A stretch of 64,000 nt of DNA. Origin: Actinobaculum massiliense. Its GTDB lineage: Bacteria > Actinomycetota > Actinomycetes > Actinomycetales > Actinomycetaceae. Below the pieces are notes generated by a model, which was not told where the DNA came from, made no database searches, and saw nothing but the letters and a program-made list of their open reading frames with translations. Each line of letters opens with the position of its first letter. The stretch's first letter is position 1. Positions 1 through 64,000 of this stretch are shown here, piece after piece. The position numbers and the translations under genes were made by a program. Where the stretch lies: positions 877,896 through 941,895 of the forward strand of contig NZ_LN881717.1 in the NCBI RefSeq assembly GCF_001457435.1, written 5' to 3'.

Positions 1-761
1 CTAGCGTGGCGAGCGCCGTGACCGGTGGCAATTTCGGTCGGCTTTTCCCACGAGGCTCCGTTGTCCTTGGAAATTCGCAGCACAATCGAGTTCGGGTTGG
101 GAGAATCTTCGCAAGAATTCGGGCGGCCATCGTAGGCGGCCAACAGCCAACCATTATTTGCCTGGGCGAGCGCCGGAATGCGGTAGCAGGTGTACTTGTC
201 ACCCGCGCGAGCCAGACGCACCGGCTCCATATCACCGCGGTCCTTTGCAATTGCGGCCGGATCTTCCTTCTCCCGCACGCCCGGCACAACCTCCACCGGG
301 TCTTCCTTGGCGGTGATATTGTCCTGTAGCACCGTGGTGCCGGCGCGTTCCTTGGTGGCCTTGTAGGTCACGTACGGTTCCACGCTGCCCGCCTCAACGT
401 CCGCCTCGCTCACCTTGAGGAAGCCAAATTCGCACGACGCCGACTTTCCCGGCGCCAGGTTCGCCCAGCGACAATTCTTAGCTGCCGTGGTCAGCACATT
501 CTCCAGATTGGTTTTCGACGGGAATGCGGTGATCGTCTGGCTTGAAATGTTCTTGTATGTGATACGGAACTTGAGGGTATCTCCGGGATGAGCCGGCCCT
601 TCAAGATCATCAATGCGCTCGAGGGTGAGCGTCATATACTCCTGCGGCGCGGATTCTTCCGCGGGTTGCGCCGTTGCGATCGACGGCGTAGCTACCAGCG
701 CCAGTGCGGAGAGCAAAGTGACTGCCCCTTTCCACACGCGCCCTTTACGCAATAATTTCAT
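1..761 (-). CDS. Secreted sialidase (exo-alpha-sialidase), 5' part only
   Basis: The first 253 residues are visible; the gene runs off the left edge. The start is the ATG at 761, followed by a basic N-terminus, a hydrophobic stretch (about residues 12-29) and an Ala-X-Ala type cleavage site near residue 31, so the protein is exported. Residues about 40-160 look like a beta-rich accessory domain. The catalytic propeller starts near residue 190: YRIP at 193-196 supplies the first arginine of the sialidase triad, and an Asp-box (SKDNGASW, about 231-238) follows. Bacterial sialidases release terminal sialic acid from host glycans. Family assignment rests on the YRIP plus Asp-box pair. The remaining catalytic residues lie outside the window, so activity and any anchor cannot be judged. 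Confidence 0.87.
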   Translation of the reverse strand, partial: MKLLRKGRVWKGAVTLLSALALVATPSIATAQPAEESAPQEYMTLTLERIDDLEGPAHPGDTLKFRITYKNISSQTITAFPSKTNLENVLTTAAKNCRWANLAPGKSASCEFGFLKVSEADVEAGSVEPYVTYKATKERAGTTVLQDNITAKEDPVEVVPGVREKEDPAAIAKDRGDMEPVRLARAGDKYTCYRIPALAQANNGWLLAAYDGRPNSCEDSPNPNSIVLRISKDNGASWEKPTEIATGHGARHA

Positions 762-1023
762 TGGCGTATTTCCTTCTTGTTGGCGTCATTGCCGCTGAGG
801 CATCGTTGCCTCGCCTGTGCCCGACCGTGCAAATCGTCGGACAAATACGAGAATACAAGACCGGCACTGGCCTCGCATCCGTTTTTGAACATCAGTTCAA
901 ATTCGCCATTATCGCCGACGAGCACACGTTTTTCGCGTAGCTTCGAGTCCCAAGGGCTTTCGCGTTTCCCAATTCGGCAGGCGCCTCTATCTTCAGACAA
1001 CCTTACGCGGCGCCGGGCGGTAG

Positions 1024-2388
1024 CTAATTCGCGGCCACAAGTTGGCTGAGGAACTCATCCTCGGCGGCACGCGCCTCAAAGGCACTGCCGTCCTCCAGGC
1101 CATTAATAAGAACGCAGAATTCGAGCACGCGGCCCGAGTGCGTCGTCAGCACTCCGGAGAGGGAAACCGTATTGGCCAGCGTTCCGGTTTTCCCGCGGAT
1201 CTTCCCGGCCGTGTCCCCACCCAGCCGCTTATCGAGCGTGCCATTGAGGCCGGAGACCGGCAAACCCGCGCCAATTGCCCCGTAGTCTGGATTCGCCAGA
1301 GTGGCGACGTCATGCACAATTGCGATTTGCAGTGCGGCGGTGACCTTGTTGTCATCCGAGAGTCCCGAATTATCCACCAGGTTCACGCCCTGGAGCGGGT
1401 ATCCGAGTTCTTCTAGCGCTTTTCGGGTGGCCTTCGCCGCCCCCTCGAAGTTCGCCTGTTCCCCGCTTTCTAGAGCCAGCAGGTGCCCGAGGGTTTGCGC
1501 GGTGGTGTTATCAGAAACCGTGAGCATGTATTCGAGGAGCTGACGCACGGTTCCGGATTCAACTCGGCCCACCTCAGCACTTTCCGCGCCGCCGAGCGCC
1601 CCCGGCGCAACCGAGGCCACCTCAATGCCGCGTTCGCGCAGGCGCTGCGCAAAAACTTCGGCCGCGTAGCCGGCCGGATCGGGATGATAGCCACCTTTAT
1701 CTGTATCGCGCGAGGCAAGCACCCCCAGCGGCGCCATCTCCATAATGTAGTGCCGCTTCGCCTCATTCATTGACGGCTCGTAGGCGGGCCCGGAAAACAG
1801 AGTGGCATCAGCGCGCAGATCCACCCCCACAATCCCGCGCTCGCGTAAGGATGCCGCCACTTGGTCTGCTAGATCACCCAGCCCGGCGTGCCCCAGGGCC
1901 GAATGCGGGTCGCCGGCATCGGGCGCCAGAAGGTTATCTCCCCCGCCGACGAGGTAGAGCGTATTGCCCGAGAGCTGCGCCGTCGTCGGGAAACGACGAT
2001 CACCACCCAGCACGTGAAGCGCGCTCACCGCGGTAAGAAGTTTTTGGTTTGACGCCGGAACGCGCGGCTGATCCGGGGCAATCGAGGCGAGGACCTGCTT
2101 GGTTTCCACATCGCGCACGAGCACGGAAACCTCGCCACCCGTGCGCGGATCCTCCGCGAGGGCGCGGGCAAGCTCGGACACCTCGGCAGCAGAAGGAAGC
2201 GGTGCGGCGGGGCGCGCGGGAAGCGGCGAGTGGGCGGGAGCGATGGCGCTCGGCACCGGATAGGGCGCGGGGTAGACAGCGGGCGCAAAATCGAGCGGAC
2301 CGGGAAGTACATCCGCCGCATCCGCAACCGCATAGCCTCCGGCTAAGGTAAACACCGCCGCCAAGGCAATAAATCTCTTCCCACGCAC
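1024..2388 (-). CDS. dacB: D-alanyl-D-alanine carboxypeptidase/endopeptidase (PBP4, peptidase S13)
   Basis: This is a 454-residue exported penicillin-binding protein that trims or cleaves peptidoglycan stem peptides. The three active-site motifs of the S13 family are in order: SNQK (S113, K116), SDN (292-294) and KTG (400-402). A signal sequence spans about residues 4-25, followed by a Pro/Ala-rich stretch (30-66). I chose the GTG at 2388 because it places the signal peptide at the N-terminus. The open frame extends upstream to 3138, but that part lies antisense to the pyrophosphatase gene and is not family-like. It is divergent from ppa, an arrangement found in several actinobacteria. The catalytic set is complete. 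Confidence 0.9.
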   Translation of the reverse strand: MRGKRFIALAAVFTLAGGYAVADAADVLPGPLDFAPAVYPAPYPVPSAIAPAHSPLPARPAAPLPSAAEVSELARALAEDPRTGGEVSVLVRDVETKQVLASIAPDQPRVPASNQKLLTAVSALHVLGGDRRFPTTAQLSGNTLYLVGGGDNLLAPDAGDPHSALGHAGLGDLADQVAASLRERGIVGVDLRADATLFSGPAYEPSMNEAKRHYIMEMAPLGVLASRDTDKGGYHPDPAGYAAEVFAQRLRERGIEVASVAPGALGGAESAEVGRVESGTVRQLLEYMLTVSDNTTAQTLGHLLALESGEQANFEGAAKATRKALEELGYPLQGVNLVDNSGLSDDNKVTAALQIAIVHDVATLANPDYGAIGAGLPVSGLNGTLDKRLGGDTAGKIRGKTGTLANTVSLSGVLTTHSGRVLEFCVLINGLEDGSAFEARAAEDEFLSQLVAAN

Positions 2389-2568
2389 CCGGTCATTCTC
2401 GCACGGCCGAGCCGGCGAACAAAGCGGCTGCGCCGGCGCGCTGAGGAATCGTTGTGCCCGAACGGATGAAAAGCGGCACGCGAACGGCCATAATGGTGTG
2501 ACGAAGCCAAAGAGGGCAATAATAGGACTTAGGGCGCATGCACACGCGAACCAAGGAGGCATACCAGC

Positions 2569-3105
2569 ATGATGGAATTTGATGTGACCATCGAGATTCC
2601 GCGAGGAAACCGTAATAAGTACGAGGTGGACCACGAGGACGGGCGCATCCGCCTGGACCGGATGCTCTTCACTTCGACTCGCTATCCCGATGATTATGGA
2701 TTCATCGACGACACGCTCGGCGAGGACGGCGATCCGCTGGACGCTCTGGTTTTGCTTGAAGAACCGACCTTCCCCGGGTGCGTCATTCGTTGCCGCGCCC
2801 TCGGGATGTTCCGTATGCGCGACGAAAAGGGCGGCGACGATAAGGTGCTCTGCGTGCCCGCCACCGATCAGCGCGCCTCCTGGCGTACAGAGATCGAGGA
2901 TGTCTCCGAATTCCATCGCCTCGAAATCCAGCACTTCTTCGAGGTTTACAAGGACCTTGAGCCCGGCAAGTCCGTGGAGGGCGCGCACTGGGTGGGCCGC
3001 GAATCCGCTGAAGAGGAAATCCAAGCCTCTTACGATCGCGCTAAGGAGGCCGGTTACTACACCACCGAGCTCGGCAAGAAGCGCAACGCCAAGGCCAAGA
3101 ACTAG
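2569..3105 (+). CDS. ppa: Inorganic pyrophosphatase (family I)
   Basis: A 178-residue soluble enzyme that hydrolyses pyrophosphate to phosphate and so drives biosynthetic reactions. The N-terminus ([16 protein letters not shown]) and the metal-binding signature GDPLDALVL (D-x-D-P-x-D around residues 63-68) are typical of family I, and the length is normal for actinobacterial enzymes. An AAGGAGG ribosome site lies about 9 bases before the ATG at 2569; a second ATG follows at once (2572), so the true start is one of these two. It is transcribed alone and followed by a GC-rich hairpin. Confidence 0.95.
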
Positions 3106-3172
3106 CTTAGCGCGCGGGCGTCTGGCGAGAGCTAGCACGGTTGCGGCTCCCGAGCGGGCGCTCCGGGAATCG

Positions 3173-3189
3173 CCAGCCCGGCGGGCTGG
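3173..3189 (+). terminator. Putative terminator after ppa
   Basis: A 7-bp GC stem (CCAGCCC / GGGCTGG) with a 3-base loop lies 68 bases after the ppa stop codon, followed by GCTTTGCGG. The U-tract is weak, so this is a modest call. Confidence 0.4.
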
Positions 3190-3237
3190 GCTTTGCGGCC
3201 CGGCCCGAAGTACGCCAATAATTTAGTGCATAAAAGT

Positions 3238-3268
3238 GGGGTCTGAATCGCTTGGCGATTCAGACCCC
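3238..3268 (-). terminator. Rho-independent terminator of the NlpC/P60 gene
   Basis: A perfect 14-bp inverted repeat (GGGGTCTGAATCGC and its complement) with a 3-base loop. On the minus strand it is followed by ACTTTTATG, giving a short U-tract, and it lies about 105 bases beyond the stop of the minus-strand NlpC/P60 gene. It may also stop readthrough from ppa. Confidence 0.7.
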
Positions 3269-3374
3269 TCGCGGTTTGCTCGAAGCTTTCAGCATTCAGC
3301 GCCTGCCCTCGTGCGCCGGCGCCCCTGACCGCGTAAAGTCCTACCGGCCGTGCCCAGCCGGCGGGAAACGACTT

Positions 3375-4814
3375 TTAGGGCAAAACCCGCAGGTAAACCG
3401 GATTACCCCAGACCGCGCGCTCCTGCGTTCCCATCGAGGGATTCCAGGCCGCGATATGCATTCCGTTGCCGGTGTACAGCCCCACGTGCCCGGGCCACCA
3501 CAGCAAATCTCCCGGCTGTGCCTGGGAGGCGGGAACCTGCTTGTAGCCGCTCCAGAACTGGCCCACCGACTGGCCGGTGCGGCGCGGGGTGGTGTAACCG
3601 AACTGCTTAAAAACGTAGTACGTGAAGCCCACGCAGTCCCAACCGGTTTCCGGAGAAGCCTGGCCCCACACGTAAGGAACCTTGCCGTCGAACTGCCGCG
3701 CGAATGCCACGACCTGCTGGCGCAAAGCACTCGAGGACGCCGCCGGCTTCGGGGCCGGAGTCGGCTTGGGTGCAGGAGCGGGGGCCGGAGCCGGAGTGGG
3801 CTTGGGTGCAGGAGCGGGGGCCGGTGCAGGTGCAGGAGCCGGAGCAGGTGCGGGCGCCGGGGCAGGCGTGGTGCGGCCGGGAGCGGGAGACTCTTGCTGG
3901 CGCTGTTCGCGTGCCGCCTTCTCCGCTGCCGCCTGGCGCGCCTGTTCCTCGCGCTGAGCCCGAGCCTGCGCATTAGCTTCTGCCCGAGCCTGTGCTTCCG
4001 CCTCAGCCTTGGCCTTCGCCTCTGCTTCCTGCAGGATCCGCTGCCGTTCAGCTTCCGCCGCCTGGCGGGCCGCAGCTTCCTTCCCTTCTTGCTGCTGGCG
4101 TTCGAGCTCCGCCGTCGTACCCTTCTGGGCAGCCAAGCGGGTGAAGAGCTCCTCGCGCTCATCTTCAATGCCCGAAATCGTCGAATCGAGATTGGCGGCC
4201 GCGCTCTGCGCGTCATCGAGGGTGGACTCCGCCACCGCTGCCGCTTCGGCCTGCGCCTGCGCCTTCGCGTCCGCATCTCCCTGCAGAGTCTTCGCGATAT
4301 CGCGCGAGGCCTGGAACGTCTGGAGCTTGCTATCCGTCTGCTGGCCTAGCACGTTGAAAGCGCGCTCGCGGTCCGCTGCATCTTTGAGTGAATCAGCACC
4401 CAGCAACGCCGTCGCACCGCCGAGGCTAGTCGAGCCATCGCGATACATGGCGGAAGAAATCTGGCCGAGATCGTCGAGCGCCTCATCGGCCTGCGCCTGG
4501 GCAATATTGGCCTGATCCTGCGCGTCCATCGCTTCGGTAATCGACGCCGCGAGATCCTGCTGCGCCAGCGTGGCCTCCGCCTGCTTCTTCGCCACGTCGG
4601 TGCGCGCCGACTCGGCTTCGGCGCCGAGCTGCGAAAGCTTAGATTCCAGGCCAGCAATAGAATTCGAGGTTTCATCCTCTGCGGCCTTGGCGGCAGCGAC
4701 GTCGCGATCGTCCACCCCTCGCGGACCGTTCTCCGCGTAAGCGGACGGAACAAGAGACACAACCAAAGCCGCTGAAACCGCGGCTCCTATGAGCTTCCCT
4801 TTACGCAACTGCAC
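3375..4814 (-). CDS. Secreted NlpC/P60 peptidoglycan endopeptidase with coiled coil and Pro-Ala linker
   Basis: A 479-residue exported cell-wall hydrolase. Order: signal peptide (about residues 1-28, Ala-X-Ala cleavage), long Ala/Glu/Gln-rich coiled coil (about 35-310), an extended Ala-Pro repeat linker interrupted by Lys-Pro (about 318-365), and a C-terminal NlpC/P60 domain. The catalytic cysteine is in GWDCVGF and the histidine in GHVGLYTG. The coiled coil plus NlpC/P60 layout matches RipA/PcsB-type endopeptidases that cut stem peptides during septum splitting. Start choice is uncertain: GTG at 4814 is 4 bases after GGAGG, while a TTG two codons later has better spacing. A 10-bp inverted repeat lies in the upstream region. 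Confidence 0.88.
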   Translation of the reverse strand: MQLRKGKLIGAAVSAALVVSLVPSAYAENGPRGVDDRDVAAAKAAEDETSNSIAGLESKLSQLGAEAESARTDVAKKQAEATLAQQDLAASITEAMDAQDQANIAQAQADEALDDLGQISSAMYRDGSTSLGGATALLGADSLKDAADRERAFNVLGQQTDSKLQTFQASRDIAKTLQGDADAKAQAQAEAAAVAESTLDDAQSAAANLDSTISGIEDEREELFTRLAAQKGTTAELERQQQEGKEAAARQAAEAERQRILQEAEAKAKAEAEAQARAEANAQARAQREEQARQAAAEKAAREQRQQESPAPGRTTPAPAPAPAPAPAPAPAPAPAPKPTPAPAPAPAPKPTPAPKPAASSSALRQQVVAFARQFDGKVPYVWGQASPETGWDCVGFTYYVFKQFGYTTPRRTGQSVGQFWSGYKQVPASQAQPGDLLWWPGHVGLYTGNGMHIAAWNPSMGTQERAVWGNPVYLRVLP

Positions 4815-4865
4815 GGCGCCTCCATAAAAAGTGAGCACCGACTAGAACAGTGCCCTGACGACGGT

Positions 4866-4899
4866 GTCACGGACGGCGTGTCGCCTTGACGTCCGTGAC
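4866..4899 (-). promoter_or_regulatory. 10-bp inverted repeat upstream of the NlpC/P60 gene
   Basis: GTCACGGACG and its exact complement are separated by 14 bases, about 50 bases upstream of the NlpC/P60 start, in the AT-rich 266-bp divergent region shared with the alpha/beta hydrolase gene. It could be an operator or a leader hairpin. I looked for the ydaO (cyclic di-AMP) riboswitch core often found before such genes and did not see it. Confidence 0.4.
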
Positions 4900-5080
4900 G
4901 CAACTGCTATGAAGCTACCCCACATTTGTAAAAAAAGGAACATTTTTTCCAAAACACTCACCTTTTTATCTTTACTCGTTTGTCACATTTTCCTCAGCAA
5001 CCCCACCTTTTTCAAGTTTTTTCGGCGATGACGCCGCTCCGGCTTTCGCTAAAACACGCCACTTCTGCAAGAATTGGCCC

Positions 5081-6133
5081 ATGGAAACAGCGGAATGGAG
5101 CCCCGATCCTCTGGGCGACGAGTATGAACAGGCACCGCTTGATCTAGGCGAAGATGACGAAGGTCCCGTGCGGGCAACCCTCATCCGCAAGAAGCCGGCA
5201 CCTTCGGCCCCGAAATTTGCCTTCCTCGCCGTGCACGGCTGGAACGATTCTTTTATCCAGGTGGCCCTGGCGCAGGCGATTGAGCGGATGGGTGGCGCTT
5301 TTTACGCTATTGACCTGCGCAAATACGGCCGAAGCCTGGATCGCGAGCGGCAAACTCCCGGCTATATCACCGATATTCGCACCTACTTTGAAGATCTTGA
5401 CGCCGCGGTCGCGGCGCTACGCGCAGAGATTGATGTGCCTCTTATTCTGTACGGTCACTCCACCGGCGGCCTGACCGCCTGCCTTTACGCCAACGCGCGG
5501 CCGGGAACCTTCGCTGGCCTGGTGCTCAATTCTCCCTGGCTGGATCTGCAGGGCAATGGAGTGGTGCGTGCGGTGGCGGCGCCCATTTCTGAAGTCCTGC
5601 GCCGCTACGCCCCTAAGCAACCCATTCCCCTCCCGGAGGCCGACTTTTATTCGCGCACCACCACCGCTTGGGCTCCGGCGGGAATGCGCTTCCCGCCGGG
5701 AGCCCTGGACCCGCACGATCCCTTCTGGAACGGCGGTTGGATCCCAGACTTCGATCAGCGCGTGAGCAACCCATTCCCAGTTCGCGGCGGCTGGCTGCGC
5801 GCGGTACTCGATGCCCAACAGCGAGTTGCCGCGGGTCTATCGATTGATGCGCCAATTCTTATGCTTACCTCGGCTCGCACGATTTTTTCAGCCAATTGGA
5901 GCGAGGAAATGCGCGCGGCGGATATCGTGCTTGACGTCCAGCAAATGTGGCAACGCGCGCCTTTCTTGGGTAGCCATGTCACCATTGCCAAGCTCGATGC
6001 CGCGATTCACGACGTCACCATGTCCCGCGCTCCCGTCCGCGAGCGCGCCTTCACCGAGATCGAGCGCTTCGTGAGCGCTTATGCCTGCCCGCTGTGGTTC
6101 GAGCACCGCGAATCGCGGGAAAGCATGGGTTGA
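5081..6133 (+). CDS. Alpha/beta hydrolase (serine hydrolase, lysophospholipase-like)
   Basis: A 350-residue cytoplasmic-looking protein without signal peptide or membrane segment. The oxyanion region VHGWNDS (about 51-57) and the nucleophile elbow GHSTGG (S127) mark a serine alpha/beta hydrolase of the Hydrolase_4/lysophospholipase group; the likely catalytic histidine is in AIHDVTMS near the C-terminus. The substrate cannot be read from the sequence. No strong ribosome site precedes the ATG at 5081. Its stop is one base from the stop of the convergent gene at 6135-7610. Confidence 0.75.
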   Translation: METAEWSPDPLGDEYEQAPLDLGEDDEGPVRATLIRKKPAPSAPKFAFLAVHGWNDSFIQVALAQAIERMGGAFYAIDLRKYGRSLDRERQTPGYITDIRTYFEDLDAAVAALRAEIDVPLILYGHSTGGLTACLYANARPGTFAGLVLNSPWLDLQGNGVVRAVAAPISEVLRRYAPKQPIPLPEADFYSRTTTAWAPAGMRFPPGALDPHDPFWNGGWIPDFDQRVSNPFPVRGGWLRAVLDAQQRVAAGLSIDAPILMLTSARTIFSANWSEEMRAADIVLDVQQMWQRAPFLGSHVTIAKLDAAIHDVTMSRAPVRERAFTEIERFVSAYACPLWFEHRESRESMG

Positions 6134-6134
6134 A

Positions 6135-7610
6135 CTAAAGATCGCCGAGGCGGCGCCCGTCAATGGTGCGCCACAGCTCCCAGCCATTGGCGTTCTCAAC
6201 TCCGCCAATTACCTCGGCAGCCGCGGTGGGGTCGGTAAAGTTTCCGTGGCCCTCGACGCGTAGCACGCCCGGCCATTCCACCCGTCCACGAGCGTCAACT
6301 CCGCGCCGGCGGAACACCCAGCGCACTTCCACCGGGCCTGAACGGGCAATCTGCGCCAACCGCGCAATTGAGGTGGGATCGCTCGCGTTCCGCTTCGAAA
6401 CCGGGGTGAAAATTCCAAATTCCGCCGCTATCGGCCCTTCGGCCAGTGCCGCGTGGCCCGCGCGCCGCTTGGTGCGCGACGGCGAAATACTATCCGCCCC
6501 GCGCGCCTGCTGGGCCTTTGGCTTCTCCCCTGCCGGAGAGCTAGGAGCTTCGGCCTTATTCGCTACGTCCGGCTTGTTCGGAACGGGCGCTTTTGCGGCA
6601 GAGTTCCGGATCGGGGCCGCCGGGGAGCTCAGCGGGGTCGAGGTGCTAGGTACCGCCGGGTTTTTTTGCGGCTCCGGAACATTCTGGGCCGCCGGGGTTT
6701 TTTGCGGCTCCGGAACATTCTGGGCCGCCGGGGCGCCCTGCGAAGCGGAAGTGCTCTGCGAAGCTGGAGCGTGGTGGCCGGCCGGGCCGCGATGCGCAGG
6801 CGCGTGCGCGGCCGATTCAGGGTGCCGCTTCGAGACATCGTGCGGGGACTGAGCCGCGCGCGGAGGCTGAGCCGCGTACGGCGGCGTCGCCCCGTGGGGC
6901 GCATCAGCCTTCGGTCCGCTGACCGCGCGGACGGGCGCTGGAGCGGTCAGGGCCCCGCGCGACGCCAGGTCATTAATTTCTTCGACGCTCAGAAGCGTTG
7001 AACCCGCGGATTCAAAAACGGATGCGTGAAGCACGCTCACTCCGCCGCCAGCCAGGGCCGTCACCGCGTTGCGCGCGTTCGGAGCAACATTAAGCGTGAT
7101 CACGGTCAGCCGCGGCCCCGCCTGGGCCACAGGCGGATTCATGGCGCGGAACGCGTCCCATTCGCGAGTGAAATCAGTTTCGGTTCCCGAGTAGAGCCGC
7201 AGGATTTCCTGCCGGTCGAAGCGGCTGTGCCGACCCGACGCGGTCAAGGCCTCCATTAAAGAAACCGCGGAAAGATCTGCAAGTACGGCGACGGTGCAGA
7301 CTTTCCCAGCCGCATCGAGCCCCACGAGCGTGCTCTTTGCGGCGGGGCGAGCCTCGGTTTCCGCTTCGCGGCCAAAATGGCGGCGCCGCCCGCGACGGGG
7401 CGAACGCTTCTCGGAGGCATCACGGGCGGAGATATCGGGACCGGGGGTATCAGGCTCAGATACCCACGCGACCGGAAAAAGCGGTGTGCGGATAATGTCT
7501 GTGGCATTTTCCCGGAGCGAGCGAAGGATGGTTTCAGCCAGTTCGCGGGGAATATCTTGATGCGGGGCGGCAGGCCTCAGATCGCCATTTTCCAGAGAAA
7601 AAACCGCCAT
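6135..7610 (-). CDS. Actinobacterial protein with RAMA-like C-terminal domain and low-complexity linker
   Basis: A 491-residue protein of unassigned function in three parts. Residues about 1-205 form a globular domain resembling an N-terminal region seen in other actinobacterial hypothetical proteins. Residues about 210-385 are Ala/Pro/Ser/Gln-rich and probably disordered, and contain a duplicated 12-residue unit (NVPEPQK core). The last 60 or so residues, with PTAAAEVIGG and NGWELWR, resemble the RAMA fold (restriction enzyme adenine methylase associated), proposed to read modified DNA. That match is from memory of the consensus and needs a profile search. No nuclease motif is evident. It is convergent with the hydrolase gene and lies downstream of the ppdK terminator. 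Confidence 0.6.
   Translation of the reverse strand: MAVFSLENGDLRPAAPHQDIPRELAETILRSLRENATDIIRTPLFPVAWVSEPDTPGPDISARDASEKRSPRRGRRRHFGREAETEARPAAKSTLVGLDAAGKVCTVAVLADLSAVSLMEALTASGRHSRFDRQEILRLYSGTETDFTREWDAFRAMNPPVAQAGPRLTVITLNVAPNARNAVTALAGGGVSVLHASVFESAGSTLLSVEEINDLASRGALTAPAPVRAVSGPKADAPHGATPPYAAQPPRAAQSPHDVSKRHPESAAHAPAHRGPAGHHAPASQSTSASQGAPAAQNVPEPQKTPAAQNVPEPQKNPAVPSTSTPLSSPAAPIRNSAAKAPVPNKPDVANKAEAPSSPAGEKPKAQQARGADSISPSRTKRRAGHAALAEGPIAAEFGIFTPVSKRNASDPTSIARLAQIARSGPVEVRWVFRRRGVDARGRVEWPGVLRVEGHGNFTDPTAAAEVIGGVENANGWELWRTIDGRRLGDL
6662..6733. repeat. Perfect tandem duplication of a 36-bp unit
   Basis: Two identical 36-bp copies (6662-6697 and 6698-6733) lie back to back inside the linker of the RAMA-like protein gene and encode a 12-residue Ala/Gln/Pro unit. 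Both copies include a T6 run. The exact identity implies a recent duplication or ongoing slippage. Confidence 0.9.
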
Positions 7611-7733
7611 AGCCGCCCTTCCGCGAGTACCCGTGTAACCCTGATTGCCATTCTATGGTGCCTACCTGAAAATAGCGCTCCCCCAACCGTATGAGGTACA
7701 CCGTAGTTATCCAAATTTCCGCGCAAAAACTAA

Positions 7734-7763
7734 CCGGGGAGTCCGCAAATGCGGGCTCCCCGG
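7734..7763 (-). terminator. Rho-independent terminator of ppdK
   Basis: CCGGGGAG pairs with CTCCCCGG, continued by one T-G wobble and CCGCA/TGCGG, with a 2-base centre. On the minus strand it is followed by TTAGTTTTTGCG. It lies about 60 bases beyond the ppdK stop codon. Confidence 0.8.
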
Positions 7764-7825
7764 CTGTTGTATTCAGGATTGAAACCTAGACCGAAGTTTT
7801 GACCTACCTCGGCTTGAGCTCCGCC

Positions 7826-10576
7826 CTAGGCGGTCGCTCCAGCCGCTCCGTGCTCAGCGAGTGAGGACTCGTTGCGGACCGTGGCGCGGCCGACCTCCAG
7901 ACGGGCGATCGGAACGCGGAACGGCGAGCAGGATACGTAGTCCACACCGCAGGCTTCAAAGAAGTGGATCGACTGCGGATCACCGCCATGCTCACCGCAA
8001 ACGCCGGTCACGATATCCGGGCGACCCTTGTGGCCGCGCTCCACACCGATGCGAACCAGCTCGCCAACACCTTCCTGATCGATGGTGCCGAAGGGCGACT
8101 CTTGGAAGATGCCCTTGGTGATATAGAGCGGGATGAACTCGTGTTCGACGTCGTCACGCGAGAAGCCGAGCGTGGTCTGGGTCAGATCGTTGGTGCCGAA
8201 GCTGAAGAACTGCGCGTCCTTCGCGATCTTGTCCGCCACGATGGCCGCGCGCGGGAGCTCGATCATGGTGCCGACCGAGATTCCCAGCTCGCCGGCGGCC
8301 AGCTTATTTTCCTTCTCCACATCCGCAATAACCTCGCGTGCCTGATCGGCCACGATCTGGAGTTCCTTCTCGGAACCGACCAGCGGGATCATCACTTCCG
8401 GATGCGGGTTGAGGCCCTTGGCGCGTAGCTCGGCCGCAGCTTCCGCCACCGCTCGCACCTGAGTTTCCACAAAGCCCGGGATTTCAATGGAGAGGCGCAC
8501 GCCGCGCAGGCCCAGCATCGGGTTTGCTTCGTGGCGCTCCTCCGCGGCTGCCAAGAGCTGGCGGCGCCGCTCGGATACCTTTTCGCCCTTCGCATCCGCC
8601 ACCGCGATTTCCACCGAGAGTTTCGTCAGATCCGGGAGGAACTCGTGCAGCGGCGGGTCAATCAGACGCACCACCACGGGCAGGCCGTCCATCGCCTCGA
8701 AAATCCCCAGGAAGTCCGACTTCTGGAGCGGGCGCAGGGTGGCCAGAGCCGCCGCGCGCTCTTCGTCGTCCTCGGCCAGAATCACGTGCTCAACCAGCTC
8801 GCGGCGGTCACCGAGGAACATATGTTCGGTACGCACCAGACCGATACCGGTGGCGCCCATGGCGCGGGCCTTGGCCGCGTCCTCCGGGGTATCGGCATTT
8901 GCACGCACCTTCATGCGCGCAACCTCGTCCGATTCCGTGAGGATCTTGTGGACGGCGTTGACCAAGTCGCGAGCGTCGTCGTCGGTGGCGGCGGCGAGGC
9001 CGGCCTCCAAACCGGAAGAAACGTAAACCATCACCGGGGAATCCTCCACCGGTACCGCGCCCTCAAACACTTCGCCGGTGGTGCCGTCGATGGAGATGAG
9101 GTCGCCCTCGTGGAGCGTGCGGTGCTTCGACTTGATGAAGACGGTTCCGGAGGCCTCGTTGATCACGAGGTCTTCCGCGCCGACGACGGCGGTGCGCCCC
9201 ATGCCGCGGGCCACTACGGCCGCGTGGGACGTCTTTCCACCGCGAGCGGTCAACACGCCCTGCGCGGCAACCATGCCCTCAAGATCGTCCGGGTTGGTTT
9301 CACGGCGAACCAGGATGACGCTCTCGCCCTCAGCAGCGTGCTTGGAGGCAGAGGCGTTATCGAAAACGATCTTGCCCACGGCCGCACCTGGGGAGGCCGG
9401 GGTGCCAATGCAGATCGGAGCCGCGATGCCTTCCCGCTTGAACTGCGGGAAGAGGAGCGAGGTGAGCTGAGCGCCGGTTACGCGGGTAATCGATTCCTTC
9501 TTGTCGATCAAGCCTTCTTCAACCAGCTGCACCGCCACGCGGAAGGCCGCGGCCGGGGTGCGCTTGCCGACGCGGGTCTGCAGCATCCACAGCTTGCCCT
9601 CCTGGATGGTGAACTCGATATCGCACAGATCCTTATAGTGCTGTTCAAGCTCACGCATAATGCCGACGAGCTGGTCGTACGCCGGCTTGTCGAAGTTTTC
9701 CAGATCCGAGAGCGGGTGCGTGTTGCGGATACCCGCAACAACGTCCTCGCCCTGGGCGTTGGGGAGGAAGTCGCCGTAGACGCCCGAGTGGCCGGTGGAA
9801 GGGTCGCGGGTGAAGCACACGCCGGTGGCGGAGGTTTCACCCAGGTTTCCGAAGACCATGGTCTGGATGTTGACGGCGGTTCCCAGATCATCCGGAATGT
9901 GCTCGCGACGGCGGTAGATCGTGGCGCGCTCGGTATTCCAGGACCGGAACACCGCGGTAATCGCCAGGTTCATCTGCGAGCGCGGATTCTGCGGGAAGTT
10001 ACGCCCGGTGGTACGCCGCACGATGCCCTTGAAGATCGAGGTGAGTTCGCGCAGATCATTGGTGGTCATATCGAGGTCGCCGGAGTATCCGTGCGCCTGC
10101 TGCAAATCCGTGACTGCCTCAGCGAAAAGATCGCCGTCGATATCAAGCACCGTCTTGCCGAACATCTGAATGAGGCGGCGGTAGGAATCCCACGCGAAAC
10201 GCTCATCGCCCGACTGCTTGGCTAGGCCCTGCACGGACTCGTCCGTCAGACCAATGTTGAGCACGGTGTCCATCATGCCCGGCATGGAGAACTTTGCGCC
10301 CGAACGCACCGAAAGCAGGAGCGGATCATCCGGATCGCCCAGCTTCTTGCCCATTTCCTTTTCGACGACGGCCAAGTTTTCGGTGACCTGATCCGCGAGC
10401 TCATCGGGCTCCAGACCGTTTTCCAAGTAGTAGCGGCACGCTTCCGTAGTAATTGTGAAACCCGGAGGGACGGGCATCCCCATTCCCACCATTTCCGCCA
10501 GGTTCGCACCCTTACCGCCGAGCAGGTCCTTCATGTCCTTATTACCCTCGGTAAAGGAGTAAACGTATTTCGTCAT
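7826..10576 (-). CDS. ppdK: Pyruvate, phosphate dikinase
   Basis: A 916-residue enzyme interconverting pyruvate + ATP + phosphate and phosphoenolpyruvate + AMP + pyrophosphate. The N-terminal ATP-grasp domain starts with KDLLGGKGANLAEM; the swivelling phosphohistidine domain has GGKTSHAAVVARGMG (H451); the C-terminal TIM barrel carries CGEHGGDP with the catalytic cysteine. I chose the ATG at 10576 because GGAGG lies 5 bases upstream and the product then begins MTKYVYSF, as in the family; the open frame extends 25 codons further. In fermentative actinobacteria it usually works in pyrophosphate-linked glycolysis. It has its own terminator and appears monocistronic. Confidence 0.96.
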   Translation of the reverse strand: MTKYVYSFTEGNKDMKDLLGGKGANLAEMVGMGMPVPPGFTITTEACRYYLENGLEPDELADQVTENLAVVEKEMGKKLGDPDDPLLLSVRSGAKFSMPGMMDTVLNIGLTDESVQGLAKQSGDERFAWDSYRRLIQMFGKTVLDIDGDLFAEAVTDLQQAHGYSGDLDMTTNDLRELTSIFKGIVRRTTGRNFPQNPRSQMNLAITAVFRSWNTERATIYRRREHIPDDLGTAVNIQTMVFGNLGETSATGVCFTRDPSTGHSGVYGDFLPNAQGEDVVAGIRNTHPLSDLENFDKPAYDQLVGIMRELEQHYKDLCDIEFTIQEGKLWMLQTRVGKRTPAAAFRVAVQLVEEGLIDKKESITRVTGAQLTSLLFPQFKREGIAAPICIGTPASPGAAVGKIVFDNASASKHAAEGESVILVRRETNPDDLEGMVAAQGVLTARGGKTSHAAVVARGMGRTAVVGAEDLVINEASGTVFIKSKHRTLHEGDLISIDGTTGEVFEGAVPVEDSPVMVYVSSGLEAGLAAATDDDARDLVNAVHKILTESDEVARMKVRANADTPEDAAKARAMGATGIGLVRTEHMFLGDRRELVEHVILAEDDEERAAALATLRPLQKSDFLGIFEAMDGLPVVVRLIDPPLHEFLPDLTKLSVEIAVADAKGEKVSERRRQLLAAAEERHEANPMLGLRGVRLSIEIPGFVETQVRAVAEAAAELRAKGLNPHPEVMIPLVGSEKELQIVADQAREVIADVEKENKLAAGELGISVGTMIELPRAAIVADKIAKDAQFFSFGTNDLTQTTLGFSRDDVEHEFIPLYITKGIFQESPFGTIDQEGVGELVRIGVERGHKGRPDIVTGVCGEHGGDPQSIHFFEACGVDYVSCSPFRVPIARLEVGRATVRNESSLAEHGAAGATA

Positions 10577-10771
10577 TCCCGCCTCCACGTCTGGCAACTT
10601 CATTATTGCCTTTGCGAAATTCAGTTTTAGCTTTCCGGCGCGCATCGTCACGCGCCCGGCGTTTCCACCATCACAAAGGCTAGCACTTGAATCCGATACA
10701 GAAGCTAGGACATTGGGAAACCGGCGTTATTTTCAGATTTCGTTCCGCTAATGCGGGGCGGCGCGGGTAGT

Positions 10772-10800
10772 GCGGGCCGGACCCGCCATTGCCGGCCCGC
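10772..10800 (-). terminator. Possible terminator after fhs
   Basis: A 9-bp GC inverted repeat (GCGGGCCGG / CCGGCCCGC, 11-base loop) lies about 60 bases past the fhs stop on the minus strand. It lacks a U-tract, so confidence is low. Confidence 0.35.
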
Positions 10801-10862
10801 CCGGTTGCTCCAGACCGTCCACGCTAAAGCACACTCGACCCGCTCACGCGGTCTCGCCGCTT

Positions 10863-12497
10863 TTAATGCATTCCGGTGATATTTCCGTCCGCGTCTACGT
10901 CCACGTCAGCCGCGGACGGATGCTTCGGCAACCCGGGCATGAGCATAATTGACCCGGCAATCACCACCACGAATTCCCCACCCGAGGAGAGCCGCACCTC
11001 GCGCACCGGAATATCGAATCCTTCCGGGGCCCCGAGCACGCCGGCCTCGGCGGTAAAACTCGCCGGGGTTTTTGCGATGCACACAGGAAGGCGGCCGTAA
11101 CCAGCGTTCTGCAACCGCTCGAGTTCCCTGCGCGCGGCGGGCTTGTAGCTCGCCCCCGCTCCGCCGTAAACACGCTTTACCACCGCGTTTACCTTGTTTT
11201 CGAGGGTCTCATCGTCCTCGTAGGTAAACGTTGTTTGCGAGGGGGTTTCCAGTGCGTCGACGACGCCGCGGGCCAGCTCAATCGCGCCTTCGCCGCCCAG
11301 CTCAAAATGATTGGCTGGGATAGCCCGGACGCCAAGTTCCGCCAGAGCCGATTGCACGGCGGCGATTTCCGCATCTGAATCCGATGCGAAGCGATTAATT
11401 GCCACCACTACGGACTGACCCCAAACATCCTGCATGTTGTGCACATGCCGCAGAAGGTTCGGAAGCCCGCGTTCGAGCGCCTGCAAATCCTCGGTCTCCA
11501 GATCCGCCAGCCCCATACCGCCGTGGTATTTAATGGCACGAATCGTCGCGACGCAGACAGCGGCGTCGGGCCGCAATCCGGTCTGGCGGCACTTAATATC
11601 GATGAATTTTTCCGCCCCAAGGTCCGCCCCGAAGCCGGCTTCGGTAACCGCGATCTCGCCAGTGGCAAGCGCCGCGCGGGTAGCCATCACCGAATTGCAC
11701 CCGTGAGCGATATTGGCGAAGGGGCCACCGTGAATAAATGCGGGCGTTCCTTCCAGGGTCTGTACCAGATTCGGCGAAAATGCCTCCACCAGCAGGGCCA
11801 GCATGGCGCCGGTTGCTTCGACGTCGTTCGCGGTAAGCGGCTCGCCGTCCATATTTTTTGCCACCACAATCTGCCCAATGCGACGCCGCAGGTCCGCCAA
11901 ATCTGCCGCCAAGCAGAAGGCGGCCATCACCTCGGAAGCGGCGGTGATATCAAACCCGGCCTCGCGCGGGATACCGTTTGTTTTCCCTCCCAGGCCGGTC
12001 ACGATTTGCCGCAGCGTGCGGTCGTTGACGTCGAGTGCACGATGCACGTTCACGCTGCTCGGATCAATATTGTGCGTACCAAAGCGGGCCGCGGTTTCGG
12101 CGATAGCGGCAAGCAGATTTTGTGCCGCCGCAATTGCCGCGAAGTCACCGTTGAAATGCAAATTGATCTGCGTGGCGGGCACGACCCTTGCCTTCCCGCC
12201 GCCGATAGCGCCGCCCTTAATGCCGAAGACCGGGCCCAGCGACGGCTCGCGCAAAGCTAGCGTGGCGCGTTTTCCGATCCGGCGCAGGCCGTCCGCCAGG
12301 CCGATCGACGTCGTCGTCTTCCCCTCACCCGGAGGAGTGGGGTTGAGCGCGGTCACCAACACCAGTTTGCCGCGAGATCGCGAAGACTCCACCCACGCGC
12401 GATCCACCTTCGCGCGGTCGCGCCCGTAAGGAATAAAAGCTTCATCAGGCACGCCCGCCGCGCGGGCCACCTCGGCAATGGGTCGAATTTCGCTCAT
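10863..12497 (-). CDS. fhs: Formate-tetrahydrofolate ligase
   Basis: A 544-residue cytoplasmic enzyme that makes 10-formyltetrahydrofolate from formate, tetrahydrofolate and ATP, feeding one-carbon metabolism. The P-loop TPPGEGKTT lies at about 54-62, followed by REPSLGPVFGIKGGAIGGG, both highly conserved in the family. Full length. The start ATG at 12497 gives the conserved N-terminus. It stands alone on the minus strand, divergent from the MFS/acid-sugar operon. Confidence 0.96.
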   Translation of the reverse strand: MSEIRPIAEVARAAGVPDEAFIPYGRDRAKVDRAWVESSRSRGKLVLVTALNPTPPGEGKTTTSIGLADGLRRIGKRATLALREPSLGPVFGIKGGAIGGGKARVVPATQINLHFNGDFAAIAAAQNLLAAIAETAARFGTHNIDPSSVNVHRALDVNDRTLRQIVTGLGGKTNGIPREAGFDITAASEVMAAFCLAADLADLRRRIGQIVVAKNMDGEPLTANDVEATGAMLALLVEAFSPNLVQTLEGTPAFIHGGPFANIAHGCNSVMATRAALATGEIAVTEAGFGADLGAEKFIDIKCRQTGLRPDAAVCVATIRAIKYHGGMGLADLETEDLQALERGLPNLLRHVHNMQDVWGQSVVVAINRFASDSDAEIAAVQSALAELGVRAIPANHFELGGEGAIELARGVVDALETPSQTTFTYEDDETLENKVNAVVKRVYGGAGASYKPAARRELERLQNAGYGRLPVCIAKTPASFTAEAGVLGAPEGFDIPVREVRLSSGGEFVVVIAGSIMLMPGLPKHPSAADVDVDADGNITGMH

Positions 12498-12735
12498 AGA
12501 AACGATTGTAGGCGAGGTGCGGGATGGATTGCCGCACCGCCTAACTGGAGCCTCAAATTCATTACAGTTTGCGCATTTCGATCAAGTTGTGGATTTTTAT
12601 TGATCTTCTTGCGCGTTCTTTTTACATTGGAGGCACATTTCGTTTATGTAAGCAGTGTTGCTTGCATCCACTTCAACATCCCAGACGCGTTTCAGCCAAA
12701 GCCGACTGAAGCTCAATCACATTGAGGAGTTCATC

Positions 12736-14106
12736 ATGGGTAGCATCAGCTCTCCACGCGCCACTACTCAAAAACCAACTAACTACCGTTGGGTGGTCAT
12801 GGGCGCGGTGTTCTTCACCTACTTGGTTTGCATGGCCGATAGATCCAACATCGGCACTCTTCTTCCGTTCATCCGCGAAGACTTCCACATTACAGCTACC
12901 GAAGCTGGCGCGATCTCTTCGTTCTTCTTCCTGGGTTATGCCATTTCGCAGATCCCAGCCGGACTCTTCATGGAGAAAGTCGGTACTCGGCGATTGGTTA
13001 CCATGGCCGTCGGGCTCTTCTCCCTCATCACATTCCTCATGGGCTATCCCACGACGGCAGCAGCGATGATCATCATGCGACTCCTGTTGGGACTGTGCGA
13101 AGGCCCCACCCCGATCGGCATGACAACCACGATCAATAATTGGTTCCCACCAAAAGAAAAGGGAACCGCCACAGGTCTCTACATTGCGTCCACCCAGGTT
13201 GCCCCGATGATTATTCCGCCAATCGTGGTTGTCCTGGCGACCAATTGGGGATGGCGGCACGTTTTCTGGGTCCTCGGAGTCTTTGGCATCGTGGTGGCCG
13301 TGCTTTGGCACATTTTGGTGCGAAGCCACCCACACGAGTCGAAGTGGGTGAATGAAGCTGAAATCCGCTACATTCGCTCCGGGGAAAAGATTGACGCGAA
13401 GCCTCGAGTTGAACCGCGTTGGATGGCCTCCGTTGACAAGGGTATCCGGATGAAGAACTTCGCGCCCTTGGATTCCAACGCCAAGGTCCTGAAGTCTTGG
13501 GACATCTGGGGCGATATGCTCGCTTACTTCTTCATGAATAACGTCCTGTACGGCATGCTCACTTGGATTCCGGCTTACCTGCTCAACGCCCGTGGCTACG
13601 ACGCAATGGGCATGGGATTCATGGCCGCAGCCGCTCCCGCTGGAGGTGTACTTGGCGCCATGTGCGGCGGATGGGTGTCTGACAAGATCTTCTTCGGCCG
13701 TCGCAAGCCGACCATGATCTTGACCGCTTTCCTAACCGCCGTTATGTTCGTTGTTGTTCTCACGGTTCCGAACAACACCGCTCTTCTGGCAACCGTCCTG
13801 GTCCTTACCGGTTTCTGCCTCAACCTAGGGTGGCCGATGTTCACGTCTTACGCCATGAACGTGACAACCACGGATACCTATCCCTTCGCAATTTCCATCA
13901 TCAACACCGGTGGAAACCTTGGCGGGTTCTTCGCTCCGCTAATCATCGGTATGCTCCTTGACCGCACCGGCGGAAATTACAATGTCGCATTCAGCTACTT
14001 CGTAGTTGTGCTGGTCATCGCGCTGGTTCTCCTGCTTACCATCCGCGAACGCAACCAAACGAACGACGGCGTCGTTGAAGCCGCGATTACCGCGGACACC
14101 GAGTAG
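12736..14106 (+). CDS. MFS transporter, anion:cation symporter type, of the acid-sugar operon
   Basis: A 456-residue integral membrane protein with about 12 hydrophobic segments. MADRSNIGTLLPFIREDF, the A motif region ISQIPAGLFMEKVGTRR and the central cytoplasmic loop (about 215-260) resemble hexuronate/glucarate/phthalate permeases of the ACS family. I chose the ATG at 12736 because GAGGAG lies 6 bases upstream; the open frame extends 27 codons earlier without family-like sequence. The next gene begins at its stop codon, so it is cotranscribed with the DUF1537 kinase and PdxA2 homologue and probably imports their substrate, a four-carbon sugar acid such as threonate or erythronate (inference). 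Confidence 0.87.
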   Translation: MGSISSPRATTQKPTNYRWVVMGAVFFTYLVCMADRSNIGTLLPFIREDFHITATEAGAISSFFFLGYAISQIPAGLFMEKVGTRRLVTMAVGLFSLITFLMGYPTTAAAMIIMRLLLGLCEGPTPIGMTTTINNWFPPKEKGTATGLYIASTQVAPMIIPPIVVVLATNWGWRHVFWVLGVFGIVVAVLWHILVRSHPHESKWVNEAEIRYIRSGEKIDAKPRVEPRWMASVDKGIRMKNFAPLDSNAKVLKSWDIWGDMLAYFFMNNVLYGMLTWIPAYLLNARGYDAMGMGFMAAAAPAGGVLGAMCGGWVSDKIFFGRRKPTMILTAFLTAVMFVVVLTVPNNTALLATVLVLTGFCLNLGWPMFTSYAMNVTTTDTYPFAISIINTGGNLGGFFAPLIIGMLLDRTGGNYNVAFSYFVVVLVIALVLLLTIRERNQTNDGVVEAAITADTE

Positions 14107-15471
14107 GTGAGAACAGTGACGGGAAATGTCAGATCTGCCGTCGTCGCAGACGATTTGACCGGGGCAACAACTACCGCAGCTTTACTCGCCGCGCGAGGCG
14201 TAAACAATGTTGTGGTCGTGGGTGAGGATCTCTCCCAGGTTCCCGATTCATCGGATGCGGTGCTCCGCTCAACCGACTCGCGCACGATTCCTCCCTATGA
14301 GGCACAAACTCGGGTTCGGAAAGCGACTCAGGCCCTTCTAGACATAGGGTGCACACATTTCTCTAAGCGTACAGACACCACGATGCGCGGAGGAATCGGC
14401 TACGAAATCGATGCGATGCTGGACGTTCTCGGCGAGGAATACACGGCAGTCATTGTGCCGGCTATGCCTCCCTCACGCCACATTGTAGTGGGCGGTTTTT
14501 CGCTCATCGATTCGGTGTTGCTCTCTCGCACCGGCGTCGCAAACGATATCCTCAATCCCGTGCGCGAGTCGTATTTACCACGGCTCCTCAACGGGCAACT
14601 TCGCCAACCGCTCTCGCTTATCTCATTGGAGACAATCATAGATTCGAAGGAAGCGGTCAAGGCGCGGTTGCGGGAGGCCAAAGAAAATGGCTTCCGAGCC
14701 ATTCTGTGCGATGCAGTATCGAACGAGGACGTGCAGCTGATTGCGGCAGCAGTTACCGAATTGGGTTGGAAGGTTCTCTGCGTAGACCCAGGTCCTTTCA
14801 CCACCGAGTACGCCATATCCCAGGGAATCGCCACCACCCGCCAATCTGAGAAATCAGCATTGCGCGCCGACTCCTTAGCAACCGACAACGGCACCGTTTT
14901 CGTTGTGGCCGGATCGGCAACGGAAGTGACGCGCAATCAGCTTCGTAACCTCGCCGCGGTAGATGGCACCGTCGTTGTCCAAGCAAGCTCTGAGGCTCTG
15001 ATTGACAACAAGGCAGACGAACAAATCGAGAGCGCACGGGCGCAGCTTTCCAAAGCGTACGCGAAAGGCGAACCACGCGTGGTTGTAATAACTCTCGACA
15101 CCACCGTTCACGGGATCGATATTGATATCACGGAAATGGAGCTTCGCAAAAACCTCATTTCTGGGCAAGGGTCCCGGAATCTGGCAAAGAACCTCGGCAA
15201 GGTTGCCCGGCAACTTCTCGAGGATCACTGTGCCCGGGTAGCTGGGCTATACGTCACCGGCGGAGACACTCTCATCAATACCTGCGAAGCCAATGAGGTT
15301 GCGGGAATTGCTCTAGAGGGATACGTGATCGCGCAATCGGATCAAGGCAGAATTGTGGGAGGGCCGTTTGACGGCCTACCCATTGTGTCTAAGGGAGGAC
15401 TCACAGGAAACGAACTAACCGCCGTCCACATTGTTAATAGACTCTTCGACGAAAGGCACATTCATGACTGA
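14107..15471 (+). CDS. Four-carbon acid sugar kinase (DUF1537 family; D-threonate/erythronate 4-kinase type)
   Basis: A 454-residue DUF1537 protein. VADDLTGA near the N-terminus, KRTDTTMRG near residue 80 and the glycine-rich C-terminal nucleotide-binding part (YVTGGDT, then SKGGLTG) identify the family. DUF1537 proteins phosphorylate four-carbon acids at O4 (DtnK on D-threonate, OtnK on 3-oxotetronate). Pairing with a PdxA2-type gene, and no aldolase-type decarboxylase (OtnC) nearby, favours the DtnK-PdxA2 route over the OtnK-OtnC route. GTG at 14107 follows the MFS stop directly; a GTG at 14116 preceded by AGGTGAG is an alternative start. The 3' end overlaps the next gene by 8 bases. Confidence 0.88.
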   Translation: MRTVTGNVRSAVVADDLTGATTTAALLAARGVNNVVVVGEDLSQVPDSSDAVLRSTDSRTIPPYEAQTRVRKATQALLDIGCTHFSKRTDTTMRGGIGYEIDAMLDVLGEEYTAVIVPAMPPSRHIVVGGFSLIDSVLLSRTGVANDILNPVRESYLPRLLNGQLRQPLSLISLETIIDSKEAVKARLREAKENGFRAILCDAVSNEDVQLIAAAVTELGWKVLCVDPGPFTTEYAISQGIATTRQSEKSALRADSLATDNGTVFVVAGSATEVTRNQLRNLAAVDGTVVVQASSEALIDNKADEQIESARAQLSKAYAKGEPRVVVITLDTTVHGIDIDITEMELRKNLISGQGSRNLAKNLGKVARQLLEDHCARVAGLYVTGGDTLINTCEANEVAGIALEGYVIAQSDQGRIVGGPFDGLPIVSKGGLTGNELTAVHIVNRLFDERHIHD

Positions 15472-16495
15472 CACTAATATCCGCCCAATTACCGCCATTA
15501 CTCTGGGAGACCCCGCTGGTGTGGGACCCGAGATCGTGGTTGGCACAATGGAAACGCCCGCGATCTACGAGATTGCTCGCCCGTTCGTGATCGGAAACCG
15601 CAAGGCGCTCGAGAAGGCAGCGAAGCTCCTCGGCAAGGAAATCGTGATCAACGAAATCTCGGAACCCGAGGAAGCGAAGTTTGAATTCGGCACCGTTGAT
15701 TTGCTCGATACTGGTGTCGAGTCCGATGCCGAGATTGAGTACGGTTCGATTCAGCTTCCTGCTCAGCGCCAGGCCTACTCGTATCTACAGAAGGCAATCG
15801 AACTTGGTAACGAAGGCCGTCTGCACGCTGTGTCTACCGCTCCTACTCAAAAAGAGGGTATGAAAGCCGCGGGCGTAAAGTACCCCGGGCAAACGGAAAT
15901 TTTCGAAAAGATGACGAATTCTCCGTATGCCTTGACCATGTTCCACGTGCACAAGTTGCGGGTATTCTTCCTTTCGCGGCACGTCTCCATGGAAGATGCC
16001 GTGAAATATGTGACTAAGGATCACGTACTCGATTTCCTCCGCAATATTGATAAGGAACTGCAGGTTCTTGGCTTTGACAATCCTTCTATTGCCGTCGCGG
16101 GCCTCAACCCCCACAATGGCGACAATGGAATGTTCGGGCGCGAGGAAATTGAGGAGATCGAACCCGCCGTCGAACAAGCTAAGTCTGAAGGAATCAATGC
16201 TCGCGGCCCCTTCCCGGGCGATTCAATCTTCGCTTTTGCACTCGACGGTCGTCACGATGCAATTCTTTCGCTGTACCACGATCAAGGGCATATCGCCTGC
16301 AAGACCCTGGACTTTGAGAAGGCTATTACCCTCACTTTGGGCTTGCCCTTTATGAGGTCTTCTGTTGATCACGGAACCGCCTACGATATTGCAGGCAAGG
16401 GAGTTGCGCAGCACGGGTCGATGGTAGAGGCAACTCGCGTATGCGCCGAGTGGGGTCTTAAGCTCCTGCGCGGAAGGGAACGCCGCGAGCGCTAA
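15464..16495 (+). CDS. pdxA2: PdxA2-type four-carbon acid 4-phosphate dehydrogenase
   Basis: A 343-residue homologue of 4-hydroxythreonine-4-phosphate dehydrogenase. GDPAGVGPEIV near the N-terminus, NPHNGDNGMFG and the metal-ligand region YHDQGHIA are family hallmarks. In catabolic operons such enzymes oxidise and decarboxylate D-threonate or D-erythronate 4-phosphate to dihydroxyacetone phosphate. That role fits here because the gene overlaps a DUF1537 kinase gene by 8 bases, and because the genome makes pyridoxal phosphate by the PdxS route (gene at 38570-39469) and should not need a biosynthetic PdxA. ATG at 15464 overlaps the kinase stop. A strong terminator follows. Confidence 0.88.
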   Translation: MTDTNIRPITAITLGDPAGVGPEIVVGTMETPAIYEIARPFVIGNRKALEKAAKLLGKEIVINEISEPEEAKFEFGTVDLLDTGVESDAEIEYGSIQLPAQRQAYSYLQKAIELGNEGRLHAVSTAPTQKEGMKAAGVKYPGQTEIFEKMTNSPYALTMFHVHKLRVFFLSRHVSMEDAVKYVTKDHVLDFLRNIDKELQVLGFDNPSIAVAGLNPHNGDNGMFGREEIEEIEPAVEQAKSEGINARGPFPGDSIFAFALDGRHDAILSLYHDQGHIACKTLDFEKAITLTLGLPFMRSSVDHGTAYDIAGKGVAQHGSMVEATRVCAEWGLKLLRGRERRER

Positions 16496-16535
16496 GCGTC
16501 CGGCGGTACGGGCATAACAGGCTTCGCCCCCTCGC

Positions 16536-16575
16536 GCGGGTACCTGGACACTCTCTCAAGCGTCCAGGTACCCGC
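16536..16575 (+). terminator. Rho-independent terminator of the MFS-kinase-pdxA2 operon
   Basis: A perfect 14-bp stem (GCGGGTACCTGGAC and complement) with a 12-base loop followed by TTTTATTTACTTT, 40 bases after the pdxA2 stop. Confidence 0.92.
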
Positions 16576-16641
16576 TTTTATTTACTTTCGCCGATACTGT
16601 TAAGGAACATTTCCAACTAAGCAGAAAACCCGAGGGATCTC

Positions 16642-17436
16642 ATGGCAACTGAGCGACGAGCCCAAAACCGAAGCGTGGTCGAGCGGCGCGCGGCAATCCT
16701 CAATATTTTAGAGAGAGCGCCTGAACGGACCTTAGAGAACGAAGCCCTCGCGCGATTCCTCAATGTTTCAGCGGCTACTATCCGCCGAGATGTGGCGAGC
16801 CTCGAAGAAGAACATCTAGTCGTAAGATCCCACGGTCACGTTCATCTCTTTAGCTCCCCGACTGCCAAGATCTCGAAGGTAAAGAACGAACATATCTCAC
16901 AAAAACGAGCGATAGCCTCCCGCGCAATTAGGTTTTTACGTGACGAATCGCTCCTTATTCTCGATGCAGGGACGACGGCGGAGCAGGTAGCAATCGCTCT
17001 AGACAATAAATTCCATCTCACCGTTTTCACTAACGGCATCCGTCCAATGCACGAACTGGCTAACCAGGCAAATGTACAAACAATTGTTTTGGGCGGAGCC
17101 CTGCATCCGACAACCGACATGATTTGCGGACCCGCCGCGGAGCAGATGTTGCAGAATGTACGGGGGGACTACGCCTTCCTAGGAGCTCAGAATCTAAACG
17201 CCGAACGGGGGATTGCTTCGCTCAGCTTCGAGCAGGCTCGCTTGAAATCGCTCATGATGCAGCATGCCGAACGGGTTTTCATTCTGGCTGATGCTTCAAA
17301 ATTCCGCGAACCAGTGGAGCAGTTTTGGTCCCCATTCCCACCTGAATGGACGCTTATCACAACTAGCGAAGCTTCGCTTCACACGTTGCAACACATGCGA
17401 AACTCGGGCGCCACAGAGGTGATCGTCGTCGATTAG
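16642..17436 (+). CDS. DeoR-family transcriptional regulator
   Basis: A 264-residue regulator. The N-terminal winged helix-turn-helix spans about 18-75 (LARFLNVSAATIRRDVASLEE), and the C-terminal DeoR sensor domain, an isomerase-like fold binding phosphorylated sugars, has ILDAGTTAEQVA and NGIRPMHELA. GAGGGA lies 4 bases before the ATG at 16642. It has its own transcription unit after a strong terminator, between the kinase/pdxA2 operon and the tetrose operon, so it likely controls one or both in response to a sugar phosphate (inference). Its binding site is unproven; a GATCAA-N14-TTGATC repeat at 12580-12605 upstream of the MFS gene is one candidate. Confidence 0.88.
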   Translation: MATERRAQNRSVVERRAAILNILERAPERTLENEALARFLNVSAATIRRDVASLEEEHLVVRSHGHVHLFSSPTAKISKVKNEHISQKRAIASRAIRFLRDESLLILDAGTTAEQVAIALDNKFHLTVFTNGIRPMHELANQANVQTIVLGGALHPTTDMICGPAAEQMLQNVRGDYAFLGAQNLNAERGIASLSFEQARLKSLMMQHAERVFILADASKFREPVEQFWSPFPPEWTLITTSEASLHTLQHMRNSGATEVIVVD

Positions 17437-17523
17437 CGGGTGAAATCGCCCCCGGTGATGATGAGATACCTCCGCGCGTTTGCGATATTTGGTTTCGCCC
17501 CAATCTAAAAAAACTAGATAAAA

Positions 17524-17564
17524 CTTCCGGGTTCCCCCGCGGTGATAGCAAGGGAACCCGGAAG
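17524..17564 (-). terminator. Terminator of the cyclase-MFS-kinase-isomerase operon
   Basis: A perfect 13-bp inverted repeat (CTTCCGGGTTCCC and complement) with a 15-base loop between convergent genes. On the minus strand TTTTATCTAGTTTTTTT follows, so it ends the minus-strand tetrose operon; it could also serve the DeoR gene. Confidence 0.85.
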
Positions 17565-17580
17565 GAGGTCGACCGATTAT

Positions 17581-18330
17581 TTAGTGCAGAGTTTCGGCCG
17601 CCAGCTCAAGATTCTTTAGGTAGCCTTCCGGAGTCCACGCGGAACGCCCAATAAATAGACCACCAACGCCCTCGATTCCGAGGATGTCCTTGATGTTGTC
17701 GTGATTGACGGATCCCCCGTAGAGAATCGCCTGAACACGGCCCACGTAGCGGTCAGCTAGCACGGAAAATGTGCGGGCCAGATCTTCGCGCTCGGGCGGA
17801 CGCCCATGCTCGCCAATTGCCCAAATCGGTTCATAGGCGAGGATCACCCGTGACGTGTCAACTACACCGTCGAGCGCCGCGTCGATCTGAGAGGTAATAA
17901 ACTCCACCGTCTCCCCAGCTTCGAAAACCTCCGCAGATTCTCCGAAACACACGAGCGGGATAAGGCCTTCGCGCAATGCTGCTTTCACCTTCAGGTTCAC
18001 GGTCTCATCGGTTTCACCAAAGTACTGCCGGCGCTCGGAGTGACCCATCTCAATGATCTTTGCTCCGGCGTCTTTAGCTTGCACCATCGAGACTTCGCCG
18101 GTCCACGCGCCCTTTTCCTCCCAATGCGCATTTTGCGCACCCACTATAACGGGCGACGAATCAGTGAGAATCCCAGCCGCCACATCGATCGCGGTAAAGG
18201 AGGGGATGATAAACGGCTGGATCCCCGCCTCCACAATCGGAGCAAGATCGGCATCGTGAAGCTTTTGCGCATAATCAGCGGCAAAGGCCCGCGTTCCGTT
18301 CATTTTCCAGCTGGTTCCAACCCATAGCAT
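17581..18330 (-). CDS. Triose-phosphate-isomerase-like tetrulose-phosphate isomerase (EryH/LerI type)
   Basis: A 249-residue TIM-barrel protein. The catalytic lysine (K9), histidine (GHSERR, H97) and glutamate (AYEPIWAIG, E167) are present. The N-terminal motif is GTSWKMN, not the GNWKMN of glycolytic enzymes, so the usual substrate-binding Asn is Ser (S7). As I recall them, Brucella EryH and related L-erythrulose-phosphate isomerases share this motif plus GAQNAHW-EEKGAWTGE and GLFIGRSAW. The predicted reaction converts an L-erythrulose phosphate to D-erythrulose 4-phosphate, the substrate of the adjacent RpiB-like enzyme. I used the ATG at 18330, 7 bases after GGAGGAG and 4 bases after the rpiB-like stop. 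A glycolytic role is less likely. Confidence 0.85.
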   Translation of the reverse strand: MLWVGTSWKMNGTRAFAADYAQKLHDADLAPIVEAGIQPFIIPSFTAIDVAAGILTDSSPVIVGAQNAHWEEKGAWTGEVSMVQAKDAGAKIIEMGHSERRQYFGETDETVNLKVKAALREGLIPLVCFGESAEVFEAGETVEFITSQIDAALDGVVDTSRVILAYEPIWAIGEHGRPPEREDLARTFSVLADRYVGRVQAILYGGSVNHDNIKDILGIEGVGGLFIGRSAWTPEGYLKNLELAAETLH

Positions 18331-18334
18331 GGCG

Positions 18335-18802
18335 CTACTCCTCCAAGGATCCGTCGTAGGCGCAGATGGCGTCCACGTTCGCCTTCGAATGTGAAGCCGG
18401 ATCGAATTCGTAATTGAAGAATTCCGAAGCGAGGCGCTTAGCGAGTTCCGGCCCAATCACGCGCTGGCCCATGGCAAGGATCTGCGCGTTATTGGATAGA
18501 ACCAGACGTTCCACCGAATAGGAATCATGGGCCACCGAGGCGCGGATTCCCTTTACCTTGCAGGCTGACATCGCCACGCCCATTCCGGTTCCGCAGATGA
18601 AGATTCCGCGGTCGGCATCCCCGCGCGCGATGATTTCCGCACCGTGTGTGGCGAGATTGGGGTAGAGTTCAGCCTCATCGCCGTCGTTCAGCCCGACGTC
18701 GATGATCTCGTCAATGCGATCATCTCCCTCGAGCATCTCTTTGATCATATTTTTATATCCGTAGCCAGCAGAATCGCCAACCAATACAACCCGGTATCCC
18801 AT
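18335..18802 (-). CDS. RpiB/LacAB-family isomerase (probable D-erythrulose-4-phosphate isomerase)
   Basis: A 155-residue homologue of ribose-5-phosphate isomerase B. The active-site loop CGTGMGVAMSACKVKGIRA and the segment SNNAQILAMGQRVIG are family hallmarks. In erythritol/threitol pathways RpiB homologues (EryI, DerI) turn D-erythrulose 4-phosphate into D-erythrose 4-phosphate. Its place between a fused dihydroxyacetone-type kinase and an EryH-like isomerase supports that role over ribose 5-phosphate isomerisation. It is 182 bases downstream of the kinase gene and translationally close to the TPI-like gene. An ATGTAC-N11-GTACAT repeat (18817-18839) lies just before its start and could be a secondary operator. 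Confidence 0.87.
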   Translation of the reverse strand: MGYRVVLVGDSAGYGYKNMIKEMLEGDDRIDEIIDVGLNDGDEAELYPNLATHGAEIIARGDADRGIFICGTGMGVAMSACKVKGIRASVAHDSYSVERLVLSNNAQILAMGQRVIGPELAKRLASEFFNYEFDPASHSKANVDAICAYDGSLEE

Positions 18803-18984
18803 TGGTCTCCCTTTCTATGTACACCAATTTCAAGTACATCAAATCCGTTCACGCACCGTCTTTGCGTCAGACTCAGCTACCGTTCGAATCTCAACACCCG
18901 AAACGCTCACTACCAGCCTATTATCTCGGCGCGTTTCTCCGACTTTTCGCGCACATGCGCACTTTAGCGGTTGGAGTGGTCAAT

Positions 18985-20703
18985 TTACCCGAGTGCTTCA
19001 CCCGCCTTCGTCATCAGCAGAGCAAAGGACACCGCGCCCGGATCCGGGTAACCCAGCGAGGCATCCCCGTGAGTCTTTGCCCGGCCCTTCGTAGCGACGA
19101 TATCCTTCGTTGCCTCGGCTTGCTTGGTTGCAACTTCCGCTGCCTTTCGCCAAGCGTCGCCAAGCGATGCTCCGCCCTGTAACTTTTCTTCAAGCGCCTT
19201 GGCAAACGGTTCGGTGGCATCCACCATCGTCTTTTGGCCTACCTGCGCTCCGCCCTGCTCTGCAACGTGCCTCGCGCCCGCCGCAACGGCGGTGCCGAGT
19301 GCCTTATCGTCGCACGCCTTCGCGTCGTCGAGTTTCTTCCCGACGGCGCGGATCGCCTCGCCCCACAGAGCTCCAGAGGTTCCGCCAGCCCCCTCGGCCC
19401 ATGCCTTACCGGTTTCATCAAGCAATGTTCGTGCGCCACAGCCCGCCTCGACCGCACGCCGTGCCGCATCCCGTGCCGCCACCGAGCCAAGCACCATGCC
19501 CTGCCCGTGATCACCGTCGCCCGCGATGGAATCAAGTTTTCCAAGATCCTGTTCAGCAGCGATTGCAGTTTGTGCCAGTACCTCAATTATCTTGCCAATC
19601 TTCGCGGCCTGCTTCGCGGAATCTTCGCTTCCTGGCTTAAGCACGCTCTCCTCGTCGGACACCACCGCACACGTACGCCGCTCCTGCGCACCAACGTTGC
19701 CGGTCCGCAAAGCTGGTGTATCCGCGGGCGCGAGCCAGTAGCGCTCAAGTTCGTCGTCGAGAAAGGCGATCGACAGAGAGGCTCCCGCCATATCGAGGGA
19801 AGTCACCTGCTCATCAACGAGCGATGCCACCACCTCAACGTCCCGACTTTCAAGGCTTTTGAGCACCGAGCCGAAGAATACGAAGAGTTCCTCGTACTTT
19901 GTGGCCCCGAGTCCGTTCACGACGACGCAGATCCGGCCGCGGTAACCATCCTCCGTCCGTTCCGGTTCCTCCTCCATAATTCGAGAAACCAGCAACTCAG
20001 CGAGCTCATCTGCGGTCATATGCTCGTGCTCGGAAATTCCCGGTTCACCGTGGATTCCCAATCCGAGCGCGATCCTACCCGACGGCACGGTGAAGAGAGG
20101 CTCAGCGGATCCGGGCAAGGTGCAACCCGTGAAGGCAACCCCGAGGGTGCGAACCGAATCATTGGCATGCCAAGCGATTTCCTCCGCTTTATCGAGACTT
20201 GCACCCTCCGCAACCGCAGCACCCGTCACCTTGACAACGAAGACGTCGCCGCCGATTCCTCGCCTCTCACGATGCTTATCAGCTGGTGCGGAAGCGATGT
20301 CATCAGTAATGGTGACGATTCGAACGTCCAGACCGTAGTCTTCACGCAGGTCTTTCGCCGCAGCTCCGAAATGCAACACATCCCCGGCATAGTTTCCGAA
20401 GACGATCAGCACTCCGCCGCCGTTATCGGCTGCTCTAGAAACGGATACCACTTGGGATTCTGAGGGTGAAGCAAACACATTTCCACACACGGTACCGTGC
20501 GCCATGCCCGGCCCAGTCCATCCGGAAAATGCCGGATAGTGGCCCGAACCGCCTCCAATGACGAGGGCAACTTCGCCGTCCGGGCTCGCGGTAGAGCGGA
20601 CAACACCTCCATGCACCGGCATCACGTACTGGGGATACGCGGCCGCGAAGCCCTCCACAGCATCCGCCGCAAACCGTTTCGGATCATTGAAAATATATGT
20701 CAT
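18985..20703 (-). CDS. Fused DhaK-DhaL kinase (dihydroxyacetone/erythrulose kinase)
   Basis: A 572-residue ATP-dependent ketose kinase. The DhaK domain (about 1-330) has IGGGSGH (about 49-55) and the covalent substrate-binding histidine in GLGIHGEPG (H218). The DhaL ATP-binding domain (about 365-572) has the Mg-ATP motif AGDGDHGQGM (394-403). The one-chain, ATP-dependent form contrasts with PTS-linked DhaKLM. Homologues in mycobacterial threitol/erythritol clusters phosphorylate D- or L-erythrulose. The downstream EryH-like and RpiB-like genes make L-erythrulose the best guess here; dihydroxyacetone is the main alternative. It lies 82 bases downstream of the MFS gene in the same direction. 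Confidence 0.9.
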   Translation of the reverse strand: MTYIFNDPKRFAADAVEGFAAAYPQYVMPVHGGVVRSTASPDGEVALVIGGGSGHYPAFSGWTGPGMAHGTVCGNVFASPSESQVVSVSRAADNGGGVLIVFGNYAGDVLHFGAAAKDLREDYGLDVRIVTITDDIASAPADKHRERRGIGGDVFVVKVTGAAVAEGASLDKAEEIAWHANDSVRTLGVAFTGCTLPGSAEPLFTVPSGRIALGLGIHGEPGISEHEHMTADELAELLVSRIMEEEPERTEDGYRGRICVVVNGLGATKYEELFVFFGSVLKSLESRDVEVVASLVDEQVTSLDMAGASLSIAFLDDELERYWLAPADTPALRTGNVGAQERRTCAVVSDEESVLKPGSEDSAKQAAKIGKIIEVLAQTAIAAEQDLGKLDSIAGDGDHGQGMVLGSVAARDAARRAVEAGCGARTLLDETGKAWAEGAGGTSGALWGEAIRAVGKKLDDAKACDDKALGTAVAAGARHVAEQGGAQVGQKTMVDATEPFAKALEEKLQGGASLGDAWRKAAEVATKQAEATKDIVATKGRAKTHGDASLGYPDPGAVSFALLMTKAGEALG

Positions 20704-20785
20704 GTCTGCTCCATTGCATTTCTATTTTCGGGGTTACACGAAATCTGCTGGTTAGTTAAGTAGGAACCTGGAAACGGTACGCGCT

Positions 20786-22144
20786 CTAGGCCGCATCTCC
20801 CTCATCGCGACGAACCGCGGCGCTACCGGAATCCGTAAGCTTCTCGCGGCGCTTTTCATCTTCTGCCACCTGCTTCCTCACACGTGACGTTAGCGCTAGG
20901 GCCATTAAACCAGCGATGATGACAGATGAGCCAAAGAAGATCGTCGACGCAAAGAGGTTCCCACCGGTTGCATCCTGTAGCCAGCCTCCAATGTACGGAC
21001 CAAGCATTCCACCAAGATTCCCGATCCCATTGATAATTCCGTATCCCGCGCCAATCGCAGCTGGCGGAAGCATAATGGAATTAATGGTCCAGTACGGGGA
21101 GAAGAAGGAAAGCTGGCACGCGGTTGCCAACGCGTAAAGCGCCACCACGAGCCAACGTTGCTCTGAAGTAACAAACGAGGAGCAAGCCAGCACAATTCCC
21201 CCGAGAATTAGCGGAACAGCAACTCGAATCGTGTACTGCTTATCCCGGTCAGATGCCCGGCCGTTGTACCAGATTGCAATCGCAGCGCAGATCGGAGGGA
21301 TTGCCGATACTAGTCCTACCGTGAGGCTGCCGGTGAAAGACTGCTTGAGAAGGGTTGGAAGCCAAATCTGCAGACCATAGAAGCCCAGCCATACAAACAT
21401 TCCGAGGAACGCGAGGTACCAAACATAGGGATTTCGGACAGCCACACGCCAATCCGACTCCACTGGCTTATCGCGACCATCGAGAACCTGGAGGGCGCGG
21501 ATCTCATCCTTTTCGCTCTGGTCAATCCAGCGAGCGTGCTCGGGGTTATCGGCAGCGAAGTACCACCAGAGCCCTACTCCAATAACCAGCGGCAACGCTC
21601 CCTGAATAATGAACAGTTCGCGCCAGTTTCCGTACATCAGGATCAAACCCGCGAATGGGCCGGTGATAACCGTCGCGATCGGATTATGCATGATAAAGAG
21701 TGAGAAAGCTCTTCCGCGTTCCTCCTTTGAGAACCACCGACTAATCAACACCATCAACGCGGGCTGAACTCCGCCCTCAAAAACCCCTAGCACAAAGCGG
21801 GCGGTACAAAGCTGGGCGTACGACTGTACAAATCCGGCTGCAACAGCAGTCACGCCCCAACCGATCATGAGCCAGAAAACAACCGTGCGCGCACTATATT
21901 TCTGTGCCAAGTAGCCGCCAGGGACCTGGAGAACCAGGTAACCAATAAAGAAAATACCGGCGGCGAAACCGGCTTGCCCGGCATCCATATTGAGGGTTTC
22001 TCGGATACCCTCCATTCCGAAACCAATGTTTACTCGATCTATATACGCAATGATGTAGATCGTAATAATAATGGGAATGAGGATTTTCCAGCGCCGCTTA
22101 GGGGATTTTGGAATTTCAATCTTCTCGTTAAGCCCGCTAGTCAT
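20786..22144 (-). CDS. MFS transporter of the tetrose operon
   Basis: A 452-residue membrane protein with about 12 transmembrane segments and a central hydrophilic loop. IIAYIDRVNIGFGMEGI and LVLQVPGGYLAQKY match the first helices and motif A of anion:cation symporter family carriers. I placed the start at ATG 22144, overlapping the stop of the cyclase-family gene by 8 bases, which implies translational coupling; the longer open frame lies inside that gene. As the carrier in an operon with a ketose kinase and two isomerases it probably imports the tetrulose or tetrose-derived substrate (inference). Confidence 0.87.
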   Translation of the reverse strand: MTSGLNEKIEIPKSPKRRWKILIPIIITIYIIAYIDRVNIGFGMEGIRETLNMDAGQAGFAAGIFFIGYLVLQVPGGYLAQKYSARTVVFWLMIGWGVTAVAAGFVQSYAQLCTARFVLGVFEGGVQPALMVLISRWFSKEERGRAFSLFIMHNPIATVITGPFAGLILMYGNWRELFIIQGALPLVIGVGLWWYFAADNPEHARWIDQSEKDEIRALQVLDGRDKPVESDWRVAVRNPYVWYLAFLGMFVWLGFYGLQIWLPTLLKQSFTGSLTVGLVSAIPPICAAIAIWYNGRASDRDKQYTIRVAVPLILGGIVLACSSFVTSEQRWLVVALYALATACQLSFFSPYWTINSIMLPPAAIGAGYGIINGIGNLGGMLGPYIGGWLQDATGGNLFASTIFFGSSVIIAGLMALALTSRVRKQVAEDEKRREKLTDSGSAAVRRDEGDAA

Positions 22145-22841
22145 TGTTCTCCTCCAAGGCATAGACGCGAGCGGGCCCACCATCGGATCCCTTGATCTTC
22201 AATGGTGCCGCAAAAAATAGGAACCGTTCTTTGTTTAACGCCTCAAGGCCGCTGAGGTACTCCACCTGCACAACCCCTTGAGTCAGCAGGACCATATGGC
22301 ACGCCCAATCCTCAACACTTTCCTCGCTCGGTTCAAACTCGGGATCATAATCCTCACGTATTCCGCGATCCTGTGGAAAATCAAAAGCAACTGCCTTAAT
22401 TTTCTTTTCCAGTAGGAACTGCGCGCCAGACTTCGTTACCCAGGGAGATAACGTCCAGTATTTTTCATCCGTGGTGGGATGGCGCAACGCCTGATTACTC
22501 CGCAGAAGCACAATGTCCCCTTCGCGGAGATGCCCCCCGCGATCAGCAAGAATCTCGCGCGTGATCGGTGCGTTATCCCCTAGATCGCTGACATCGATTA
22601 AGGATGCTTCCCCCGCGAAGCGTCGGATATCCATCTGCTCAATGGTCTCCATGCTCCTATCGACGTGCTGCGGAGCATCACAATGCGAAAAATTGTGAGC
22701 TCCGTAGCTTTGCAGAACGGTTGACCTAAAACTAAATTCTGGTTTCGGAATCTCTTTAAATCCGAACTCTGGCTTAAAACGCCAATGTGGCTCAATCAGC
22801 ATCGATAAATCCACTACCCGATATTGGTCAAAAAACTTCAT
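22137..22841 (-). CDS. Cyclase-family metal-dependent hydrolase (kynurenine formamidase-like fold)
   Basis: A 234-residue protein of the cyclase family (PF04199). The metal-binding signature is recognisable as HNFSHCDAPQHVD near residues 50-65, matching the H-x-x-H-x-D-x-P-x-H pattern of formamidases and related amidases or lactonases. I used the ATG at 22841, 5 bases after AGGGGAGG; the open frame extends 17 codons earlier. It is first in the operon with the MFS carrier, kinase and isomerases. Its reaction is unknown; opening a lactone or cleaving an amide of the imported C4 compound is possible. An operator-like palindrome lies about 225 bases upstream. Confidence 0.78.
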   Translation of the reverse strand: MKFFDQYRVVDLSMLIEPHWRFKPEFGFKEIPKPEFSFRSTVLQSYGAHNFSHCDAPQHVDRSMETIEQMDIRRFAGEASLIDVSDLGDNAPITREILADRGGHLREGDIVLLRSNQALRHPTTDEKYWTLSPWVTKSGAQFLLEKKIKAVAFDFPQDRGIREDYDPEFEPSEESVEDWACHMVLLTQGVVQVEYLSGLEALNKERFLFFAAPLKIKGSDGGPARVYALEENND

Positions 22842-23060
22842 TTTTCCTCCCCTAAAGCTTGGAAACCCATTGTTCGCACGCGTCAAAGACACGCGCCAAA
22901 CCCCTGATTTCCGCTCCCGAAGATCGAGTGGAACGGATAAAATCGCGAAGACTCGCCGAATTGCCGTATGGACTTTGCGTTAGAACGCCACCACTGGCAA
23001 CGCCGCAACTCCGCGACGCATATACGCTCTCCCCTCACGCATCTTTGCGGAATATATACA

Positions 23061-23084
23061 TGATATATCCTATAGGATATTTCA
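23061..23084. promoter_or_regulatory. Operator-like palindrome (candidate GntR/FCD site)
   Basis: A 24-bp dyad with one mismatched pair and a perfect 16-bp core, ATATCCTATAGGATAT (23065-23080). It lies between the GntR gene at 23140 and the cyclase gene start at 22841. A related copy (29556-29579) lies just upstream of the TIM-barrel isomerase gene. Site size and symmetry suit dimeric FCD-type GntR proteins. Confidence 0.65.
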
Positions 23085-23139
23085 CAAAGCAACTTCTCGA
23101 TTTAACTAACCCGCGCGAGGCGAGCCGTTGACTCGAAAC

Positions 23140-23838
23140 TCACCGCCCCGAGAGTGACCGACCCAAGACCTGGGCAAGATGATCCTCCAGGGCACGCTCA
23201 GCCTCCGTTACGGCGCCGAATTCAAATGCCTGCAGAATTTCAGCATTTTCTCCTAAAGCATCCGGCCCATCGGAAGTGCCCGTCCCGAGGGCTTGTCGCA
23301 TCCGATGAACCTGAAACGAAAGCGCATCTACCGAAGCGCTTATATAGGGATTACCCGCGTACCGAAGGATTATTTCATGAAAGTTCCAATCGGCTACAAA
23401 GTATGAACGAAGCTCTCCAAATCGTAATGAACCATCAGCAATTTCAAGATTTCGAACCGCCCAACGGTGTTTCTCCATAGCTGCGCGAAGCTCCGGAACC
23501 ACCTTGGCCTTCTGCGCGTATGCTCGACGCACAGCTACGCCTTCCAGAATGATCCGAACCTCAATCAGATCGTGCATTTGCTCGTTTGTAAACGGCGGAG
23601 CCACCCGGTTTCCCCTGCGCGCCATCCGTTCGACTAAGCCAGTTTTTTCAAGCTCTACCAGCGCCTCTCGAATAGGCGTCTGAGAAATCCCAAACTCACG
23701 CGCTAATTGGTCAATTTTCAGAAGGTCATCGGGCCCATACAGGCCTCCTAAGAGACGATCGAGGATGCGCTCATACACATCGTCGCGAAGAGCAGAGCGC
23801 TTCCAAAATTCTCCATCCGCACCTCTATCTACTTTCAA
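23140..23838 (-). CDS. GntR-family regulator, FCD domain (copy 1)
   Basis: A 232-residue repressor. The N-terminal winged helix (about 15-80: KIDQLAREFGISQTPIREALVELEKTGLVER) binds DNA and the C-terminal FCD domain (about 95-220) senses a carboxylic acid ligand. It is closely related to the regulator at 29635-30339, with the same last residues (RSLSGR) and long identical stretches, so the two are recent paralogues. The start is taken as TTG at 23838; no good ribosome site is visible. It lies downstream of the tctC homologue and upstream of the cyclase operon, next to a palindromic candidate operator. Confidence 0.88.
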   Translation of the reverse strand: MKVDRGADGEFWKRSALRDDVYERILDRLLGGLYGPDDLLKIDQLAREFGISQTPIREALVELEKTGLVERMARRGNRVAPPFTNEQMHDLIEVRIILEGVAVRRAYAQKAKVVPELRAAMEKHRWAVRNLEIADGSLRFGELRSYFVADWNFHEIILRYAGNPYISASVDALSFQVHRMRQALGTGTSDGPDALGENAEILQAFEFGAVTEAERALEDHLAQVLGRSLSGR

Positions 23839-23880
23839 TACAGCAATCGGCGCCCGCCATATCCTTTCACATTAAAAGGA

Positions 23881-23935
23881 AGTGCCAGAGATGAGAAGGC
23901 GCGCGTTCCTGGCACTGCTACCAAGAACGCGCGCC
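23881..23935 (-). terminator. Overlapping hairpins after the tctC gene (terminator or attenuator)
   Basis: Two inverted repeats interlock: an 11-bp stem GGCGCGCGTTC/GAACGCGCGCC (23898-23908 with 23925-23935) and an 8-bp stem AGTGCCAG/CTGGCACT (23881-23888 with 23909-23916). One arm of the second lies in the loop of the first, so they are alternatives or form a pseudoknot. On the minus strand the second is followed by TCCTTTTAATG. They lie 15-70 bases after the tctC stop and before the GntR gene. Confidence 0.55.
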
Positions 23936-23950
23936 ATCGCCGCCTATTTA

Positions 23951-24946
23951 CTACTTGGAAACTTCCTTACCGAGTCCAGCGGCAAGATCCTTTTCGTACT
24001 GCTCTAGGTAGCTCGAGAAGTCATCTCCGAAAAGCGGGTCAACCTGCATGTAGTTAGAGGACATGTACTCCTTGAATGCATCGGTCTCGATGTACTTCTT
24101 CGAGGCATCAATCCAATACTGACGCGCCTCATCGCTGATCTCACCAGGGGCGAAGATACCGCGGAACTGCGAGAATGTAACATTCACGCCTTGTTCAACC
24201 GAAGTCTCAATATCAGATACCTCGGGATACTCAAGCCGCTCCGCCGATAGAACGCACAGCGCCTTCAGATTCCCAGCCTCGAGCTGACCAGCAACCTCTG
24301 ACGGGTTAGACAAGCCCGCATCGATGTGCCCACCGAGTAGCGCGGTGATAACCTCGCCACCGGACTCATACGGAACGCGGTTGAACGTGACTCCCTGATC
24401 CTTCTCGATCAGGCCAAATTGAATTGCATCATTGCCTGTCACGCCCCCTGAAACGCCGACCTGAACGTCCGAGCGGGACTTTGCTTCAGTCACTACGTCC
24501 ATGCACGAGCTGTACTTCGATTCCTTCGGAACAATCATGACGGAAGGATCCTGGCCGACCTTCATGATCGGGGTGAAGGTACGCCAGCTAAACGGAACAT
24601 CCTCGGTAATAGCGAGATTGATAAGTGCGGTTTCTGAGGCGACCAGCCGACTGGAATCACCCTTGCTGGACACGAAAGATCCATATCCTACAGCCCCGCC
24701 GCCGCCCGCCTTATTCTCCACGCTAATCGTCGTTCCGGTGATGGGTTCCAGACCGGAGGCAACGGCGCGGCCGAACATATCTGATCCACCGCCAGGACCC
24801 ATGGGAACCATCATTGTAATTTTATCGCCGGGGTAAAAATTTCCGTCGGCATCGACGTTACCCTTGTTTCCTCCGTTACAGCCGCTGAGGGCCAAACCGG
24901 CCGCCAAAACCGATCCTGCAATTGCGACCAATTTATTGCGCTTCAT
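23951..24946 (-). CDS. tctC: Tripartite tricarboxylate transporter substrate-binding lipoprotein
   Basis: A 331-residue extracytoplasmic solute receptor of the TctC/Bug family. A lipobox (LALSGC, cysteine near residue 23) follows a short signal sequence, so it is membrane-anchored. The mature domain starts with a family-typical segment (ITMMVPMGPGGGSDM) and contains NKAGGGGAVGYGSF. AAGGAGA lies 4 bases before the ATG at 24946. It is the third gene of the transporter set, downstream of tctA by 50 bases. TctC proteins bind di- and tricarboxylates or related acids; the neighbouring PdxA and isomerase genes suggest a sugar acid ligand (inference). Confidence 0.9.
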   Translation of the reverse strand: MKRNKLVAIAGSVLAAGLALSGCNGGNKGNVDADGNFYPGDKITMMVPMGPGGGSDMFGRAVASGLEPITGTTISVENKAGGGGAVGYGSFVSSKGDSSRLVASETALINLAITEDVPFSWRTFTPIMKVGQDPSVMIVPKESKYSSCMDVVTEAKSRSDVQVGVSGGVTGNDAIQFGLIEKDQGVTFNRVPYESGGEVITALLGGHIDAGLSNPSEVAGQLEAGNLKALCVLSAERLEYPEVSDIETSVEQGVNVTFSQFRGIFAPGEISDEARQYWIDASKKYIETDAFKEYMSSNYMQVDPLFGDDFSSYLEQYEKDLAAGLGKEVSK

Positions 24947-24996
24947 AACATCTCCTTTGATGATTTTGAGCTGAATATTTTTGTTTTGCCGGCACG

Positions 24997-26685
24997 CTAT
25001 TCGCGCCGAGATTCACCCACACCCTGGCCGTCAGGCTCCGAACGTGGATTATTCACTGTCGTTTTATCTGAGGCATCACTTTCGCGAGCCTGCTCCGCCA
25101 AAACCAACTGTGGCTCGTCGGCGTTCTCCACCACCGCGGAACTACCATCCTCGTCAGAAGAAGTCCGTAGTTCTTCGGAAGTAGCCATAATGTTCTCTTC
25201 CACATGCTCCTTGCCGCGCGCCGTGAACCGGCGAACCAGCCGGGGAACCAACATAAGTGCGGCGGTGGCAAGCAGAATTACCACAGCGATTGGGGATCGG
25301 ATAATTACCGTGAGGTCTCCGAAAGCGAAAGCCGAAGTCTGCACCAAATAACGCTCGAACATCGGGCCGAGCACGAGCCCCAGGATGAGCGGCGCCGTCG
25401 GATAATTGAACTTCTTGACGAAGAAGCCAGCCACCCCAGCGATGAAAACAACCGTCAGAGCGAAGACGTCATTCGCGACCGCATAAGCCCCAATAACACT
25501 GAAGAACAGGATGATGGGGTAGAGGTACGAGTAGTTCAGGCGAAGGACCTGCGCAAAAACCGGCGCCAGCGGCAGATTAAGGCAGAGAAGAATCACGTTG
25601 CCGATGAAGAAAGAGGTGAGCAAGCCCCACACGAGCGACGGTTGGTTTTCGAAAAGCAACGGCCCCGGCTGAATCCCATACATCACGAATGCACCCAGGA
25701 GCACGGCCGTGGTTGAACCACCCGGCACACCTAGCGTCAGCGTTGGAATAAAGTTCGCATTCGCCGCCGCATTATTAGCTGATTCCGCAGCGGCAACACC
25801 TTCAATCGCTCCCTTTCCGAAATTCTTCCGGTTCTTGGAGATCTGACTCTCGGCCGAATATGAAACCAGGGATCCGAGAGTAGAGCCCGCACCGGGCAAG
25901 CATCCCAGCAAGAACCCGAAGATAGTTCCGCGCCCGATGGCTGGCAGTGACTGCTTGACGTCCTTGCCGCGAATGACCGTATCCTTCATTCGAACTCGAA
26001 TTGGCTTCACATTGCCCTGTCCGATCTGGCTCACGACTTCACCAATCGCGAAGACGCCAATCATCACGACCACAAAGTCGATTCCGGCAAGCAAGTCAAT
26101 ACTCCCGAAGGTAAACCGCGAACTGGCGAAGCCCGCAGACATGCCCACCGTCGATAGGAATATTCCCAGACCTGCCATAATCAAGCCTCGGGCGAGATTC
26201 TGACCAGCAAACGAGATAATCGTGAGTAGACCCATGATCATTATTGCCAGCATTTCCACTGGCCCGAATGTCACAGTGAGAGCGGCGATCGGCGTCGCGA
26301 TCAAGCAGAGAATAAGGAGCGAAACGATCGCAGCGATAAACGATCCGATCGCAGCAATTGCAAGTGCTTTTCCAGCCTGTCCCTTCCTCGCCAGTGCATA
26401 TCCATCGACTACCGTTGCCACCGCATTAGCATCTCCGGGAGTGGCAATGAGAACCGCGGCTATTGTTCCGCCGTACTGGCAACCGTAGTAAATACCAGCC
26501 AGCATAATGAGCGCAGTCACCGGTTCCATCGTGAGCGTTAGCGGAATCATGATCGCCACGCCCGTCGTCGCTCCAAGTCCCGGCAACATTCCGATAACGG
26601 TTCCGAGCAGAACACCAATAAAGCACCACAATAAATTGTCTGGTGTGAATGAGGTTGCAAAACCTATCGCAAGATTTTCTAGCAT
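24997..26685 (-). CDS. tctA: Tripartite tricarboxylate transporter large membrane subunit
   Basis: A 562-residue integral membrane protein with about 11-12 hydrophobic segments. GVLLGTVIGMLPGLGATTG near the N-terminus and GFLLGCLPGAGSTLGS mid-chain are the two family repeats. The last 50 or so residues form a charged cytoplasmic tail, longer than usual. GGAG lies 5 bases before the ATG at 26685. The gene starts 8 bases after the tctB stop, so they are coupled. It forms the ion-driven translocation channel with TctB and takes substrate from TctC. Confidence 0.92.
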   Translation of the reverse strand: MLENLAIGFATSFTPDNLLWCFIGVLLGTVIGMLPGLGATTGVAIMIPLTLTMEPVTALIMLAGIYYGCQYGGTIAAVLIATPGDANAVATVVDGYALARKGQAGKALAIAAIGSFIAAIVSLLILCLIATPIAALTVTFGPVEMLAIMIMGLLTIISFAGQNLARGLIMAGLGIFLSTVGMSAGFASSRFTFGSIDLLAGIDFVVVMIGVFAIGEVVSQIGQGNVKPIRVRMKDTVIRGKDVKQSLPAIGRGTIFGFLLGCLPGAGSTLGSLVSYSAESQISKNRKNFGKGAIEGVAAAESANNAAANANFIPTLTLGVPGGSTTAVLLGAFVMYGIQPGPLLFENQPSLVWGLLTSFFIGNVILLCLNLPLAPVFAQVLRLNYSYLYPIILFFSVIGAYAVANDVFALTVVFIAGVAGFFVKKFNYPTAPLILGLVLGPMFERYLVQTSAFAFGDLTVIIRSPIAVVILLATAALMLVPRLVRRFTARGKEHVEENIMATSEELRTSSDEDGSSAVVENADEPQLVLAEQARESDASDKTTVNNPRSEPDGQGVGESRRE

Positions 26686-26693
26686 CTGAACTC

Positions 26694-27278
26694 CTAAATC
26701 AGACCCAGAGTGCCGCTAGGAAGCGGAACATTCAGGAGGACGATAAATACCACGTAGCCCATCAAGAAAACACAACCCGCCTCGAGCAAGCCCTGCCACC
26801 ATTTCTTACGTTCCACGAACGTCACTAGCACAAAGACCATGACGACGAGCGACAACAACAACCCGATGAATCGGGTGAGCACAACCGCCGCGAGAAGTAC
26901 GCCAAAAACGGCAAGTACCGCACCCGTGCGAGTTTGGGACTCGCTACCATCCTCCGCGTCGAGCACATCCTGCTCGCCATCAGCTTTAGCCTCACCCACA
27001 GGATGGGCCTTTTTTTCTTCCTTGTAGCTCTTCCACATATCCCACAAGGTGGCAAGGACGATCACTCCTCCTGCAAGTCCAGGAACCAGACCTGGCCCAA
27101 CCTCGCCATTCTCCTCAAAGAATCCGTATCCGAATGCCATAACAAACACGCAAATGCCGATTCCGAGAAGAACAAAATGGGCTATCCACTGCCCTGGATC
27201 GCGCTTCACCACGCTTTTTTCGAGCGCTGGCTGTTCAGCTTTCTTTGGCTGGACAGCCTGACTCTTCGAACTTTGCAT
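26694..27278 (-). CDS. tctB: Tripartite tricarboxylate transporter small membrane subunit
   Basis: A 194-residue membrane protein with four predicted hydrophobic segments split by an acidic loop (about 80-110), as in TctB proteins. The start is probably the ATG at 27278, preceded by GGGGGC; the open frame extends 7 codons earlier without a ribosome site. It is first of three transporter genes in the order B-A-C, not the more common C-B-A. A 267-base gap separates it from the upstream pdxA homologue, so it may have its own promoter. The gap holds an 8-bp repeat (27478-27485 with 27511-27518) and no recognisable gene. Confidence 0.82.
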   Translation of the reverse strand: MQSSKSQAVQPKKAEQPALEKSVVKRDPGQWIAHFVLLGIGICVFVMAFGYGFFEENGEVGPGLVPGLAGGVIVLATLWDMWKSYKEEKKAHPVGEAKADGEQDVLDAEDGSESQTRTGAVLAVFGVLLAAVVLTRFIGLLLSLVVMVFVLVTFVERKKWWQGLLEAGCVFLMGYVVFIVLLNVPLPSGTLGLI

Positions 27279-27545
27279 AAAAGCCCCCATACGCTTCATT
27301 GCGTAACGTTTTTACCAGCGGAAAGCCACTGTTAATTACCTGCTTCATCCATATGCGCCACCGAGAAAATGCGGTGCGATGAGTTTTTGATAAGCGAGTG
27401 GCCTCTTCGCCCTCACTTCCAAGGTGACCACGCTGGCACCTTCTTCCGAATCGACCGTTCTGGCCGAGCGGGAGGTTGGTAGCCTCGCTCGTACAGGCTC
27501 AGCACGTAGCAGGCTACCTATCCCCGACAACTCTTAGTGCCTTAT

Positions 27546-28526
27546 TCACGCCTCCATATTCTGTTTTCCGAGTCCCACACCAATATCAAAAGCACGTTGT
27601 GAAGGTCCAAGAGACGCCTTGTTCTGGCCCACAATCTCATATGCCGTACCATGCGCCGGCGTACACAACGGCACCGGCAAACCGCCCTGCACCGTCACGC
27701 CCTGATCAAATCCCATCGTCTTCAATGCAATCTGACCCTGATCGTGATACATCGTCACGACGCCGTCATACCCACCGTTCTTCGCACGCATAAACATCGT
27801 GTCCGGCGGGAATGGACCACTAACATCAATATCTTCGTACTGAGCGAGGCGCACGCCAGGTTCAATATGGTCAATTTCTTCTCGCCCGAACTGTCCATTC
27901 TCCCCACCGTGGGGGTTCAAAGCACACACTCCAATGCGCGGCTTCTCAACGCCAATACCCTTAATCGTCTCGTTGAGGAGCACAATCGCGTCATAAACAC
28001 CCTTGGCACTAATCCGGGCCGCAACATCCTTGATGCCGATATGAGAAGTCACTCGAGACGTCGTCAACCCCGGAATGAAATTCAACTCGGAAGTAAAGCC
28101 GTGGTAATCCAACTCCTTGGCAAACCACCGCAACTCATCTTCCTCATCCATCCCCGCATCATGCAACGCAGTCTTATTCAACGGAGTGAAGAGAATTGCG
28201 TTTGTCTTCCCTTCCTTGTATAGCCGTATGGCCTTGAGAAGATCTGCCTTTACACGCTGACCGCCCGCCAACGACGGCACGCCGCGCTCAACCACCTGAT
28301 CGGGAAGATCAGAATCAATTAGGCGAACCTCCCCCGGCACACACTCCTTGCTATACGGGAAAGAAACCCCCGCCTCCTGCGAGTACCGCTCAACCTCAGC
28401 CTTGCTAGCTATCAGCTGGATATTCGCCTTTTGCCGATTCTCTTCCTTCGCGCACAACTTCACGGCAAGCTCGGGACCAATACCCGAAAGATCACCCAAG
28501 GTAACAGTCAAATTTGGAACAGCCAT
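27546..28526 (-). CDS. Second PdxA-family dehydrogenase (catabolic type)
   Basis: A 326-residue homologue of 4-hydroxythreonine-4-phosphate dehydrogenase. Hallmarks are GDLSGIGPELAVKL near the start, NPHGGENGQFGREE, and MYHDQGQIALK with metal ligands. It is clearly diverged from the PdxA2 homologue at 15464-16495, suggesting a different C4 acid 4-phosphate. It is 75 bases downstream of the TIM-barrel isomerase gene and upstream of the TTT transporter. No kinase gene lies in this operon, so the DUF1537 kinase at 14107-15471 may supply both enzymes (inference). Confidence 0.86.
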   Translation of the reverse strand: MAVPNLTVTLGDLSGIGPELAVKLCAKEENRQKANIQLIASKAEVERYSQEAGVSFPYSKECVPGEVRLIDSDLPDQVVERGVPSLAGGQRVKADLLKAIRLYKEGKTNAILFTPLNKTALHDAGMDEEDELRWFAKELDYHGFTSELNFIPGLTTSRVTSHIGIKDVAARISAKGVYDAIVLLNETIKGIGVEKPRIGVCALNPHGGENGQFGREEIDHIEPGVRLAQYEDIDVSGPFPPDTMFMRAKNGGYDGVVTMYHDQGQIALKTMGFDQGVTVQGGLPVPLCTPAHGTAYEIVGQNKASLGPSQRAFDIGVGLGKQNMEA

Positions 28527-28601
28527 TGTTCGCCCTTTCTAAAAAACATCTAAAGCGCACTCGCTATACCGAGATGAATCACGACCACGAAATTTCCCCA
28601 C

Positions 28602-29519
28602 TTATCTCAATGCTGACGAAAGCACCTCCCGAATGTAGTCACGATTCATCGCGCCGACGCCTAGCCAGTCAGATCCGTAATGCTCCACCTGGAAGACCCC
28701 CGAATACCCGAGACGAACTGCCTCACGAATCACCGTTCGGTAGTTGATGATTCCGAATTTCAGGGGGATCGGTGCGGACATGTAGGAGCCGGTAGCCGGA
28801 TCCTCATCGCGCAAGTAGTTCTTGATATGCCAGAAGTTTGAATAAGGAAGTACCCGCGAATACATTTCCTCTCCCCTGGGCATCGGGCGATGCAACCGCA
28901 CCAAATTCCCGATATCAGGATTCAAACCAACGTTTGCCCTATCCACGTCCTCGACGAAGTGGACCGCTTCGTCGGGTGTGCCAATGAACGTGTCTTCATA
29001 CATTTCAAGGCTCAGAGAGACACCCAGTGATGCGCCATGATCCGCCAACTCACGAACTCGTTCAATGGCTAGACCACGCAACTCCGGATCATCGACATGC
29101 CCTGGCTCCAACCAGAACCACAGTGCCTTCTCTTGCGCCGGAGTAAGCGCCTGCATGAACCCAATATCCACAATTTCCGCGCCCAATTCCGCAGCACGCT
29201 CAATGGTTCGGTGAACGAAATCAAGATTCCTCTCACCATTTTCAACATCCACAATCGACCGACGACCAATGGAAATAGCGGGACATTCCAGATCCATTTC
29301 CTGTGCAAGATTCTTGAACTCAGCGAATCGCGTCTCGGACAGATTTGCTAGCTCGATCCAATCATCAATTGGATCATAGGCAGTGAAACCTAAATCTACG
29401 ATCTGCTGAAAGCATTCTCGCCACTCAGAAATATCTGCATCGTTCATCTTAACCCCATCGTGGGTTCGATTCCCGAAGTTCATTTTCGCGGCAATAGGCC
29501 AATTCTCTGCCGTATACAT
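28602..29519 (-). CDS. Sugar phosphate isomerase/epimerase-like TIM barrel protein
   Basis: A 305-residue protein of the xylose isomerase-like AP-endonuclease 2 superfamily. Acidic and histidine metal ligands are plausible in LSLEMYEDTF, GLNPDIGNL, FWHIKNY and FQVEHYGSD, the usual pattern for the divalent metal site. I chose the ATG at 29519 with AAGGAG 6 bases upstream; the frame opens 7 codons earlier. It heads the operon with the second pdxA and is directly preceded by an operator-like sequence. Related proteins isomerise 2-oxo/3-oxo acids (OtnI, Hyi) or epimerise ketoses; the exact substrate is unknown. Confidence 0.76.
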   Translation of the reverse strand: MYTAENWPIAAKMNFGNRTHDGVKMNDADISEWRECFQQIVDLGFTAYDPIDDWIELANLSETRFAEFKNLAQEMDLECPAISIGRRSIVDVENGERNLDFVHRTIERAAELGAEIVDIGFMQALTPAQEKALWFWLEPGHVDDPELRGLAIERVRELADHGASLGVSLSLEMYEDTFIGTPDEAVHFVEDVDRANVGLNPDIGNLVRLHRPMPRGEEMYSRVLPYSNFWHIKNYLRDEDPATGSYMSAPIPLKFGIINYRTVIREAVRLGYSGVFQVEHYGSDWLGVGAMNRDYIREVLSSALR

Positions 29520-29555
29520 TAATACTCCTTCGCGCGCCATTGCGGAATGAGTCCA

Positions 29556-29579
29556 TAATATATCCTATACGATTTATCG
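29556..29579. promoter_or_regulatory. Second operator-like site (candidate GntR/FCD site)
   Basis: Shares ATATCCTATA and GAT spacing with the palindrome at 23061-23084 (core ATATCCTATACGATTT). It lies 37 bases upstream of the TIM-barrel isomerase start and 56 bases after the stop of the paralogous GntR gene. The dyad is less perfect than the first. Confidence 0.55.
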
Positions 29580-29634
29580 CAAGGGTTTTTCTAATTACGA
29601 CTCTTTTAAATCGGAAAGACCTACTGCCGCGCTC

Positions 29635-30339
29635 TTATCGACCGGAGAGCGACCGTTCGAGAACTTTCCCAAGGTGCGCAGAGAGCGCCTCGACGACGGC
29701 GCCTTCATCCTTCTCCTGATATGCCCTCACGATCTCGGCGTGCTCGCGCAAAGCATCGGGCCCATCCGAACTTCCCGTCCCCAACGTTTGCCGCATCCGA
29801 TGCACCTGGAAAGAAAGTGCATCAACTGAAGAGCGCAAATATGGATTACCGGAATGACGAAGAATTACTTCATGAAAAGTCCAATCGGCCTCGAAATAGG
29901 AACGAAGCTGACTAAGTTCAAAGGGCCCTTCTGAAGCCTCAAGAAAACTCACGGCGGCCTGCTGTTTCTGTAGCGCTTCGCGTAATTCCGGGACCAATAA
30001 CTCTCGGCATTCAAAAGCTTTCCGGGCGGCCGCGGTCTCAAGCAGAATCCGCACCTCTACCAGATCCTCCATCTGCTTACTAGTTAGAGGAGCGGCGGCA
30101 CGATAGCCCCGGCGCGCAGCACGCTCAACCAGCCCAGTTTTCTCCAGTTCAACCAATGCCTCTCGAATAGGGGTCTGCGAAACCTCGAACTCCCTGGCTA
30201 GTTGGTCGATGGTAAGGGGATCGCCCGGGCTGTACATTCCGCCCAGAAGCCGGTCGAGAATTTGCACATAGACATCATCCCGTAAAGCCGAGCGTTTGCC
30301 GGGCTTTCTTGTTGGTAGTTCTTTGGCAAACAGGTCCAT
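29635..30339 (-). CDS. GntR-family regulator, FCD domain (copy 2)
   Basis: A 234-residue paralogue of the regulator at 23140-23838. The winged helix (about 20-85) contains TIDQLAREFEVSQTPIREAL, nearly the same recognition region as copy 1, so both probably bind the same kind of site. The FCD ligand domain has the same SFQVHRMRQ and SSDGPDAL segments but differs elsewhere, suggesting different effectors. Start ATG at 30339. It precedes the isomerase-pdxA operon in the same direction, with a candidate operator in between. Confidence 0.88.
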   Translation of the reverse strand: MDLFAKELPTRKPGKRSALRDDVYVQILDRLLGGMYSPGDPLTIDQLAREFEVSQTPIREALVELEKTGLVERAARRGYRAAAPLTSKQMEDLVEVRILLETAAARKAFECRELLVPELREALQKQQAAVSFLEASEGPFELSQLRSYFEADWTFHEVILRHSGNPYLRSSVDALSFQVHRMRQTLGTGSSDGPDALREHAEIVRAYQEKDEGAVVEALSAHLGKVLERSLSGR

Positions 30340-30475
30340 CTTTACCGCGTTCTCTGGAAAAGTTTCTTTAGAAGGATTTTACCGACTGAACGCGCACGCG
30401 CTCGGGACCGATATCAGCCGGCGGGCGTAGTTCCTGAACGCCTGAACGCGTACGCCACCCAATGCAGCTACGCTG

Positions 30476-31186
30476 TTATCTCACATTCCATTGAAGTAGG
30501 CTCCGATCCAACCCCGGCACCGGTCCCATAGCGTCCTCATAGTCGGCAATATCGGTCAGAGCCTTTTCGTAGTCGGCGTCGTCAAAGTAACGCAGCACGC
30601 GGGCGGGTACGCCTACCACGATTGCGTTGGCCGGGACGTCGCGCATAACAACCGCTCCCGCACCAACGATCGAGTTCTCACCAATCTGCACGCCCGGCCC
30701 AATGGTCGCACTGGCTCCGATCCAGGCTCCGTCACCGACGGTAATTGGCAAGCCGTACTCGAGCCCCGAATTGCGCGTGAGTGGATGGATGGGGTGCGAC
30801 GCCGTCGTGAACGTGACGTTCGGTCCCACGAGCACTTGGTTACCGAGCCGAATTGGGGCGACGTCCAGGAAAGTCGCTCCCGAGTTCACGAAGCAGTTTT
30901 CGCCAATGAGCACGTTCGCGCCATAGTCGCAAGAAACCGGCGGAACAATCGTCGCCGAAGCCGGAAAATTCCCGAAAAGCTTCTCTGCCACCGCGTGTAT
31001 GTCGGCGTTGCGATGAGAGGCCATCGCATTCATTTTTTCCTGGTACGGCAAATGCTCCTCGCGGACCGCATTAAGATACGGGTCATTCGCAACGTACAGC
31101 TTGCCGCTTGTCATTCGCTTCCACGTTTCGGAGGGCGTTGCGCCGTCCACGATCGGATTCACTTGATCTTCGTGCTCACTTGCCAT
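30476..31186 (-). CDS. Maltose/galactoside O-acetyltransferase (LbH hexapeptide family)
   Basis: A 236-residue sugar acetyltransferase. An N-terminal Mac domain (TPSETWKRMTSGKLYVANDPYL, about 15-35) precedes a left-handed beta-helix of hexapeptide repeats (about 90-200), including the catalytic histidine region ASHPIHPLTR and WIGASATIGPGVQIG. It transfers acetyl from acetyl-CoA to a sugar hydroxyl; the sugar is unknown. The ATG at 31186 is chosen from family alignment; the longer frame runs into the divergent epimerase gene. The C-terminal extension of about 35 residues is a little longer than typical. Confidence 0.88.
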   Translation of the reverse strand: MASEHEDQVNPIVDGATPSETWKRMTSGKLYVANDPYLNAVREEHLPYQEKMNAMASHRNADIHAVAEKLFGNFPASATIVPPVSCDYGANVLIGENCFVNSGATFLDVAPIRLGNQVLVGPNVTFTTASHPIHPLTRNSGLEYGLPITVGDGAWIGASATIGPGVQIGENSIVGAGAVVMRDVPANAIVVGVPARVLRYFDDADYEKALTDIADYEDAMGPVPGLDRSLLQWNVR

Positions 31187-31238
31187 ACCTGCAATAATCT
31201 CATACCAGGAACGCAACGACGCAATCGGGAGAGCATTT

Positions 31239-32219
31239 ATGAGTAGCGAGCACGTACCCACCGCCGGAACCTCCGCGACCATTTCCGCCGCGGGTTACCA
31301 GGCCAAAGTTTTTAGCGTGGGCGCCACCCTGCACAGTCTCACTTTTCAGGGCGCGGACCTCGTCTCATCCTGGGACCCCACCTCCCCGCGCCCGGCTTTT
31401 CAGGGAGCGGTGCTCGTCCCCTGGCCCAACCGTCTGGCGGGCGGAAAATACGAGTTCGACGACGAGGTCTACCAGGCCGCAATTAATGAGCCGGAACTAA
31501 ACAACGCGCTCCACGGTTTAGCGTGCTGGCTCGATTGGGAGCTTTCCGACGTCGCCGCCGACGACGCCCCACCCGTAACAGAAAGCGATTCGGACGGGCG
31601 GGCCAGCATGGTTTGGCGAACCCGTATCCCGGCCCAACCGGGATACCCCAGCGCCTTGGCCGTTGAAACCCGCTACGAGCTCGGGGAGAACGGCCTTCTG
31701 TGGACGGTGACGACGACGAATATCGGGACTCGACCAGCCCCTTACGGAACGGGAATCCATCCGTATCTTTGCGCTCCCGAAGGAATCGCGGACGATTGGC
31801 AGCTGGAACTACCCGCAACCGAAGTGATTGAGGCGAGCACGGATCAGATGTTGCCGGTTGCCTCGCACGGCATCGACTCGTGGAATGACGGCGAATTTGA
31901 TTACCGCAACCCGCGCCTCATCGGGAGCGCCAAAGTCGATCACGCCTTTACGGGACTGCGGGCTGGAAAGGACGGCTTTGCCCACGCGCGAATCACCGAC
32001 GGTTCAGGCCGGGGCGCGGAGCTGATCTGGGACCCGCAAACTTTGCCGTGGGTCCAGGTATTTACGGCCGATATTGGAAAACCTCCTTTCCCGGACCGCA
32101 CGGGTATCGCCATCGAACCGATGACTTGCCCCGCCAATGCATTTAATTCCGGAACCGGCCTGCTCCGCCTCGAGCCCGGGGAGAGCCACCAGGCCTGGTG
32201 GCGTATCGCGGCGATTTAG
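31239..32219 (+). CDS. Aldose 1-epimerase
   Basis: A 326-residue galactose mutarotase-fold enzyme interconverting alpha and beta anomers of aldoses. NNALHG (about 87-92) and the catalytic histidine in GTGIHPY (about 170-176) are in place, and the catalytic glutamate is in GIAIEPMTCPANAFN near the C-terminus. GGGAGAG precedes the ATG at 31239. It is divergent from the acetyltransferase gene across 52 bases and convergent with the ROK repressor. Next to xylose genes it may supply the anomer used by xylose isomerase (inference). Confidence 0.88.
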   Translation: MSSEHVPTAGTSATISAAGYQAKVFSVGATLHSLTFQGADLVSSWDPTSPRPAFQGAVLVPWPNRLAGGKYEFDDEVYQAAINEPELNNALHGLACWLDWELSDVAADDAPPVTESDSDGRASMVWRTRIPAQPGYPSALAVETRYELGENGLLWTVTTTNIGTRPAPYGTGIHPYLCAPEGIADDWQLELPATEVIEASTDQMLPVASHGIDSWNDGEFDYRNPRLIGSAKVDHAFTGLRAGKDGFAHARITDGSGRGAELIWDPQTLPWVQVFTADIGKPPFPDRTGIAIEPMTCPANAFNSGTGLLRLEPGESHQAWWRIAAI

Positions 32220-32313
32220 ATCCTGTGTCCGCGGTTGCTTTAGGCCACGGGTGTAGGCGCATAAAAGCCTGCCGCGCGGCCACCTAGCCGAAGGAAAAGT
32301 CCGAGGTAAGGGC

Positions 32314-33522
32314 CTAGTCAAAAGAAATAGGTATTCCGCGCTCGTTCCAGATCTCGGGATTCGCGAAAATCCTTGCGAAACCGGCGAGGCACGCGCCCCG
32401 CGCGGAGGCCGAATCACCGTATGTTGACGTCGTGACCTCGACGTTCTCCCAACGCCGCCCGAGTACTCTGTACTCGATTTCGGCATTCATAATTACCTCA
32501 AGGCGGTCGTAGAGCCGGCCAAAGTTACCGCCGAGCACCACAAGTTCAAGGTCGAGCAAATTCAGAACATTCGCGATAGCGGTTCCCAGCGCCGTTGCAC
32601 AGGCGTCAATTGAAGCCCGAGCACCGGAATCTCCCGCATCAAAAAGCTCCGCGATTCTTTCGAGCGGAATATCGAGACGGTAACCCGCATTGCGGATAAT
32701 TGAATCGGCGCCGGCATACTGCTCCAAGCAACCGTTTGAGCCGCACCGGCACTTTGGCCCCGAACGATCCACACACATATGCCCAATCTCGCCGGCCCAG
32801 CCGTGGTCGCCGGCAAAGAGCTGACCATCGAAAACAATGGCGGCGCCAACCCCGACCTCCGCAGAAATGTAGAGGAAATTATCGACTCCTGCTCGCGCTC
32901 CCGGATCATCGTAAAGAACCGAATATGCCGCGGCATCAGCTTCATTCATCACCCGGAAACGCGCAGGGTCAAAATCGGGGAAATCGAAATAAGGTAATGC
33001 GTCGACATTCGACCACCCGAGGTTAGGCGCGGTGATAATCGTGTGCGAGTCTGCGGATATAAGGCCAGGGACGCAGAGCACCGTCTCCAGGAGGTTCGAA
33101 TACATCGGCAATTCGCCCGCAGCTTTGGCGACTAATTCACCCACCCGGGAAAGGACTTTTTTTGGATCCGATCGCCGCGAATCCATGCGAATGATTTCCT
33201 CTCCCAGGGCTGCCCCCGTCACGTCGAGGGCGTAGATCGCGACGTATTCGAGGTTTATTTCCGCCGCCAAAATTACGTGTTGATACTCGCGCGCCACCAG
33301 TGGCGCGGCCGGCCTTCCCACCGCGGGGCGCACGGGATCTAACTCGTCGATAAGCCTCGCGTTAATGAGCTCGTCCACCAGGCGGGAAACAGTAGCGCGG
33401 GTGAGCCCTGTCTGCGTGGCAAGTTTCGCCCGCGATGGCCCCTCTTTTGCCCCCAAAATCGCACCGAGGACCAAACTCAGATTTTCTTGCCGAATCGAGG
33501 TGGAATTTTTCCCAGCCTTCAT
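32314..33522 (-). CDS. xylR: ROK-family transcriptional repressor (XylR type)
   Basis: A 402-residue repressor. The N-terminal winged helix-turn-helix is at about 15-70 (SRAKLATQTGLTRATVSRLVDELI). The ROK sugar-kinase-like domain follows, with the zinc-binding signature GHMCVDRSGPKCRCG then GCLEQYAG. The ATG at 33522 has GGAGGG 10 bases upstream. It is divergent from xylB, and the intergenic region carries a candidate operator repeated upstream of the xylose transporter operon, which supports the XylR assignment. Xylose or a derivative would be the inducer (by family analogy). Confidence 0.86.
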   Translation of the reverse strand: MKAGKNSTSIRQENLSLVLGAILGAKEGPSRAKLATQTGLTRATVSRLVDELINARLIDELDPVRPAVGRPAAPLVAREYQHVILAAEINLEYVAIYALDVTGAALGEEIIRMDSRRSDPKKVLSRVGELVAKAAGELPMYSNLLETVLCVPGLISADSHTIITAPNLGWSNVDALPYFDFPDFDPARFRVMNEADAAAYSVLYDDPGARAGVDNFLYISAEVGVGAAIVFDGQLFAGDHGWAGEIGHMCVDRSGPKCRCGSNGCLEQYAGADSIIRNAGYRLDIPLERIAELFDAGDSGARASIDACATALGTAIANVLNLLDLELVVLGGNFGRLYDRLEVIMNAEIEYRVLGRRWENVEVTTSTYGDSASARGACLAGFARIFANPEIWNERGIPISFD

Positions 33523-33646
33523 AGCAACTCGTCCCTCCCTCGACTTCACCATCACTGTTAGGCTCGCCGTGCGATCACCCTAAAGAGCGCACTTTGCATG
33601 ATCATAAAACATAAACCTACAGCGTTGAAAATCTCGGCCAAAGGCA

Positions 33647-33668
33647 TTAGTTTTACTTAAGAACAAAC
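33647..33668 (+). promoter_or_regulatory. Candidate XylR operator upstream of xylB
   Basis: TTAGTTTTA-N7-ACAAAC with imperfect dyad symmetry around CTTAAG, 25 bases before the xylB ATG. The same TTAGTTTTA-N7-ACAAA pattern occurs upstream of the xylose transporter operon at 45650-45670. Confidence 0.6.
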
Positions 33669-33693
33669 ACGTCGGGCACAAAGGAGCGCCTCA

Positions 33694-35103
33694 ATGTCAC
33701 TCGTCGCCGGTATCGATTCGTCTACCCAGTCAACCAAAATCGTCATTATCGATTCAGCCACTGGAAACATTGTCCGCGCGGGGCGCGCCAAGCATCCCGC
33801 CGGCACTGAGATCCACCCCAACGAGTGGTTCCGCGCCTTTGAGCAAGCTGCCGAAGAAGCCGGCGGCCTGGAGGACGTCGTCGCACTCGCCGTCGGCGGA
33901 CAACAGCACGGAATGGTGCTCCTTGACGAATCCGGAGAAATGATCCGCCCCGCACAACTGTGGAACGACACCAAATCCGCGGGCGCAGCACGCGAGCTCA
34001 CCGAAGAACTGGGCCCCGAATTCTGGGCCACCGCTACCGGTTCGGTGCCCGTCGCCTCCCTCACCGTCACGAAATTGCGCTGGATTGCGGATAATGAGCC
34101 GGAAAACGCCGCGCGCATTGCCGCAGTCTGTCTCCCCCACGACTGGCTGACGTGGAAGATCTCCGGATCGCGCGATATTCGCGATCTCGCCACCGACCGC
34201 TCGGACGCCTCGGGTACCGGATACGTCGACTGCACCGACGACTCTTACCGCTACGACATTATTTCCCACGCACTGCGGATCTCCGAGGAGGCTGCGCGCG
34301 CAATTGTTTTCCCACGGATTGCAAAGCCGTACGAAGCAGTGGGCCGCGCGGATTCCCGCTGGGGCGGGGGACTTCTGGGGCCCGGCGCCGGGGATAACGC
34401 CGGAGCCGCCCTCGGTTTGAACCTCCAGCCCGGTCAAGCCTCCATTTCGATCGGCACCTCCGGCGTCGTCGCGGCAATTTCTGATCACCCCATCCAGGAT
34501 GCCGTTTCCGGAGTGACGGGCTTTTCGGATGCGAACGGACAGTGGCTACCGCTTGCCTGCACCCTCAACGGCTCTCTGATTCAGGACTATTTCTGCCGCA
34601 TCCTCGGGGTGGACTTTGCCGAACTGGCAGAGCTGGCCCAAAAGGCCGAACCCGGCGCGGGCGGAATGACGCTTGTACCCTATTTCAGTGGGGAACGCAC
34701 CCCAAACCTTCCCGACGCTACGGCCAGTATTTCCGGGATGACGCCCGCCGCCATGACGCGCGGGAATTTCGCGCGCCTCGCGTACGAGGGTCTGGCCTGC
34801 CTCATGCGCGGGGCATTGGAGGCGCTCCGCGCTGGCGGAATCGATATTGATCGTGCCATGGTTATCGGAGGAGCCACGAAATCTGGTGCACTGAGTCAAA
34901 TCCTGGCAGATGTCCTGGAGACCCCTCTGGACATACCTCAGCCGGGCGAATACGTTGCCAAAGGCGCCGCGCGCCAAGCGGCCTTGGTGGCGGGGCTCGC
35001 CGTCGACGCCGAAGGATGGGAGCCGGAAATCGTCAAAAGCGTCGCTCCGGGAGAGGCCAATCCGGCCTGGGAACGCTACCGCGAAATCGCCAAAAAATTG
35101 TAA
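33694..35103 (+). CDS. xylB: Xylulokinase (FGGY family)
   Basis: A 469-residue sugar kinase phosphorylating D-xylulose to xylulose 5-phosphate. N-terminal ATP-phosphate motif GIDSSTQSTK (6-15), substrate region QQHGMVLLD (about 70-78), and the C-terminal ATP motif VIGGATKSGALSQILADVL. Size is normal for the family. AAAGGAG precedes the ATG at 33694. It is separated from xylose isomerase and the xylose transporter by adhE, pdxS and mocR, but the shared candidate operator suggests joint control. Confidence 0.92.
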   Translation: MSLVAGIDSSTQSTKIVIIDSATGNIVRAGRAKHPAGTEIHPNEWFRAFEQAAEEAGGLEDVVALAVGGQQHGMVLLDESGEMIRPAQLWNDTKSAGAARELTEELGPEFWATATGSVPVASLTVTKLRWIADNEPENAARIAAVCLPHDWLTWKISGSRDIRDLATDRSDASGTGYVDCTDDSYRYDIISHALRISEEAARAIVFPRIAKPYEAVGRADSRWGGGLLGPGAGDNAGAALGLNLQPGQASISIGTSGVVAAISDHPIQDAVSGVTGFSDANGQWLPLACTLNGSLIQDYFCRILGVDFAELAELAQKAEPGAGGMTLVPYFSGERTPNLPDATASISGMTPAAMTRGNFARLAYEGLACLMRGALEALRAGGIDIDRAMVIGGATKSGALSQILADVLETPLDIPQPGEYVAKGAARQAALVAGLAVDAEGWEPEIVKSVAPGEANPAWERYREIAKKL

Positions 35104-35240
35104 ATTCGGCCCTCAGTTTACGACATCTAAAACCGCGAGTTTTCGCCCGAAAGTCCCCTTAATTATCGGCATTAGTGAGCGCTTGGCCACGAAATAAACT
35201 AATCCCGATTAAGTTATTTTGGCCTCATATAATCTCCAAG

Positions 35241-35275
35241 TCATGAGCGGTGGTAAAGACATAAACCACCCATGA
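35241..35275 (+). promoter_or_regulatory. Leader hairpin next to the adhE ribosome site
   Basis: TCATG plus GGTGGT pair with ACCACC plus CATGA around a 10-base loop with a 3-base bulge, ending just before the GAGGGG ribosome site of adhE. A TATAAT sequence (35228-35233) lies just upstream and may be the -10 element, in which case the hairpin would be at the very 5' end of the mRNA. Confidence 0.35.
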
Positions 35276-35287
35276 TGAGGGGTATCG

Positions 35288-38200
35288 ATGACTAATCAGC
35301 CAAACACCCAAGTTAGAACGCACGAGGTTCCGTCGGTCGATCTACTCGCCGAACGCGCCCAAACGGCATTGCATGAATTCTCTCCGTTCAACCAGCAGTC
35401 GATCAATAAGATCGTCCACGCCATGGCACTGGCGGGCGTTGAGAACCACATGCACCTGGCGCGCCTCGCGGTAGAGGAAACCGGACGCGGCCTTTTCGAA
35501 GACAAGTGCATCAAGAATCTGTTCTCCACCGAGTACGTGTGGAACTCCATCAAGTACGACCGCACCGTTGGCGTCATTAAAGAAGACACCCAGCGCGGCA
35601 TTACCGAAATTGCGGAGCCGGTCGGCGTCGTCGCCGGCGTTACCCCGGTAACCAACCCCACCTCCACGGTGATGTTCAAGTCGCTCATCTCGATTATGAC
35701 GCGCAACCCCATCGTGTTCGCCTTCCACCCCAGCGCGCAGGAATCTTCCGCGGCCGCCGCAAAAATCATGTACGACGCCGCCGTTGCCGCCGGTGCACCC
35801 GAGCACTGCATTCAGTGGATTGAGGAACCGTCCATGGAGAAAACCTCCGCGCTCCTGAACCACCCGCTCATTTCTCTCACCCTGGCCACCGGCGGAGCCG
35901 GAATGGTGAAGTCCGCGTACTCCACCGGCAAGCCGGCCCTCGGCGTCGGCCCCGGAAACGTGCCGGTCTACATCGAAAAGACGGCCAAGATCGAGCGCAC
36001 CGTCAACGACCTGCTGCTTTCGAAGACTTTCGACAACGGCATGATTTGCGCCTCGGAACAGGCGCTCTTGATCGACGACGTGATTGCCGACGAGGTAATC
36101 GCAGAGTTCGAGCGCATGGGCGCGCACGTCATTACCGACGCCGAACGCCCCAAGCTCGAGGCTTATATGGTCAATGAAAAGGGCGGAATTGTCTCCACGC
36201 TGGTGGGGCAAAGCGCCATGTCGATTGCCAAGGGCGCCGGCCTGGATCTGCCCGAAGGAACCAAGTTGCTGCTCGTCCCAATTGAGGGGGTTGGCCCCGA
36301 TCACCCGTTCTCGCAGGAAAAGCTCTGCCCGGTGCTCGGATTCATGCGCGTCTCCGGTAAGGAAGAAGGCTTCCTGCGGGCGCGCGACATGCTGAACTTC
36401 GGCGGGCTCGGCCACACCGCGGTAATCCACACCTCGGACAAGCTCATTGAGCGCGAGTTCGGGCTTTCCATGAATGCCTGCCGCATTATCGTCAATTCGC
36501 CGTCGGCCATTGGCGGCATTGGCGACGTCTACAACGGCCTCATTCCCTCGCTCACGCTCGGATGCGGCTCCTACGGACGCAACTCCGTCTCGCATAACGT
36601 GTCCGCCATCGACCTAATCAATATTAAGAGCTCTGCCGAAAGGCGTAACAATATGCAGTGGTTCAAGGTACCACCCAAGACGTACTTCGAGCGCTTCTCG
36701 GTGCAGTATCTGCAGAAGATGCCCGCGGTCGAGCGCGTTTTTATCGTGACCGACCCGGGAATGGTCAAGCACGGCTACGTGGACGTGCTCATTCAGCACC
36801 TCAAGCAGCGCAAGAACGACATTTCGTGGACCATTTTCTCCGATGTAGAGCCCAACCCCACCTCTAATACGGTTTTCACGGGCACCAAGCAGATGGAGGA
36901 CTTCAAGCCGGACTGCATTATTGCCCTCGGCGGCGGTTCGCCCATGGACGCGGCCAAGGTGATGTGGCTCTTCTACGAAGATTCCGAGGCTTCTTACTTC
37001 GGCATGAAGCAGAAGTTTATGGATATTCGTAAGAGAACTTATCGTTTCCCGAAGCTGGGCGCGAAGGCCCGGTTCGTGGCGATCCCGACGACGTCCGGTA
37101 CCGGTTCGGAGTGCACACCGTTCGCGGTGATTACCGATTCCGAGACTCACGTGAAGTACCCGCTGGCCGATTACGCGATCACCCCGGACGTGGCAATTGT
37201 GGACGCCCAGTTCGTCGATTCGGTGCCTACCCGCACCGCGGTTGATTCCGGCCTGGACGCGCTGACCCATAGCATCGAGTCCTACATCTCCACCATGGCC
37301 TCCGATTACACCCGCGGCCTTTCGGTTCGCGCCGCGCAGCTCATTTTCGAGAACTTGCGCGCCGCGGTGCTCGACGGCGATCTGGACGCGAAGGAAAAGA
37401 TGCACAACGCCTCGGCAATGGCGGGTATGGCATTCGCCAATGCGTTCCTGGGAATTGTGCACTCGCTTTCGCACAAGTGCGGGGCTGAGTTCAATCTGGC
37501 GCACGGCCGCACCAACGCGATCTTCCTCCCGCACGTGATTCGCTACAACGCCACCCGGCCCTACAAGCACGCCATGTTCCCGAAGTACGAATCCTTCCGG
37601 GCAGATAAGGACCTGGCCGATTTCGCTCGCTACATGGGCTTCCCCGCCTCCACTACCGAGGAAGGCGTGGAATCCATGATTCGCGAGGTCACCAAGTTGG
37701 CTGAAGACCTGGGCGTGAAGATGTCGCTGAAGGAAAATGGGGTGACCCGTGAACACCTGGATCGCACCATTGACGGCCTGGCATACCTCGCCTTTGAGGA
37801 TCAGTGCACGCCCGCCAACCCGGTGCAGCCGCTGGTTTCCGATCTCAAGCGCCTGATTTTGGATGCCTACGAGGGCGAACTCGGTTACTGCGAGAAGAAC
37901 CTGGAGCCGAGCGCCTGGGAGGCCAACCTGGCGGCAGGTGACGCGATGCGCGGGGTTTCCGAGCCGGACCGCGCGGTGCTCGACGCCGCTGGCCATCCGC
38001 TTGACGTACACGCCGAGGCCGCCGAGCGCCCCTCGGAGATTATCGGCATTGCCGCGGCGCAGGCCGCAGTGGGCGCGCCCGGGGATCACAAGCATGTTCC
38101 TTCCGGCCTGCCGGTGGTGCTCTCGGCTGAGCTCAACGACACCGCGGTAGATCCGCAACACGCCAATCACGACCGCAGCGAGACCGGTGAAGGCGAGCTC

Positions 38201-38485
38201 AGCGAGGACTACAGCGAGGATTACCGCGAAGAGCGGGCCCGCGAGCGCGGCCGCGAGGAACTTCCCACCGAACCGCTTCCGAATGTCGATTCGGCGCCGC
38301 GCGGCCGGGTGCCGGCGGATTATCGCGATAATCACCCCGACGAGCACGGTCTGATCTCGGGCACCGCGGCTGAGGATGCGCCCGAGGGTGGCGTCCACGC
38401 CGGCGAGGCGCCGGAGGTCGAGACTTCCGCGCCGGCCAAGAAGCCCGCGCGGAAGAACTCAAAAAAGTCAGCCGACGCTGAGTAA
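35288..38485 (+). CDS. adhE: Bifunctional acetaldehyde/alcohol dehydrogenase with extra C-terminal tail
   Basis: A 1065-residue fermentative enzyme reducing acetyl-CoA to acetaldehyde and then ethanol with NADH. The N-terminal aldehyde dehydrogenase domain has the catalytic cysteine in NGMICASEQ (C254) and GVGPGNVP. The C-terminal iron alcohol dehydrogenase domain (about 455-880) has GGGSPMDAAK, TTSGTGSE and the iron-ligand segment HSLSHKCGAEFNLAHGRTN. Typical AdhE has 870-890 residues; here about 175 more follow, rich in Asp/Glu/Arg early on and ending in a Lys/Ala-rich stretch, probably disordered. GAGGGG precedes the ATG at 35288; a strong terminator follows. Confidence 0.95.
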   Translation: MTNQPNTQVRTHEVPSVDLLAERAQTALHEFSPFNQQSINKIVHAMALAGVENHMHLARLAVEETGRGLFEDKCIKNLFSTEYVWNSIKYDRTVGVIKEDTQRGITEIAEPVGVVAGVTPVTNPTSTVMFKSLISIMTRNPIVFAFHPSAQESSAAAAKIMYDAAVAAGAPEHCIQWIEEPSMEKTSALLNHPLISLTLATGGAGMVKSAYSTGKPALGVGPGNVPVYIEKTAKIERTVNDLLLSKTFDNGMICASEQALLIDDVIADEVIAEFERMGAHVITDAERPKLEAYMVNEKGGIVSTLVGQSAMSIAKGAGLDLPEGTKLLLVPIEGVGPDHPFSQEKLCPVLGFMRVSGKEEGFLRARDMLNFGGLGHTAVIHTSDKLIEREFGLSMNACRIIVNSPSAIGGIGDVYNGLIPSLTLGCGSYGRNSVSHNVSAIDLINIKSSAERRNNMQWFKVPPKTYFERFSVQYLQKMPAVERVFIVTDPGMVKHGYVDVLIQHLKQRKNDISWTIFSDVEPNPTSNTVFTGTKQMEDFKPDCIIALGGGSPMDAAKVMWLFYEDSEASYFGMKQKFMDIRKRTYRFPKLGAKARFVAIPTTSGTGSECTPFAVITDSETHVKYPLADYAITPDVAIVDAQFVDSVPTRTAVDSGLDALTHSIESYISTMASDYTRGLSVRAAQLIFENLRAAVLDGDLDAKEKMHNASAMAGMAFANAFLGIVHSLSHKCGAEFNLAHGRTNAIFLPHVIRYNATRPYKHAMFPKYESFRADKDLADFARYMGFPASTTEEGVESMIREVTKLAEDLGVKMSLKENGVTREHLDRTIDGLAYLAFEDQCTPANPVQPLVSDLKRLILDAYEGELGYCEKNLEPSAWEANLAAGDAMRGVSEPDRAVLDAAGHPLDVHAEAAERPSEIIGIAAAQAAVGAPGDHKHVPSGLPVVLSAELNDTAVDPQHANHDRSETGEGELSEDYSEDYREERARERGREELPTEPLPNVDSAPRGRVPADYRDNHPDEHGLISGTAAEDAPEGGVHAGEAPEVETSAPAKKPARKNSKKSADAE

Positions 38486-38500
38486 ATCCGAGCGCTCATA

Positions 38501-38536
38501 AGGTGGCCGCCGCAGGGATTCCTGCGGCGGCCACCT
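38501..38536 (+). terminator. Rho-independent terminator of adhE
   Basis: A perfect 16-bp stem (AGGTGGCCGCCGCAGG and complement), 4-base loop GATT, then a T run. It begins 15 bases after the adhE stop and may also stop the convergent pdxS transcript. Confidence 0.95.
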
Positions 38537-38569
38537 TTTTCCTGATTTGGCTGGGACTAAAGCGACCTC

Positions 38570-39469
38570 TTACCAGCCGCGCTCGGCTAGGCGGTGCGGC
38601 GCGGGCAGTTCACTGACGTTGATTCCTACCATCGCTTCGCCCAGATCCCGCGAGACCTCGGCGAGCACCGCTGGATCATTGAAGTTTTCTACCGCGCGAA
38701 CGATTGCCTTTGCCCGCTTCTCGGGTTGCGCGGACTTGAAAATGCCCGAGCCGACGAATACGCCGTCGGCGCCCATCTGCATCACCAATGCGGCGTCGGC
38801 AGGAGTGGAAACACCACCCGCAACGAGCACCGGAACCGGGAGATTTCCGTTTTCCGCCACGTACCGGACCAGTTCGTAAGAAGCACCGAGGTTCTTGGCT
38901 TCGGCGAACAGTTCCTCGGCATCAATGGCGGTAACGCGCGCGATTTCTTCGCGGATTTTGCGCAGATGCTTGACGGCTTCAGAAATATCTCCCGTGCCAG
39001 CCTCACCCTTGGAGCGAACCATTGCTGCCCCCTCGGCCACGCGGCGCAGCGCCTCCCCCAGGTTGGTGGCGCCGCATACAAACGGCACCTCGAAATCCCA
39101 CTTATTGACGTGGTGCGCGTAGTCCGCCGGGCTCAAAACCTCGGATTCATCGACAAAATCAATGCCGATTTCCTGCAAGATTTGCGCCTCCACAAAATGC
39201 CCGATTCGCGCCTTCGCCATGACCGGAATATTGACTTCTTCGATAATCGATTCAATAAGGTCCGGATCGGACATACGGGCGATTCCACCCTGCGCGCGGA
39301 TGTCCGCGGGGACGCGTTCGAGGGCCATCACCGCACTGGCTCCGGCGTCTTCGGCAATACGCGCCTGCTCGGGGGTGACGACGTCCATGATCACGCCGCC
39401 CTTGAACTGCTCCGCGAGCTGCCCCTTAGCAATCGCCCGCTCCAATAGATTCTGTGTTTCGTTTGCCAT
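38570..39469 (-). CDS. pdxS: Pyridoxal 5'-phosphate synthase subunit PdxS
   Basis: A 299-residue TIM-barrel enzyme making pyridoxal phosphate from ribose 5-phosphate, glyceraldehyde 3-phosphate and ammonia supplied by the glutaminase PdxT. Conserved segments: [21 protein letters not shown], the lysine-bearing [10 protein letters not shown], and [12 protein letters not shown]. The ATG at 39469 is chosen from the family N-terminus; the frame opens 6 codons earlier. The next gene downstream is the convergent adhE, so pdxT is not adjacent as it usually is. The divergent MocR gene probably regulates it. Confidence 0.95.
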
Positions 39470-39492
39470 GCCGAATACCGTAAGCACGGAAC

Positions 39493-39535
39493 TGGACTAT
39501 TCCTAGATCCGCTTTGCGTGTTTCTAATTAGACCA
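39493..39535. promoter_or_regulatory. Candidate PdxR/MocR operator in the pdxS-mocR divergent region
   Basis: TGGACTA (39493-39499) and the near-inverted TAGACCA (39529-39535) are 36 bases apart centre to centre in the 95-bp region between divergent pdxS and the MocR gene. Match is 6 of 7 bases; the assignment is tentative. Confidence 0.35.
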
Positions 39536-39564
39536 CTTGGGCCAGCGCGAGGCAGAATAGAACC

Positions 39565-41157
39565 ATGCCTCGCACCCCGCGCCCCGCTTCCGATAATTCC
39601 GACCTTTCGGCGAGGGTCGACGGCGCGTTGCTCAGCCCCACCGGATTCCGTGTAAATCGCGGGCTCCCAATTTCCCTGCCAGTGCAAATTTCCGAGGCGC
39701 TACGCGGTTATATTATCGACGGCGCCTATAGCCCCGGCGATAAATTACCGAGCACGCGAAGCCTCGCGCAGCATCTGGGCGTTTCGCGCGGAACAGTGGT
39801 TACGGCTTATGACCAGCTCATTGGCGAGGGCTATTTGGTGGCCGCGGAAGGATCCGGGACGGTGGTCAATCCGGAACTGGCGCGGGTGCGAAGCGGGCGC
39901 GCCAGCATGAGGCAACCCAGGCAGATCTCTGGAGACCGATCCGAAGCCCCTGACAGGACGGTTTTCGGCCGCGGCGCTCCCAAGGTAAACCAGGAACGCA
40001 TCGAAATGTTTGATTTCACTCCTGCCGCGAACTCGACCGGAAAACTCGCGGATTCGGAGTGGAGGGCCGCCTGGAATAAGGCACTGGCAACGGCGTCGTC
40101 GAATAACCCGCAAGGTGCCCCCGAACTATGCCGCGAAATTGCCGACCACCTGCGCCATATGCGCGGGCTCGAGGTGGCGCCAGAAAACATTGTGATCACC
40201 GCCGGGGCGCGTGACGGGCTTACGCTGCTACTTTCCGCTCTGCGCTCCGACGGCGAATCGCGAGCGCAAGATGGCGGTGTGGCAGCGGAACAAGCTGGCG
40301 GTATGGGGGCACGAGCTAGCGGCACGACGCAAGCACTCCGCGTGGGAGTGGAATCGCCCGGCTACCCGAGCCTGCGGAAAATTGTGCCCGCTCTGGGCCA
40401 TGAGCTGGCCGATATTCCCGCTGATGCGGGTGGGATTGACCCTACGGCTCTACCCGCGGAGGGCAAAGCAGACGGCTTGGACGCGCTACTGGTTACGCCT
40501 TCGCATCAATATCCGAATGGTGGCTCGCTTTCGGCGGGCCGGCGCGGGGAACTCATCGCCTGGGCGCGGGCGAGCGGTGCACTGCTGGTGGAGGATGATT
40601 TTCAGGCCGAGCTTCGCTATCGCGGCATGCCTCTGCCGGTACTCGCATCTTTGGATCCTCAACGCTGCGTGCTCCTCGGGTCTTTTTCCGCTACCATTTC
40701 GCCCGCGCTTGCCTGCGGCTATATCGTTGCGCCCGCGCCGCTCGTAGCCCAGCTCGTGGCACGGCGGAAGATTTTTGGACAGCCCGTCAATGCCATTACC
40801 CAGCAGGCACTCGCCGGTTACCTAGCGCGCGGGGCGGTGCGCCGCCGCGTTGAGAAATTGCGCCGCGTTTATCGCCGGCGCCGCGAGGCGCTCATCGCGG
40901 CGCTCACTGCCCTGCCCGGGGTATCCATCGGCCCGATCGACGGCGGAATCCTCGCCGCAATTTATACTGAAACTCCAGCGGAGCAGATCGTCGCCGCGGC
41001 CGCGCGCCGCGGAATTCGTCTCACCGCCCTCGCTGACTACTGGGGCGGCGCTAGTGCCGCCCACGCCCGGAACGGCATCGTGATCAATTTTGGCGCGGGG
41101 ACGGGCGCGGGATTCGCGGAAGCCCTTGAGGTCCTCACAAGCGCATTGCAACAATAA
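39565..41157 (+). CDS. MocR-family regulator (PdxR-like) lacking the usual PLP lysine
   Basis: A 530-residue regulator. The GntR-type winged helix lies at about 38-100 (STRSLAQHLGVSRGTVVTAYDQL), followed by a class I aminotransferase-like domain (about 150-530) with TPSHQYPNGGSL and VEDDFQAELRY. Divergent from pdxS, so by analogy with PdxR it should activate pyridoxal phosphate synthesis. The segment that normally reads FSKTLxP, whose lysine forms the Schiff base with pyridoxal phosphate, reads GSFSATISPAL here, with Ala at the lysine position (codon GCT near 40693). It may bind the cofactor without a covalent bond or sense something else. Confidence 0.85.
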   Translation: MPRTPRPASDNSDLSARVDGALLSPTGFRVNRGLPISLPVQISEALRGYIIDGAYSPGDKLPSTRSLAQHLGVSRGTVVTAYDQLIGEGYLVAAEGSGTVVNPELARVRSGRASMRQPRQISGDRSEAPDRTVFGRGAPKVNQERIEMFDFTPAANSTGKLADSEWRAAWNKALATASSNNPQGAPELCREIADHLRHMRGLEVAPENIVITAGARDGLTLLLSALRSDGESRAQDGGVAAEQAGGMGARASGTTQALRVGVESPGYPSLRKIVPALGHELADIPADAGGIDPTALPAEGKADGLDALLVTPSHQYPNGGSLSAGRRGELIAWARASGALLVEDDFQAELRYRGMPLPVLASLDPQRCVLLGSFSATISPALACGYIVAPAPLVAQLVARRKIFGQPVNAITQQALAGYLARGAVRRRVEKLRRVYRRRREALIAALTALPGVSIGPIDGGILAAIYTETPAEQIVAAAARRGIRLTALADYWGGASAAHARNGIVINFGAGTGAGFAEALEVLTSALQQ

Positions 41158-41257
41158 CCGTTCAGGACGTCGCTGCTATAGACGCACCTGCTAGCGCGGT
41201 CCAGACCTACCTTCCGAATATCCGCGTAAGGCAATCGGAGTCTTAATAAAACGCCGA

Positions 41258-41288
41258 GCCCGGATATCGCAATAATACACATCCGGGC
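41258..41288. terminator. Possible bidirectional terminator between mocR and the xylose permease gene
   Basis: GCCCGGAT (41258-41265) pairs with ATCCGGGC (41281-41288) around a 15-base loop between two convergent genes. The U-tract is poor in both directions. Confidence 0.4.
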
Positions 41289-41344
41289 CCGGGTTTACTT
41301 CACTACGGAAATATCTGTAGCGCTATTTGGCTACGCGCTTTTAC

Positions 41345-42658
41345 CTACTTCCTCTTATTGCTCACCACGTCGAATGCAACCGCGAGGATAACAACGAGGC
41401 CCTTGATTGCCTGCTGCCACGCGGAGTCGACGTTGAGGATGGACAGGCCCATATTGAGCACGCCCATAATAAGAGCACCAATAATGGCGCCAGAAATCTT
41501 GCCTCGACCACCGGTAACGGCAACGCCACCTATGAAGGCCGCGGCGATCGCGTCCATCTCATACGCATTGCCGGCGGTTGCCACCGCGGCGCCAGCGCGG
41601 GAGGTGGTGACGATGCCCGCGAGAGCGGCCAAAACACCCATATTCACGAAAACCATGAAGTCCACGCGGCGGGTATTTACGCCAGAAAGCCGAGCCGCCT
41701 CGAGGTTGCCGCCGACCGCGTACACGTGCCGTCCGAAGGTGGTGCGGTTGAGGACGAACGAGTACACCAGCACCAGCACGCCCACAATGATCAGGATGAT
41801 CGGGGTGCCGCCCGCGGAAAGCGAGAGAATGTAGGTTACCAGCGCGAGGCCGGCCACGAGTAGCACATTGCGCAGGATGAAGGATCCCTGGGGCTCCACC
41901 GAGCGCCCGGCCTTCACCGCCTTACGCCGCTTGTTGAAGGCACTCCAGAGCATGCCTGCAATGGCAAAGCCGCCAATCCACAGCGTTACCGCGTCGCAGT
42001 CGTGGAGGTATCCGAGGAAGTTCGGCACCGATCCATTCGCGATCTTGACGAAGCCTCCCGGCAAACCGGAGATTGTCTGCTCCACCAGCACGATCGCCAG
42101 GCCACGGAAAATCAGCATTCCGCCCAGAGTCACGATGAAGGCGGGGATTCCCACGTAAGCAACCCAGAAGCCCTGCCAGCAACCGATCACCACGCCGATG
42201 AGCAAACCCACCAGAGCCGCCATGTACCACGGGAAGTTCATGTCGGACATCAGTAATGCGACGATGCCGCCTACGAATGCCACGACCGAACCAACCGAGA
42301 GGTCAATGTGTCGAGCTATGATCACGATTGTCATGCCAATGGCGAGGATGAATACGTAGGCGTTCTGCTGCACCAGGCTCGCTACGTTATTCGGGGCTAG
42401 GAGGAGGCCGCCGGTGGCAATTTGGAAGAAGATAACGATGGCTACGAGCGCGAGCAGAATGCCGTACTGACGCAGGTTCGGACCGCGTCGCTTCGCCTTG
42501 CCACCCGGCCCCCCGGTACCGCCTGCTACCCCGCCCTTGGGGGTGGAAATCTTCGGCGTGGCGGTTGCCGCCGCCTGGGCCGCCGCGCCACCTTCCGGCG
42601 TTGCGTTTTCTCCGGCCGCGTGGGCACCGCTCACGCTCTTATTCACGTTTCCGCTCAT
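41345..42658 (-). CDS. xylH: Xylose-type sugar ABC transporter permease
   Basis: A 437-residue membrane protein. After a Gly/Ala-rich hydrophilic N-terminus (about 1-60) come about ten transmembrane segments with the family signature [16 protein letters not shown] and [14 protein letters not shown] of the XylH/GguB/MmsB permeases. The hydrophilic start is longer than in enterobacterial XylH. Its start overlaps the ATPase gene stop by 4 bases. It forms the membrane channel for the periplasmic-type binding protein and ATPase encoded upstream. Confidence 0.9.
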
Positions 42659-44208
42659 GCCACTTTTCCTTCCGTTTTATCGCCGGCCATGTATTCCATG
42701 AGCCCTTCCTGGCTGGCTTCCTTGCCATTGAAACAGCCGGTGATACGGCCTTCGTTGAGTGTGTAGATTCGGTCGCAAATTCCGAGGAGTTCGGGAAGCT
42801 CCGAGGAGATAACCAGCACTCCCTTCCCAGAATCAGCGAGTTCGTTGATGATCTGATAGATCTCGTACTTCGCGCCGACGTCGATGCCGCGCGTGGGTTC
42901 GTCGAGGATGAGGAGCTCAGGCTCCGTGTACATCCACTTCGCGAGCACTACCTTCTGCTGGTTTCCGCCCGAGAGCGAGGAAACTAGTGTTGCCGTGCTC
43001 GCCGTCTTGATGCGGAGGTCACCGCGGTATTTTTCGACGACGTCGCCCTCCGCGCCTTCATCGATTACGCCGCCGCGAACCAGTTTCTTCAAACCGGCCG
43101 AGGTGATATTCGTCTGCACATCCTGGATCAGGTTCAGTCCCAGACCTTTTCGGTCTTCGGGCACATAGGCGAGCCCGGCGGAAACCGCCTTCTGGACAGA
43201 GGAGGTATCAACCTCCTTGCCGTGCATCTTCACCTTCCCCGAGATGTTGTAGCCGTAGGACTTTCCGAACACACTCATGGCGAGTTCGGTTCGCCCGGCG
43301 CCCATCAGCCCCGCGATACCAACGATCTCGCCCGCGCGAACGTTGATCGACGCACCCTTAACCAACTGCCGCTCGGTATCCACCGGGTGGAAAACGTTCC
43401 AATCCTCCACCTCGAAAAGCACGTCCCCAGCGTTGGACTCATGCTCCGGGTATCGGTTTGACAGCTCGCGACCCACCATGTGACGAATGATGTCCTGCTC
43501 GGAAATCGCTTCCTCACCCTTCATTGGGTAGGTGCCAACCGTCTGGCCGTCACGAATAATCGTCACCTGGTCAGAGATCTCCGAAATCTCATTGAGCTTG
43601 TGCGAAATGATCACCTGGGTCACCTCGCGCCCCTGGAGCTTACGCATCAGCTCGAGCAAATGCTCGGAATCGTCGTCGTTCAGGGCTGCGGTCGGCTCGT
43701 CGAGGATGAGGAGCTTGACGTCCTTGGACAGCGCTTTCGCGATTTCCACGAGTTGTTGCTTGCCGACGCCGAGGTCCATGACCAGCGTATTGGGGTCGAC
43801 GTCGAGGCCAACTTCCGCCAGGAGCAGGCGGGCACGATCATTGGTCTCATCCCAATCGATAATCCCGTGCTTCTGGATTTCGGAGCCAAGGAAAATGTTT
43901 TCCGCCACCGAGAGGAACGGTGACAGCGCAAGTTCCTGGTGGATAATAACAATTCCAGCTTTTTCAGAATCCTTGATATTGCGGAAAGTGACTTTCTCGC
44001 CCTCGTAGACGATTTCGCCGTCGTACGTGCCGTGCGGCCATACGCCTGAAAGCACTTTCATCAGTGTGGATTTTCCGGCACCGTTCTCGCCGCAAATGGC
44101 GTGCACTTCGCCCTTACGGACGGTGAGGTTGACGTCGTCGAGCGCCTTGACGCCGGTAAATTCCTTCGTGATATGCCGCATTTCGAGGATGTCATGCGTT
44201 TTCACCAT
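42655..44208 (-). CDS. xylG: Xylose-type sugar ABC transporter ATPase (two NBDs)
   Basis: A 517-residue protein with two fused ATP-binding cassettes. NBD1: Walker [10 protein letters not shown] (about 40-48) and Walker [15 protein letters not shown]2: degenerate Walker A region [10 protein letters not shown], signature LSGGNQQK and [12 protein letters not shown], as in XylG/RbsA/MmsA. It powers uptake of the monosaccharide. A 27-base gap separates it from the binding-protein gene, and it overlaps the permease gene by 4 bases. Confidence 0.93.
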
Positions 44209-44235
44209 GATGCTCTCCTTTCGATTTGCCGCCGC

Positions 44236-45360
44236 TTAGCTCAGACCCAGGTCCGCCGCCTGGTAATACCCGGAATCAACGAGTTGCGACTGAACGTTCT
44301 CCGCGTCGATCACGATCGGCTCGAGCAAGAAGGTGGGAACCACCATCACGCCGTTGTCATAGGTCTCAGTGTCATTGACAGCGACCTCTTCACCCTTAAT
44401 GATCTGATCGGTCATCGTGGCTGCCTGTTCGGCGAGCTTACGGGTGTCCTTCCACACCGTCATCGACTGGAAGCCTTCCAGAATGTTGGCGACGTTCGCC
44501 TGGTCAGCGTCCTGCCCGGTGAGAACCGGCCAGTCGTTTTGGGTGTAGCCGTCCGCCTTCAGCGCCTGGGAAATTCCAAGAGCAAGAGCGTCATTGGGCG
44601 CCAGAATCGCATCCACCTTGGTTCCTCCGCGATAGAAGGAGTTCAAGCGCGTTTCCATTTCTGCCTGGGCTGCCGGCCCCATCCATGCCTGGATGCCGAT
44701 CGACTGCCAGTCGGCCACGCTCGCCGGCATCTTCCCGGACGGAACCTTCAACTGCCCCGAATCGAGGTAGGGCTTGAGCACGTCCCAAGCGCCTTCGAAG
44801 AAGTAGCGAGCATTGTTATCGTCCGGAGAACCGGAGAACGGCTCGAAATTGAAGGGGCCCGCGCCGCCCTGCAATGCAAGCGACTTTTCAATGTACTGGC
44901 CCTGCGCTTGGCCCACCTTGTAGTTATCGAAGGTGACGTAATAATCGAGCGCGTCGGTATCGCGGATCAACCGATCGTAGGCGATCACCTTGATGCCTGC
45001 CTGCTTCGCCTGCGATAGCACCGGGCCCAGTGCCGAACCGTCAATTGATGCCACAATCATGACGTCAGGCCGCTCGTTGATCATGTTCTGAATTTGCGAA
45101 ATTTGCTGTTCGACCTTGTTATCCGCGTACTGCATCGAGGTCTTGTAGCCCTTTTCCTCGAGCACCTGCTGCAGGTACGCGCCGTCGCGAGCCCAGCGTT
45201 CAAGGGACTTTGTGGGCATTGAAATGCCCACCTTGCCGGATGCCGCGTTGCCACCCGCCACGCGATCACGCGCACGAACGGGCGAGCACGCGCTCGCCGT
45301 CGCCATCACCAGCAGAAGACCAAGAATTCCTGCCAGCATTCGCCTCATTGATTTCTTCAC
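44236..45360 (-). CDS. xylF: Xylose-type sugar-binding lipoprotein
   Basis: A 374-residue sugar-binding protein of the ChvE/XylF group. A signal sequence with a lipobox (TASAC, cysteine near residue 25) anchors it outside the membrane. The mature part starts KVGISMPTKSLERWARDG and contains TGQDAD, typical of the family. I chose GTG at 45360, 5 bases after GAGGAGG; the open frame begins 14 codons earlier without a ribosome site. It heads the transporter operon and is divergent from xylose isomerase, which together with xylB and the ROK gene argues for xylose over glucose/galactose. Confidence 0.88.
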   Translation of the reverse strand: MKKSMRRMLAGILGLLLVMATASACSPVRARDRVAGGNAASGKVGISMPTKSLERWARDGAYLQQVLEEKGYKTSMQYADNKVEQQISQIQNMINERPDVMIVASIDGSALGPVLSQAKQAGIKVIAYDRLIRDTDALDYYVTFDNYKVGQAQGQYIEKSLALQGGAGPFNFEPFSGSPDDNNARYFFEGAWDVLKPYLDSGQLKVPSGKMPASVADWQSIGIQAWMGPAAQAEMETRLNSFYRGGTKVDAILAPNDALALGISQALKADGYTQNDWPVLTGQDADQANVANILEGFQSMTVWKDTRKLAEQAATMTDQIIKGEEVAVNDTETYDNGVMVVPTFLLEPIVIDAENVQSQLVDSGYYQAADLGLS

Positions 45361-45946
45361 GAGAGCCTCCTCGCACTCGTCGTATTCTTCGTGGTGCTCC
45401 AATCCGGCAGTACCGAGTCTCTGAAGAGTTCCGGCAACCTACTCTCTTTAGTCACCTAAGGAGCCATTGCTACGCGGCGAAGGAGAATAGAGCTTTCCAT
45501 CGCCGCGAAAACAACTGCCAGTAGGTAGTGAACTGATCGAGGTTCCTCTCCCAATGCCCGAGCGGTTTCGCCTATCAAATCGAGTTCCCCGTGAAGCACC
45601 TCCGCGTACCCACCGCCAGGAAAACTATTTGACGTCCTAAAGCAACACCTTTGTTTAGCTCTAAAACTAAAACACCGCCACATCAGAGTCAAGCCCCAAT
45701 TCACCTCACACTTTTAACATTCACTCACATTACTATCGCCAAGGCGTCAGCGCCCCCTTCCCGCAACACTAGGATGGAGAAACCGGAATGAAATCCGTAC
45801 TTTAAAGCCGTGCAAATGTCGAAAATAATTTCGATTTTTGACCACCCTTGATCGAAAGCAATGCTTCGGATTAGACTTAGTATTGCTACACAACAAAGTC
45901 GTTGGGGCGGCCGCGAGAGCGGACCGCTGAACTGAGAGGCAATTAC
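45361..45946. other. Divergent control region between the xylose transporter operon and xylA
   Basis: 586 bases without a convincing gene. It is AT-richer than its flanks and holds the candidate XylR operator at 45650-45670. A minus-strand open frame of 82 codons (45456-45704) spans the operator and has no family features. A TTAGACTTA sequence at 45870-45878, close to xylA, may be a degenerate second site. Confidence 0.6.
45650..45670 (-). promoter_or_regulatory. Candidate XylR operator of the xylose transporter operon
   Basis: On the minus strand it reads TTAGTTTTA-N7-ACAAA, the same 14 fixed bases and spacing as at 33647-33668 upstream of xylB. It lies 290 bases upstream of the binding-protein start and 277 bases upstream of xylA, so it could serve either or both. 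Confidence 0.55.
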
Positions 45947-47296
45947 ATGGCAGATCTATGGAATGTAGAGAAGATCCCCTTTGTCGGCACTGAGGACGTC
46001 AAGCAGGGATTGGGTTTCCGCTACTACGACGCCGATCGCGTCGTCGCTGGCAAGAAGATGAAGGACTGGCTACGTTTCGGCGTTGCCTACTGGCACACCT
46101 TCGATCAGCGCCTCGTTGATCCATTTGGCGACGGCACGGCCCAGCGCCCCTTCGACGGCAAGTACTCTGATCCGATGGATTTGGCGCTTGCCAAGGTGGA
46201 TTATTCCTTCGAGTTTTACCAGAAGCTCGGCGCGGAATACTTCTGCTTCCACGATCGCGATATCGCCCCCGAAGGCGATAACCTGCGCGAATCCAACAAG
46301 AACTTGGATCGCGTTGTTGATCGCATGGAGGAGCTGCAGAAGGAAACGGGAATCAAGCTCCTGTGGAACACCTGCAACTTATTCAATAACCCGCGCTTCT
46401 TCGCCGGCGCTGCCACTTCCCCGTTCGCGGACGTCTACGCGTACGCCGGTGGTCAGCTCAAGCACAGCCTGGAAATCGCCAAGCGCCTGGGCGCTGAAAA
46501 CTACGTTTTCTGGGGTGGCCGCGAAGGCTACGAGAACCTCTGGAACACCGATTACAAGCGCGAGCAGGACAACATCGCTCGCTTCTTCCAGATGGCGGTC
46601 GATTACGCCGAGGAAATCGGCCTCGACGCGCAGTTCCTGCTCGAGCCGAAGCCGAAGGAGCCGACCACACACCAGTACGATTTCGACGCCGCCACCACAA
46701 TTGCCTTCTTGAAGACCTACGGCTTAGATGACCACTTCAAGTTGAACCTTGAGGGCAACCACGCCAATCTGGCTGGCCATACCTACCAGCACGAGATTCG
46801 CGTCGCTCGCACCGCCGGCATGCTCGGCTCTCTGGATGCGAACCAGGGCGACAAGCTCCTCGGCTGGGATCTGGACGAGTTCCCCTCGGATCTCTACGAG
46901 ACGACTGCGGTTATGTGGGAGGTTCTGGCCGAAGGGTCGATCGGCCCGAAGGGCGGCCTGAACTTCGACGCCAAGCCGCGCCGCACCTCCTTCTCCGAAG
47001 AGGATCTGTTCCTCGCTCACGTCGTGGGCATGGACGCTTTCGCTGCCGGTCTGCTGATCGCCGCGAAGATGCACGAGGATAAGTTCATCGAGAACCTGGT
47101 TGGGGATCGCTACAGCTCGTATGACTCCGGTATCGGCGCCAAGATCTCAGCCGGCGAAACCTCCCTCGCTGACCTTGAAGAGTACGCTCTCGACATCCCG
47201 AACGAGGATATCCTGGCCTCCGTCAAGGCCGATAAGCTCGAGGCTCTCAAGGCCACGATCAATAATTACATTCTCTCGGGTCTGACCGAGAAGTAG
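45947..47296 (+). CDS. xylA: Xylose isomerase
   Basis: A 449-residue enzyme converting D-xylose to D-xylulose for XylB. The length and the N-terminal extension before [17 protein letters not shown] place it in the longer class II group, unlike the shorter Streptomyces type. Metal and catalytic residues are recognisable: [31 protein letters not shown], and [18 protein letters not shown] lies 7 bases before the ATG at 45947; 15 upstream codons of open frame are not family-like. It is divergent from the transporter operon. Confidence 0.96.
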
Positions 47297-47333
47297 AGCT
47301 TTTCAAGAGCCGCGGGCCCCGCGCCCGCAATCT

Positions 47334-47386
47334 CAGAGAATCCAAGCCGGCGTCGCAGTCACCTTTCCTGCGCCGCCGGTTCTCTG
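47334..47386 (+). terminator. Imperfect terminator hairpin after xylA
   Basis: CAGAGAA and CCGGCG pair with CGCCGG and TTCTCTG, with a bulge in the left arm and a loop of about 20 bases, followed by TTTAACGC. It lies about 40 bases past the xylA stop. Confidence 0.5.
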
Positions 47387-47484
47387 TTTAACGCTTCACC
47401 AATGCACAGAATGTGTACGGCATGGAGGGTCTAGCTATACGCATGAATATCGGATTCATATCGCGCCCAGCCTGTAGCCTAGAC

Positions 47485-47508
47485 CTGACCTCGCGGGTCG
47501 AAAACGCG
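47485..47508 (+). repeat. Upstream element shared by the two DapB-like gene copies (left copy)
   Basis: A 24-base block beginning CTGACCTCGCGG is found again with one change at 57763-57786. Both lie 36-49 bases before the ATG of a DapB-like gene copy. The block shows that the duplication includes upstream sequence and may contain a promoter or operator. Confidence 0.75.
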
Positions 47509-47543
47509 AATAGACCAAACACATTTAGTGCCTGGAGGCAAAA

Positions 47544-47955
47544 ATGCGAGATCAAATTCGTGTCGTAATTAAAGGGCTTGGCGTTGTGGGCAAGCAGTTT
47601 GTCGATGAGGTTTTGAGGCGCGGCGTCGACGTCGTCGGCGTGGGACGCTGACGTGACCATCCTCGGTACTGGAATTTAAGACGTCTTTTGGACGCTCTTG
47701 CCAGCAGTGCTCACCGGCGGTACCCACGCCATCGAACGTATCGAAGGGCAATCCCTTGGAATTATGGACGCCTGGGGACCAGTGGTTATGGAAGAGTCCC
47801 GGATTGGCTGGACGATGGAGAAGTTTGAAGAGGCTTACCGCGCCGCGGTGGGCGAACCCGAGCATCTCGATCCGGGCGCGATCGCGCTTTACGCAGTGGC
47901 GAACCGCGGCACCCTCGGAATCCCGATTCGTGTCATGAGTGTGCTGTTAATCTGA
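47544..47955 (+). pseudogene. Broken copy of the DapB-like dehydrogenase gene at 57835
   Basis: After GGAGG and an ATG the first 33 codons match the intact gene (IRVVIKGLGVVGKQFV in both). The reading frame then meets a stop (47649-47651) where about 95 codons have been deleted. Homology resumes in another frame with VTILGTGI, a TAA (47677-47679) replacing a glutamine codon, then DVFW, GPVVMEESRIGWTME and HLDPGAIALYA. It ends near codon 210 of 340. So it has an internal deletion, frameshift, nonsense codon and 3' truncation. It lies between xylA and the defence genes, 10.3 kb from the intact paralogue in the same orientation. Confidence 0.92.
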
Positions 47956-48020
47956 CATCACTAGATTTTTCAGAGCGGGCAAGTTCTTTTACCCAATACT
48001 CGAAGCGCAAAGAGGGAAGC

Positions 48021-50555
48021 ATGAAGGGCAGCGTCGATTACATCCAGAGAATTTACGACAGTTCCGGAAATCGGATCATCATTCCTGTGTACCAGCGCAA
48101 CTATGACTGGGGAACGAAACAATGCGCGCAACTCTTCGATGACATTGAGGAAATGATAGGCACCGGGCGCGATTCGCATTTCTTTGGCTCCGTCGTCGAA
48201 CAACTTGAAAGCTACCGCGAGCGCGTAATCATCGACGGCCAACAGCGTCTCACCACCATTAGCCTGCTCATTTTGGCGCTGTGCGACGCCGTCGACGCTG
48301 GAACGCTCGCGTGCGACGACCCACTCCTTAGCCGACGGTTGCGAAAGAACTACCTCATCGACGACGACGGCGACGGAACGAAACTCAAGTTGAAGCCCGT
48401 CAAAGCTGATGACAGTGCTTATCGGCATCTGTTTGGCTCCGAAGCGGACTACGACGAAACGTCCAACCTCACCGCAAATTACCGGTACTTCCGGAAACGC
48501 TTCACGGAGACGACGATCCCGGGTGACGTGTTTTGGGAGAAAGGAATTACCCACCTACAGGTCATGGTTCTTGACCTTGAGCCTGCCGATTCACCTCAGC
48601 GAATATTCGAGTCTCTAAATTCGACCGGCCTTGCGCTCAAAGAGTCAGATAAAATCCGGAACCTAGTGCTGATGGGGCTCGACCACCATACGCAGGAGCG
48701 GCTGTATGAGACTCGTTGGAATCCGATTGAGAAGAACGTCAACTTCGAAACCGACCGTTTCGTGCGTTGGTACTTAGTGGTAAAGACTCACAAGACCCCG
48801 AAAGAATCTGAGGTTTACGAAGCGTTTAAGCAGTACCTGAAAGGGCCTGACCGCGTTGGACGAAGCGCTCAAACCGGAGGCACCGGCGAGCTCTCGCCCG
48901 GACGGGCCGGTGTGGCACACGCCGATGAAACTCCCACATCGATCGAGAGCGTACTCAAAGATATGCACGAGTATTCGCGCTATCACCGAGAAATCACCAC
49001 CGCGCAAACAGGGATCGCCGAGGCAAACCTCATCCTCCATCGCGCACGCGCACTCCTCGGCGGAGTTTTCCTTCCCTTCCTCATGCCCGTGCTGGCGGAC
49101 GTTCACGCCGGCACGGTACCCGGTTCTGACTTTGTTCGAATTTTACGCATCCTCGAAAGCTATATGGCTCGCCGAACGGTGGTTTCGGCAGGCTCCAATG
49201 CGCTCAATAAGATTTTTTCGTCGGCTTATCCCGACCTGGTCTCGCTACGTAAGCACAGTGAGCCGTATCCAGATATCTTGGTTTACCTGCTTCGCAGGCG
49301 CGATGGATCAAGTGGACGTTTCCCCGACGACGCCGAGTTCACCGACGCCTTCACAACGCGCAACTTCTATCGTTTGAGCCCACGAAACACCCAATATTTC
49401 TTTGATGCACTAGAAAATGAGGGCTCTAAGGACCGCGTAGACATAGCGGGAAACTTGGATAAGGGCGCTATCTCGATTGAACATATAATGCCGCAAGCCC
49501 TCACTGCCAAATGGCGTGCGGATCTAGGCCCTGAAGCAGAACAGATACACACCATCTGGGCTAACCGCGTCGCGAACCTGACCGTCACCGGCTATAACTC
49601 CGAGTATTCAAATCGGGATTTCACAACCAAGAAAAACGCCACAAACGGTTTCGCCACCTCCCCTTATCGGCTCAACGGTTTCGTGAAGGAGTGCGACGAG
49701 TGGGGCGAAGAGCAACTCGAAGAAAGATCGCAAATACTCCTGAAATCCGCACTACAACTCTGGCCACTCCCGGAGACCTCCTTCGAGCCGGAGGTCACGC
49801 CACGGCCCTCGTGTTCCCTGGCGGAATCTGATGGACTCACCGGTGTGAAGGTGACGGCATTCGAATACGGCGAGGTGAGAAAACCGGTTCATACCTGGGC
49901 GGAAGCCCTCTCTGAAGTGCTCAAGGTACTTATTCAGGATCATCGAATAGATTTGCTAGCGCTAGCTCAAGTACGCCAAGGGTTACGCACCTCGCGCGAA
50001 GGAATCCCCGAGGACGCAAAATTTGTTGAGCTTGATCCCGGGCTTTTCGTCCAAACTTCCTCAAGTACTCTCCAGAAGATGGCGCTCCTGCGCGCGGTTT
50101 TTGAACAGGCGAACCTCGACCCAGAAGACCTCGTCTTCACCCTCGGGGGTAGCGAATCAGAATCCTCTGCTTCGGGCGACAGCGACCGCCCAGCCCCAGC
50201 TTCTTCGAACCACGATTCACCCTACGCGACCCTTCTCGCGTTCATTCCAGAATTTGAGCGCTTAGGCGCTGATGAAAACCCGCAAAATCTCCTTTCGCGA
50301 TTTTCGGCGGCCTTTACTCCCTTCCGCGCAGCTCAGCCCACAGAAATTCTCAGTGGCACGCAAGAAGAGTTCGAGCTACGCACACAGGGAGAGACCATCG
50401 CCCAGGAAGAAGCCCTCGTGGTCATCTCGCAACATCTGGACACGGCGGATCAGGTTGCTGGTCTGGAATCGGTGATGGGCCCAGCCTTCGTAGAATCCGG
50501 GCTAAGAAAAATCGGGAAGAAAATCTTGGCGCATTTGAAGGTTTTGACAAAGTAG
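48021..50555 (+). CDS. DUF262/DUF1524 protein, GmrSD-like modification-dependent nuclease candidate
   Basis: An 844-residue single-chain protein. The DUF262 ParB-like domain has IPVYQRNYDW (21-30) and DGQQRLTTIS (about 72-81), the nucleotide-binding signature of GmrS. DUF1524, an HNH-type nuclease domain, has ISIEHIMPQ (near 484-492) and the following N-x-x-N-L-T and F-x-x-K segments (near 515-535). Residues about 600-844 are an extra domain I do not recognise. Such proteins (GmrSD, BrxU, SspE relatives) cut modified or phage DNA. AGAGGGAAGC precedes the ATG at 48021. It is followed by a 36-bp palindrome and a restriction-modification operon in the same direction. Confidence 0.82.
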   Translation: MKGSVDYIQRIYDSSGNRIIIPVYQRNYDWGTKQCAQLFDDIEEMIGTGRDSHFFGSVVEQLESYRERVIIDGQQRLTTISLLILALCDAVDAGTLACDDPLLSRRLRKNYLIDDDGDGTKLKLKPVKADDSAYRHLFGSEADYDETSNLTANYRYFRKRFTETTIPGDVFWEKGITHLQVMVLDLEPADSPQRIFESLNSTGLALKESDKIRNLVLMGLDHHTQERLYETRWNPIEKNVNFETDRFVRWYLVVKTHKTPKESEVYEAFKQYLKGPDRVGRSAQTGGTGELSPGRAGVAHADETPTSIESVLKDMHEYSRYHREITTAQTGIAEANLILHRARALLGGVFLPFLMPVLADVHAGTVPGSDFVRILRILESYMARRTVVSAGSNALNKIFSSAYPDLVSLRKHSEPYPDILVYLLRRRDGSSGRFPDDAEFTDAFTTRNFYRLSPRNTQYFFDALENEGSKDRVDIAGNLDKGAISIEHIMPQALTAKWRADLGPEAEQIHTIWANRVANLTVTGYNSEYSNRDFTTKKNATNGFATSPYRLNGFVKECDEWGEEQLEERSQILLKSALQLWPLPETSFEPEVTPRPSCSLAESDGLTGVKVTAFEYGEVRKPVHTWAEALSEVLKVLIQDHRIDLLALAQVRQGLRTSREGIPEDAKFVELDPGLFVQTSSSTLQKMALLRAVFEQANLDPEDLVFTLGGSESESSASGDSDRPAPASSNHDSPYATLLAFIPEFERLGADENPQNLLSRFSAAFTPFRAAQPTEILSGTQEEFELRTQGETIAQEEALVVISQHLDTADQVAGLESVMGPAFVESGLRKIGKKILAHLKVLTK

Positions 50556-50624
50556 TGCCGCAGCTACGGCTTCACTTCGGTGGTGATGGGAACCGTGTCG
50601 GAGACTCCTTTTAGACTGACGGCA

Positions 50625-50660
50625 TTGAAACGTTTGGGACCGCGGTCCCAAACGTTTCAA
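50625..50660. promoter_or_regulatory. Perfect 36-bp palindrome between the DUF262 gene and the restriction-modification operon
   Basis: The 18-base left arm TTGAAACGTTTGGGACCG is followed directly by its exact complement, with no spacer. It lies 69 bases after the DUF262 gene stop and 119 bases before the first methylase homologue. No T-run follows on the plus strand. As DNA it would suit a dimeric regulator; as RNA it would form a long hairpin that could stop transcription. Confidence 0.75.
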
Positions 50661-50779
50661 AGTTGGGGCCGCAGGTACACTGAGAATACCCGTATACCAG
50701 GCGGTAATCTCAACTACATCTATTGAGATGTGCCGATGGTTCTTCACACGCCAAGTCAAAAGATGAGGAGGCTCCGAGC

Positions 50780-51448
50780 TTGACTGATCTATTTCCACGA
50801 CCGAGCGAAAAATTGGTCAAGTCCAAACAGCGAGTATCCGACCACGGAGAGGTCTTCACCCCAAAGCACATCGTCGAAGCAATGCTTGACTTGGTTAAAG
50901 ACGAATCAGAACGAATTGACGCAAAAGTGCTTGAACCGGCCTGCGGCGAGGGTATCTTCCTCATGGAGGTACTACGAAGGAAACTGACCACCGTAAAAAC
51001 GCGTTACGGCAAGAACTCTTTCGAGTCGCGTCACTATGCACTCCTCGGGTTGATGTCGCTATATGGAATTGAAATACTCCCCGACAACGCGGAGGTATGC
51101 CGAAATAATCTCGCGCGGATCATACTCAATTTCCTTGATGAACCGGATGATTCTGTTTGGGCGGACGCTATTCGAACGGTCCTTTCAACCAATATCGTCC
51201 GAGGAGACGCGCTTACGATGAAAACAACCGAGGGCAACCCGCTGGTGTTTCCCGAATGGGGATATCTCGGTAAAGGGAAGTTTCAGCGCCGCGATTTCGA
51301 GTACACAAACCTCACCGAACGGAGTTCATTCTCCGGAACACTTTTTGACGACTTAAGCGAGAGCGAAGTCTCCAAATTCTTCAGCCCTAGAACAGACTAT
51401 CGCCCCGTGACTGTCGAAGATCTCGCTGAAAGCTGGCGTACTAAATGA
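50780..51448 (+). CDS. N6-adenine methylase homologue with motif I but no NPPY motif
   Basis: About 222 residues. HGEVFTPKHIVEAMLDLV resembles the methylase motif X region, VLEPACGEGIFLMEVL is motif I (SAM binding) and YGIEILPDNAEVCRNNL is motif II. No catalytic D/N-P-P-Y is present; the corresponding place reads EGNPLVFPEW. It is probably not a stand-alone methylase and may pair with the full methylase that overlaps it by 4 bases. I prefer the TTG at 50780, 8 bases after GAGGAGG, over an in-frame ATG at 50723 that lacks a ribosome site. Confidence 0.75.
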   Translation: MTDLFPRPSEKLVKSKQRVSDHGEVFTPKHIVEAMLDLVKDESERIDAKVLEPACGEGIFLMEVLRRKLTTVKTRYGKNSFESRHYALLGLMSLYGIEILPDNAEVCRNNLARIILNFLDEPDDSVWADAIRTVLSTNIVRGDALTMKTTEGNPLVFPEWGYLGKGKFQRRDFEYTNLTERSSFSGTLFDDLSESEVSKFFSPRTDYRPVTVEDLAESWRTK

Positions 51449-53127
51449 TCCAATCGCCACTTCGCCCACATAATCCAGATGTCCTGACCTGTATCGCCAA
51501 TCTTTCGAATGATGAGGTGTTCACACCACCGACGATTGCGAACAAGATGCTTGATCAAGTTGCGGATGCTTGGCGACAAAATTACGACGGCGCAGATATC
51601 TGGGCGGACCCTACGGTCACTTTTCTCGATCCCTGCACAAAATCTGGCGTTTTCTTACGCGAAATTACTCGACGCTTCGTCGATGGCTTGGCCGGTAAGA
51701 TACCCAATCTGCAAGAGCGCGTAAATCACATCCTCACCCGCCAAGTTTTTGGGCTCGCCATCACTAATCTCACCGCCCTGCTCTCACGCCGCAGCGTCTA
51801 CTGCTCAAAGTGGGCAAATCGTGAGCATTCAATCTGTACCGAGTTTGATGGCGAAAGCGGTCACATTTGGTTTGACCGCACCGATCACACGTGGGTCGGT
51901 GGTACACGCGAAGCGCGAGTAAATCCCCGTAGCGGAGCTGATGAATTCATTTACAAGAATCGTCGGTGCTCCTTCTGTGGTGCGAGCGAGGCAGAATACG
52001 CTCGCGCGGAAGATTTAGAAACTCACGCCTACGAATTCATCCACACGGACGACGTAGTCGCCAGGTTGAACGAGATATTTGGAGAAGAGATGCATTTCGA
52101 CGTTGTGATCGGCAACCCGCCATATCAACTCTCTGACAGCGGCCATGGGGTGAGCGCCAAGCCCATTTATCATAAGTTCATTGAGCAGGCGAAGAACTTG
52201 GATCCGAAAATGCTTTGTATGGTCGTACCAGCTAGGTGGTTCTCAGGCGGAAAAGGTTTAGATGCTTTCCGCGCGGAGATGCTAGGAGATGACCGCATCG
52301 CCGTGCTACACGACTTCCCCGATAGTCGTGACGTATTTCCAGAGGTAGATGTCGCTGGAGGAATCTGCTATTTTCTTTGGTCCGCAACACACTCTGGAGA
52401 TACCGAAATAACCACTCACAGGGGAACCTCCACGACTACTTCACTGCGATCGCTTCTTGAACCAGGAAATGACATATTTCTACGGGACGAGAGGGCGATC
52501 CGCATACTCAAGAAGATCTACGCCAAGGAGATGTCCGTCCCCTTCGAGGACGCACTTACAGTTCTCCCAGAATCTCTCCAATTTGCGGGCCAGGTTAGTG
52601 CCAGGAAACCTTTCGGTTTCCCAACAAACTTCCATGGAAGCACTAAAAAATCATCCCAAAAAAGCGTAAGACTTATCAGTAAGACTGGAGTCCAATGGGT
52701 TTCCCGAACAGAGATTCTGAATAATCTTGACACAATCGATATGTGGAAAGTTTTTACGTCAAACGCCTCTAACGACCACGCTGGGCAGCCGGACAAGAAC
52801 GGAACGCGGCGAGTGCTGGGAAGAACCGGAATCCTAGAACCCAACACTGCCGTAACTGAAACGTACATTTTATTGGGCACCTTCGACATCCCCGAATCAG
52901 CGGAAAGTTGCCTGTGCTATGTAACCACGAAGTTCACCCGTTTTCTAATATCGCTCAGGACTTCAACACAACACATCACGCGGGGCAGATTCCGCTACGT
53001 ACCTATCCAAAAATGGGATCATATGTACACAGACACGGAACTCTACTCGAAATATAACTTAGACGCTCGCGAGATCGAGCTGATCGAGAACTCTATTCGT
53101 CCAATGGACGGAGGAAACGATGTCTAG
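51445..53127 (+). CDS. Eco57I-type N6-adenine DNA methyltransferase
   Basis: A 560-residue methylase. DEVFTPPTIANKMLD (motif X-like), FLDPCTKSGVFLREI (motif I, near 60-74) and the catalytic FDVVIGNPPYQLSD (motif IV, NPPY near 222-226) are complete. Cysteines in VYCSKWANREHSIC and RRCSFCG could form a zinc site before motif IV. The C-terminal half (about 330-560) is the likely DNA target recognition region. It overlaps the upstream methylase homologue by 4 bases and the downstream helicase gene by 8, so the three form one operon. It should protect host DNA from the cassette's nuclease. Confidence 0.87.
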   Translation: MIQSPLRPHNPDVLTCIANLSNDEVFTPPTIANKMLDQVADAWRQNYDGADIWADPTVTFLDPCTKSGVFLREITRRFVDGLAGKIPNLQERVNHILTRQVFGLAITNLTALLSRRSVYCSKWANREHSICTEFDGESGHIWFDRTDHTWVGGTREARVNPRSGADEFIYKNRRCSFCGASEAEYARAEDLETHAYEFIHTDDVVARLNEIFGEEMHFDVVIGNPPYQLSDSGHGVSAKPIYHKFIEQAKNLDPKMLCMVVPARWFSGGKGLDAFRAEMLGDDRIAVLHDFPDSRDVFPEVDVAGGICYFLWSATHSGDTEITTHRGTSTTTSLRSLLEPGNDIFLRDERAIRILKKIYAKEMSVPFEDALTVLPESLQFAGQVSARKPFGFPTNFHGSTKKSSQKSVRLISKTGVQWVSRTEILNNLDTIDMWKVFTSNASNDHAGQPDKNGTRRVLGRTGILEPNTAVTETYILLGTFDIPESAESCLCYVTTKFTRFLISLRTSTQHITRGRFRYVPIQKWDHMYTDTELYSKYNLDAREIELIENSIRPMDGGNDV

Positions 53128-55687
53128 TCCCGACGTGCTTTTTCCTTCAAAACCCAGCCCGCAACTTCGGATATATGCTTGGTCCCCCAAGTATCCGCCA
53201 GCAGGGTATGAGGGACTTATCAAAATTGGGCAGACCACGAAGCAGAACGTCAATGATCGAATCCGTGAATCGCAAGGTCAGATGCAACAAGCCTACACGC
53301 TTCACATTGACGAACCAGCCGAACGAAACGACGGATCGATCATTCGCGATACTGACGTAATCCGCCGCCTTGTTGCCAAGGGCTTCGAGAATCCTCATTT
53401 CGGATCCGCCAGGGAGTGGGTACGCACCACTCCGGAGGCGGTGCTTAGTGCAATCACTGAGTTAAGATCCGGGAAAGCACTCTCCCATCATCGTTATCAG
53501 AGTTTCGCGATGCGCCCAGAGCAGGAAGCTGCGGTGAGAAAGACCCTCACCTACTACCGCTCAATTTGGGAAGAGGATCCAACAGCAACCCCCAGGTTCC
53601 TGTGGAACGCGAAGATGCGTTTTGGGAAAACATTTACGACTTACCAGCTCGCTAAGCGCATGCGCGCAAAGCGGGTTCTTGTCGCAACATTCAAACCAGC
53701 CGTGCAGGATGCTTGGAAGGAGGATCTCGAATCCCACGTTGATTTTGAAGGATGGGAGTATCGCAATGCGTCGTCGTCACGAGGCCTCCTAGAAATGGAC
53801 CCAGAAATCCCCGTGGTTTACTTTGGATCCTTCCAAGATCTACTTGGCAAAGACAGAAACACCAGGAAATATAAGGCCAAGAACGATTGGATACACCGCG
53901 TTCACTGGGACCTCGTAGTCTTTGACGAATACCATTTCGGCGCGTGGCGCGAATCTGCGAAAGAGCTCTTTGAGGGCGAAGATCCGGAGGAAATTCAAAA
54001 GGAGTTTTCCTCGTCGCTCGAGACCGACTTCGACACTTTCGACGAAGAGCTAGATGAGCTTGGAAATAAGGAAAACGATTTTCTCCCTATTGGCACCAAG
54101 GCGTTTCTCTACCTTTCCGGCACCCCCTTCCGAGCACTCGCGACAGGGGAATTCATCGAAGAACAGATTTTCAACTGGACTTATACAGACGAACAACGCG
54201 CGAAACAGCATTGGGAAGTAGACCATCCTGGGGAGCAAAATCCGTACCGTAGTCTCCCTGAACTACGGCTCATGACCTATCAGATGCCCGACGATATCAT
54301 CTCAGTGGCAAACGAGGGGGAGTTTGACGAATTCGACCTCAACGAGTTCTTTTCCGCTACCGGCGCCGGTAAAGCTGCACGTTTCAAACATGCATCTGAG
54401 GTACAAAAATGGCTCGACCTTATCCGTGGCGACCACGCCCCAACCCAACTCGACGCCTTGCGCGCTGGGGAGCGCCCGCCTTTGCCCTATGCAGATGTAC
54501 GCCTCCTTCCCTACCTTCAGCATTCGATGTGGTACCTACCAAGCGTTGCAGCCTGCTACGCCATGGCTAATCTCTTGAAATCCCGAAATAACACATATTG
54601 GCACGACTACCAGGTTCTTGTAGTCGCTGGGCCCGCTGCGGGCGTCGGCGTCGCTGCACTCCCGCCAGTTCGTCAGGCAATTGGTGATGGCCACGAAACA
54701 AATACCATCACTCTAACTTGCGGCAAGCTCACCACCGGAGTCACTGTAAAACAGTGGTCAGCGATTCTCATGCTTCGCAATCTCGGAAAACCGGAAACGT
54801 ACTTCCAAGCGGCTTTCCGCGTGCAATCACCCTGGTCAATCAAGAATCCCGACGGCGACGATCCCTCACGCGAAGAGGTTCTCAAACCGGTCGCTTTCAT
54901 TTTCGACTTCGCCCCCACCCGAGCCCTCAGGCAAGTTGCCGAGTATGCTTCCGGTTTGCATCCTCAAGCTTCAAATCCAGAAAAAGCAGTCGAGGATTTG
55001 ACGAACTTCTTACCCGTTCTCGCTTACGACGGGGCGAATATGACTCAAGTCGATGCGGGCGGCATCCTCGATATCGCCATGTCTGGAACCTCTGCGACTC
55101 TGCTCGCACGTAAGTGGGAATCGGCAATTCTAGTCAACGTCGATAATTCGACTCTGCGACGGATTCTCAACAATGAGCGCGCGCTCGAAGCCATAATGAA
55201 TATCGAGGGTTTCCGCGCCCTCGGAAATAACGTCCTTGAAACCATCATCAATAAGAGTGAATCTGTTTCTCACAAACGAAAGAGCAAGGGCGAAGAGCTC
55301 TCCCGGCAAGAAAAGAAAGAGCTGTCGCAGGAAGAGAAGGAATACCGATCCAAGCGCAAGCAAGTTCAAGAAAAGCTCATAAAGTTCGCAACCCGAATTC
55401 CAGCTTTCATGTATCTCACGGATTTCCGGGAAAACACGTTGCAGGATGTCATTACGAAAATAGAGCCCGATCTCTTCAAGGTCGTTACAGGACTCTCCGT
55501 CGAGGATTTCCACTTGCTTGTCAATCTCGGTGTTTTCAACTCGATCCACATGAACCAGGCTGTGTTCGCATTTCGTCGTTACGAGGATGCGTCACTCTCC
55601 TATACAGGGATTCGATCACACAAGGACCTGCGCAAGGTTGGCCTGTTCGACACCGTTATCACCCTTGAAACTGAGGATTCCCCATAA
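53120..55687 (+). CDS. Restriction protein: GIY-YIG-like nuclease domain fused to SF2 helicase
   Basis: An 855-residue protein. The N-terminal domain (about 15-105) contains YEGLIKIGQTT followed by a conserved arginine, resembling T5orf172/MUG113 variants of the GIY-YIG nuclease fold. The helicase/translocase core follows: Walker A KMRFGKTFTT (near 165), Walker B DEYH (near 268-271), motif III LSGTPFRA (near 333) and a C-terminal RecA lobe with LTCGKLTTGVTV and FQAAFRVQSPW. Residues about 710-755 are a Lys/Glu-rich coiled coil. Paired with the upstream methylases it is the likely restriction subunit. Its last codons abut the remnant of an MmeI-like gene on the other strand. Confidence 0.85.
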   Translation: MSSPDVLFPSKPSPQLRIYAWSPKYPPAGYEGLIKIGQTTKQNVNDRIRESQGQMQQAYTLHIDEPAERNDGSIIRDTDVIRRLVAKGFENPHFGSAREWVRTTPEAVLSAITELRSGKALSHHRYQSFAMRPEQEAAVRKTLTYYRSIWEEDPTATPRFLWNAKMRFGKTFTTYQLAKRMRAKRVLVATFKPAVQDAWKEDLESHVDFEGWEYRNASSSRGLLEMDPEIPVVYFGSFQDLLGKDRNTRKYKAKNDWIHRVHWDLVVFDEYHFGAWRESAKELFEGEDPEEIQKEFSSSLETDFDTFDEELDELGNKENDFLPIGTKAFLYLSGTPFRALATGEFIEEQIFNWTYTDEQRAKQHWEVDHPGEQNPYRSLPELRLMTYQMPDDIISVANEGEFDEFDLNEFFSATGAGKAARFKHASEVQKWLDLIRGDHAPTQLDALRAGERPPLPYADVRLLPYLQHSMWYLPSVAACYAMANLLKSRNNTYWHDYQVLVVAGPAAGVGVAALPPVRQAIGDGHETNTITLTCGKLTTGVTVKQWSAILMLRNLGKPETYFQAAFRVQSPWSIKNPDGDDPSREEVLKPVAFIFDFAPTRALRQVAEYASGLHPQASNPEKAVEDLTNFLPVLAYDGANMTQVDAGGILDIAMSGTSATLLARKWESAILVNVDNSTLRRILNNERALEAIMNIEGFRALGNNVLETIINKSESVSHKRKSKGEELSRQEKKELSQEEKEYRSKRKQVQEKLIKFATRIPAFMYLTDFRENTLQDVITKIEPDLFKVVTGLSVEDFHLLVNLGVFNSIHMNQAVFAFRRYEDASLSYTGIRSHKDLRKVGLFDTVITLETEDSP

Positions 55688-57452
55688 CATAATTGCATTC
55701 AGTCGCCGAGATAACGCGATCCCAGTCCATGCGCAGGGCATTGCCTTCGTGGATTCACGCGGATTTACGTAGGGGCAGGTTCGGCAATTCGGTGAGCACA
55801 ATCGATTCGGTTTCAATATTTGCCTGAAGCTCGGCAATCCACAGGGCCGTGCGCGCTACCGCCACCGCAAAATCATTGATCTCGATTCCGTGGAACTGTT
55901 TTAAGCTCACTTTTACCTGGCTTTCCTGCGCTTCTCCCAGGCCGATCATCGTCTGAGAGCCATATTGCTTTGGTTGCGCGGTGCCGCCTTCCAAGCCGTC
56001 ACCCCAGCCCTGCAGATCCTCACGGATGGTTTTGGCACGGGACACCTCGCTTGCATTCCTTTGTCTTGGCTCATCGAAAGAGTCTGCCATGCGCGTGGTT
56101 CCAAGGTACTTAATCACCGTGTTTTCGAGGCGGCGCAATTCGATATACGTTTCCGTTAAGAAATTTCCCGAGCCGCAGGCCGGATCAAAGAACTCCAGGG
56201 AGGTAAGTCTATTTTGATATTTGACCAGACGGTTGCGCAGTTGACGCGGAGTGAGCGACTCGTTAGTAAGGACCGCATTCAGATCAGATTTCAGATCATC
56301 TAAAAAAGCGGATCGATCACTTTGTGAATGTTTTCCGGGCTGGTGTAGTGCATTCCACCCGCGCGGCGAGTTTGCGGATTAAGGGTCGATTCGAAAACGC
56401 CACCGAAAATGGTGGGCGATATTTGCGACCAATCAGTGCTTTGGGAGACTTTATTAATGAGTAGATCGCAGATTTCCTCGGTAAAATTCGGTATTTCTTC
56501 CACGCCCCGGAAAAGGCCGCCGTTTACATAAGGGAACTGGGTGAGCTCCGGAGCCAGATACGGATCGCGATTCGCTTCCGGAGTATCAAGCACCTCGAAT
56601 AACTTGAGTAAAGCGCTACGGGTTTGCGACGGCGTATATTCGCGCAAATACGACCACAGCGCATCCTTGCGGAACAACCCGGCATCCTCCGCAAAAAGGC
56701 AAAATACTAGACGCACGCATAGCACATTGAGGGAGTGCTGTGATTCGGGCGAATCCGGATTGAGGTATTGCTCGCGTAGGGCGTCATATAGCTGGCCGAT
56801 GAGCTTACCGGCTTCAACCGAAACTTTTTTCTCCCGCACCGCACGGGCAGATTCTGGACTATTCAAGAACCCGAGGAGGGCGCGCTGTTTGGGTAATTCC
56901 TCCAGCTGAAACTCCACGTATTTATTTTCCGGATCAGCCTTATTGAGGTCATGTATACGGAACGTATGGAAATTCGAAACAATAATGTGATCGGGCCGCT
57001 CCCGGTTAGGTAGCGAATCCGCGTAGCGCTTGGCCTGCTGATAGGGAGTAACAAAATCGCCTTGGCGTTTTTCCGGGACGTCAAGATTAACTGACCGGGA
57101 TTTTTGTTCGACCAGGGTCTTAGCCTCGGGAATAATGACGTCGATAAATCCGCCCGCGTTTGTTCTCTGCTCAAACCGGGCAACGGTTGCGGCGTCGTCC
57201 ACACCGTAAACTCGGCGCAAAAGATCCACCCAGAAAGGTTGCGTATCGCCTTTTTCGTAACCGCGGTTTTTTCCATTTTTCAGCAAATTCACGCGCCGCT
57301 CGCCGCGCCGCCCGCTCACGACTACCCGGCACCTCAAAACTTTCCCGCACCCGCTCCTCCAAACCCGAACGCTCCGCGCAGTAACGCGCCCGCGCCGCAA
57401 ACCCGGGCCGCAGATTAAGGTTGCCTTCCCGGTTCGCTCCGCTCACAGTCAA
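55676..57452 (-). pseudogene. Decayed MmeI-like (type IIL) restriction-modification gene, cut off at motif IV
   Basis: Pieces in three frames read as one MmeI-family protein. Order: AAREFAEKWK, a frameshift in an A6 run (57267-57272), then RGYEKGDTQPFWVDLLRRVYG and the nuclease-like IDVIIPEAKTLVEQKSR. A second frameshift lies in another six-base homopolymer (56302-56307). Then come FFDPACGSGNFL (motif I) and FHGIEINDFAVAVARTALW, and an in-frame TGA (55755-55757). The final piece, NALRMDWDRV, ends in YVMGNP, the start of motif IV. Homology ends there, inside the last codons of the opposing helicase gene. The target recognition half is gone, so the gene cannot work. Confidence 0.88.
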
Positions 57453-57453
57453 A

Positions 57454-57487
57454 AGTATTGGGAATGCCCGCAGGCATTCCCAATACT
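57454..57487 (-). terminator. 15-bp hairpin at the 5' edge of the MmeI-like remnant
   Basis: AGTATTGGGAATGCC pairs exactly with its complement around a 4-base loop (CGCA). On the minus strand it is followed by TTTTGACTG, so it looks like a terminator reading leftward, and it overlaps where the MmeI-like gene's promoter should be. No minus-strand gene is evident upstream for it to end. Confidence 0.55.
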
Positions 57488-57834
57488 GGGCATCCTAGTT
57501 GGTTACGCGGCGAAGAAGAGCGGGCACCAGATTGTTTACTCAATCATTGCGACGTAACCGGTATGCCAAAATGATCGGTTCAGCTACCTGCTCAGGAGGG
57601 ACATCAGAGCACTGTCCCGCCCGCGGCCCGCTCTTCCCGTCCGCGGCCAGTCCTTTACACTCGTAGTCTACGCAGATATGCATCAGCGCTCGGCGCGTAT
57701 CCACAGCCTTCATTCGCGCGCGTAACCGCTCGCAATCACGCATCAACCTTGTAGACTCCCTTCTGACCTCGCGGATCGAAAACGCGCATTGACCGTTACT
57801 AGGGGCCGCAACTTGCGGCTAACCGGGAGGAAAA
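57488..57834. other. Gap between the MmeI-like remnant and the intact DapB-like gene
   Basis: 347 bases. The left 270 hold no convincing gene; a minus-strand frame of 68 codons (57540-57746) has no family features. The right end carries the shared upstream block (57763-57786), a small perfect repeat GCCGCAA-C-TTGCGGC (57805-57819) that is absent from the pseudogene copy, and the GGGAGG ribosome site of the DapB-like gene. Confidence 0.6.
57763..57786 (+). repeat. Upstream element shared by the two DapB-like gene copies (right copy)
   Basis: Matches 47485-47508 at 23 of 24 positions, beginning CTGACCTCGCGG and ending GAAAACGCG. It lies 49 bases before the ATG of the intact gene. Confidence 0.75.
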
Positions 57835-58857
57835 ATGGCAGAACCTATCCGTGTAGTTATCAAAGGGCTTGGCGTCGTTGGCAAGCAGTTTGTGAGCGAA
57901 TTTCTTGAACGCGACGGCGAGGTAGTCGGAGCGGTTGACGGCTGGGACAAAATCATTGGCGCCGATCTGGGCACGCATTGCGGACGCGCAGAACTCGGAA
58001 TCCAAATCGAAAAGGATCTCGACGCCGTTCTCGATCGGACCCATCCAGACGTTCTAGTGCTCGCTAACGCTTCGGCAATTTCCGATCAGGAAGCTGATAT
58101 TCGCGCCGCCATCACCCACGGAGTGAATGTTGTAACCTCGGCAGAAAACGCTTTTTACTGGCGTCGCATCGAACCGGAACTGGGCGGGCAGCTCGACGCC
58201 GAAGCACGCAAAGCCGGAGTTACCATCCTCGGAACCGGAATCCAGGACGTCTTTTGGGCGCTACTTCCCGCGGTTCTGAGCGGAGCCAGCCACAGTGTTG
58301 AACGCATTTCCGGTAGCACAGTGGGGATTATGGACGGCTGGGGCCCGGTAGTTATGGAAGAATCGCGCATCGGCTGGACCATGGAACAGTTCGAGGCAGC
58401 GAAGTCTCCGCAAACCGAGCACCTTGATCCGGGCGCGATTGCTCTCTATGCTCTGGCAGATCGCCTGGGCCTTACCGTAACCGGAGAAGATACTCGCGTG
58501 GATCCGGTAACCCACGATCAGCCGCTTTTCGCCAAGGCTTTGGATCGGGAAATTCCGGTGGGCGAGCTTATCGGCAACGCGGCTACCCTGGAGCTGAAAA
58601 CGCGCGAGAGCGTCACCCTCTCTTCCACATTCACAGCCCGGCTTTCTACTTTTGAGGGAGAAACCGAAAAGTCCGTATGGGAGATTTCCGGGCGACCGCC
58701 CCTAAAGATCGCCGTTGACGATATCCGCGGAGATATGACGACCACGAGCGCCATGATCAACCGCCTTCCGGACGTTATCAACGCTTCGCCCGGTTTCCTG
58801 ACCGTGGCAGATCTGCCCGCCCCGCGTTACCGCGCACGGCTCATTAAGGAGCAGTAG
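57835..58857 (+). CDS. DapB-like NAD(P)-dependent dehydrogenase (2,4-diaminopentanoate dehydrogenase-like)
   Basis: A 340-residue dehydrogenase with an N-terminal Rossmann fold: VIKGLGVVGKQFV gives the G-x-G-x-x-G at residues 11-16. Central segments GTGIQDVFWALLP and GWGPVVMEESRIGWT resemble the dihydrodipicolinate reductase-like group that includes 2,4-diaminopentanoate dehydrogenase of ornithine fermentation. No other ornithine-degradation gene is visible here, so the substrate is uncertain. GGGAGG lies 4 bases before the ATG at 57835. It is convergent with the LacI gene, stops 6 bases apart. A broken copy lies at 47544-47955. Confidence 0.78.
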   Translation: MAEPIRVVIKGLGVVGKQFVSEFLERDGEVVGAVDGWDKIIGADLGTHCGRAELGIQIEKDLDAVLDRTHPDVLVLANASAISDQEADIRAAITHGVNVVTSAENAFYWRRIEPELGGQLDAEARKAGVTILGTGIQDVFWALLPAVLSGASHSVERISGSTVGIMDGWGPVVMEESRIGWTMEQFEAAKSPQTEHLDPGAIALYALADRLGLTVTGEDTRVDPVTHDQPLFAKALDREIPVGELIGNAATLELKTRESVTLSSTFTARLSTFEGETEKSVWEISGRPPLKIAVDDIRGDMTTTSAMINRLPDVINASPGFLTVADLPAPRYRARLIKEQ

Positions 58858-58863
58858 ATGGCA

Positions 58864-59898
58864 TCAAAAGGCGGGCACTGGGCCAACCGATGACCGTTGC
58901 GACATCGAAATGGGCAGAACTACCCGCCTGGCTTTTTCCCCATTCGCCGCTTCCACCACCATCCGGATTGCTTCTTCGGCCATTTCTCGAATAGGTTGCC
59001 GGATGCTGGTGAGCGGCGGATTGAGCCAGTTCGTCAGCGCGACGTCGTCGAAACTGACGATAGAGATATCATCTGGAACGTCCAGCCCGAATTGCCGCGC
59101 CGCTGCCAACACCCCGATGGCTGCGTAGTCCGCTCCAACAAATACCGCGGTAGGTTGATCGGCAAAACGTACCATTTCAGACATCGCGGCCGCGCCGAAG
59201 GCTTCACTAAACGGACCGCGGAAAACAATCTCTCCGGAAAATGGTATTCCGGCTACTTCTAGAGCATCCCGATATCCCTGCTCACGTTCTTGCGCGGTAG
59301 GTAGCTCGGGAGGCCCGGTAATGAGTGCGATACGCCTATGTCCCGCCGCGATAAGGGCAGAAGTTGCCTGGAACCCGCCGTCACGCGAATTTGCTCCCAC
59401 GAAACCAATACTCTCTCCGTCCGTGGGTAATACACCTTCGTCAATAAGGATGAGTGGTTTCGTGAAGGCCTCCGGGGAAACCGAATCTCCAAGCAGATTT
59501 GACCCCAGTAATAAAATGGCGTCTACGGCCGGATTACGCAGAGCACGCTGAATACTGAGAATTTCACCCCGCAAGGTCCCTCCGGTTATATCCACACCAA
59601 GCGTGACCTGCCGTCCACTCGTTGCACTGTATAGCTCGGTAGCAAATTCCGAATAGAAAGGATTTTGCAAACCGGGAACCAAAAGCGCTACCACAAGCTC
59701 ACTTGCTGAAAATCCCGATGCTGTTTTCTTTGGCGCCTTCCAATTGAGCGCCCGCATAGCATCCTCAATTTTCTTTTGTGTGCTCGGAGTAATGCGTAGT
59801 TCCCCTTTGATATAACGGCTAACCGTCGATTTCGAAACGCCCGCAACGCGCGCTACTTCACTTAGCGACGGCACACGTTTGCCCGCATCTGTACCCAC
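58864..59898 (-). CDS. LacI-family transcriptional regulator
   Basis: A 344-residue repressor. The LacI helix-turn-helix and hinge are at about 10-60 (LSEVARVAGVSKSTVSRYIKG) and the periplasmic-binding-like effector domain at about 65-335. The GTG at 59898 has AAGGAG 5 bases upstream. It is divergent from the amidotransferase-transporter-hydrolase operon and probably controls it; the intergenic region carries a perfect palindrome with the central CG/GC typical of LacI operators. Confidence 0.92.
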   Translation of the reverse strand: MGTDAGKRVPSLSEVARVAGVSKSTVSRYIKGELRITPSTQKKIEDAMRALNWKAPKKTASGFSASELVVALLVPGLQNPFYSEFATELYSATSGRQVTLGVDITGGTLRGEILSIQRALRNPAVDAILLLGSNLLGDSVSPEAFTKPLILIDEGVLPTDGESIGFVGANSRDGGFQATSALIAAGHRRIALITGPPELPTAQEREQGYRDALEVAGIPFSGEIVFRGPFSEAFGAAAMSEMVRFADQPTAVFVGADYAAIGVLAAARQFGLDVPDDISIVSFDDVALTNWLNPPLTSIRQPIREMAEEAIRMVVEAANGEKARRVVLPISMSQRSSVGPVPAF

Positions 59899-59954
59899 TC
59901 GGACTCCTTGATTTTTTCTATAGCAGGAATACTATAGGAAACATCGGTGCGCAT

Positions 59955-59966
59955 CGTTGCGCAACG
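59955..59966. promoter_or_regulatory. Candidate LacI operator
   Basis: A perfect 12-bp palindrome CGTTGCGCAACG lies 26 bases before the amidotransferase-like start and 57 bases upstream of the LacI start. Such a position would block the plus-strand promoter or early transcription. Confidence 0.5.
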
Positions 59967-59991
59967 TTGTGTAAAGAACAAGGAGGTTCAC

Positions 59992-60741
59992 ATGGTAAAA
60001 GTTCTCATCGCCGGAGAATCATGGGTGAGTGACGTCGTGGATCACAAAGGTTTCGACCCTTTCGCCCACACGCAGGTGCATATTGGTTGCGCGGAACTTA
60101 TACGAGCACTCGAGGACGCGGGGCACGAAGTATCGCACTTGCGAAATCACGACGTCGCTGAGTTTTTCCCCTCCACACTCGAGGAACTCAATAAGTTCGA
60201 CGTCGTTATCCTCTCTGACGTCGGCTCCAACACGCTACTCCTTCCCCCGCAAGTTTTTGAAAAGGGAGAACGCTTCCCTAACCGACTCAAGTTACTTCGG
60301 CAATGGGTACGCGATGGAGGCGGACTCATGATGGCTGGTGGATACCTCAGCTTCCAGGGCTTCGAAGCAAAGGCTAATTACGCGGGCACTCCTATCGAGG
60401 AAATTCTTCCCGTAACTATGCGCCGTTGGGACGATCGCGTGGAGACTCCGGAGGGCGTTTCACCTGTCGTCACTCAAAGTGACCATCCCATCACCTCAGG
60501 CCTTGATGAGGAGTGGCCTTACATTCTCGGATACCAGGATGTTTCGGTTGCCGAGGGTGCCGATGTTCTCGCCACCGTGGACGATGGTAAACCGCTTCTA
60601 ATTGCGCAGGGCTTCGGTAAGGGCCGCACCGTTGCCTACATGACGGATATTTCCCCACACTGGGCCCCCGCGGAGTTCATGGAATGGTCCGACTATCAAA
60701 CCCTCTTTTCCAATATCGTGACCTGGCTCAAAGGAGAGTAA
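59992..60741 (+). CDS. Class I glutamine amidotransferase-like protein
   Basis: A 249-residue protein with a flavodoxin-like glutaminase fold (ThuA/DUF1355-type). VKVLIAGESWVSDVVDHKG starts the domain; FDVVILSDVGSNT and DGGGLMMAGGYLSFQG mark the nucleophile region, but the usual catalytic cysteine of glutaminases is not obvious (GGYLS at that place), so it may not release ammonia. AAGGAGG lies 5 bases before the ATG at 59992; 15 upstream codons are open but lack a ribosome site. First gene of the operon with the DUF606 transporter (2 bases away) and phosphotriesterase homologue. Function unknown. Confidence 0.78.
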   Translation: MVKVLIAGESWVSDVVDHKGFDPFAHTQVHIGCAELIRALEDAGHEVSHLRNHDVAEFFPSTLEELNKFDVVILSDVGSNTLLLPPQVFEKGERFPNRLKLLRQWVRDGGGLMMAGGYLSFQGFEAKANYAGTPIEEILPVTMRRWDDRVETPEGVSPVVTQSDHPITSGLDEEWPYILGYQDVSVAEGADVLATVDDGKPLLIAQGFGKGRTVAYMTDISPHWAPAEFMEWSDYQTLFSNIVTWLKGE

Positions 60742-60743
60742 AA

Positions 60744-61793
60744 ATGTCACAGAACACTCAAGGTAGTCCCAAGAAACGCACCGCCATTGCCTCGGTAGGC
60801 GTGTTCGTTCTACTCACAATTCTGGCGGGCACTCTTAGCCCCATGCAGTCCGCCGTCAACGGTAACCTTGGCGCACATCTAGGTGATGGACACCTCGCGG
60901 CCTGCATTTCCTTCGGTGTGGGCCTCATGGTGATGCTCATCATTGTGCTACCCCAAAAGAAGTTGCGCACCGCGCTCTTTTCAATCCCTGGAGAAATGCG
61001 TAAAGGAACGCTTCCCTGGCCATATTTCTTCGCGGGTATATGCGGAGCGGCGGTGGTGCTGTCCGAAGGCGTTTCAGTAGATTCGCTCGGCGTAGCCACA
61101 TTCCAGACAACTCTGGTTTCCGCCATGATTATTTCCGGAATTCTGTGCGATCGATTCGGGATTGGCGTGGAATTCAAGCAGGCATTGAGTCTGCCGCGCT
61201 TGGCGGGAGCGTTGCTAGCAATCGCTGCAACGGTTCTCGTTGTACTACCCAATTTCCAAGCCCCGCACCTGCTATGGCTCGCGGCGCTACCTTTCTTAGC
61301 AGGCCTCCTCGCAGGTTGGCAGCCCGCAGCCAACTCCAAGATCGGAAAAATCTCCGGCTCTATGCTCGTATCAATCACCTGGAACTTCATTATCGGCTTT
61401 TCGATTCTGACGATCGTGTTCCTCATCCGGCTCGGAACGGGTAATGCTTCATTCTCGCTACCGGGAGTGTGGTGGATGTATCTTGGTGGCCCGCTTGGTT
61501 TACTCTCGATCGCTTTCATGGCCCTTCTGGTTCGCCATCTAGGAACGTTGCTACTCGCTCTCGCCTCGACGGCCGGGCAACTTATTGGCTCAGTATTCAT
61601 TGACCTACTGATCCCCCAACTTGGCAATCAGGTCTACGGCCTCACCGTCGCGGGAGCACTCGTCGCGTTGCTCGGCTCCGGAATCGCCATGATTCCCTCT
61701 CGCGCCATAGGGAAAGGCTCCGAATACTCAGAAAATGACGAATATATGACGCCCGAAGAATACGAATTAAAGCAAAGCGAGGAAACGAAATGA
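60744..61793 (+). CDS. DMT-superfamily transporter, DUF606/YdcZ family
   Basis: A 349-residue membrane protein with about ten transmembrane segments in two homologous halves. GTLSPMQSAVNGNLGAHLGDGHLAA and the second-half segment QLIGSVFIDLL are typical of DUF606 (YdcZ) proteins; most are about 150 residues, so this is a fused double-length form. AAGGAGAG precedes the ATG at 60744. It lies between the amidotransferase-like gene and the phosphotriesterase homologue, overlapping the latter by 4 bases. Substrate unknown; small metabolite export or uptake is likely. Confidence 0.85.
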   Translation: MSQNTQGSPKKRTAIASVGVFVLLTILAGTLSPMQSAVNGNLGAHLGDGHLAACISFGVGLMVMLIIVLPQKKLRTALFSIPGEMRKGTLPWPYFFAGICGAAVVLSEGVSVDSLGVATFQTTLVSAMIISGILCDRFGIGVEFKQALSLPRLAGALLAIAATVLVVLPNFQAPHLLWLAALPFLAGLLAGWQPAANSKIGKISGSMLVSITWNFIIGFSILTIVFLIRLGTGNASFSLPGVWWMYLGGPLGLLSIAFMALLVRHLGTLLLALASTAGQLIGSVFIDLLIPQLGNQVYGLTVAGALVALLGSGIAMIPSRAIGKGSEYSENDEYMTPEEYELKQSEETK

Positions 61794-62842
61794 CCGCACT
61801 AAAATCAGGTGAACTGCAAACAGTAAACGGCGTGGTTCGCGGCGAAGAAATGGGAGTCACCCTGCCGCACGAACATCTTTTTAACGACCTCTCTTCTGTA
61901 GTAGATGATCCCTTCTACAGATTCTCTGAACAATTACTAGAAAAACCAGTATCCCCGGATCTCATGTGGGGTCTGCGCCAAGATCCCTATTGTTCGCGCG
62001 ATAATGTCTCAGAAAAACCCGTCTCGGCGGTCACTTTTGAGGTAAATAAATTCGCCGATCTGGGTGGGCGCACCATAGTGGACGCTACCGGGACCTCCGC
62101 GATTGGTCGCAACCCCTCTCGCCTCAAAGAAGTTGCAGAAGCAACCGGGCTTAACGTTGTTATGTCCACTGGTCCCTACCTTGAAAAATTTGAAGCTGAG
62201 CGTATTACGACTCGTAGCTCCGAGGAAATAGTCCAAGACATTACTCGGGATATTCAAGAAGGCTTGGGTGAAACCGGAATCAAAGCCGGCATGATCGGAG
62301 AAATCGGCGTATCGCCTAGCTTTACTGACGGCGAGCGAACTTCCCTCCGCGCGGGTGCACTCGCGCAGTTGGAAAATCCAACGGTGGCTCTCAATATCCA
62401 CATGCCCGGTTGGCAGCGGCGCGGAGACGAGGTTCTGGACATCGTTCTTAACGAAGTCGGGGTTCCCGCCCATAAAGTATCGCTGGCGCATTCCGATCCC
62501 TCTGGTAACGATCCGGATTATCAGCATCGGATTTTGGATCGCGGCGTATGGCTCGAGTTCGACATGATCGGGCTGGATATCACGTTCCCCAAAGAGGGTG
62601 TTTCACCTTCGGTTAACGAAACGGTCGACGCCGTTGCGGGCCTAATCAATGCTGGCTATGTAAACCAGATACTGCTTAGCCACGATCTGTTCCTCAAGCA
62701 AATGTGGACGCAGAACGGCGGAAACGGCTTCGCCTTTGTCCCCACGGTATTCGTAGATCTTCTACGTACCAAGGGTGTAACAAACGAACAAATCCATACG
62801 CTTCTCGTTGAGAATCCTGCAAAGGTTCTCACTGAAGCTTAA
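61790..62842 (+). CDS. Phosphotriesterase-family amidohydrolase
   Basis: A 350-residue metal-dependent TIM-barrel hydrolase. The H-x-H metal pair is in LPHEHLFND (near residue 26), the bridging acidic residue in GMIGEIGVSP, the further histidines in NIHMPGW and LAHSDPSG, and the catalytic aspartate in LSHDLFLK. The metal site looks complete. Family members hydrolyse lactones, phosphate esters or amides; the substrate is unknown. It overlaps the transporter gene by 4 bases (ATGA) and ends the LacI-linked operon, followed by a terminator. Confidence 0.87.
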   Translation: MTALKSGELQTVNGVVRGEEMGVTLPHEHLFNDLSSVVDDPFYRFSEQLLEKPVSPDLMWGLRQDPYCSRDNVSEKPVSAVTFEVNKFADLGGRTIVDATGTSAIGRNPSRLKEVAEATGLNVVMSTGPYLEKFEAERITTRSSEEIVQDITRDIQEGLGETGIKAGMIGEIGVSPSFTDGERTSLRAGALAQLENPTVALNIHMPGWQRRGDEVLDIVLNEVGVPAHKVSLAHSDPSGNDPDYQHRILDRGVWLEFDMIGLDITFPKEGVSPSVNETVDAVAGLINAGYVNQILLSHDLFLKQMWTQNGGNGFAFVPTVFVDLLRTKGVTNEQIHTLLVENPAKVLTEA

Positions 62843-62880
62843 AACTCCAACTACTCGTCTGATGCCAGCAGACACTTCAG

Positions 62881-62914
62881 GGTGGCGGCGCGTTTTTCGA
62901 AACACGCCGCCACC
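62881..62914 (+). terminator. Rho-independent terminator after the phosphotriesterase-like gene
   Basis: A 10-bp stem (GGTGGCGGCG and complement) with a 14-base loop, then TTCTTGGTTAATGTTTT, 38 bases after the stop codon. Confidence 0.75.
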
Positions 62915-63068
62915 TTCTTGGTTAATGTTTTCCGCACCTCGCCTAGCCCTACGCGCCGCCTGCCGCAATTCCAACCAAGCCCCCTTCCCGGCGCGCTCTC
63001 ACGCCTCTTCCCGGCGCACTTTTTGGACTGTTTCGGCGCGTCACAGTTGCGCCGTCGTCGATAGCAGG

Positions 63069-63116
63069 CACACTACATATAGCGTTTTTAGCGCTACCAA
63101 ACCACTATATGTAGTA
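63069..63116 (+). promoter_or_regulatory. Tandem NrdR boxes upstream of nrdF
   Basis: Two 16-bp boxes, CACACTACATATAGCG (63069-63084) and ACCACTATATGTAGTA (63101-63116), match the NrdR consensus (roughly ACACWATATNTWGTG). Their starts are 32 bases apart, three helical turns, as usual for NrdR pairs. The second ends 16 bases before the nrdF ATG. Confidence 0.85.
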
Positions 63117-63132
63117 ATAAAGCGAGGAGCGA

Positions 63133-64000
63133 ATGCCTGTTCACTACACTCGGCGGTCCTACACGCCACCCCAGTTCGCCACTTTCCCTGCCGGCCCTTT
63201 CCGCCCGGTGAATTGGAACCATCTTGAGGACGAAAAAGACCTCGAGATTTGGAAACGTCTTACGGCTAACTTCTGGCTTCCAGAAAAGGTTCCGCTTTCC
63301 AACGACATCCCTTCCTGGCGCGGCCTGAGCGAACAAGAACAAACTTTGGTGATGCGCGTATTCACCGGCCTTACCTTGCTGGATACCGTGCAGGCCAGCG
63401 TGGGCGAGGTGAGCCAAATCCCCGACGCTCACACCGAACACGAGCAGGCAATTTACGCGAATATTGCCTTTATGCAGGCCGTGCACGCACGCTCGTATTC
63501 TTCAATTTTTTCCACCCTCGCCTCCTCGGCTCAAATCGAGGAGTCCTATACCTGGGCCATCGACAACGAACTTCTGCAGCGCCGCGCCACCGCGGTACTC
63601 CGTAATTACTACGGGGACGACCCGCTCAAGCGCAAGGTTTCTTCCACCTTGCTTTCCTCGCTTCTGCTGTATGCGGGTTTCTTCTTGCCGCTCTACCTTT
63701 CCTGCCGGGGCACGCTTATGAACACGGCTGATATGATCCGGCTGATTTTGCGCGATAAAGCTGTACACGGCTACTACTCGGGCTATAAGTACCAGATCGG
63801 CTTGGCCAAGTGCACGCCCGCCCGGCAAGAGGAAATGCGAGAGTTCACTTACGGGCTGCTTGAGCACCTCTACGAACTGGAAATGCAATATTCGGGTGCG
63901 CTTTACGAACCCGTGGGGCTCATGGATCAGGTGGCCACGTTTGTTCGCTATAACGCAAACAAGGCGCTCATGAATCTTGGTTATCCCGCCTTGTTCGACG
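63133..64000 (+). CDS. nrdF: Ribonucleotide reductase class Ib beta subunit NrdF, 5' part
   Basis: The first 289 residues are visible; the gene runs off the right edge. The ferritin-like metal-radical domain is clear: WLPEKVPLSNDIPSW, iron/manganese ligand regions LLDTVQASVGE, HTEHEQAIYANIAFMQAVHARSYS and SSAQIEESYTWA, with a later ligand segment in LILRDKAVHGYYSGYK. It carries the tyrosyl radical used by NrdE to make deoxyribonucleotides. GAGGAGC lies 2-3 bases from the ATG at 63133. NrdR boxes directly upstream indicate control by nucleotide state. No nrdHIE genes lie upstream, so nrdF is transcribed apart from them, as in mycobacteria. Confidence 0.95.
   Translation, partial: MPVHYTRRSYTPPQFATFPAGPFRPVNWNHLEDEKDLEIWKRLTANFWLPEKVPLSNDIPSWRGLSEQEQTLVMRVFTGLTLLDTVQASVGEVSQIPDAHTEHEQAIYANIAFMQAVHARSYSSIFSTLASSAQIEESYTWAIDNELLQRRATAVLRNYYGDDPLKRKVSSTLLSSLLLYAGFFLPLYLSCRGTLMNTADMIRLILRDKAVHGYYSGYKYQIGLAKCTPARQEEMREFTYGLLEHLYELEMQYSGALYEPVGLMDQVATFVRYNANKALMNLGYPALFD

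What the first reader, a model, noticed from the sequence alone, without database searches (positions are those of the whole stretch)
50780..55687. Three-gene restriction cassette: methylase lacking motif IV, full Eco57I-type methylase, and GIY-YIG-like/helicase fusion
The genes overlap (4 and 8 bases) and so act together. The first methylase homologue has SAM motifs X, I and II but no NPPY, the second is complete, and the restriction protein pairs a T5orf172-like nuclease domain with an SF2 translocase. This differs from classical type I (no S subunit) and type III (nuclease domain at the wrong end and of the wrong fold). The half-methylase may help recognise or flip the base, as in other paired methylases. 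I do not know a characterised system with exactly this set.
Basis: partly seen in the sequence, partly recalled or inferred. Interest (0 to 1): 0.62.

Follow-up and report, generated by a model that had tools for sequence, protein, structure and literature searches.

The report
DrdVI-type restriction system, split methylase
This is an intact copy of an already named but little-studied bacterial anti-virus system (the DrdVI family), and comparing its relatives suggests that its DNA-marking enzyme is assembled from halves of two proteins, while a leftover third half belongs to the cutting machine.

Summary
The three overlapping genes are real and intact, but not an unknown set: the same operon lies on plasmid pDrdVI of Deinococcus wulumuqiensis NEB 479 (M1 52%, M2 50%, R 63% identical), where cloned M1+M2.DrdVI put N6-methyladenine in GCAGCC; a second published member is MaeIV (GCACY). 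The window holds a new member. R joins a T5orf172 (GIY-YIG superfamily) domain to an SF2 translocase. One correction: M2 is not a complete methylase. In 69 of 69 M2 proteins checked, a lysine replaces the first glycine of the SAM motif, whereas M1 keeps its SAM motifs and has no NPPY (0 of 70). Gene fusions show the units: M1 joins directly to the NPPY half of M2 (two phage solo methylases; two operons with R), and the degenerate half of M2 (M2N) can sit at the C-terminus of R. M2N was found in 49 of 49 viral loci with R (47 by profile or motif, 2 by eye) and in 1 of 12 without. I infer that M1 plus the C-half of M2 is the methylase and that M2N serves R. Known family, new member; the partition is the interesting part.

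The parts
50780..51448 (+). M1: half-methylase (motifs X, I, II; no motif IV), M1.DrdVI homologue
   Evidence: ORF; Pfam N6_Mtase E 8.3e-8; 51.9% identical to M1.DrdVI over 210 aa; start codon uncertain (50780 or 50813)
50933..50959 (+). M1 motif I EPACGEGIF (canonical SAM loop)
   Evidence: [DE]PxxGxG in 69 of 70 M1 proteins
51445..53127 (+). M2: Eco57I-type methylase, M2.DrdVI homologue
   Evidence: Pfam Eco57I E 5.9e-33; 50.1% identical to M2.DrdVI over 555 aa
51445..52089 (+). M2N: degenerate SAM half of M2 (DPCTKSG at 51628-51648); boundary with M2C approximate
   Evidence: K for first G of motif I in 69 of 69; lies at the R C-terminus in some systems
52090..53127 (+). M2C: catalytic half, motif IV NPPY (52114-52125) plus presumed target-recognition region
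   Evidence: NPPY in 69 of 69; stands alone or fused to M1 in related systems
53120..55687 (+). R: restriction/translocase protein, R.DrdVI homologue
   Evidence: 62.9% identical to R.DrdVI over 862 aligned columns; 356 relatives among 365 pattern matches in genome contigs
53156..53473 (+). T5orf172 (GIY-YIG superfamily) nuclease domain, residues about 13-118; invariant R47, D77, E99, W100
   Evidence: Pfam PF10544 in 25 of 26 members; alignment; predicted b-b-a-b-a, 10-residue block pLDDT 72-88 over residues 11-120
53495..54205 (+). SF2 helicase/translocase lobe (Walker RFGKT, DEYH, SGTPF), residues about 126-362
   Evidence: ResIII; fold match to SWI2/SNF2 proteins and type ISP LlaGI/LlaBIII, Z 13.6

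Best explanation
A DrdVI-family, presumably ATP-dependent restriction-modification system. M1 and M2 together methylate adenine in a short site (unknown here). Inferred: the working methyltransferase is a two-chain enzyme in which M1 supplies the SAM-binding half (motifs X, I-III) and the C-terminal half of M2 supplies the catalytic NPPY and target recognition. R, held by the degenerate N-half of M2, engages when the site is unmethylated, translocates by its SF2 motor and cuts with its N-terminal T5orf172 domain. Shown by sequence: family identity, intact genes, motif partition, gene-unit fusions. Shown by others for DrdVI: methylation by cloned M1+M2. Inferred: the pairing of halves, the role of M2N, translocation and cleavage.
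For: Same three genes in the same order on pDrdVI at 52/50/63% identity; M1-2.DrdVI cloned, m6A in GCAGCC; DrdVI called a fused translocase and REase, with a GIY-YIG relative; MaeIV 'split methylase'. Around the 80 kept R loci M1 was detected in 72 and M2 in 77. Reciprocal motif loss. One-chain M1+M2C methylases without R nearby in two phage contigs, and M1+M2C fused beside R-M2N in L261 and L266. M2N in 49 of 49 R+ loci (47 by profile/motif; 2 by eye) and in 1 of 12 R- loci; Fisher p 3.6e-8 on 53 cluster representatives with the 2 by-eye loci counted as M2N-negative.
Against: No activity is known for this copy. The pairing M1+M2C is inferred from fusions; no complex was modelled. In the window M2N and M2C are one chain and could fold together, leaving M1 as a partner only. 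The model of the L101 fusion left its M1 half poorly resolved (segments with pLDDT under 50: 1-25, 36-51, 139-142, 154-184, 189-201, 203-211), so the joint active site is not shown. Only 5 of the 12 R- loci have over 5 kb on both sides, and one R- locus (L224) keeps a short tail piece of M2N (28 aa, 22 bits). The nuclease acid is D77 in 26 of 26, where I recall glutamate as usual in GIY-YIG enzymes.
Confidence: 0.8

Rival explanations
1. M2 alone is the methyltransferase, with a variant SAM site (K in motif I), and M1 is an inactive SAM-binding regulator or recognition helper, as the first reader proposed and as in METTL3/METTL14 (recalled).
For: M2 has the length and order of an Eco57I methylase and NPPY; M1 lacks NPPY in 70 of 70.
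Against: Canonical motif I in 0 of 69 M2; M2C occurs as a separate gene or fused to M1 without M2N; the phage solo forms L101 and L106 keep M1 and lack M2N.
Confidence: 0.2
2. The partition is only decay: M2N is a relic duplicate of the SAM half without a role.
For: M2N has lost the glycine and usually the motif II acid.
Against: The lysine is kept in 69 of 69 M2 and in the far relatives read by eye (SKTG, SKSG, SKMG, SKNG, MKSG, TKSG); M2N tracks R (49 of 49 against 1 of 12).
Confidence: 0.1
3. A categorically new defence system outside known R-M families.
For: No NCBIfam model names it: R has no hit and M1 and M2 only hits far under the cut-offs.
Against: DrdVI and MaeIV; PADLOC already has a 1359-aa type IIG profile hitting both R (E 3.4e-29) and M2 (E 1.1e-45).
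Confidence: 0.02
4. The copy is intact by sequence but silent or only modifying.
For: A DrdVI-like system in Bibersteinia trehalosi is fragmented and inactive (passages); no promoter-like site was found in 50400-51000 by the simple scan.
Against: All three frames are open with conserved motifs; the promoter scan covers a sigma-70 consensus only.
Confidence: 0.15

Closest known systems
DrdVI (M1.DrdVI, M2.DrdVI, R.DrdVI), Deinococcus wulumuqiensis NEB 479, plasmid pDrdVI
   Same: Same three genes, same order, 52/50/63% identity; m6A by cloned M1+M2 shown there
   Different: Different host; the C-half of M2 is only 45% identical, so the site cannot be assumed to be GCAGCC
MaeIV, Methanococcus aeolicus (M1-M2, GCACY)
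   Same: Described as a split methylase/RM family similar to DrdVI (passages)
   Different: Archaeal; its sequence was not compared here
OspHL35III-type 'type IIG-like' systems
   Same: Methylase, translocase and a GIY-YIG family endonuclease in one system (figure legend)
   Different: There the methylase is MmeI-like in one protein, and translocase and nuclease are separate proteins
Type ISP enzymes LlaGI and LlaBIII
   Same: SF2 motor fold (Z 13.6) joined with a methylase in ATP-dependent restriction
   Different: Single polypeptide with an Mrr-type nuclease (recalled); here three chains and a T5orf172 domain
M.AquI and M.EcoHK31I, two-chain cytosine methylases
   Same: One methylase made of two polypeptides (passages)
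   Different: C5 class, different split points; here the two chains are homologous and one keeps an extra degenerate SAM half

Membership tests
DrdVI family (split methylase R-M) | M1, M2 and R homologous to DrdVI over full length | tested here: met
   51.9% over 210 aa, 50.1% over 555 aa, 62.9% over 862 columns
DrdVI family (split methylase R-M) | Operon order M1-M2-R | tested here: met
DrdVI family (split methylase R-M) | M1+M2 methylate adenine at one motif | not testable with these tools
   reported for DrdVI and MaeIV in print; needs methylome data here
T5orf172 / GIY-YIG superfamily | Pfam T5orf172 in the R N-terminus | tested here: met
   22.5 bits, cut-off 20; 25 of 26 members at E up to 1
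T5orf172 / GIY-YIG superfamily | Catalytic Tyr, Arg and acidic residue | tested here: inconclusive
   R47 and D77 in 26 of 26; the acid is D where glutamate is usual (recalled)
Type IIG (single-chain RM) | Endonuclease and methylase in one polypeptide | tested here: not met
   three genes; the DrdVI paper nevertheless labels that system IIG; fused R-M2 relatives exist
Type I R-M | HsdS subunit with two recognition domains | tested here: not met
   no specificity-subunit family among the 6 window proteins scanned
Type III R-M | Res with C-terminal PD-(D/E)XK nuclease | tested here: inconclusive
   no such family in R; much of the C-terminal part poorly modelled
Type ISP | Single polypeptide with N-terminal Mrr nuclease, motor, methylase, TRD | tested here: not met
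   three chains; N-terminus is T5orf172

The most novel reading that the evidence does not exclude
M2N is a deliberately SAM-dead copy of M1 that belongs to the restriction subunit, and the catalytic/recognition half M2C can be served by either: with M1 it methylates, with M2N-R it reads the same site without being able to methylate and launches restriction. The system would then choose between modification and cutting by swapping the SAM half under one shared recognition half, and phages carry M1+M2C fusions as ready-made self-protection against it.
Probability: 0.2. Interest if true: 0.62.

Novelty: new member of a known kind. Interest (0 to 1): 0.4.

Why it matters
The window's system itself is one more copy of a common, mobile and named family. 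What matters is that the family is widespread (356 relatives from one genome scan), sits on plasmids and viral contigs, and is barely described in the papers held (DrdVI is named in three that I found). The gene fusions give a simple testable rule for how its split methylase is built and why a second, SAM-dead half travels with the nuclease, and they point to phage solo methylases (one in a T7-like phage) that may be counter-defence against it.

Tried and rejected
Looked for a natural M1-M2N-M2C single chain, to model which half packs on M2C: none seen in the 80 kept genome loci, the 64 and 43 viral loci or among the strong hits in 396 genomes of the window's own phylum (genomes unnamed). In one search, 91 of 396 genomes pass E 0.001, but only 14 (own genome included) have E under 1e-20; the weaker ones look like generic N6 methylases and were not used.

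R model: mean pLDDT 58.7, pTM 0.37; the listed fold matches are to the motor part, so the GIY-YIG assignment rests on the Pfam hit, the invariant residues and the predicted strand/helix order. A profile search of PDB sequences with the N-terminal alignment gave no nuclease; its best hit was a fimbrial protein, E 0.009. The methylase alignment A4 had no PDB sequence hit at E 0.01. L101 fusion model: residues 174-504 match CamA and M.BseCI, Z about 15, rmsd 4.1-4.6 over 281-297 residues in the top five rows; its M1 half is low confidence, so the joint SAM site is not tested.

Site specificity was not predicted: the C-half of M2 of the window and of DrdVI are only 45% identical. A 36-bp perfect palindrome upstream of M1 is single in the genome and not a family feature: arms of 12 or more in 2 of 67 homologous upstream regions. 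A type III or type I label was dropped (membership test).

Paper searches bearing on what is in print: open-access papers only; in the passages read, none describes the M1/M2C/M2N partition, but subscription papers and REBASE pages were not searched. Papers seen: PMC6430315 whole text; passages of PMC4996451, PMC10113651, PMC12602166, PMC4752239, PMC12707154, PMC3404938; others as listings only. PMC4996451 already noted a Bibersteinia ORF like M1 at its N-terminus and M2 at its C-terminus.

Rows dropped before counts: searches use loci whose match spans at least 195 (M1), 530 (M2) or 800 (R) query residues: 69, 68 and 77 of the 80 loci, plus the window. These loci were found through R and are the 80 best of 356, so they are biased to intact close relatives. 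One search kept the best 80 of 138 relatives. One search uses 61 of the 78 loci L210-L287 (M2C at least 180 bits; L155 from the same listing left out); R is counted on the same strand only (L243 has a second system on the other strand). L251 and L252 were scored 'no M2N' by profile and read as M2N (SKNG) by eye.

Full report
OBSERVATION. The three ORFs are at the stated places, on the + strand, overlapping by 4 and 8 bases. M1 has N6_Mtase similarity (E 8.3e-8), M2 Eco57I (E 5.9e-33), R ResIII (E 1.4e-5). The N-terminal 127 residues of R, scanned alone, hit T5orf172 at 22.5 bits (cut-off 20), and 25 of 26 members of the alignment hit it at E up to 1, the best at 1.1e-12. In the R model that region has 10-residue block pLDDT of 72-88 and the order strand-strand-helix-strand-helix. 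R47, D77, E99 and W100 are invariant in 26 of 26. The motor lobe (126-362) matches SWI2/SNF2 proteins and type ISP LlaGI and LlaBIII (both Z 13.6; rmsd 2.9 and 3.5 over 161 and 179 residues).

FAMILY. A scan of one genome for each of 84,980 species with R gave 356 relatives out of 365 pattern matches; the best 80 are 63-76% identical, mostly over the whole length, in several phyla by their record titles. Around these 80, M1 was detected in 72 and M2 in 77; several misses lie near contig ends, others have broken M2. The 4-base M1/M2 overlap holds in 55 of 65 loci. Plasmids: R matches in 79 records. Phage records: 5. Viral contigs: 43. One plasmid is pDrdVI of Deinococcus wulumuqiensis NEB 479, whose three genes are 52, 50 and 63% identical to the window's. 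[quoted passage not shown] coli ER2796.

MOTIF PARTITION. In 70 M1 proteins: FTP-type motif X 70, canonical motif I 69, motif II acid 70, NPP[YFWH] 0. In 69 M2: NPPY 69, canonical motif I 0, DPxxK(S/T)G 69 (61 KSG, 8 KTG), and a motif II form without the acid in 63. So M2 is not a complete methylase by sequence, and M1 and M2 miss complementary parts.

GENE UNITS. Relatives redistribute three units: M1; M2N (the degenerate SAM half); M2C (NPPY plus the C-terminal region). (a) M1 | M2N-M2C | R: the window, DrdVI. (b) M1 | R-M2N-M2C in one chain: Enterococcus and viral contigs. (c) M1 | M2C | R-M2N: phage contig L199, L262, L268 and others. (d) M1-M2C in one chain | R-M2N: L261, L266. (e) M1-M2C in one chain, no R in the locus: L101 and L106 (the same contigs as L225 and L238). 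L101 sits beside a phage RNA polymerase (E 3e-224) and a gp2.5-like protein; L106 beside a minor head protein (E 4.3e-8). In L101 the M1 part is 64% identical to M1.DrdVI over 201 columns and the M2C part 44% to M2.DrdVI over 347; in L106 69% over 173 and 40% over 346. The M2C of L106 clusters at 80% identity with that of a complete system, L234. (f) M2C and M1 as separate genes, no R in the stretch fetched: Tenacibaculum phage PTm1; sequence upstream of its M2C resembles the end of an M2N by eye, as if R-M2N had decayed. A PHROG profile (11371) matches the end of M2C before M1, suggesting a permuted order too.

TEST. If M2N serves R, it should be present with R and absent from solo methylases. 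(searched through M2C, not through R) kept the best 80 of 138 relatives. Of the 78 loci L210-L287, 61 have M2C at 180 bits or more. 49 of these have R on the same strand: M2N in 47 by profile or motif and in the other two (L251, L252) by eye as SKNG. Of 12 without R, 1 has M2N (L222), and its contig ends 2.1 kb downstream, so R may be cut off; L224 keeps a 28-residue piece of M2N (22 bits, under my threshold). With L251 and L252 counted against, Fisher p is 2.2e-9 on all loci and 3.6e-8 on 53 cluster representatives at 80% identity. Limits: 7 of the 12 R- loci lack 5 kb on one side; several are decayed or of another kind (L254 and L264 keep a canonical DPxNGxG SAM half of their own); loci share ancestry; viral contigs may include plasmids or prophages. 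Decayed operons with a piece of M2N and no R also exist (L116, L122).

MECHANISM. Best reading: M1+M2C is the methyltransferase and M2N an R-associated module that keeps a conserved lysine in a dead SAM loop. Whether M2N merely docks R or replaces M1 on M2C in restriction is open; the second is the bold case (0.2). Model of the L101 fusion: mean pLDDT 76.1, C-half like CamA and M.BseCI (Z about 15), M1 half poorly resolved. So the shared active site is inference.

CONTEXT. Upstream lies a GmrSD-like gene (48021-50555; GmrSD_N E 1.1e-32) and downstream pieces of an MmeI-type enzyme on the - strand. A decayed paralogue of the gene at 57835-58857 lies at about 47485-47882 (four aligned blocks, 74-91% identical). 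The one other genome of the genus held has no R match; its xylA homologue is next to a large gene that I read as helicase-like, without a profile search, and not to this operon. The cluster looks like an acquired defence island (inference).

VERDICT. Known family, intact new member; interest lies in the partition and the phage solo methylases, not in novelty of the operon.

Noticed in passing
48021-50555 (+): GmrSD-type (DUF262-like) type IV restriction gene directly upstream of the operon, with about 270 aa after the GmrSD_C domain.
   Followed up: no
55755-57400 (-): Fragments of an MmeI-like enzyme (N-terminal, spacer and the start of the methylase part) in two pieces: a truncated remnant.
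   Followed up: partly
50625-50660: Perfect 36-bp palindrome between the GmrSD gene and M1, single copy in the genome, stable as a hairpin (101-nt stretch z -3.7); not a feature of homologous M1 upstream regions.
   Followed up: partly
47485-47882 versus 57763-58439: Decayed, diverged paralogue of the gene at 57835-58857 on the other side of the island, same strand.
   Followed up: partly
L101 317-1879; L106 5653-7224: Single-chain M1+M2C methylases in phage contigs with no R in the locus, one in a T7-like phage: possible self-protection against DrdVI-type restriction.
   Followed up: partly
L134, L135, L137-L142, L144-L149: Short M1-like proteins (about 134-197 aa) in viral contigs. In the 14 of these looked at (+ strand ORFs of 100 aa or more starting within 2.5 kb downstream) only L146 has a later gene with an NPP motif: function unknown. 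L143 and L150 not looked at.
   Followed up: partly
L044, L048, L057, L063, L068, L074, L077, L081: Gaps of 0.28-2.0 kb between M1, M2 and R in some operons, which may hold extra genes; not examined.
   Followed up: no
M2 residues 175-178 (51967-51978): A CxxC pair inside the degenerate N-half of M2 (a CxxC occurs in 68 of 69 M2), perhaps part of a zinc site.
   Followed up: no
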